A stretch of DNA of 23,885 bases from a virus: positions 1 through 23,885 of IMG/VR virus record IMGVR_UViG_3300046011_003259, one strand, 5' to 3'. Shown here piece after piece: positions 1 to 23,885 of the stretch. The notes beneath the pieces were generated by a model, which was not told the DNA's origin, ran no database searches, and saw only the letters and a list, made by a program, of their open reading frames with translations. Position 1 is the stretch's first letter, and each line of letters begins with the position of its first letter. A program made the position numbers and the translations under genes.

Positions 1-47
1 GAAAGGCTCCAGCGTGGCTTTTTTCCGTCGTGCTTTGTGCCGATCAT
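1..47 (-). CDS. 5' end of probable DUF5664-type dATP/dGTP diphosphohydrolase (partial)
   Basis: Only the first 15 codons lie in the window; the gene runs off the left edge. The start ATG (47-45) overlaps the NinB stop as ATGA, so it is the next gene of the leftward operon. The visible N-terminus reads MIGTKHDGKKPRWSL. A K-x-D-x-x-K-P-R-W-x-L start is typical of the phage DUF5664 family (dATP/dGTP diphosphohydrolase, N-terminal domain), proteins thought to act on purine deoxynucleotides during phage DNA synthesis. The family call rests on this short motif alone; the sequence left of the window would settle it. Confidence 0.55.
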   Translation of the reverse strand, partial: MIGTKHDGKKPRWSL

Positions 48-481
48 GTGATCTCTCCGGTGTCTGGGTCGATGAATTCTGGCGCTGTGAACTTCACGCC
101 TTGCTGCGCACCGAAGGCCTCGATCAGTTCTTGAAGCTCACACATTTCGGGCTTGGTCATGTTGCTGGTGGATTTTCCCAGGGCAACAAAGCCGCCGTCG
201 ATGCCTGGAACGACGTCCTGCTTGGTCAAGGCAGCGGTAAGCACATCCTTCCAGTTTTCTGGGGTCAGCTTCCTGCCGTACCAGTTCACTTGTTTACTGA
301 CGTCGGTCAGCATGGCCCACAAACGTGAGTTCTGGGCAAGCGTGCGGGTCTCCGGCCGAACCTCCACGACCATCCGGTGGCCAGCCATCAGGGATGCTTT
401 GATCAGTGGCCAGATCTGCTGAGTCAGGATTTTGTGAGCCTGGACTGGCTCGAACAGCGTGATCTTGATGCGGTCGGTCAT
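44..481 (-). CDS. ninB: NinB-family recombination protein
   Basis: A 145-residue protein matching lambda NinB (Orf) in size and pattern. NinB binds single-stranded DNA and helps load recombinases, standing in for host RecFOR functions. Family marks are the R-T-L-A-Q-N-S-R-L-W-A-M-L-x-D-V-S-K-Q-V block (residues 46-64), the W-Y-G-R-K-L-x-x-E-N-W-K block (67-78), A-L-x-K-Q-D-V-V-P (84-92), G-K-S-T-S-x-M (102-108) and L-I-E-A-F-G (119-124). The start chosen is the ATG at 481, which overlaps the preceding gene's stop as ATGA; an in-frame upstream start at 511 would run deep into that gene. It sits after the O/P-like replication genes, as nin-region genes do in lambdoid phages. Confidence 0.93.
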   Translation of the reverse strand: MTDRIKITLFEPVQAHKILTQQIWPLIKASLMAGHRMVVEVRPETRTLAQNSRLWAMLTDVSKQVNWYGRKLTPENWKDVLTAALTKQDVVPGIDGGFVALGKSTSNMTKPEMCELQELIEAFGAQQGVKFTAPEFIDPDTGEIT

Positions 482-482
482 G

Positions 483-737
483 TCAGGCACTCCCGGACTG
501 CGATCCAGCACTCGTCGGCGCTGAGTGGGGTTTCGTCAAGGTCTGGCGCACGCACTCCAAGATGCGCTCCCGGCCAGGGTTGTCTGGAAATCGCTCGATG
601 GCCGCCAGCATGGACGCAGCCAGGCGCTTGTCGGGCCGGGCGCTCAGTACCAGCCTGCAGCAGCACTCCACGCATTTGAACGAATACGCCCCACTGTGCG
701 GCCGTTGTTTCGATGATTCGCATTGCTGACATGTCAT
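483..737 (-). CDS. small cysteine-rich (Zn-ribbon-like) phage protein
   Basis: An 84-residue protein between the P-like gene and NinB. Two Cys pairs, C3-x2-C6 and C22-x2-C25 followed by C26 and C27, suggest a zinc ribbon. Residues 31-65 look helical. The start ATG (737-735) overlaps the upstream stop as ATGA. A second frame over almost the same stretch (down to 478) is also open, but it lacks the Cys pairs and would start inside the upstream gene. I therefore choose this frame. Similar small proteins are common in phages of beta-proteobacteria, without assigned function. The position in the replication operon suggests a DNA-related role, which is inference. Confidence 0.72.
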   Translation of the reverse strand: MTCQQCESSKQRPHSGAYSFKCVECCCRLVLSARPDKRLAASMLAAIERFPDNPGRERILECVRQTLTKPHSAPTSAGSQSGSA

Positions 738-1264
738 TCTCCCTCCTGCAGGCGCAGCGCCTTTTTGGCCAGATCAACGCTGCCTGCGCTGATTCGAGCG
801 CCAGCCGCCTGCCTGGCCAGAATCTTTCTCGCCCAATCTCGCCCGTCGTTCATGGCCACAAACTCCACCGGGCCGATGGGCTTTTCCTCTGGCGGTGGCA
901 ATCTGCGCGGCTGGTCGTCGCTGAAGGTCTTGCGCGGCATCACGGCTTTGCAGATCGATTCAAACTGTGGAAGGTTCGGCGGGAACTCTGGACAAACCTC
1001 GGTCAGGCGTTTGGCAGCCGTTTCGATGGTGTCCGGTGAATACTTGGCCAGGGTCGATTCCCAGACCAGCATGGCAGCGCGGATTCCCTTGTCCTTGCCG
1101 TTGGCGTCGCGCTCGCCTGTGGAAAACTTGGTGGTGAACAGGCTGCCGTAAGACCCGTGCAAGACCAGAAACAGCTTTCGGATCGTCTGGTTGTCGCCAC
1201 GTGGTGCTGGTTGTTGGCCAGCGTTCTGGATGGCCTGGCTTGCCATTTCAGCGAGGTTATTCAT
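734..1264 (-). CDS. phage replication protein P-like (helicase loader candidate)
   Basis: A 176-residue protein following the O-like gene, the place of lambda P. P-type proteins bring the host replicative helicase DnaB to the initiator at the phage origin. The central part (about residues 27-105) has the pattern of this family: L-F-x-x-L-x-x-x-Y-G-x-x-F, a W-x-x-x-L helix, and P-P-N-L-P-Q-F-E-S-I-C-K (93-104), like the P-x-x-P-x-x-F-x-x-x-C element of lambda P homologues. The ATG at 1264 is chosen because it overlaps the O-like stop by eight bases; a start six codons upstream is possible. Sequence similarity to P is limited, so gene order carries part of the call. Confidence 0.7.
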   Translation of the reverse strand: MNNLAEMASQAIQNAGQQPAPRGDNQTIRKLFLVLHGSYGSLFTTKFSTGERDANGKDKGIRAAMLVWESTLAKYSPDTIETAAKRLTEVCPEFPPNLPQFESICKAVMPRKTFSDDQPRRLPPPEEKPIGPVEFVAMNDGRDWARKILARQAAGARISAGSVDLAKKALRLQEGE

Positions 1265-1961
1265 CGTCGAACACCCCATCAAAGATTGCGCGGGAGGCTG
1301 CAGCGTGCTTGTGCTCGTTGCGGCCAGCAGTCCTGGCTTGGTTCTGTCGCCTCACCCAGTTGCGCCAGGTTGCATCCCAGTCGGTCTTAACGCCCTTTTG
1401 GCCAGGCTGGGCGATCCAGTAGTCTTTGAACTCGTCGAACACCTGTTTTGGCACAAGGTCGGGGCGTTCCTGTTTGCAGAAGTGAAACCAGTCAGTCGGA
1501 AGAAGGCAGTCTGCTGGCAAGCGCGAGCCGCGCTGCTTTCCTGTCTCCTGTTTCTTGGTTACTGGTTCTTGGTTACTGGTTATTGGTTCATGGTTAGGTG
1601 GAGCTTCGTTCACGCTTGGTGCACGGTTCGTGCTTTTCTCTCTACGCTTCGTTTCACGATCAAGGGCGATCTGTTTGTTTTTGTCGGCCTTGGCGTGGTA
1701 GTCCAGAAGCTCGGCCAGGATGCGGTCTTGCACATACTGGCCATCGTCATCCAGTTTAAAAAACCGGCTGAGCACAAACTTGACCGCCTCAACTTCGGCA
1801 TCGGTGCTGGCCCAAGTCCACTCTATGGCATCTTCAAGCGTGGGGAACTTCTCACGGTCGTAGCACGAATCAATCAGAAGCGTGTACGCACCGTGCTGCA
1901 ACATGGACAGCCGTCCGCATTTTTTGGCGTAGTCGCCTAGGTTTCTTTTGTAATAGTGCAT
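1257..1961 (-). CDS. phage replication initiator, O-like with DUF1376-type N-terminus
   Basis: A 234-residue protein. The first 70 residues (M-H-Y-Y-K-R-N-L-G-D-Y start, then L-x-x-L-Q-H-G-A-Y-x-L-L-I-D and a F-V-L-S-R-F-F end) fit the DUF1376/YdaU-type domain of phage replication proteins, a winged-helix-like DNA-binding fold. A polar linker (about 100-145) rich in N, Q, E, P and T follows. The C-terminal part has the F-x-x-Y-W-I-A-x-P-G-x-K-G-x-K-x-D-W-x-A-T-W-R-N-W-V-R block (184-211) common in lambdoid replication initiators. The linker is encoded by a tandem DNA repeat, as in lambda O, whose origin lies inside the gene. The ATG at 1961 has a GAGGAAG ribosome site just upstream; a start five codons earlier is less likely. 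Confidence 0.85.
   Translation of the reverse strand: MHYYKRNLGDYAKKCGRLSMLQHGAYTLLIDSCYDREKFPTLEDAIEWTWASTDAEVEAVKFVLSRFFKLDDDGQYVQDRILAELLDYHAKADKNKQIALDRETKRREKSTNRAPSVNEAPPNHEPITSNQEPVTKKQETGKQRGSRLPADCLLPTDWFHFCKQERPDLVPKQVFDEFKDYWIAQPGQKGVKTDWDATWRNWVRRQNQARTAGRNEHKHAAASRAIFDGVFDDE
1552..1593. repeat. iteron-like tandem repeat inside the O-like gene (candidate origin)
   Basis: Three head-to-tail 14-bp units: TTCTTGGTTACTGG at 1552-1565, the same at 1566-1579, and TTATTGGTTCATGG at 1580-1593. Each unit is two heptamers of the form TTnnTGG, six in all. The period is not a multiple of three, so the coded peptide does not repeat in step with the DNA. That points to selection on the DNA. 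Lambdoid origins lie in the O gene as repeated initiator-binding sites; this is the matching position. Initiator binding is inferred. Confidence 0.65.
1621..1637. other. perfect 5-bp hairpin with T-run near the iterons
   Basis: GCACG (1621-1625), loop GTT, CGTGC (1629-1633), then TTTT. Read on the plus strand it resembles a weak intrinsic terminator, antisense to the O-like gene and 27 bases from the repeat array. It could be a structural element of the origin or chance; the stem is short. Confidence 0.3.
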
Positions 1962-2065
1962 TGCACTTCCTCGCAAACCCTCCAGAAAGACTTACGGCAG
2001 GCGGGAGGTTCGCTTTTCGAGTGGGTAGCTACTCCCACCCTAGCCGGGTCTTGCATCACTTTACC
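1962..2065. other. 104-bp gap between Cro-like and O-like genes, with a hairpin
   Basis: No open frame of note. It holds the ribosome site of the O-like gene (GGAGG and GAGGAAG on the minus strand) and one inverted repeat: GTGGG at 2021-2025 and CCCAC at 2034-2038 around the self-complementary octamer GTAGCTAC (2025-2032). In lambdoid phages this position, after cro, carries nut-site and terminator signals. The hairpin here has no T-run, so an antitermination or pausing role is only a guess. Confidence 0.4.
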
Positions 2066-2278
2066 TCAGACGACCAGGTCGCTCAAGGACTTTCGGAAGG
2101 CCGCGCCGAACTTCTTTTCCAGCACTGGCCGCCACTTGTGGGCCACGCCATTTCGCGCCCAGGCTTGGACGGCCGGGCCATTGGGCACGCCAAGGGCTTT
2201 GGCCAGCTTGGTGTAGCTGCCAGCCTGCTTGTGCGCGAAGGCATAGACCTGCTCGTAATACTGATCGTCTTTGTTCAT
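2066..2278 (-). CDS. Cro/YdaS-like helix-turn-helix repressor
   Basis: A 70-residue basic protein, first gene of the leftward operon. Residues 21-50 form a helix-turn-helix: the Y-T-K-L-A-K-A-L-G-V helix, a short turn at P-N-G-P, and the A-V-Q-A-W-A-R-N-G-V recognition helix, followed by the R-P-V-L-E-K-K-F-G block usual in YdaS/Cro-type phage proteins. Such proteins bind operators at the early control region and damp early transcription. The gene starts next to the AT-rich control region with repeated CTATAA sites, its likely target. No SD is obvious before the ATG and the nearest TATAGT (2292-2287) leaves only a short leader. No CI-type repressor is visible beside it. Confidence 0.82.
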   Translation of the reverse strand: MNKDDQYYEQVYAFAHKQAGSYTKLAKALGVPNGPAVQAWARNGVAHKWRPVLEKKFGAAFRKSLSDLVV

Positions 2279-2400
2279 GGTGCTGGACTATAACAGAAAA
2301 TCACAGCGCCTATAAAATTATTTTTCCGAGGGACTATAAAATTTTGTTTTTATGGTGTATGATTCGTTTCACCAACAACCACCCACGAAAGGTAAACACG
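2279..2400. promoter_or_regulatory. divergent early control region with three CTATAA repeats
   Basis: A 122-bp AT-rich region between the leftward Cro-like gene and the rightward early operon. CTATAA occurs at 2288-2293, 2310-2315 and 2334-2339, 22 and 24 bp apart; the first and third copies sit in GGACTATAA, and the second and third in CTATAAAATT. On the minus strand these give TATAGT boxes (2292-2287, 2338-2333) that could serve as -10 elements for the Cro-like operon. On the plus strand TATGAT at 2358-2363 is a good -10, but the -35 near 2335 is poor. AAAGG at 2388-2392 is the ribosome site for the first rightward gene. The three spaced repeats suggest an operator set for the Cro-like protein. 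Confidence 0.6.
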
Positions 2401-2586
2401 ATGCAAGACGACTTTTACATAAACGCGGTGAACGGCAACGCCGTCATCATCAGCTATAACGAGGAGCACCTGTCCATGGGCGTGTTCTTCAAAGGCGGTC
2501 ACGTCCGCATAGACCTGACGCCAGCGCAGGCCCAGGAACTGATCAACGCAATCACCCAGACTTTGAACCAGGAGACAACAGCATGA
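2401..2586 (+). CDS. small hypothetical protein, first gene of the rightward early operon
   Basis: A 61-residue acidic protein of unknown function. The ATG at 2401 follows an AAAGG ribosome site with eight bases between, and is preferred over an in-frame start at 2344, which would lie upstream of the probable transcription start. The N-terminal half looks like a small beta-sheet (residues 4-38); the C-terminal half is a helix beginning L-T-P-A-Q-A-Q-E-L. It overlaps the ERF gene as ATGA, so both are probably translated together. The place right after the promoter is where phages often keep early regulators or host-takeover factors, but nothing in the sequence shows a function. Confidence 0.72.
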   Translation: MQDDFYINAVNGNAVIISYNEEHLSMGVFFKGGHVRIDLTPAQAQELINAITQTLNQETTA

Positions 2587-3236
2587 CAACCGAAAAGCAA
2601 AACGTTTACCAATTGATCTCGTTGGTTGCTGGCGAACTGGCCAACACCGGCATCAGCAAAAACCAAAGAAACAGCCAGGGCATTGGATACAACTTCCGAG
2701 GCATCGACGACGTTTACAACGCCATCGGCCCATTGTTGGCCAAGCATGGCCTGAGCATCCTTCCGCGCACGCTTTCCAGAGATTGTGTGGAGCGCGTAAG
2801 CGGCCAAGGCAAAGCGCTGTTTTATGTGACGGTGGACATGGAGTTCGACTTTGTGAGCGCCCACGACGGAAGCAAGCACACGGTCAAGATGTATGGCGAG
2901 GCCATGGACTCTGGCGACAAGGCAACCAACAAGGCCATGAGCGCAGCTTACAAATACGCCATGTTCCAGGCTTTCTGCATCCCAACAGAAGGCGACAACG
3001 ATGCGGATTCACAGACCCACAACGTGGCAGCAAAACAGACGGTGCCAGCCGGTTACGGTGAGTTCGAGGCAGCCACCCTGCCAGCCATGCGCGAGGCCGC
3101 CATGCAAGGCAGCGAAGCCCTGGCCGCAGCGTTCCAGGCTTTGCCTAAGTCGGCACACAAGGCCGCATTCTGGCAAGCCCAAGGGCCAGCCCTCAAGAAG
3201 GCCGCCAAGACCGCAGACGAGCAGGTAGCAGCATGA
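2583..3236 (+). CDS. erf: ERF-family single-strand annealing protein
   Basis: A 217-residue protein of the Erf family (P22 essential recombination function), which anneals complementary single strands and circularises or recombines phage DNA. Family blocks are visible: Y-N-F-R-G-I-D-D-V-Y-N-A-I-G-P-L-L-A-K-H-G-L (36-57), a beta-rich middle (68-104), and G-E-A-M-D-S-G-D-K-A-T-N-K-A-M-S-A-A-Y-K-Y-A (105-126) leading to a P-T-E-G-D-N-D-A-D (134-142) end of the core. The C-terminal 70 residues are Ala-rich helices, a variable region likely used for partner binding. It sits directly before the YqaJ exonuclease and close to SSB. These three make a phage recombination set like lambda Exo/Beta or P22 Erf with accessory genes. 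Confidence 0.95.
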   Translation: MTTEKQNVYQLISLVAGELANTGISKNQRNSQGIGYNFRGIDDVYNAIGPLLAKHGLSILPRTLSRDCVERVSGQGKALFYVTVDMEFDFVSAHDGSKHTVKMYGEAMDSGDKATNKAMSAAYKYAMFQAFCIPTEGDNDADSQTHNVAAKQTVPAGYGEFEAATLPAMREAAMQGSEALAAAFQALPKSAHKAAFWQAQGPALKKAAKTADEQVAA

Positions 3237-3859
3237 GAGTCATCACTGCAGACCAAGGCACTGAGGAATGGAAACAGGCACGCGTCGGTGTGCCATCCGG
3301 CTCCAAGTTCAGCGACATCATGGCCAAGGGAGGCGGGGCAACCCGCGCCACTTACCTGACCGCCTTGGCATTGGAGCGCATAACCGGGGTACGCGAAGAG
3401 TTCAAGACCACCTTTGCCATGGAGCAGGGCACCGAGCGCGAGCCGTTTGCCCGGTCGGCATACGAGGCCCACACAGGCCAGTTTGTCACCGAGATCGGCT
3501 TCTGCATGCACGACACGCTGCAGGTCGGTGTCAGCCCTGATGGCCTGGTCGGCAAGGTCGGGATGACCGAATACAAGTGCCCGATGCCCAAGACCCACCT
3601 GGAGTATTTGCGGCTTGAGCCAGGCAAGTGCCCGACGGCATACCGCTGGCAGGTGCAGGGCCAGCTCTGGGTGGCCGAGCGCGAGTGGTGCGACTTCGTG
3701 TCCTACAACCCAGATTTTCCAGAAAATGCCCAGCTCATCATTCGCCGGGTGATGCGCGACGAGAAGGCCATCAAGGAGCTGGAGATCGAGGTTCTCAAGT
3801 TCCTCGGGGACATTGAGCGCGAGGTCGAGTTCATTCAGTCTTACAAGGACGCAGCATGA
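3233..3859 (+). CDS. YqaJ/lambda-type 5'-3' exonuclease
   Basis: A 208-residue nuclease of the YqaJ viral recombinase family (PD-(D/E)XK fold), which resects double-stranded ends to give 3' tails for the annealase. The catalytic pattern is complete: E68 and E70 in the G-T-E-R-E helix, D103 in S-P-D-G, E113-Y-K115 as the E-x-K pair, and Q141/Q143 in the W-Q-V-Q-G-Q-L-W helix. The N-terminal Q-G-T-E-E-W-K-Q-A-R-x-G element (8-19) is the usual start of the family. ATGA overlap joins it to ERF upstream and to the next small gene downstream, fitting one co-translated recombination operon. Confidence 0.95.
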   Translation: MRVITADQGTEEWKQARVGVPSGSKFSDIMAKGGGATRATYLTALALERITGVREEFKTTFAMEQGTEREPFARSAYEAHTGQFVTEIGFCMHDTLQVGVSPDGLVGKVGMTEYKCPMPKTHLEYLRLEPGKCPTAYRWQVQGQLWVAEREWCDFVSYNPDFPENAQLIIRRVMRDEKAIKELEIEVLKFLGDIEREVEFIQSYKDAA

Positions 3860-4143
3860 AAGGCCGCGACCTTCGAGACGCTGGCATCGCTGCCGTATCC
3901 ATTGGCCGCGAGGACTGGATCGCCAAGGCACGCGACATGGCCATCTGGATTGCCAAGGAGTCTGGCCAAGTAAGCATCAACGACGTCCGGCATTTGATCG
4001 ACCTGCCGGTCGATTACCACCCAAGCACTTGGGGCGCTGTTTTCAAGAGCAAAGATTTCGAGGCAGTCGGTTACTGCCAAGCCACCCACCCATCGGCCCA
4101 CGCTCGGGTCGTTCGGGTTTACAAACTGAAGGAGCAAGCATGA
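3856..4143 (+). CDS. small conserved phage protein between exonuclease and SSB
   Basis: A 95-residue basic protein. It is mostly helical at the N-terminus (A-R-D-M-A-I-W-I-A-K-E, 25-35) and carries a motif D-L-P-V-D-Y-H-P-S-T-W-G-A-V-F-K (49-64) that I have seen in small proteins of tailed phages near replication genes. The arrangement of helices before a W-G-A-V-F strand would suit a winged-helix DNA-binding fold, but that is inference. Its place between exonuclease and SSB, with ATGA overlaps at both ends, makes a helper role in recombination or replication the best guess. No catalytic motif is visible. Confidence 0.8.
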   Translation: MKGRDLRDAGIAAVSIGREDWIAKARDMAIWIAKESGQVSINDVRHLIDLPVDYHPSTWGAVFKSKDFEAVGYCQATHPSAHARVVRVYKLKEQA

Positions 4144-4562
4144 AAGCACAAGGATTGGCACGCATCGGCAAAGACGCCGAGGTGCGATTTACACCAGGCG
4201 GCACAGCAGTGGCCAACGTCTCGCTGGCGTTCACCTACGGCAAGAAGGGCGACGACGGCAAGCGACCGACGCAGTGGGTCGATGCCTCGATCTGGGGACA
4301 ACGCGCAGAGCCGATGGCACCTTACCTGCTCAAGGGAAAGCAGATCGTGGCGTACCTGGAGGACGTGCACCTGCAGACCTACACCAAAGGTGACGGCACG
4401 CAGAACACCAAAATGGTGGCACGCCTGGCCGATCTGGAATTTGTCTCTGATAATTCAGACCACAAACCAACACAAAAGCCGCAAAGTGCGCCACAATCAC
4501 GTCCAGCGCCAGCACCGCAAGGCTCAGGCTTTGACGACATGGATGACGATATTCCATTCTGA
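4140..4562 (+). CDS. ssb: single-stranded DNA-binding protein
   Basis: A 140-residue SSB. The OB-fold covers about residues 1-107, with G-L-A-R-I-G-K-D-A-E-V-R-F-T-P (5-19), V-A-N-V-S-L-A (24-30), the W-V-D-A-S-I-W-G-Q-R-A-E (46-57) and the Y-L-L-K-G-K-Q-I-V-A-Y-L-E (62-74) blocks. A Pro/Gln/Ser-rich linker (108-130) leads to the acidic tip D-D-M-D-D-D-I-P-F, the standard SSB tail that docks partner proteins. The protein is shorter than chromosomal SSB (about 178 residues), as is usual in phages. The ATG overlaps the upstream stop as ATGA. It coats single strands made during phage replication and by the exonuclease. Confidence 0.96.
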   Translation: MKAQGLARIGKDAEVRFTPGGTAVANVSLAFTYGKKGDDGKRPTQWVDASIWGQRAEPMAPYLLKGKQIVAYLEDVHLQTYTKGDGTQNTKMVARLADLEFVSDNSDHKPTQKPQSAPQSRPAPAPQGSGFDDMDDDIPF

Positions 4563-4590
4563 GATTTTTTACCACCACTGAAAGGCAATC

Positions 4591-4953
4591 ATGAAAGAAG
4601 CATCCAATCGACCAGCATCTGCAGCAACAGACGTGCCTGAGTTCATCTCTGACCTTGATGGCGGCATGTTTGAGCGCATCCTGTCTCAGGCAATGTCAGA
4701 AACCGCTGCCGCAGCAATTGACCACGGAAAGATCGGTGAGGTAACGATCAAGTTCAAGATCGACCGTATTGTTGGCACGCACCAGGTGCGCCTGCAGCAC
4801 GACGTCAAGTTCAAAAAGCCTACAAGCATGGGCAGCGTCAGCGAGGAAACAAGTGGCGCTACGGTACTGCACGTCGGAAAGTACGGCCGCCTGTCCTTGG
4901 CGCAGCCTTCGCTCCTGGAAAACGAGCGCCAGACAAACATGCCCGGCCTGTAA
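4591..4953 (+). CDS. conserved phage protein preceding the DUF2303 gene
   Basis: A 120-residue protein of unknown function. Features are F-I-S-D-L-D-G-G-M-F-E-R (18-29), a helix to about 45, and two or three beta-strands around E-V-T-I-K-F-K-I (49-56) and V-R-L-Q-H-D-V-K-F (66-74), ending in a P-T-S-M-G segment and a polar C-terminus. The pairing with a DUF2303/YfdQ-type gene right downstream recurs in prophages of many proteobacteria. The start follows AAAGG with seven bases between. It stands 28 bases after SSB, so it belongs to the same transcript. A role with YfdQ is inferred from gene order only. Confidence 0.8.
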   Translation: MKEASNRPASAATDVPEFISDLDGGMFERILSQAMSETAAAAIDHGKIGEVTIKFKIDRIVGTHQVRLQHDVKFKKPTSMGSVSEETSGATVLHVGKYGRLSLAQPSLLENERQTNMPGL

Positions 4954-4980
4954 TTCACCATCAACAGAAAGACATCAATC

Positions 4981-5808
4981 ATGTTTGACAAAGAAGCCAT
5001 CAACGCCCTGCAAGAAGGTACGTCCATTGATCAGGCCCGATCTGCCCTGGAGTTCTGCAAAACCACCGACGATTTGGCAGCCCTGCCTAGCGACTTCAAG
5101 CTGCACGACCTGGAGCAATACCAGCAAAACCGCCGACGCGCCCGTGGCGTTATGGCCACTCACAGCTTGAGAGACTTTTCGGCATACACCAAGGTTCACG
5201 CTGAAGCCGGTGCCGTCGTGTTTGTTGATGCAGATGAAATGAGCGCCACAGCTGTTCTGAACCTTGGAACTGCTACTGCGCCAGGTCACACCGACAACCG
5301 CGCCAAGCTGCAACTGAAGCGCACCGCAGCCTACTCGGCATTAAAGTCCCATGCCTCCAGCGGCCAAGCGATCAGCCAACTGAAGGCCGCTGAGTTCTTG
5401 GAAGACTGGCCTGGCCATGTCCAGTGCTTCAATGACGATGGCACTATCACACTGCCAAAGGCCATTGCAGCGATCCGCAAACTGTCCATCGAATCCATGC
5501 GCAATCTGCAGTCCAGCGAGCAGTCGCTCAGCGCCAGCAAAAGCACATTTGAATCGGTGAAGGCAACCAGCGCCGAGCCGATACCAACCACGATTTACTT
5601 TGACTGCGAGCCGTACCACGGCCTGAAGTCGCGCCAGTTTGTTTTGCGCCTGGGCGTGCTGACTGGTGGCGACAAGCCAGCGATCAGCCTGCGCATCGTG
5701 AAGCAAGAACTGCACGACGAAGAAATGGCCAACGAGTTCGCCGACATGGCACGCGAAGCCCTTGGGTCTGAACTACCTGTCTTGATTGGCTCCTATGCCA
5801 GCAAGTAA
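4981..5808 (+). CDS. DUF2303 (YfdQ-type) phage protein
   Basis: A 275-residue protein that I recognise as DUF2303, the YfdQ family of E. coli prophage CPS-53 and many phages; its biochemical function is not known. Typical marks are an N-terminal helical part, L-P-x-D-F-K-L-H-D-L-E (36-46), R-R-R-A-R-G-V-M-x-T (52-61), the F-S-A-Y-T-K region (66-71), V-F-V-D-A-D-E-M-S-A-T-A-V-L-N-L-G (80-96), and A-A-E-F-L-E-D-W (130-137). The middle (175-195) is Ser-rich and the C-terminal part is beta-rich. The upstream ribosome site is weak (GAAAG). Location in the recombination operon suggests DNA metabolism or defence against host nucleases, which is not shown. Confidence 0.88.
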   Translation: MFDKEAINALQEGTSIDQARSALEFCKTTDDLAALPSDFKLHDLEQYQQNRRRARGVMATHSLRDFSAYTKVHAEAGAVVFVDADEMSATAVLNLGTATAPGHTDNRAKLQLKRTAAYSALKSHASSGQAISQLKAAEFLEDWPGHVQCFNDDGTITLPKAIAAIRKLSIESMRNLQSSEQSLSASKSTFESVKATSAEPIPTTIYFDCEPYHGLKSRQFVLRLGVLTGGDKPAISLRIVKQELHDEEMANEFADMAREALGSELPVLIGSYASK

Positions 5809-5832
5809 TCATTCAAAACAAACGGAGCAACT

Positions 5833-6060
5833 ATGAGCACACGCATTTACCTGGTCACCGACGTGGAGACCAATAAACACCGCCTGATTCGCGCAGGCAA
5901 CCAGGCCCAGGCCATCCGGCACGCTGCCCAGACACGATTCGACATCGAGGTGGCTGGCCAGGACGATCTGGTGAGCCTGCTGACCAGCGGAATTCCGGTC
6001 GAGATGGCTGGCGCTGGTGCCACGGTTGACATGTTTGAAGAAGCGCAGGAGGCTGCATGA
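5833..6060 (+). CDS. small conserved phage protein
   Basis: A 75-residue protein with a beta-strand start (R-I-Y-L-V-T-D), R-L-I-R-A-G-N-Q-A-Q-A-I-R-H-A-A (17-32), and a V-A-G-Q-D-D-L-V-S-L-L (40-50) helix, ending in an acidic tail. Small proteins of this type are frequent in early operons of beta- and gammaproteobacterial phages and have no assigned role. The start has a CGGAG ribosome site six bases upstream. The stop overlaps the next start as ATGA, which couples it to the RyR-domain gene. The pattern of one strand, a helix, then a second helix could be a small adaptor domain, but I see no motif that gives a function. Confidence 0.8.
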   Translation: MSTRIYLVTDVETNKHRLIRAGNQAQAIRHAAQTRFDIEVAGQDDLVSLLTSGIPVEMAGAGATVDMFEEAQEAA

Positions 6061-6422
6061 ACCAAGAACAAATCGCACGGGTGTGCCACGAAGTGAATCG
6101 CGCTTACTGCGAGTCGCTTGGCGACATGAGCCAGCCAGCATGGCAAGACGCGCCTCAGTGGCAGAAAGACAGCGCCATGCTTGGCGTCAAGCTGCACACC
6201 GAGAACAACGTCGGGCCAGAAGCAAGCCACGAGAGCTGGATGGCTCAGAAGGTCGCAGAGGGCTGGGTATATGGGCCGACCAAAGACCCAGAAGCAAAAA
6301 CGCATCACTGCATTGTTCCGTTTGACATGCTGCCACGCGAGCAGCAAGCCAAGGACTTCATCTTCCGCGCTGTGGTGCATGCCCTGCGTCAAGTAGCACC
6401 AGTAACAGAGGTTTCAGCATGA
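6057..6422 (+). CDS. RyR-domain protein
   Basis: A 121-residue protein whose C-terminal half carries a RyR domain: E-S-W-M (59-62), G-W-V-Y-G-P-T-K-D-P-E-A-K-T-H (69-83), C-I-V-P-F-D-M-L-P (85-93) and A-K-D-F-I-F (98-103). RyR domains were named from repeats of the ryanodine receptor; in bacteria and phages they occur as small stand-alone proteins and in conflict-related genes, where a ligand-binding role has been proposed. The first 55 residues are helical. Overlaps with both neighbours (ATGA) show co-translation. Its biochemical role in phages is unknown. The domain call is based on the H-x-C-x-V-P-F and K-D-F-x-F motifs and is firm. Confidence 0.88.
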   Translation: MNQEQIARVCHEVNRAYCESLGDMSQPAWQDAPQWQKDSAMLGVKLHTENNVGPEASHESWMAQKVAEGWVYGPTKDPEAKTHHCIVPFDMLPREQQAKDFIFRAVVHALRQVAPVTEVSA

Positions 6423-6571
6423 CCACCGGAAACAAACGCCAATATGTGACCGTCCGCCTTCCGGACGACATCATGGCCAAACTGAAGGCCGAGGCCGAGC
6501 GCAACACCCGCAGCCTGTCTGCCCAGGTGCTGCACTTCCTGAAGCAAGGCTTGGAAAAGGTGAAAGCATGA
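6419..6571 (+). CDS. Arc/CopG-type ribbon-helix-helix DNA-binding protein
   Basis: A 50-residue protein fitting Arc: strand Q-Y-V-T-V-R-L-P (8-15), helix D-D-I-M-A-K-L-K-A-E-A-E-R-N (16-29), then R-S-L-S-A-Q-V-L-H-F-L-K-Q-G-L (31-45). Ribbon-helix-helix dimers insert the strand into the DNA major groove. P22 Arc and Mnt are of this size and class. The start overlaps the RyR gene's stop and its own stop overlaps the next start as ATGA. A regulator in the middle of an early operon may act on the control region at 2279-2400 or on the internal promoter near 7900. The target is not known. Confidence 0.88.
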   Translation: MTTGNKRQYVTVRLPDDIMAKLKAEAERNTRSLSAQVLHFLKQGLEKVKA

Positions 6572-6696
6572 AGCGAGGCTGGCAGTTCGACGTGGAGTGG
6601 TTCACGCACCGCTGGCCGCTGTTTGTGTGCGGCATTCACCAAGGCCAGTTCTGCCTGTGCCTTTGGGTGGTCGATGTGACCATCTGGAGATACTGA
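6568..6696 (+). CDS. tiny Trp/Cys-rich phage protein
   Basis: A 42-residue protein with five Trp residues and three Cys residues (C21, C29, C31), and a hydrophobic C-terminal half (residues 17-42) that could lie on or in a membrane. I have seen similar short proteins (pattern F-D-V-E-W-F-x-H-R-W-P-L-F-V) in early operons of other phages, with no assigned function. It is supported by ATGA overlap at its start, TGATG overlap at its end, and the lack of any other good frame here. It could be an inhibitor of a host process or a membrane-associated factor; neither is shown. Confidence 0.65.
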   Translation: MKRGWQFDVEWFTHRWPLFVCGIHQGQFCLCLWVVDVTIWRY

Positions 6697-6848
6697 TGGA
6701 CAAGCGCTATGTCCTGATGGCCGTCCTGCGGCCTTCATCCATTCACCTGGCCGCGTGCCGGGCACTTTCCTGCGGTTCACGGCCAGCAATGGCTGTGTTC
6801 CTTGACCGAGTTGAAAAGACATTCAGCATCCTGGAGTACAAGCCATGA
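6696..6848 (+). CDS. small hypothetical protein
   Basis: A 50-residue basic protein of unknown function. Its support is positional: the start makes a TGATG overlap with the previous stop and its stop overlaps the next start as ATGA, so it fills the 150 bases between two likely genes. The sequence has a hydrophobic first part (Y-V-L-M-A-V-L, 5-11), two Cys residues (C21, C26) and a helix-like end. I recognise no family. An alternative is that the stretch is a short untranslated link, but the tight overlaps argue against that. Confidence 0.5.
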   Translation: MDKRYVLMAVLRPSSIHLAACRALSCGSRPAMAVFLDRVEKTFSILEYKP

Positions 6849-7393
6849 CCGAAGACGAAATGAACCTGGACATGCTGGTGGCCGAGCTGGAGCAAGAAAA
6901 CAGGCTGCTAAGGGCACGCAACGAGCGACTGATGGCAGAGGCCCAAGCCAGCAACTTCGAGCGCACAGCGGCCTGGCTGAAGGCCTGCGGAAAGGTTCCT
7001 GGGCCTGCCGCGCTGTCGGTGCAGATCGGATGCCACCTTGAGGAGTTCATCGAGTTTCTGATGTGCGTGGACTTCGATTCGGCCGAGGACGCGGAAAGCC
7101 TGGAGCGCAGCGTGGCCGACCTGCTGCGTGTGGCCAACGGCCTGAAGAAGGGCCTGGTCATGGCTGGCATCAATCCGAGCGACCGCATCGAGGCGCTGGA
7201 CGCCCTGTGCGACAGCGAGGTCACTGGCAACGGTGTGGCGTATCTGGCAGGCTTCGACAAGCAGGGTGCTGACTTGACCGTGCTGGCCAGCAACGACGCC
7301 AAGCTGGTCGACGGCAAGCCGGTCATCCTGCCAGGCGGCAAGATCGGAAAGCCGGACGGCTGGAAGGATCCAGACCTGTTGGGGTTCGTGTGA
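6845..7393 (+). CDS. MazG-like nucleotide pyrophosphohydrolase
   Basis: A 182-residue protein with an all-alpha NTP pyrophosphohydrolase fold (MazG/PRA-PH group), hydrolysing nucleoside triphosphates to monophosphate plus pyrophosphate. Visible marks: a coiled-coil N-terminus (8-32), F-E-R-T-A-A-W-L-K-A-C-G-K (38-50), metal-binding H-L-E-E-F-I-E-F-L (64-72) with E66, E67 and E70, the second acidic site D119-A-L-C-D123, then G-V-A-Y-L-A-G-F-D (130-138). The C-terminal S-N-D-A-K-L-V-D-G-K-P-V-I-L-P-G-G-K (149-166) is the substrate-contacting segment seen in phage members. The long N-terminal coil is an addition to the core. It may clear unusual or signalling nucleotides or tune dNTP pools; the substrate is unknown. 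Confidence 0.88.
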   Translation: MTEDEMNLDMLVAELEQENRLLRARNERLMAEAQASNFERTAAWLKACGKVPGPAALSVQIGCHLEEFIEFLMCVDFDSAEDAESLERSVADLLRVANGLKKGLVMAGINPSDRIEALDALCDSEVTGNGVAYLAGFDKQGADLTVLASNDAKLVDGKPVILPGGKIGKPDGWKDPDLLGFV

Positions 7394-7878
7394 AGAAGCC
7401 CAAGCGCCAGCCACGGCCAAAGCGGTACACCTTGCTGGATGAGATGACAGCCAGCCCGACCGAGCCTTTGCCCGAGGCTTGGCGGGTTGGCCAGCTCACC
7501 AAGATGTACGAAGCCCTGCACCAGCTCGAGCAAGGAGATCAGCCAACACCGAACGACTGGAGGCTCTGTTCTGACGCTGTGAATTTGGTCGAGACGCTGG
7601 TGGTCGACATGAAGGTCTGCCAGGACGACAGCGGCCTGCTCATGGACGCCATCACCGCGCTGGCCATGGCAGGCAGGCGAAACAAGGAAGGAAAGACCCT
7701 GCGCCTGGACGGTGCAGGCATCGTGGCCGTGCGTGCGATCTTGCAGGACTATTCTGACTTGATCGAGGTGTTGCCTGCCAGGGTTATGGTTCGCTGCCAC
7801 CGGCTGACCGAAAAGCGCCTGCATGAAATCTTGGACGGCAAGAAGCGGCCTCATGATGTTGAGATCGTTGATCTGTGA
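7390..7878 (+). CDS. conserved phage protein, unknown function
   Basis: A 162-residue protein with a very basic start (K-K-P-K-R-Q-P-R-P-K-R-Y, 2-13), then helices with the pattern W-R-L-C-S-D-A-V-N-L-V-E-T-L (57-70) and a basic C-terminal part, H-R-L-T-E-K-R-L-H-E-I-L (136-147). It starts with GTG, which overlaps the upstream stop as GTGA; no ATG lies near the correct start. Similar proteins occur next to MazG-like genes in phages of beta-proteobacteria. The basic ends suggest nucleic-acid binding, but no domain is recognised. It closes a run of overlapping genes; a gap with a promoter-like sequence follows. Confidence 0.78.
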   Translation: MKKPKRQPRPKRYTLLDEMTASPTEPLPEAWRVGQLTKMYEALHQLEQGDQPTPNDWRLCSDAVNLVETLVVDMKVCQDDSGLLMDAITALAMAGRRNKEGKTLRLDGAGIVAVRAILQDYSDLIEVLPARVMVRCHRLTEKRLHEILDGKKRPHDVEIVDL

Positions 7879-7956
7879 TCTGTTAGGGTTTATCCTAATG
7901 ATGTGAATGTGGTCGTTTGTGGGTATAATGGGGCCATCTTAACCAAGGAGCAAAGC
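7879..7956 (+). promoter_or_regulatory. internal promoter candidate with upstream inverted repeat
   Basis: The longest gap inside the rightward early operon (78 bp). It contains a perfect TATAAT at 7924-7929; the -35 region near 7901-7907 (TGTGAA) is poor. Upstream, TTAGG (7883-7887) and CCTAA (7894-7898) form an inverted repeat around GTTTAT, which could be an operator for a dimeric regulator such as the Arc-like protein of this operon. The gap also carries AAGGAG (7944-7949), the ribosome site for the gene starting at 7957. Confidence 0.55.
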
Positions 7957-8121
7957 ATGAAACATCACCAGCACACACAATACCCGTACAGCGCCGAGAT
8001 CAAGCGCCGTTTGTTCATCAGCAAGACCGAGCGCCGCTGCGAAGCCGCTGCCGGGTTCCTTCTGGCGACTGCCATCGGTGTCGGCCTGGCCTGCTTGTTG
8101 GTCGCATGGTGGTCGTCATGA
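7957..8121 (+). CDS. small single-pass membrane protein
   Basis: A 54-residue protein with a polar, basic first half (residues 1-28) and one clear membrane helix at 31-52 (A-A-G-F-L-L-A-T-A-I-G-V-G-L-A-C-L-L-V-A). The ATG at 7957 follows an AAGGAG site with seven bases between and is preferred over an in-frame start at 7903 that lies upstream of the promoter -10. The topology is probably N-terminus in the cytoplasm by the positive-inside rule. It could be an inhibitor of superinfection or another host-membrane factor; no family is recognised. The next start overlaps the stop as ATGA. Confidence 0.72.
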   Translation: MKHHQHTQYPYSAEIKRRLFISKTERRCEAAAGFLLATAIGVGLACLLVAWWSS

Positions 8122-8378
8122 GCTACATCACCGAAATCGAAAGCCGCGTGGCTGGCATACCTTGCCTGATTGGAGTGACGCACTTCGACTGCGTGCGCGG
8201 GTCGTATTCCTACAACGCGGCCAGCGACATGGACTATTACGGCTACAGCGAAAGCGAGTGGGATGTTCTCGACCGCCGAGGCCGTCCGGCTGCCTGGCTG
8301 GAGCGCAAGCTCACCGACGACGACCGCCAGCGCATCGAGCAGGAGATCGCAGAGGCAATGACTGAGGAGGCGTACTGA
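8118..8378 (+). CDS. conserved phage protein, unknown function
   Basis: An 86-residue acidic protein. The N-terminal part has two likely beta-strands (I-P-C-L-I-G-V-T-H-F, 14-23, and R-G-S-Y-S-Y-N, 27-33), then D-M-D-Y-Y-G-Y-S-E-S-E-W-D-V-L-D (37-52), which is a well-kept motif among small phage proteins, and a helical C-terminus. It is joined by ATGA overlap upstream and TGATG overlap downstream. The tyrosine-rich acidic segment is typical of this family. Function is unknown. Confidence 0.8.
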   Translation: MSYITEIESRVAGIPCLIGVTHFDCVRGSYSYNAASDMDYYGYSESEWDVLDRRGRPAAWLERKLTDDDRQRIEQEIAEAMTEEAY

Positions 8379-8587
8379 TGCGAAAGTTTGTGCGCCAGCT
8401 CATGCCTGGCCAAGAGTTCACCCTGGTGCGAACTGGCGAGCGTTACAAATTCCTGCGACGTGACTACAGCACGCCAAGCGGCACGCGGTATGTCTGCCTG
8501 AACCTCGGGCTGATGCCGATTGAACAAGACCAGGAGCGCGAGACAAGCCTGCACCATTCCTGCCACGTGTGGGTTTCGCAACCATGA
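8378..8587 (+). CDS. small hypothetical phage protein
   Basis: A 69-residue protein predicted to be mostly beta: R-K-F-V-R-Q-L (2-8), E-F-T-L-V-R-T-G-E-R-Y-K-F-L-R-R (13-28), and R-Y-V-C-L-N-L (37-43), with an acidic turn and a C-terminal H-H-S-C-H-V-W-V end. A small SH3-like barrel would fit the strand pattern, which is a guess. The start overlaps the upstream stop as TGATG and the stop overlaps the next start as ATGA, so translation is coupled. No family function is known to me. Confidence 0.72.
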   Translation: MRKFVRQLMPGQEFTLVRTGERYKFLRRDYSTPSGTRYVCLNLGLMPIEQDQERETSLHHSCHVWVSQP

Positions 8588-8760
8588 AAACCCAGCACTG
8601 CGACGAGTGCAAGCACGCCACCATGCGAGCACTGCCAAAGCCTGTGCTGATCTGCGCCATGCTGCACAAGCCGCGCTTTTACGCACCTGTGTACTGGCTC
8701 AAGGATTCATGGGGCTGGAAGCGCAAGTGCGATGACTTTGTGAAGAAGGAGCAACCATGA
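8584..8760 (+). CDS. small Zn-binding (CxxC) phage protein
   Basis: A 58-residue basic protein with four cysteines placed as a zinc site: C6-x2-C9, C24 and C49. The motif H-K-P-R-F-Y-x-P (28-35) and the W-G-W-K-R-K-C-D-D-F end (43-52) are features I recognise in short phage proteins in early operons. The ATG at 8584 is chosen because it overlaps the upstream stop and gives the C-D-E-C motif near the N-terminus; an in-frame start at 8569 is possible. Zinc binding is inferred from the cysteines. The role is unknown. Confidence 0.78.
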   Translation: MKTQHCDECKHATMRALPKPVLICAMLHKPRFYAPVYWLKDSWGWKRKCDDFVKKEQP

Positions 8761-8984
8761 AAAGAAACGACATCATCTGCATGGCGCGTGAGCAAGGCCT
8801 GCCAGAAACTGCAACTGAAGGCGTGTTCATCGTCAACAGTGACGATCTTGGTCGCCTGCTAGCTGCCGAGCGTGAGGCGATCGCGCAGTCGTTAGACAAA
8901 CAAGCAGACCTTGCCGCCGATGAGATTGACAGGCAGTGGGCGCAAGAAATGGCAGCGGCAGTCCGCGCAAGAGGCCAGTCATGA
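8757..8984 (+). CDS. small hypothetical phage protein
   Basis: A 75-residue acidic, mostly helical protein. The start K-R-N-D-I-I-C-M-A-R-E-Q-G-L-P (2-16) and a short beta segment (G-V-F-I-V-N-S, 22-28) precede a long helix (30-72) rich in Ala, Glu and Gln, with A-E-R-E-A-I-A-Q-S-L (37-46). Proteins with a start like this, where the D-I-I-x-M-A-R-E pattern precedes an L-E-R/A-E-R-E helix, are common in phages and unassigned. The start overlaps the upstream stop and the stop overlaps the next start, both as ATGA. Confidence 0.75.
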   Translation: MKRNDIICMAREQGLPETATEGVFIVNSDDLGRLLAAEREAIAQSLDKQADLAADEIDRQWAQEMAAAVRARGQS

Positions 8985-9190
8985 CCTGCAACCAAGACTG
9001 CAACCAAGGCAGAGCCTGCAACTGTGGCGGCTGGCATGTGTACCCGGTGAACGATCTGCGCGAGCATGATCTCAACGGCAACTGCTGGTGCAAGCCAACG
9101 CTCGATGACGAGGGTTCAGAACCGATCTGGATTCACAACAGCATGGATGGCCGGGAAGCATTCGAGACAGGCGATAGAAAGCCGTCCTAG
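8981..9190 (+). CDS. small Cys-rich phage protein, last gene of the early operon
   Basis: A 69-residue protein. Its N-terminus has Cys at 3, 7, 13 and 15; a short repeat (C-N-Q-D-C-N-Q-G) comes from an 11-base direct DNA repeat, CTGCAACCAAG, at 8986-8996 and 8998-9008. The core N-D-L-R-E-H-D-L-N-G-N-C-W-C-K-P-T (24-40) and H-N-S-M-D-G-R-E (52-59) form a motif I recognise from many phages, with C35, C37, H29 and H52 as possible metal ligands. The ATG overlaps the upstream stop. The stop TAG at 9188-9190 lies in a CTAG that is also the stop of the facing gene. Function is unknown. Confidence 0.8.
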   Translation: MTCNQDCNQGRACNCGGWHVYPVNDLREHDLNGNCWCKPTLDDEGSEPIWIHNSMDGREAFETGDRKPS

Positions 9191-9402
9191 CGCTTTCCAG
9201 CTCGTTGCCTGGCGTTGGTATCAGCCTGCCATTGATCGCGGCACTCAGGGCCGCAGAAGCGCCTGTCGTCGGCCACCACGTCCTCGCAGTAGTGGCACAG
9301 GCCAGTCGGCTGCAAACGCTGGTGCGGCTCCCTGGCGGTTCGCAGGCAGGCCTCGCGTTCTTGTTCTTCCCTCAAAGTGGCTTGGTCGGAAACGTCGGTC
9401 AT
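9187..9402 (-). CDS. small Zn-ribbon protein at the end of the late operon
   Basis: A 71-residue protein with a helical, acidic N-terminus (1-27) and a zinc-ribbon C-terminus: C36-x2-C39, then C50-x3-C54 in R-R-F-C-G-P-E-C-R-D-Q-W, and a basic tail. This resembles short phage proteins with C-H-Y-C/F-C-x-x-x-C motifs, sometimes likened to DksA/TraR C-terminal fingers; the DksA coiled coil is absent. The ATG at 9402 follows the T-run of a hairpin directly, with only a weak AGGG as ribosome site, so expression may be low or depend on readthrough. The stop overlaps the facing gene's stop by four bases. Confidence 0.7.
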   Translation of the reverse strand: MTDVSDQATLREEQEREACLRTAREPHQRLQPTGLCHYCEDVVADDRRFCGPECRDQWQADTNARQRAGKR

Positions 9403-9404
9403 AG

Positions 9405-9430
9405 AAAAAAGCCCTGCACAAAGACCGGGC
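9405..9430 (-). terminator. intrinsic-terminator-like hairpin after the holin gene
   Basis: On the minus strand GCCC (9430-9427) and GGGC (9414-9411) can pair around a 12-base loop and are followed by six T (9410-9405). It lies between the holin stop and the Zn-ribbon start, the expected end of the late operon. The stem is short, so termination may be partial, leaving the last small gene to readthrough. Confidence 0.5.
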
Positions 9431-9462
9431 AAGGCTGCCGAAGCAGCTGGAGACAACTGAAA

Positions 9463-9876
9463 TCAGGCTTTACCTTTGATGCGCTCAAAGGTGCGAAGTC
9501 CACCAAGCCCCAACATGCCGGTCAACAAGACCATCAGGGTCTCGTTGTCAATCGGTGGCAAAGGCGGCACAGAACCGCCACAAACGGCCACCAGCCACGG
9601 CAAAACAGGCTGGAGAATGAACTGGTACACCAAGCCAAAAACGCACGCCCAGCCGGTCGCTGGACGCCAGCCGCCACGGAACATGTCGGTGCCTGCCTCG
9701 ACCTTGTTGACCTCAAGCTGGCCAAGCGCCAGTTTGGTCTCTGCGTCCAGTACAGCCAGCTCGCCTTTCTGGGCCAGCTCCATCAGCTTGATCTTTGCGT
9801 CTGCGCTGGCCTGTGGGTCGGGCAGCACCTTCTCAAGGATAGTGCCAATCACGGGGATAAGTGCTTGCCAGATCAT
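9463..9876 (-). CDS. holin with three membrane segments (GTA-type 3-TM family)
   Basis: A 137-residue membrane protein. Hydrophobic segments lie at about 1-17 (M-I-W-Q-A-L-I-P-V-I-G-T-I-L), 74-97 and 112-129. Between the first and second lies an amphipathic helical stretch (22-60). The G-G-W-R-P-A-T-G-W (68-76) motif is the signature of the 3-TM holin family first described in gene-transfer agents. Such proteins make inner-membrane holes that let the endolysin reach the cell wall. The start overlaps the endolysin stop as ATGA, so the two lysis genes are co-translated. It is the penultimate gene of the late operon. Confidence 0.88.
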   Translation of the reverse strand: MIWQALIPVIGTILEKVLPDPQASADAKIKLMELAQKGELAVLDAETKLALGQLEVNKVEAGTDMFRGGWRPATGWACVFGLVYQFILQPVLPWLVAVCGGSVPPLPPIDNETLMVLLTGMLGLGGLRTFERIKGKA

Positions 9877-10253
9877 GGGTATGCCTTTCGATCAAGCTCG
9901 AAGTGTGGGCCGTCCTTGAATGTGCGCCAGTCGCCACCCCAAATAATGGCCACGTCCAGCTCCTTGGCCGCTTCTTTCATGGCTGCCGCGATCTTGTGAT
10001 ACAGCGGCCAAGACCAGTCAACCTGGTTGTCCACCCAAGCCCCAAGATCGACAGCGTGGCCGGTTATGTGGCGCGAGTTGAGGGTCTGGCTTGCACCGGA
10101 CTCCATAAGCGTCTTCTGGCGCTCAGGATCGCGCAAGCCTTCCAGGACTGTGAAGTCCACGGTGGTGATCTCGATGGCACGCTCGACAACCTTCACCAGG
10201 TCATCGTGCACGCCTTTGAGCCGCTGTTTTGACCGTGTGCCGAGCTTGTACAT
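9873..10253 (-). CDS. M15-family peptidoglycan endopeptidase (endolysin)
   Basis: A 126-residue enzyme of the VanY/CwlK type that cuts the L-Ala-D-Glu bond of the peptidoglycan stem peptide, as T5 endolysin does. The zinc site is complete: H62 and D69 in S-R-H-I-T-G-H-A-V-D-L, and H117 in D-G-P-H-F-E-L. G-G-D-W (106-109) and the E-G-L-R-D-P-E-R-Q (38-46) element are also family marks. There is no signal peptide, so release depends on the holin directly downstream. The start has AGGAA six bases upstream. Size (126) is close to other single-domain phage M15 endolysins. Confidence 0.95.
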   Translation of the reverse strand: MYKLGTRSKQRLKGVHDDLVKVVERAIEITTVDFTVLEGLRDPERQKTLMESGASQTLNSRHITGHAVDLGAWVDNQVDWSWPLYHKIAAAMKEAAKELDVAIIWGGDWRTFKDGPHFELDRKAYP

Positions 10254-10261
10254 GCTTATTC

Positions 10262-10450
10262 CTATTTTGCGATGTAGTGAATGACGACGACTGGACGGCC
10301 ACGACCGCCATGGCTGACGGTGCGCACAGCCTCAACGGGCAGACCAGACAGATGCGCGAGAACTTCCTGCTTGGACAGTCCAGTGGCATCTGCCAGGTCT
10401 TTGACCGTCCTTGGGTTCTCGCGAACCATCTGCATGATCTGCTCTTGCAT
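10262..10450 (-). CDS. small winged-HTH-like protein in the lysis cassette
   Basis: A 62-residue protein. Residues 3-35 read as a helix (I-M-Q-M-V-R-E-N), then T-V-K-D-L-A-D-A-T-G-L-S-K-Q-E-V-L-A-H-L, the shape of a winged helix-turn-helix, followed by a basic wing (R-T-V-S-H-G-G-R-G-R-P-V-V-V) and a strand. The ATG at 10450 overlaps the previous stop as TGATG; an in-frame start five codons upstream is possible. A DNA-binding-like gene inside a lysis cassette is unusual; it may control late expression or host genes. The fold is inferred from sequence pattern, and no family is assigned. Confidence 0.7.
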   Translation of the reverse strand: MQEQIMQMVRENPRTVKDLADATGLSKQEVLAHLSGLPVEAVRTVSHGGRGRPVVVIHYIAK

Positions 10451-10683
10451 CAATGGCCTTTCCAATGGCTGGCCAGGAAGCCAACCAGCGCAGATAAGCC
10501 GGAGGCAATGCTCATGCCGAGCCAGAGGCCGCCCTTGCCCTTGTTGGCCAAGGCCAGCAGCTCTTCAAGTTGGCGTTCCATTTTGTCGACCTTTCGATCC
10601 ATGTCCTGGACTTTCTGCCAGAGCACGCCGTACTTCACCAGGTCGATCTCGTTGCCTTCCGCCATGACATCGGCCTCCAACAT
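10450..10683 (-). CDS. coiled-coil plus membrane-anchor protein (XhlA/holin-accessory-like)
   Basis: A 77-residue protein. Residues 13-46 form a coiled coil with heptads in V-L-W-Q-K-V-Q-D-M-D-R-K-V-D-K-M-E-R-Q-L-E, and 52-71 (G-L-W-L-G-M-S-I-A-S-G-L-S-A-L-V-G-F-L-A) are a single membrane helix. This layout is like XhlA and other phage lysis-linked membrane proteins and suits a holin accessory, antiholin or small second holin. It sits before the endolysin and holin. ATG at 10683 makes a TAATG overlap with the upstream gene; M7 at 10665 is a possible alternative start. The assignment to lysis is from position and topology. Confidence 0.72.
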   Translation of the reverse strand: MLEADVMAEGNEIDLVKYGVLWQKVQDMDRKVDKMERQLEELLALANKGKGGLWLGMSIASGLSALVGFLASHWKGH

Positions 10684-11036
10684 TACAGGCCTTGGCCAGG
10701 TGTGATGTAGACGGTGTTGGCCGCTGCAGCCAAACCACTGAAATAAGTGTCCTTGTTGAAGCGCAGAATTTCAATCGAGCCTGGCAACAGCACGACAGCA
10801 GGCGATGGATTACCAGCAACTGGAGCGACTGCGTTGGCCGTAGCCTCTGCCGCGCTTGCGCCAGTACCGATGAACACGGTGTTCGTGCCTGCGTTCACAA
10901 AACGAAATTGACCAGCGTTCTGCGGGTCAAACTTCTGGTAAACAGGTGCTTGGATGCCTGCTGGTGCAACAGCAGCAGCTGCCACAACGATGGTTTCGCC
11001 AAGAGGCGAGAAAGCGATTTGCGAGTTGGTGGACAT
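10683..11036 (-). CDS. small conserved virion-module protein
   Basis: A 117-residue Ala/Val-rich beta protein. Recurring features of this phage family are Q-F-R-F-V-N-A-G-T-N-T-V-F-I-G-T-G (43-59), L-L-P-G-S-I-E-I-L-R-F-N-K-D-T-Y-F-S-G-L (83-102) and V-Y-I-T-P-G-Q-G-L (109-117). I have seen such proteins beside tail-fibre genes in phages of beta-proteobacteria, and the beta-rich sequence fits a small structural or decoration protein. No catalytic motif is present. The start has AAGGAG five bases upstream. A fibre chaperone or a fibre-tip component are alternatives; neither is shown. Confidence 0.75.
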   Translation of the reverse strand: MSTNSQIAFSPLGETIVVAAAAVAPAGIQAPVYQKFDPQNAGQFRFVNAGTNTVFIGTGASAAEATANAVAPVAGNPSPAVVLLPGSIEILRFNKDTYFSGLAAAANTVYITPGQGL

Positions 11037-11045
11037 GATGACTCC

Positions 11046-12233
11046 TTACAAAAGTGAAAAGACGGCCTTGTTCTTGCGCCGAGTGTAAATCTGACCTGAG
11101 AATGTGTCGTAGTAATTAATGCTGACGAGGTGACCGTTCAGGTAATTTGTGCCGTCTGAACCCAAACGTGCCTGCGTCACAGTCGGGATCGTTGCCGTAG
11201 TGTCGGTGACCACAGCGCCATTATTCAGACGCGCCTTGCAGTCGTTGGTCTGCCACCATGCAGTCATGCTGTAGTCGGTGTTGGCTGCAATGGTGCCTGC
11301 GTCGATCTGAGCCTGCGGTGTGCCACCATCGACGATATACAACTCAGGGTTCGTGGTGTTGCCGCGCAGCGCAATGATGTTGTCGGCAGTGTTGTCGTCA
11401 AACTGCACCCACGGACGCGTGCCGCTGACGCTGCCAGGTCGCGCACGAACAAGAACTCCGCCGCGAGTGGCCTGCCACCAGTCGCTGAAGTTGGTGCCGG
11501 TGATGGTGGCAACATCGGCGTTGCGGGTGACTGCTGTGGTGGTTGTGGCCTTGTAGCTGGTTGCGCCAACGCCAACTTCCATCTGAGATCCCCAGATGTA
11601 GACGGCCTTTGTTCCAGACACCGGGTCAGGATAAATCCGGGTTAGCTGCGACGCTTCCAGTGCGGTGTAAGTTGCTGAAAGCCTGTACCAGCCGTTTCCA
11701 TAGCTTGTCGCAGTAAAGGTTCCGACGTTGTTGGTGATGCTTGATATTGTTGCACCAGACCAATTCACGTAAGCATCAACAGCACTTGCCCCAACACGCA
11801 CAAGCAACCGCGTCTGTGTGGAATCAACGTTTTTGAGAAAAACGCTCGTTGTGTAAACAACCCCGATAGTGCCTGAGTTAAAAATACCGGCAATAAACGA
11901 CCCTGTTGTTGTCGCCGTTGCTTTGTCAGCGCTCAAAACGCCAGATGGCGATAACGTTGAGTTAGAAGAAACGGTTGTCCCACTGTTTTGCCACCCTGTG
12001 CCCTGGGTTAAGTCTTCGCTCCACAGGTATCTGTTAATCCGTGACTCTTCAACAAGCAGCCCTCTGCATGCCAGCGTGATTGGGTCGTAATCAAACCTCG
12101 GTAGGTCTGCATTGATTGCAACGACAGAGCCTGAAGAATTAACGACAGTGGCCGTGTCGCCAGAACGCGCAAACGTAACCCGAGGGTCAAGACTTGCGGA
12201 AGTAAAGTCGAGTGCAAAGGATGGAGTAATCAT
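11046..12233 (-). CDS. tail/head-fibre protein with concanavalin-like domain
   Basis: A 395-residue beta-rich protein. The N-terminal part (L-D-F-T-S-A-S-L-D-P-R-V-T-F-A-R-S-G, about 9-26, then F-D-Y-D-P and G-L-L-V-E-E-S-R-I-N) is the recurring start of phage 'head spike fibre' and related carbohydrate-binding fibre proteins. Residues 75-235 look like a jelly-roll with W-Y-R-L-S-A-T-Y near 183-190, and residues 255-390 look like a second LamG/concanavalin domain ending in N-G-H-L-V-S-I-N-Y-Y. It overlaps the tailspike stop as ATGA and so is co-translated with it. It may bind host surface sugars. Where it sits on the virion is not visible from sequence. Confidence 0.8.
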   Translation of the reverse strand: MITPSFALDFTSASLDPRVTFARSGDTATVVNSSGSVVAINADLPRFDYDPITLACRGLLVEESRINRYLWSEDLTQGTGWQNSGTTVSSNSTLSPSGVLSADKATATTTGSFIAGIFNSGTIGVVYTTSVFLKNVDSTQTRLLVRVGASAVDAYVNWSGATISSITNNVGTFTATSYGNGWYRLSATYTALEASQLTRIYPDPVSGTKAVYIWGSQMEVGVGATSYKATTTTAVTRNADVATITGTNFSDWWQATRGGVLVRARPGSVSGTRPWVQFDDNTADNIIALRGNTTNPELYIVDGGTPQAQIDAGTIAANTDYSMTAWWQTNDCKARLNNGAVVTDTTATIPTVTQARLGSDGTNYLNGHLVSINYYDTFSGQIYTRRKNKAVFSLL

Positions 12234-14014
12234 GTCAACGTCACTCCTCTCCAAGTGCCACCGTTGTAGACATAAAACTTGTTGTTCGTCGCATCGTAGT
12301 AGAACGGAACACGTCCGGTAAACGTGTTTTCTGGCGTGCCCACTGGAGCGCCATTACCGGAAGGCATGTACATAAATCCCGCCGTCATTCCGGTAAACCC
12401 GTTGACTCCACCAATGTCGGCACCGAGGTATTTATAGGCTGTTAATGTGGATGGATTGCGTAGAACATACTCAACGCCGTATTTTTTCGATGCTGCACCA
12501 GACAACACAAGGCTGTTGGTATTCATGTTTGAAGAATCAATGACAGTGCATGTCACATCGTCACGAATTCTTATGCCAAGGAATGATCCAGACGCTTTTG
12601 AAAATTTAAACCCGTATAGATCAACTGCCAGATAAAGTGCGCCATCGGGATGAGTCGTTGCAATATAGTTGTTGGAGATTTCAGATGTTTGCAGTATTGA
12701 GGTATCTTCACCGTAAATGTTTTCCTCTAAAAAAGAGTCTTTCAGTGTGAAATTGCTTACGGTTGACCCCGAAGTGATTAAAAAAGCATGGGTTGTGTTT
12801 GACTCGTCACGATGGTTATCGAACGTAAGGCTGCGACAATTTCCGGCAATCGTAATGCTGGATGTTTTAGCGTTTGGTTCCGCAACCGTGTAACAACCAG
12901 AGAATAAAAGGTTGTCGGTTGGACTGGCTGTATCGTTTTCAATGTAAAGAGATTGCCCACCAGAATCGGTGGTAGCGAAGTTGTAGAAGCGGCAGTTGTA
13001 GTATGCGTGGCGCGTATTGCCGCCACTGAAACTGTGCGTGTCTAGCCCTGATATGTAGGCAGAAGTGATGCCTACGGTGTTGGTGCCAGACGTATAAAAT
13101 CCGTGTCCTGCCGGGTGGAAGTTAACCGCCCGAATATTGTAAAAGCCATTTAGCTCGGACGAAAGTTCAGCAATTGCAGCCTTGGTGAAATACCCGTAAG
13201 CCTGCACGTTTTCGAAAGTGTGTTCTCCGGCACCTCCGTTAAACAGGTTGCGGCTCATCAAAAAGCCGCACGAGGGTGTAAAAGCATCATTGCTGTTGTA
13301 AACCGCAGCAAAGTTCCTGAACACGCAAAGCCGCGCCCCAGTCATATCAAAAATCGGAAAACCAGAGGTCTTGCCAACAATGACAGAGTGCGGATAGCCC
13401 TCGCCCTCAATCACAATGCCCTGATACAGCGTTGTTGAACTACCCGGTGTGGAAAGTGCATATGTCAAATTTAGGCTAGAAGTGACGAGGTAATTTCCAG
13501 CCGGAATGAACAACATGTTTTTGTTTGCAACACAGTAATCAATAGCATCCTGAATTGACGTTGTGTCATCTGCCACACCATCGCCAACAGCACCAAAGTC
13601 TTTGACAGAGACGGTTTGCGCCAACTTGGCCTCGACGTTGGTCTGCGCTGCATTGGTGAATGGAGGATCGTAGATCACATCTTCGGCATTGATGCCATTG
13701 ACAACCACGCTGTTGTATCGCTCTGTTGCAGTTGCTGCACTGTAAACAGTGCTGCCGTTGCGGTTCATCACACGAATGCTGTAGTCGCTGTTGACGTACA
13801 GGCGACCAGGCGTACCGTTGCGCGAAGGGTAGCCAGCCAGTGTGCGGATTGGTTGAGGTGCAAGAATGGTCAGCGCAGCATCCCAATACACGTTGATCGG
13901 GTTGGTCTGCGGGTCAAGGTTGGCCGTGCCGATCCAGACGTAGCCAGCCTCAAGAGGTTGGCCATCAATGTCCGTGAAGATCGGATAGGTGGGTTGAATG
14001 CTGAGTGCGGACAT
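12230..14014 (-). CDS. tailspike: P22-type head-binding domain plus beta-helix
   Basis: A 594-residue protein if it starts at 14014. Residues 1-110 match the P22 tailspike head-binding domain: P-I-F-T-D-I-D-G-Q-P-L (11-21), G-Y-V-W-I-G (24-29), D-P-Q-T-N-P-I-N-V-Y-W-D (33-44), and A-G-Y-P-S-R-N-G-T-P (59-68). V-K-D-F-G-A-V-G-D-G-V-A-D-D-T-x-x-I-Q-x-A (138-158) opens a pectate-lyase-3 right-handed beta-helix (about 140-480) that recognises or cuts surface polysaccharide. The end (Y-Y-D-A-T-N-N-K-F-Y-V-Y-N-G-G-T-W) is a small beta cap. The 14014 start has AAGGAG upstream; the 14104 start adds 30 hydrophobic residues. The beta-helix DNA has lower G+C than its neighbours. The enzyme activity and substrate cannot be read from the sequence. 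Confidence 0.9.
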   Translation of the reverse strand: MSALSIQPTYPIFTDIDGQPLEAGYVWIGTANLDPQTNPINVYWDAALTILAPQPIRTLAGYPSRNGTPGRLYVNSDYSIRVMNRNGSTVYSAATATERYNSVVVNGINAEDVIYDPPFTNAAQTNVEAKLAQTVSVKDFGAVGDGVADDTTSIQDAIDYCVANKNMLFIPAGNYLVTSSLNLTYALSTPGSSTTLYQGIVIEGEGYPHSVIVGKTSGFPIFDMTGARLCVFRNFAAVYNSNDAFTPSCGFLMSRNLFNGGAGEHTFENVQAYGYFTKAAIAELSSELNGFYNIRAVNFHPAGHGFYTSGTNTVGITSAYISGLDTHSFSGGNTRHAYYNCRFYNFATTDSGGQSLYIENDTASPTDNLLFSGCYTVAEPNAKTSSITIAGNCRSLTFDNHRDESNTTHAFLITSGSTVSNFTLKDSFLEENIYGEDTSILQTSEISNNYIATTHPDGALYLAVDLYGFKFSKASGSFLGIRIRDDVTCTVIDSSNMNTNSLVLSGAASKKYGVEYVLRNPSTLTAYKYLGADIGGVNGFTGMTAGFMYMPSGNGAPVGTPENTFTGRVPFYYDATNNKFYVYNGGTWRGVTLT

Positions 14015-14114
14015 TACTGGTTCTCCTTGGATTGGTTCAGGCTGAAAGAATGATCGAAGCCACGCAAGCAGCCATGCGATCCATTTTCTAAGGGTTGCAA
14101 GCATCGAGTCATCC

Positions 14115-17100
14115 TCACTGCTCCTGTTCAAATTGCTCCTGAGCCTGCAGCGATTGAACAATGAACTTTTCACGCGCACTCATTTCGCGTGGGAGCTTCA
14201 CTGCATCGGCAAACTTTTGGAAAGATTGTGACATCAAGACGGCCTTTACGGTAGCCTTTGACGGGTTGCTGTTGGTGGAAACGGCCTCAACAGCCAAACG
14301 CTGGAACTCAGGCGAAGCGATCAGATCGTCGGCAGCCTTGAGGGCGTTTGTCTTGCCCTTGGTCAGTGCTGCGGTCAAACCGGACGCAATGCCAGCACCA
14401 GGAAGGCCGACAAGGCTTGTAGCTGCCTCGATGGGCACGCCGACGGCTGCACGCTTGGCCAGGCCGTAGATGTTCGACAGCATGTTGTCAGCGCCCTGCA
14501 GCTCCTGCTGGACGGCTTGGATGCGGCCAGTGGTGATGCGCTCGCGGGTGGCTTTGCTCACATTGCTGGACACACGGTACAGGTCGGACAGTTGCTTTCG
14601 TGCAGGCTGAGGAAGGTTGGCCATCAGGGCAGCATAGGCCTGCTTGTTGGCCAGAAGGCCCTCGTACCACTTGGCGTAGGTGTTGAAGTTCAGCGTGCCG
14701 TTTTGGGTGGCCTTGCCGAATGCAGTGTTCAGCGACGATGCTGTGACCGCCTGGCGCATTTCCTTTGGGATAGCGGTCAGAATCTTGGCCAGCTTGTCTG
14801 CGTCGCCTTTGGACAGGGACATGGTGGCCGACTCCAGCTTGCTGACCAGGCTCTGATCGAGCTGGCGGCCAAACAGGGAAGTCATGTCATCTTCAAAGCC
14901 TTTGCGCATCTGCACTAGGCTCTTGGCCAGGCGGTAGCTTTCACCTTGGCCAGCGGTCTGCGCCAGCGCAAACTGGTCATCGTCGATCAGGCGATAAAGC
15001 TGCTTTGCAAGGCCGGTGTCAGCATCAGCGAACGGGCCAGCCTGGCGTGCAGCAGCGCCAACGTCGCGCCGGACGTCGTCGATCAGGGCATACGTCGGGG
15101 CACGGGTGCCGATCACGTTGCCTGCATCGTCTTTGATGGGCTTGGGCGTGAGCTTGCTACGCACCATCTTTTCGAGTGAGGACAGGTTTTCTGGGCCATC
15201 CAGGTCGTCGGCACGCTTTTGCACAAAGTTCAGCACGTTGTCAGCCTGGCCACGGGTCTGCGATGGAATCTGCGTGCGCAGCGCTTTGTATGCGTCGTCG
15301 GCCTGGTTGGACAGGTTGGTCACGGTCTGGTCAAGCTGCGTGCGCACGGACTGGTTGAGCCTGCTCAGGTCGGTGGTGCCGCCGATCTCGGTGATCAAGT
15401 TGTCGGCACGTTGGCCAACTTGCTCCAGACCTTTGATCTCGGATGCGCGAGCCTGGCTGCCGGGGATGGACTTCACCGCCTGGGCCAGCTCACGATAAGC
15501 CTGGTTTGAGGTCAGGTGGTCTGGCTGCAGGTATTCATCGATCCCAAGGCGTCGGGCAGCCTCCAGAACCTTTGGATCAGGTGCGGCTTGGCCAGCCAGA
15601 ACAGAAGTGGCTCGGGTTGCGCCCATGCCGCCCTCGGCAGCGGTGCGTGCGGTCGTGGCCAGCTCTTGCGGTGTCAGGGCAACAGTTTGGGCAACCGTTG
15701 CAGCCGGTGGCGTGACAGGCACGGCAGCCGGTTGGACTTCTGGCGCAGCGGCAGCAGCACGGACAGGTGCAGCCGGTGCCATTGCCGTGCCCATAGGAGC
15801 GCCAGCAGGGGTTGTGGGGCCAGTGGCAGGGGTAACGGGCGCACGAGCAGCACGGACGGCCTGGACGCCGCGCACAGCGGCAGGCAGGACAGGCGCAAGC
15901 ACTGCGGTGGTGGCCACCTCGCCAGCGTCAAACTGACCGCCAGTTGCAGCCTGTGTGGCCTCGATGGCAGCCTGTGTGCCACCAGCAGCCAAGGCCATGC
16001 CGGGCAAAGTTGCTGCGCGGCCAGCCGGGGTGAAGGCAGCCAAAGCGCCAGCAGCACGGGGAATGTCGCTCACCTGGAAGCCGGGCTTGATGGCGTACAT
16101 CTGGCCGTCGATCGACGACTGCAGTACGAAGTTGCCCTTCTCATCCTGGCTGACTTGCACGCCGGGGAAGTTGGACTGGATGACCTGCACAGTTTCCTGC
16201 GGGTTGGTCATCATGGTGCCCAGGGCCGACTTAAAGCTGGACATGCTAAAGGTGTTGAGCTCTGGCATGCCTGCATAGTCCGGCAGCGCCTGTGTCGTGG
16301 GCGTTTCGCGCTCAGTGCCTGCGAAGGCTTCACGGATGCCACCCAAGATGCCCAGGGACTCAGTGCCCTTGAGTTGCATGCCAGCCGGTGCACGCACCAT
16401 GCCGTTTTGCACGTCGGCCTCCAAGTCCATCATTTCCTGACGGGTCATGCGGCCTGTGTTGTAGGCCTCCACCACGGCAGGTGGCAGCTCGGCAACCTGT
16501 GTGCTGGCAGCCGTGCCTTGCGCTGGCGCAGGCTGTTGACCACGCAAAGCAGCGCCACGGGGCAGCATGAGCACGCCAGACTTGACGTCGGCCTCAAAGT
16601 CTGCCGCCTCTTCAGGCGTCATCTGGCCGGAGCTGTAGGCGTTGAAAATGTTTTGAATCGAGCCAGGGGCCATAGCAGGGCCACCAGCAACAGCGCCAGC
16701 ACCACCTCGGGCTGCCATAACGCGCTGAAAGGTACTGTCGCCACCTCCGGGGGGCGTGGCAGGCGTGGCGGCTTGCTCTTGGCCAACACCGGCACTCACG
16801 CGCTCGATGTAGGACTTCGTGCGAGGCCCCCAGTTTTTGGGGTTGGTGCCGCCGTGATATTCGGCAGCGGCCAGCTTGATGTCGCCCTTATTGCGCTGCA
16901 GCGATTCCTTGAGCAGCAGGCCAGCAGCCTCGGCTGCGTTCTGTGGGCTCAGGTAAGCATCGACGCCGTACTTGTCCAGCACAGCCTTGCGCGTGGCAGG
17001 GATGATCTGGAACGGGGTCTTGGCGTTGGCCTCGGACACCTGGTCAGCATTGCTGCGCTCGCCATAAAGCAAGACGGACTTCAGCAGGCCAGAAGGCAGG

Positions 17101-17177
17101 CCGAGCTTTTGCTCAGTGCCAGCGGCCAAGTCAGACCAGAACGGGTCTTTGTAGCTGTTTGGGGCTTGTGTCGCCAT
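14115..17177 (-). CDS. gp16-like DNA ejection protein with N-terminal lytic transglycosylase
   Basis: A 1020-residue virion protein. Residues 15-125 are a lytic transglycosylase-like (SLT) domain: E40 in Y-G-E-R-S is the likely catalytic acid, followed by S-E-A-N-A-K-T-P-F-Q-I-I-P-A-T (48-62) and A-A-E-Y-H-G-G (104-110). A linker with a duplicated 40-residue unit follows (173-213 and 232-271, both with A-Y-x-x-G-x-M-T-x-x-E-x-x-D-x-E-A-D-V). Residues 365-445 are hydrophobic and Ala/Gly-rich; 446-500 are Ala/Pro-rich; the remaining half is helical. Such proteins travel with the DNA, open peptidoglycan and help form the channel, as P22 gp16 and T7 gp16 do. Its place before the tailspike fits gp16. 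It is longer than P22 gp16 (about 600 residues). The start has AAGGA upstream. Confidence 0.88.
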   Translation of the reverse strand: MATQAPNSYKDPFWSDLAAGTEQKLGLPSGLLKSVLLYGERSNADQVSEANAKTPFQIIPATRKAVLDKYGVDAYLSPQNAAEAAGLLLKESLQRNKGDIKLAAAEYHGGTNPKNWGPRTKSYIERVSAGVGQEQAATPATPPGGGDSTFQRVMAARGGAGAVAGGPAMAPGSIQNIFNAYSSGQMTPEEAADFEADVKSGVLMLPRGAALRGQQPAPAQGTAASTQVAELPPAVVEAYNTGRMTRQEMMDLEADVQNGMVRAPAGMQLKGTESLGILGGIREAFAGTERETPTTQALPDYAGMPELNTFSMSSFKSALGTMMTNPQETVQVIQSNFPGVQVSQDEKGNFVLQSSIDGQMYAIKPGFQVSDIPRAAGALAAFTPAGRAATLPGMALAAGGTQAAIEATQAATGGQFDAGEVATTAVLAPVLPAAVRGVQAVRAARAPVTPATGPTTPAGAPMGTAMAPAAPVRAAAAAPEVQPAAVPVTPPAATVAQTVALTPQELATTARTAAEGGMGATRATSVLAGQAAPDPKVLEAARRLGIDEYLQPDHLTSNQAYRELAQAVKSIPGSQARASEIKGLEQVGQRADNLITEIGGTTDLSRLNQSVRTQLDQTVTNLSNQADDAYKALRTQIPSQTRGQADNVLNFVQKRADDLDGPENLSSLEKMVRSKLTPKPIKDDAGNVIGTRAPTYALIDDVRRDVGAAARQAGPFADADTGLAKQLYRLIDDDQFALAQTAGQGESYRLAKSLVQMRKGFEDDMTSLFGRQLDQSLVSKLESATMSLSKGDADKLAKILTAIPKEMRQAVTASSLNTAFGKATQNGTLNFNTYAKWYEGLLANKQAYAALMANLPQPARKQLSDLYRVSSNVSKATRERITTGRIQAVQQELQGADNMLSNIYGLAKRAAVGVPIEAATSLVGLPGAGIASGLTAALTKGKTNALKAADDLIASPEFQRLAVEAVSTNSNPSKATVKAVLMSQSFQKFADAVKLPREMSAREKFIVQSLQAQEQFEQEQ

Positions 17178-17186
17178 CGTTCGTCC

Positions 17187-18605
17187 TTAGCGGCCAGGCT
17201 GGAAAGTACCGCTGCCAAGTGTGCCAGGGGTTGGCACTTGGCCGGTTTGTGGGTTCATCCAGCGCATGTAGCTGCGCTGCTGTGTGGCCACGTTGGCTTG
17301 CTGTGCTGCCAGGCCTTGTGCGCGTTGCTCGCCGTATTGGCGCATGAAGTCCACAAAGGTCGTGCCAGCAGAAATCTGGATGCCGCCAATGTTGATGTCG
17401 GTCTTGGCACGACCAAGGGAGCCGGTCGAGTTGACCCACTCAGCCTCGGCAGCTTTTGCCGCGCCTTCATACTGCTGCAGCTTGGCCATGCCACGCAAGA
17501 ATGAGCCAATGGTCTGCGCGTTGGCAGTTTCCTCGGGAAAACCCTTAAGGGCCATCTGAATGTCTTTGTCGGTGGCCGGGCCAGGTGGCAGGGACTTGAT
17601 CGCCTGGGTGTTGCGCAGGCGGGTGTATTCCTGACGCATTTGCGTCCATTCGTCTTGGCGGCCAGTTGCACCTGCGAACCATTCGCTGGCCTTGGTCAGT
17701 GCGCCCTTGCCGCCTTGTGCGGATTCGATGCGGCCAGCCAGGTCAAGCATGCGACCTGCGGCCTGCTCAGCACCAACGGCAGCAATGGTTGAGTCGTTGA
17801 CGATCTTGTTTGCGTCGGGCGTGAGTTTTGTGCCAGTCTGGCCAAGCTCAAACAGCTTCATCTCCACATCGGTCTGCAGCTTGTCGCGGTCAAGCGCCAA
17901 GCGGCCAGAACGGTCTGCGATCTGGCTGTCGATGTTGCGGATTTGTGCAGCGGTGTTGGTGTTTTCCAAAGCCAAACGGGTCGGAGTGTTGGCTGTGATC
18001 AATTCTTTCTCGGTTGCGCCTGCTTCGCCGGTGCGAATCTCTGCAGGAGTCTTTCGAGCCTTGATTGAGGCTTCCAAAACTTTGTCGCCGCCTGGTATGC
18101 CACCAAGCATGGTGCCAATGTTGATCTCTGCAAACTTCGGATTTCGCTCTGCCATTTGCGCATAAGTTTCATAGGCTTTAGCGCGATCTTCGCGGCCAGA
18201 GTTGCGCTCTGCTTCGGCTTTTTGACGCAGCAATTGCAGACCGATATCTGGTGCGCCGGAGCTGAATGCCGACATGACTTGGCCGCTGAAACGCAGCTCG
18301 TTGTCCTGTTGATCTTTATTCAGGGTGTCCCAGTTTGCACGCATGCTGGCCGCTTCCTTTTCAGGCAGCATCATGGCAATGTTGGTGAAGTCGCGTGCGG
18401 TCGGGTTTGGATTGTTGATCAGCGCTTGCATGTTCTGGCTCAGCATCTGCTGGCGCTCGGCAGCCTTTACGGCAGCTTCCTGCTGGAGCTTGGCCGCTTC
18501 CTGCTGCGTGCGAATGTCGGCAATGGTCGCGCCCAACTTGAGGCCACCAAGGGCAGCTTCAAATGGGCTCTGGACGTTGATCGAATAGTCGTAGGGTGCT
18601 GGCAT
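17187..18605 (-). CDS. gp20-like DNA ejection protein
   Basis: A 472-residue protein, almost exactly the size of P22 gp20 (about 470). It is helical with coiled-coil stretches: Q-Q-E-A-A-K-L-Q-Q-E-A-A-V-K-A-A-E-R (34-51), K-A-E-A-E-R-N-S-G-R-E-D-R-A-K-A-Y (128-144), and N-T-N-T-A-A-Q-I-R-N-I-D-S-Q-I (214-228). It has no signal peptide or long membrane segment. It lies between the gp7-like and gp16-like genes, the P22 order 7-20-16, and those three proteins are ejected into the host with the DNA. Sequence identity to P22 gp20 is not obvious by eye, so the call rests on length, helical make-up and gene order. AAGGA precedes the ATG. Confidence 0.78.
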   Translation of the reverse strand: MPAPYDYSINVQSPFEAALGGLKLGATIADIRTQQEAAKLQQEAAVKAAERQQMLSQNMQALINNPNPTARDFTNIAMMLPEKEAASMRANWDTLNKDQQDNELRFSGQVMSAFSSGAPDIGLQLLRQKAEAERNSGREDRAKAYETYAQMAERNPKFAEINIGTMLGGIPGGDKVLEASIKARKTPAEIRTGEAGATEKELITANTPTRLALENTNTAAQIRNIDSQIADRSGRLALDRDKLQTDVEMKLFELGQTGTKLTPDANKIVNDSTIAAVGAEQAAGRMLDLAGRIESAQGGKGALTKASEWFAGATGRQDEWTQMRQEYTRLRNTQAIKSLPPGPATDKDIQMALKGFPEETANAQTIGSFLRGMAKLQQYEGAAKAAEAEWVNSTGSLGRAKTDINIGGIQISAGTTFVDFMRQYGEQRAQGLAAQQANVATQQRSYMRWMNPQTGQVPTPGTLGSGTFQPGR

Positions 18606-18614
18606 TTTTTATCC

Positions 18615-19271
18615 TTAAAAGCGGCTGCCAAAACCAAGGCCAAGTTTTCCGCCAGCGCCATATTGAGCGCCAAGCACTTGAGCTGGCAGATTCAGCAGAC
18701 CACCATAGGCTTTGGCTTGGCCAAGCTCTCCACCAGCCAGCGCAGCGCCACGTTCGGCCTGCAGACGTGCGATGGCAGAGCCTGTTTCCATACCTGCGGT
18801 GCCAACACCGGCTGCAGACTGCTGGCCGAGTGACGTCATGCCACCAAGGCGGCTGTATTGCTGATCAATGGCCTCACGAAGCATTGCTGGCCGGAATTGC
18901 GCCAGGGCTGCTTGGATGTTGCCACCACGCAGGCCGCCAGTGGCAGATGCGCGTTGCAGCAATGCTTCTTCGCCTTGGCGCACGGACTCTTGGAAACCGA
19001 CGCCGCCTTGAATGCGCTCGATAGCTGCACGCTCGGCCTCTGGGCCACCCATACCAAGCAATGCTTGTTGCTGCGCAAGTGCTGGAGTGCCTGCTTCCAC
19101 ATAGGGCTTGAGCAATTCACGCATTGCGTCGAATTGACGACGTTGCTCTGCAATACCAGCTTCGCTGGCTTGGGCTTGCATGCCAGCAGCATCACCTGCT
19201 GCGTCGGCTTGCATCATGCCGCCGACGAGTTGTGTGCCGCCGACGATTAGGCCGGTGATTGGATCAGGCAT
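18615..19271 (-). CDS. gp7-like DNA transfer (ejection) protein
   Basis: A 218-residue Ala/Gly-rich protein similar to P22 gp7 (about 229 residues), an ejected virion protein needed for DNA transfer. The start M-P-D-P-I-T-G-L-I-V-G-G (1-12) gives a short hydrophobic N-terminal segment; residues 25-50 are a helical coil; A-S-A-T-G-G-L-R-G-G-N (108-118), A-L-A-Q-F-R-P (121-127) and Q-Y-S-R-L-G-G-M-T-S-L-G-Q-Q-S-A (137-152) are the family's central motif. The ATG at 19271 has GAAGGAG seven bases upstream; a TTG two codons earlier is less likely. The gene overlaps the upstream one by eight bases. It opens the 7-20-16 ejection block. Confidence 0.87.
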   Translation of the reverse strand: MPDPITGLIVGGTQLVGGMMQADAAGDAAGMQAQASEAGIAEQRRQFDAMRELLKPYVEAGTPALAQQQALLGMGGPEAERAAIERIQGGVGFQESVRQGEEALLQRASATGGLRGGNIQAALAQFRPAMLREAIDQQYSRLGGMTSLGQQSAAGVGTAGMETGSAIARLQAERGAALAGGELGQAKAYGGLLNLPAQVLGAQYGAGGKLGLGFGSRF

Positions 19272-19713
19272 GGCCAAACTCCTTCATGTAATCTTCAAAT
19301 GTCTCGCCATACAACCCCATGACAACGTGTGCATTATCGTTGGCAAACTTTGCGCCATGATAGGCCTGCACGGCCATCAGGATGACGTCGTAATAGCCTG
19401 CACGCCACATATAGGAACGCGCATCGGCTTTGCCAGCACGCTCCACACGGTCGGAGGCCTGCCACTTCATGACCATCAAGGCCACGCAAGGTGCAAGCAG
19501 TTCAGCATTTTTGAGGTAAAACGAATTCTGGTTCATCGCCACAAGGGTGTTCCAGATTGCTCCATCGAGCTCGGCACGATCTACAGGATCGCCGTCGGCA
19601 ACGTCATCAAAGACTTGGATGGCGTTCCAGAGCATCAAAAGCCACTCCACGGCTGGCGCAGGCAGCAACAAAACCTGTGCAAGGTTCTGTCTGAGGCTTT
19701 CTATACCAGTCAT
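19264..19713 (-). CDS. conserved virion-module protein, unknown function
   Basis: A 149-residue, mostly helical protein. Its motifs, F-D-D-V-A-D-G-D (35-42), A-I-W-N-T-L (52-57), K-W-Q-A-S-D-R-V-E-R-A-G-K-A-D-A-R-S (83-100) and M-W-R-A-G-Y-Y-D-V-I-L (101-111), are ones I recognise in podoviruses of beta-proteobacteria, directly before the gp7-like gene. It takes the rough place of P22 gp14, which is also small and precedes gp7, but sequence similarity is not apparent. A scaffold or chaperone for ejection proteins is a fair guess. The start has GGAGG seven bases upstream, and a perfect TTGACA lies about 80 bases upstream. Confidence 0.8.
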   Translation of the reverse strand: MTGIESLRQNLAQVLLLPAPAVEWLLMLWNAIQVFDDVADGDPVDRAELDGAIWNTLVAMNQNSFYLKNAELLAPCVALMVMKWQASDRVERAGKADARSYMWRAGYYDVILMAVQAYHGAKFANDNAHVVMGLYGETFEDYMKEFGHA

Positions 19714-19769
19714 GCTCTACCCTCCAAGTGGCGAATGAGCTGCTGGCGGCTCGATAAGCTCAGCACCTT

Positions 19770-19798
19770 TATTTTCCCACATTCGCATGCTTTGTCAA
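19770..19798 (-). promoter_or_regulatory. possible internal promoter before the ejection-protein block
   Basis: TTGACA at 19798-19793 (minus strand) is a perfect -35 that overlaps the upstream gene's stop codon. The best -10 at 17-bp spacing is AAAATA (19775-19770), which is poor. The 81-bp gap it lies in is the longest in the late operon. It could give extra transcription of the ejection genes early, or be chance. Confidence 0.35.
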
Positions 19799-20193
19799 TC
19801 AAGGTCGAACTCCCGTTCTTCCCAGGCTTGGCAGCTGCGCATGTCGTGGCAGATGAAGTCAAACTTGTGGCAGTAGCCACGAAAGCCTGCGCCGGTGTCC
19901 CAGTCGTTTTGTGGGATGCGCTCCATATTGGCCTGCATCATGGTGCTGTTGTCGTAGTACTCGCAGTTCGAGCAGCGACGACGACGAGCTTCTTTCTCGT
20001 CCACTTGCATGGCTTTTCCGAGCGCCATCCAGTAGGTCTTATTCGCACCTGGCTCGTTGGATGGCTTCTCAGGGCCAAGCATCCAGTCGTCGATCACCAC
20101 CTGGGTGTTCTTTTTGTTCTCAGCTGCCGTGATGAACGGCATTGATTCTGGCAGGCCACCAAAGCCTGCGAGCATGATCTTGGGCATGTCCAT
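19795..20193 (-). CDS. cysteine-rich virion-module protein (HiPIP-like pattern)
   Basis: A 132-residue protein. The N-terminus is M-P-K-I-M-L-A-G-F-G-G (3-13), with polar helices after it; a basic R-R-R (71-73) precedes the metal-type cluster C74-x2-C77-E-Y-Y, C108-H-K-F, C115-H and C121-x-x-W. The order C-x-N-C-x-Y-Y, C-x-x-F, C-x-x-W is like small high-potential iron-sulfur proteins and some zinc-ribbon phage proteins. Iron-sulfur or zinc binding is inferred. The first ATG (20193) has GGAG six bases upstream; the second, two codons on, is too far. It lies between the gp10-like and gp7-like genes, so a role in the virion tail or its assembly is likely. Confidence 0.75.
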   Translation of the reverse strand: MDMPKIMLAGFGGLPESMPFITAAENKKNTQVVIDDWMLGPEKPSNEPGANKTYWMALGKAMQVDEKEARRRRCSNCEYYDNSTMMQANMERIPQNDWDTGAGFRGYCHKFDFICHDMRSCQAWEEREFDLD

Positions 20194-20203
20194 GTCGGTC
20201 TCC

Positions 20204-20539
20204 TTATGTGATTTCGCGGCCAGATGCGCGGATGGTCAGCGATGTGGCTGCGCTGGCAATGGTCGAGATGAAGCTCCCTGGCTCCAAGGCCTGGCCAACC
20301 AACTCGGGGAAGGTGTATGTCTCGTCCGGTGCAATGCTGCGTGCATCCACGATCAAGTTTCCAACACCAGCTGACCCGCCACTTGTGACCAGGTTGACGC
20401 TGATGGTGACGTTGCCTGCGGTGGTGTTGGTGGCTGTGAACTTGTCAATGATCGCCTTGGCGTTGACCGCTGTGTATTGGGTGGTTTGTGCGTTTTCTGC
20501 CTGCTTTGCTGGAATCAGGACTTTGATTTGAACGGCCAT
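20204..20539 (-). CDS. small conserved phage structural protein
   Basis: A 111-residue, beta-rich protein. The pattern V-K-V-L-I-P-A-K-Q-A-E-N-A-Q-T-T-Q-Y (6-23), A-I-I-D-K-F-T-A-T-N-T-T-A-G-N-V-T-I-S-V-N-L-V (29-51) and the end L-T-I-R-A-S-G-R-E-I-T (101-111) recurs in phages of proteobacteria, generally in tail or structural operons. The beta pattern fits an immunoglobulin-like or decoration fold. There is no catalytic motif. The start has AAGGAG about six bases upstream. It follows the putative tail-needle-position gene in the order of the operon. Its exact virion place is unknown. Confidence 0.8.
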   Translation of the reverse strand: MAVQIKVLIPAKQAENAQTTQYTAVNAKAIIDKFTATNTTAGNVTISVNLVTSGGSAGVGNLIVDARSIAPDETYTFPELVGQALEPGSFISTIASAATSLTIRASGREIT

Positions 20540-20548
20540 AACTTCTCC

Positions 20549-21133
20549 TTAAACGATGCTTGTGATGATGCCGTTGACCACAGTCACGGTTTGCGGTGGA
20601 ATGTCGGCTGTTATAAAACTGCCGCTTGCACCGACGTTTTCAAACGCCATTGTGCCAAGGCCAGACACCGCGATAGTGATTGCGCCTGCGCCGTTGGTGA
20701 TGGTAATGTTTGCACCTGCAGTGAGTGTGGCTTTGGCCAGCGTGTTGCCGGTGGTGTTGCCAATGAGCAGCTGGCCATTGGTAAATGTGCTTTGACCTGT
20801 GCCGCCAGAGTCGACAGGCAAGGGAGGTACAAGGCCTGAAATTTTGCCGCCAGTGATGTTCACGTTGTCTGCGTTCTGCGGTGCAATCGTGCCAAGCTCC
20901 GCCCTTGGTGCCAGTGCCAGCAGCTCCAATGCCTGCGTCAAAGCGCTTATGAGAGCCAACGCCTCGTTGGCAGATGCTTGTGCTGTGTCAGCTGCGAATT
21001 CAAAGTCGGTGCCGACAATAGGCTCTAGCGTGTCCACTACCTGAAACAGCTTCTCGAACTGCTTGACCTGCTCAAAGCTCTTGAGGAAGGTCGCAAGCTG
21101 ATCGCGTGTGAGGTTGAGCTTTTGCGTTGCCAT
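20549..21133 (-). CDS. phage tail-associated protein, helical stalk plus beta repeats
   Basis: A 194-residue protein with a long helical N-terminal half (about 5-78; L-A-T-F-L-K-S-F-E-Q-V-K-Q-F-E-K-L-F, then S-A-N-E-A-L-A-L-I-S-A-L-T-Q-A-L) and a beta-rich end. S-G-G-T-G-Q-S-T-F-T-N-G-Q-L-L-I-G-N (107-124) and L-T-A-G-A-N-I-T-I-T-N-G-A-G (136-149) are repeats common in phage tail fibre proteins. The gene follows the gp10-like gene with a TGATG overlap, the place of P22 gene 26 (tail needle). A helical stalk with a beta tip would suit a needle or fibre. I see no direct similarity to gp26. Confidence 0.78.
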   Translation of the reverse strand: MATQKLNLTRDQLATFLKSFEQVKQFEKLFQVVDTLEPIVGTDFEFAADTAQASANEALALISALTQALELLALAPRAELGTIAPQNADNVNITGGKISGLVPPLPVDSGGTGQSTFTNGQLLIGNTTGNTLAKATLTAGANITITNGAGAITIAVSGLGTMAFENVGASGSFITADIPPQTVTVVNGIITSIV

Positions 21134-22542
21134 CAGTAGGCCAATGGCTCGATCTGAGCCTCAAGACGGATGAAGGACAGGTGCGCTTGGCTGTCGCCAC
21201 GGAAGCGCTGGATGCGCCAGTTGCGCATGTGGCCCTGTTGAAACCATGCCAGTCGCTTTTGGCTGTTGCCTGTGGTACCGACACGGATGCCACGGTCTTG
21301 GCTCCATGCTTTACCGTCCAGGCTGTAGCTGGTGGTGATGATCGGGTCAACACCAAGTGCCACGCTGCCGGTCAAACTCACCAGCTCAAGCTCGTTGAAG
21401 ATCGCGCCGTTGCTCTCGTTGTAGACGATCAGCGTGCCAAACTCCCAGCGCACGATCTGGCCCCAGTGGCTGCTGATGTTGTCCACCAGGTAGCCAATGT
21501 TCGAGGACTGTGGGTCACCAATCAGCCACTTGTCATAGGCCCAGACCAAGTTGCGTGCTCGGTATTGGCTGAAGCCGACCTGGCTGGTGCTCAAGGTAAA
21601 CCAGACCTGTTGTTGCAGCGCTGCCGATGCGGCTGCGTCATAAACCAGCGTTTTGTCTGGCAGGTGCACATACAGGTGCTCATGGGCTTTGTCGTTGCGT
21701 GCTTCCAGCTTAACGGTGGCAAGCTGCGCCTCGGTGTAGTCCAGCAGCAGCTCGTCAATCTCTTGCGTGCTGATCTTTTGGGCTGTGGCGTTTGCGCCCA
21801 TGTAGATGCCTGGCGCTTCGTTGCGGCCAGAGCCAAGGAAGGCGATCATCTCCATGAACACGCAGCAGGCAAAGGTGCCAATGACACCCTTTTGCACCTG
21901 TGCGCCATCGATGCGCTGAAACGGAAAAAACTCGCCGCCAACGTTGTCGAACACCTCGATGGTATTGCGGTTCAGCGCATAGATTTCGTTGCGCAGCTTA
22001 AGCAAAGCCACCACCGGGTCGGGGTCAACCTCCGAGCTGCCGTACTTCAGCGGGTTGACCTGGGTGGGGTCTGACAGCTCTGTCACCACAAGGAACTCGC
22101 CGTCGGTGGTCATGAAGTAGCCATCCACCCAGACCACGTCCAACACGACGCCAAGGTCGGGGTCAGTGACTTGCACCAGGCCAAGCGTGCTGCTCCAGTA
22201 GTACAAGCGGCCACCGGAAGCAATGGCCAATCGGTCGAAGCTGTAGTCGAGCGTCACCAGGGTATTGACGGGGCCACCAACATCGCCAAGCACGGTCACG
22301 GCGCCATTGCTGGCCACGGTCACGAGCTTGGTGCCCATGACGCGGTAGCAGACGCCGTTCCAGTTGATGCCGCCACGGTCGATGCCGGGGCCGGTGCCGT
22401 TGGCCACGATGCCGTCACCAGGACGCAGAAAACCGGCACTGATGCCGGACTGCTTTGGGACTGGCACCAGGTTGACTGGGTATGACGTGCGAAGGTCTGG
22501 CCCGTTGTCAGCAAAGATGCCGTTGAGGATTGGGATTTGCAT
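21133..22542 (-). CDS. gp10-like packaged-DNA stabilisation (tail hub) protein
   Basis: A 469-residue protein; P22 gp10 has 472. In P22 it forms a hexameric ring below the portal, closing the DNA channel and holding the tailspikes. Family marks seen: the N-terminus with S-Y-P-V-N-L-V-P-V-P-K (20-30), G-F-L-R-P-G-D-G-I (37-45), N-G-V-C-Y-R-V-M-G (62-70), W-V-D-G-Y-F-M-T-T-D-G-E-F (137-149) and L-R-N-E-I-Y-A-L-N-R-N-T-I-E-V-F-D-N-V-G (182-201), then beta-propeller-like strands. The start at 22542 is just after the upstream gene's stop, with GGTGAG as a weak ribosome site. The ring is the anchor for the proteins coded downstream. Confidence 0.93.
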   Translation of the reverse strand: MQIPILNGIFADNGPDLRTSYPVNLVPVPKQSGISAGFLRPGDGIVANGTGPGIDRGGINWNGVCYRVMGTKLVTVASNGAVTVLGDVGGPVNTLVTLDYSFDRLAIASGGRLYYWSSTLGLVQVTDPDLGVVLDVVWVDGYFMTTDGEFLVVTELSDPTQVNPLKYGSSEVDPDPVVALLKLRNEIYALNRNTIEVFDNVGGEFFPFQRIDGAQVQKGVIGTFACCVFMEMIAFLGSGRNEAPGIYMGANATAQKISTQEIDELLLDYTEAQLATVKLEARNDKAHEHLYVHLPDKTLVYDAAASAALQQQVWFTLSTSQVGFSQYRARNLVWAYDKWLIGDPQSSNIGYLVDNISSHWGQIVRWEFGTLIVYNESNGAIFNELELVSLTGSVALGVDPIITTSYSLDGKAWSQDRGIRVGTTGNSQKRLAWFQQGHMRNWRIQRFRGDSQAHLSFIRLEAQIEPLAY

Positions 22543-22547
22543 TCAAC

Positions 22548-22832
22548 TCACCATTTTTCTTTGGCCGCCCAAAATGCTGCTGACATTTTGCCTTTGGCGA
22601 TGTTCTTTTTGTGGCGAGCCATGAAAGATTCACGCCGCGTTTTGTCGGCCTTGCTCTCGCCTTCACGCTTTGGAGACCCAGACACGCCTTGCTGGCCAAA
22701 GCGGATCGTCTTGACCTGGTCGCCAGCCTTGGCCACCACGACGTGGGACTTGGTTGGGTGCGAAGGCGTGCGCTTGGGCTTGTTGTAGCCCTCGACGCCT
22801 GCGCGTGCCAGTCTTGAGTCTTTGGTGGCCAT
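22548..22832 (-). CDS. small basic DUF6321-type virion-module protein
   Basis: A 94-residue, very basic protein (Lys/Arg-rich, no Cys). Markers are A-T-K-D-S-R-L-A-R-A-G-V-E-G-Y-N-K-P-K-R (2-21), H-P-T-K-S-H-V-V-V-A-K (25-35), I-R-F-G-Q-Q-G-V-S-G (43-52), R-H-K-K-N-I-A-K-G-K-M-S-A-A-F-W-A (73-89). The R-F-G-x-Q-G-V and S-A-x-x-W-A motifs fit DUF6321-type phage proteins, of unknown function. Its charge suggests DNA or RNA binding, perhaps head-related. The ATG at 22832 is preferred because the conserved M-A-T-K-D-S start follows; further upstream frame overlaps the next gene. It lies between the partial structural gene and gp10. Confidence 0.85.
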   Translation of the reverse strand: MATKDSRLARAGVEGYNKPKRTPSHPTKSHVVVAKAGDQVKTIRFGQQGVSGSPKREGESKADKTRRESFMARHKKNIAKGKMSAAFWAAKEKW

Positions 22833-22834
22833 GG

Positions 22835-23885
22835 TCAGAAGCTGATGTAGAGCTTGAAGGCTTCCAGCGTGACCACGTTGTTGGCCGTTGCTGGTTGCGC
22901 TGTAAAGGCGAAGGTCTGGTTCTGCGTTGCGTCCACGGTCAGCACCACGTTTGCGCCAGTGGACAGGCCATGCCCGACCTGGTTGGCTGCGTTGCTGATC
23001 ACCTGCGAGCTGCCACGGTTGCACATGAGCTTTTGAGCGCAGGCGCTTGCGTTGTTGGCTGCGCTGACTGCCATGAGCACGCCGCCGCCGTAGGTCATGC
23101 CGATGTTCTTGGCCGAGGCGCTGTTGGTCAGGCTGTAGAGCGCATCGATCTCCATGCCGCCGCCGACGCCCATAGACCAGCCAGGGACAACGACAGACGC
23201 CAAGGTGACAGCGGTGTTGGCCACGGCAGCAACTGCGACGCCGTACCAGACCAAGGCTGTTTGTGTGCCGGACTGCGTGCCGCTGGTCGTAACGGCTGCG
23301 CCGCCTGCGGATGTGGACACAGTAAAGGTGTTGGCCGTCAGCACTTCCTTGACGTAATAGGTCGTGTTAATCGCCAAGCCTGTGGGCAGTGCGCCGGTGG
23401 TGGTGAAGCGGATGGTGTCATTCACAGACAAGCCATGGCCAGTCCAAGTGACCACGCCAGGCGCTGCAATGCTGATCGTCACGGTGGCATCGATGTAAGG
23501 CAGGTCGATGGTGACTTCGTCTGTGGCTGTGTCAGCGTCCAGGACTTCATAGAAGCCGGTCACGCCAGTGCCGCCTGTCCAGGTGACGTACAGGCTCGCG
23601 CCTTGAGCCACTGCGTTGGTCAGGTCATGCACGCCTGCGCTCACCAGTTTGGTGTTGCCAGCGTCGTCGGCATAGGTCAGGGTGGTGAAAGTCGCGGCAG
23701 GTTGCACCAGGCTGACGGGTGTCAGGTTGCCGAGCACCAATGCAGGGAAGCCGCGCAGCTTTGGCTGTGTGCCGACGTCATATTCGACGGTGGCATTGCG
23801 GTTCTGGATGCGGATGGTGCGGTCTTGGCCGTAGGGGCCAAATGTCTGTGCGCTGTTCGACAGCGTGGCCAGCGTGGTGTAAATC
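22835..23885 (-). CDS. phage structural protein, 5' part outside the window
   Basis: The open frame continues to the right edge without a stop, so at least 349 residues are present and the start is missing. The edge part codes for I-Y-T-T-L-A-T-L-S-N-S-A-Q-T-F-G and Y-D-V-G-T-Q-P-K-L-R-G-F-P-A just before the visible core. The rest is Ala/Thr/Val-rich beta sequence. An inserted-looking unit (23261-23479) with the W-T-G-H-G-L-S-V-N-D-T-I-R-F-T-T-T-G-A-L-P pattern, shared by many phage fibre and head proteins, separates two parts. Position upstream of gp10 suggests a head, head-tail joining or decoration protein. I see no catalytic motif, and exact family is not assigned. Confidence 0.75.
   Translation of the reverse strand, partial: IYTTLATLSNSAQTFGPYGQDRTIRIQNRNATVEYDVGTQPKLRGFPALVLGNLTPVSLVQPAATFTTLTYADDAGNTKLVSAGVHDLTNAVAQGASLYVTWTGGTGVTGFYEVLDADTATDEVTIDLPYIDATVTISIAAPGVVTWTGHGLSVNDTIRFTTTGALPTGLAINTTYYVKEVLTANTFTVSTSAGGAAVTTSGTQSGTQTALVWYGVAVAAVANTAVTLASVVVPGWSMGVGGGMEIDALYSLTNSASAKNIGMTYGGGVLMAVSAANNASACAQKLMCNRGSSQVISNAANQVGHGLSTGANVVLTVDATQNQTFAFTAQPATANNVVTLEAFKLYISF

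Follow-up and report, generated by a model that had tools for sequence, protein, structure and literature searches.

S/U of phage Mu and 37/38 of phage T4 are shared fibre and chaperone modules. Within the part of PMC10579305 considered here, fibre and chaperone modules are described as comprising a recognition part and an adjoining gene that are common to distant phages. Modular tailspikes, as presented in the corresponding part of PMC10408124, combine a conserved anchor with an exchangeable receptor-binding domain, and the conserved DNA on either side has been proposed to provide recombination sites. Tail spikes and pectin-lyase-like domains also rank, in the portion of PMC10684548 at hand, with the most pronounced examples of recent domain mosaicism. 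Here we analyse a stretch of viral DNA of 23,885 bases, hereafter called the window, which is the whole IMG/VR record IMGVR_UViG_3300046011_003259. Comparison with related loci leads us to conclude, with a probability that we put at roughly 0.87, that it belongs to a P22-like podovirus whose host-recognition cassette was replaced, the tailspike body after a conserved cap motif having been exchanged together with the N-terminal half of the neighbouring gene dn.

Gene Organization of the Window

A P22-like structural block was recognized in the window using PHROG and Pfam. Its Phage_stabilise, gp7-like, gp16-like (transglycosylase domain) and tailspike genes lie within one block, the arrangement by which we assign the window to the P22-like podoviruses (Table 1). 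The gp7-like gene has a Pfam score of 21.3, below the curated cut-off of 28 bits, and a PHROG match at E 1e-32, and the gp16-like gene is up to 99% identical to its relatives. The only relative of the gp16-like gene that a pattern scan found on a genome contig is L169 (Rhizobacter sp. Root1238; best segment 50% identity), which hints at a burkholderial host, Rhizobacter being, as we assume, burkholderial. The designation of the tailspike as a beta-helix protein is based on Pfam family PF12708, matched by residues 190–280 of a 649-residue open reading frame (E 5e-13); counted from the ATG at 14014, this region corresponds to residues ∼135–225, i.e., to the beginning of the body. Modelling of the tailspike with AlphaFold gave a poor result (mean pLDDT 36).

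Table 1. Features of the tailspike region, with positions in the window.
Feature	Position	Strand	Remarks
gp16-like ejection/transglycosylase gene P0003	14115..17177	-	PHROG 6704/342, Pfam SLT; conserved flank upstream of tailspike
Optional stretch of ∼100 nt encoding MLATLRKWIAWLLAWLRSFFQPEPIQGEPV, in frame with tailspike	14015..14104	-	6/71 loci, window included
Tailspike CDS	ATG 14014 to stop 12230	-	
Tailspike anchor, residues 1–128, begins MSALSIQP	13631..14014	-	Putative head-binding role
Conserved cap motif DFGAVGDGVADDT, start of pectate-lyase-like domain	13562..13600	-	Probable 5′ seam of exchange
Tailspike body, probably exchanged; pectate-lyase-like at start	12233..13550	-	Putative recognition/depolymerase role
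dn N-half, probably part of the exchanged unit with the tailspike body	11562..12233	-	3′ border, GC3, AlphaFold
dn C-half (LamG/lectin-like sandwich) and stop	11046..11561	-	Conserved flank; codon usage normal; fold search
Conserved small gene P0004, closes variable slot	10683..11036	-	Found in 87/167 loci
Low-G+C block (0.49)	11626..14280		Optimal segmentation

The dn gene (11046–12233) overlaps the tailspike stop with its start by 4 nt (ATGA). Its AlphaFold model (pLDDT 85) consists of two beta-sandwich domains joined by a linker at ∼221–235. In Foldseek, dn comes closest to tail fibres of the Pseudomonas phages Pa193 and E217 (TM-score ∼0.4) and to single CBM40 and laminin-G domains; these matches are good for single domains only, the top whole-chain TM-score being 0.42. 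Upstream of the tailspike, the optional stretch in the gap to the gp16-like gene offers a start 84, 90 or 96 nt ahead of the tailspike ATG, and 98 aligned positions of it are absent from L003, L150 and L106; it possibly encodes an extended tailspike isoform, or a peptide of 30–34 residues in another frame.

A Conserved Anchor Followed by Unrelated Bodies

Relatives were collected in two ways. Retrieval with the tailspike itself contributed the best 80 of 145 loci, most of which match the first 140–280 residues only; as these loci were picked largely by the anchor pattern, they are biased toward anchor conservation, and loci retrieved with the gp16-like gene served as control. When 95 distinct tailspikes, the window included, were compared pairwise (BLASTP, 1e-5), the anchors matched in all 4465 pairs and the bodies in 58 of 4465, several of them between near-identical contigs. 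Among the control loci, the anchor follows gp16 in all 39 distinct loci with enough sequence, at 41–87% identity. Note that the anchor itself varies too, since in 7 of these 39 the match covers residues 1–93 only. None of the 39 matches the body of the window beyond approximately residue 227, even where gp16 is 97–99% identical.

No blastn match (E 1e-10) overlapping 11700–13400 was obtained in 167 loci, residues 182–594 of the window matched none of the other 94 bodies, and a query with 12230–13441, made for the source of the body, turned up no relative in viral_contigs, genome_contigs or phages. Three candidate relatives of the body (L003, L050, and L064) were dropped: L003 aligns with residues 129–594 of the window at 28.5% identity across 410 columns (E 9e-10), the cap motif contributing to the score, and because none of the three matches the window when compared from residue 182, they are not counted as body relatives. 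The preliminary description had proposed that the recognition domain was exchanged while the virion anchor was kept; this proposal is supported by the comparison with relatives, and not by composition.

Borders of the Exchanged Unit

The window was compared with seven dn-bearing relatives (L148, L150, L091, L147, L155, L100, and L123), and in all seven similarity is lost at 13535–13714 and regained at 11516–11565. The pattern is well illustrated by L148 (contig 3300016644_000014), which is 76–87% identical to the window down to 13551, 41% over 13550–11562, and 80–95% from 11561 onward. The dissimilar interior extends from 13550 to 11565 for L150, 13562 to 11566 for L091, 13534 to 11565 for L147, 13538 to 11532 for L155, 13616 to 11517 for L100, and 13713 to 11561 for L123. 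Thus, the 3′ border falls within ∼50 nt in 7/7 comparisons and the 5′ border lies at the cap motif in five of the seven, with similarity lost at 13551 (L148 and L150), 13563 (L091), 13535 (L147), and 13539 (L155). It lies ahead of the cap motif in L100 (13617) and L123 (13714), and also in L106 (13743). In L003 and L087, where dn was not found, the 5′ border is at 13538 and 13544, respectively, and homology returns only at P0004 (11036–11037). The borders sit at conserved protein motifs, namely DFGAVGDGxxDDT, the tailspike cap, and SYxxTTTTxxTRNADV in dn (also written SYxPT-TxxTRNADV); in the AlphaFold model the dn-side border falls in the linker between the two beta-sandwich domains. The body therefore appears swapped, as had been suggested, whereas the idea of an exchange confined to the tailspike has to be amended: the unit ends inside dn, at 11516–11565, in 7/7 dn-bearing relatives.

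Recognition domains evolve fast, and a body that diverged rapidly under selection, by vertical descent and without any exchange, would also lose similarity to its relatives. This account leaves the abrupt 3′ borders, recurring within ∼50 nt in all seven comparisons, without a cause, and it is contradicted for L148 and L150, whose interior is more similar than either flank (see below); we consider it extremely unlikely.

Two observations concern neighbouring stretches. Over its final 107 nt (14128–14234 of the window), the gp16-like gene is 92.5% identical to L150, although the part of the gene before them is dissimilar (0.43); this resembles another border of exchange, immediately ahead of the tailspike. 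The contig L152 has two separate matches to the cap motif (2226 and 4401) ahead of dn and may therefore carry two tailspike-like open reading frames.

A Cassette Shared by Diverged Flanks and the Role of dn

The reciprocal pattern was found as well. The window and L148 share flanks and not the interior, whereas L148 and L150 (contig 3300024574_000137) share the interior and have diverged flanks: identity between the latter two is 0.778 in the anchor, 0.969/0.888/0.989 in the interior and 0.770 from the dn seam on, with breakpoints at 459/460 and 2578/2579 from the ATG, the second being the same dn seam as in the comparisons with the window. On the gp16 side, L150 is mostly dissimilar to L148. 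Because the interior is 89–99% and the flanks are 77–78% identical, a unit of ∼2 kb with its borders inside two neighbouring genes is indicated as the object of exchange; in this pair the body and the N-half of dn were, as far as the alignments tell, exchanged as one piece. An interior common to diverged flanks was seen for one cassette only, that of L148 and the near-identical L150, L004, and L005, and no new true carrier emerged when the L148 and L147 bodies were scanned for elsewhere. Other pairs were set aside: the bodies of L041/L131 and L038/L039 are shared, but these loci are similar all along and hence not counted as clear swaps, and L044/L073 resemble each other elsewhere in the locus but differ directly upstream. 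The pairs L042/L053 and L018/L024 have the tailspike region including the anchor in common and dissimilar upstream sequences.

Does the common transfer of the two half-genes reflect a partnership, with the N-half of dn docking on the tailspike body and selection keeping the unit intact? The one clear co-transfer (L148/L150), the correlated GC3 of the body and the dn N-half (see below), the overlap of the tailspike stop with the dn start and the position of the border at the dn domain seam all fit such an arrangement. However, relatives of the L091 and L155 bodies (31–64% identical) occur at nine loci, or six once near-identical ones are joined, and none of the nine has a dn-like match downstream, eight of them holding >2.2 kb there. 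In favour of the exchange itself, a window-type anchor in the same frame is absent at 8/9 of these loci (the eight with enough upstream sequence). Against a partnership, the slot between the tailspike and P0004 lacks a dn-family open reading frame in 51 of 59 loci, and shared flanking sequence alone would produce identical borders. An obligate partnership of body and dn is disfavoured, since relatives of the L091/L155 bodies do without dn, and a lasting functional link between the two is not supported, the nine loci with distantly related bodies lacking dn; we judge the docking explanation improbable.

The C-half of dn is 65–84% identical in 18 of the 29 loci listed (some on the same contig), the other 11 being at 33–60%. 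In relatives, the slot corresponding to 11037–12232 of the window holds an N-terminally conserved cluster of 37 open reading frames, beginning MLKTVSSI... in the three members inspected, the dn family with 8 and another family with 7. A C-terminal tail of the type RRKNK/VRKNK is common to dn and two inspected members of the seven-member family.

Base Composition of the Window and Its Relatives

The low G+C of the tailspike region had been the starting observation of the preliminary description, and its two row counts, ∼43 and ∼38%, are exact (26/60 G+C in 12601–12660 and 23/60 in 12721–12780). The segment 12420–13600 that it delimited indeed has a G+C of 0.460, vs. 0.580 in the remainder of the window. 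Only 4/2271 segments of this length (step 10) are as low, all of them overlapping shifts (starts 12391–12431), and the lowest non-overlapping one has a G+C of 0.521. The 1989-base interval 11562–13550 has a G+C of 0.480, the record minimum at that length being 0.477 (overlapping) and the non-overlapping minimum 0.544. The delimited extent proved too narrow: optimal segmentation returns one larger block (Table 1), with flanks of 0.578 and 0.593, and the low-G+C stretch spans the tailspike body in full and the N-half of dn, ending near 11.6 kb. A single-split segmentation of the window did not find a break; optimal partitioning did.

Codon usage, measured against that of the window itself, shows the same step. 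In body residues 182–594, G+C is 0.471 (expected 0.547, z -10.5) and GC3 0.494 (expected 0.711, z -10.0); residues 1–215 of dn are also GC3-poor (z -7.1). Anchor residues 1–128 (z -1.4) are ordinary, in agreement with the earlier statement that the head-binding end resembles the rest of the genome, and so are dn residues 216–395 (z -0.7). A bit over one third of the G+C deficit of the body against the reference genes (0.591) is due to amino acids (0.591 to 0.547), and the remainder to codon choice (0.547 to 0.471). Note also that the gp7-like ejection gene (18615–19277, minus strand) has a GC3 of 0.50 (z -6.4) with a normal overall G+C; because of this gene, low GC3 does not single out the cassette and composition alone proves little.

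As a rule, the tailspike bodies of this group are low in G+C. The body is poorer in G+C than its own contig in 94/95 cases (mean difference 0.085), and the window ranks 29th of 95; therefore, low G+C by itself is no sign of a recent or unusual foreign source. A group-wide low G+C of tailspike bodies is not reported in the titles and abstract openings of the literature searched, which leaves its absence there unproven. Averaged over 47 tailspikes, GC3 is 0.62–0.67 for the greater part of the anchor and ∼0.50 in the cap motif and beyond, with a separate dip 21–40 codons ahead of the motif. Body GC3 is below anchor GC3 in 74/95 tailspikes, not in all, and body G+C rises with contig G+C (rho 0.51).

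Such regularity invites the explanation that low G+C is intrinsic to tailspike bodies, arising from their amino-acid make-up and from codon selection for folding or translation speed, in which case no exchange is needed to account for composition. The near-universal deficit speaks for it, as does the lowered expectation for the body of the window from amino acids alone. Yet the GC3 deficit persists after amino-acid correction (z -10), and body GC3 spans 0.23 to 0.94, its variation in an equal-length chunk being larger than that of the anchor, marginally (Levene p 0.051). The deficit also extends over the dn N-half, which belongs to another protein, and stops at the dn seam, and the loss of homology is left unexplained. 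We therefore regard an intrinsic cause as unlikely. In dn-bearing loci, GC3 is lower in the N-half than in the C-half in 11/13; in a correlation test chosen after the pattern had been seen, body GC3 follows that of the dn N-half (rho 0.68, p 0.015, n = 12) and not that of the C-half (rho 0.12), so that composition tracks the exchanged interval more than the carrier genome.

A Model for the Exchange

We propose that the N-terminal anchor of the tailspike (residues 1 to ∼150) is retained, while everything past DFGAVGDGxxDDT would be exchanged, together with the N-half of dn up to its domain seam. The anchor would bind the virion and the body read a surface polysaccharide, the variability of host surfaces presumably keeping the exchange turning over. 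The simplest account would be a slot bounded by shared sequence, with recombination in the shared flanking coding sequence performing the exchange: the 5′ side would be resolved in the anchor/cap region, and the 3′ side in the next shared stretch, that is, the dn C-half if both phages have dn and otherwise P0004. The low G+C may then derive from a pool of recognition modules whose G+C is below that of these genomes. Most O-antigen clusters examined in one Pseudomonas study are low in G+C, according to the part of PMC10715155 considered here, and on this ground it may be speculated that gene pools with a G+C below that of the respective genomes supply both phage spikes and the glycans that they meet.

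A stronger version can be formulated for dn-bearing phages. A two-gene exchange unit would be set by two protein motifs, DFGAVGDGxxDDT on the tailspike side and SYxPT-TxxTRNADV on the dn side, the body and the dn N-half forming a composite recognition device (spike and lectin) between conserved half-genes, so that borders of host-range exchange would become predictable from sequence. We advance this version as a doubtful conjecture.

Comparison With Known Systems

The tailspikes of the P22/Sf6 type are related in two respects. Residues 23–182, which overlap the anchor, align weakly with the "Gene 14 protein" of PDB entry 7sg7 (E 2.6e-5), which we take to be from Sf6, and the neighbouring genes are gp7-like, gp16-like and Phage_stabilise. 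They differ in that no solved structure matches the body of the window in sequence beyond approximately residue 211.

Fibre and chaperone modules, as outlined in the part of PMC10579305 considered here, resemble the present case in that a recognition part and a neighbouring gene are shared. Unlike in those modules, the neighbour is the two-domain, lectin-like dn, of which only the N-half moves; it is built of two beta-sandwiches, had no match to chaperone families and is absent beside distant relatives of the body, and we do not class the pair as a fibre with its cognate chaperone.

A further likeness is to the tailspikes of PMC10408124, which, in the portion of that work used here, have a conserved N-terminal anchor, a freely exchanged C-terminal part and conserved bordering stretches. 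There the downstream motif is placed in non-coding DNA after the tailspike gene, whereas in the dn-bearing relatives of the window the downstream border falls within dn, at the seam between its domains. The unit of exchange in PMC10684548, within the part at hand, is a single protein, whereas that of the window crosses a gene border. Exchange of a recognition domain behind a conserved anchor, with conserved border stretches, is thus already published (PMC10408124; PMC10684548, each for the part considered). With the window, a new and well-resolved example is added: a natural case whose two exchange borders are placed to tens of bases, one within each of two adjacent genes; what is less usual is the border inside the neighbouring gene and its recurrence.
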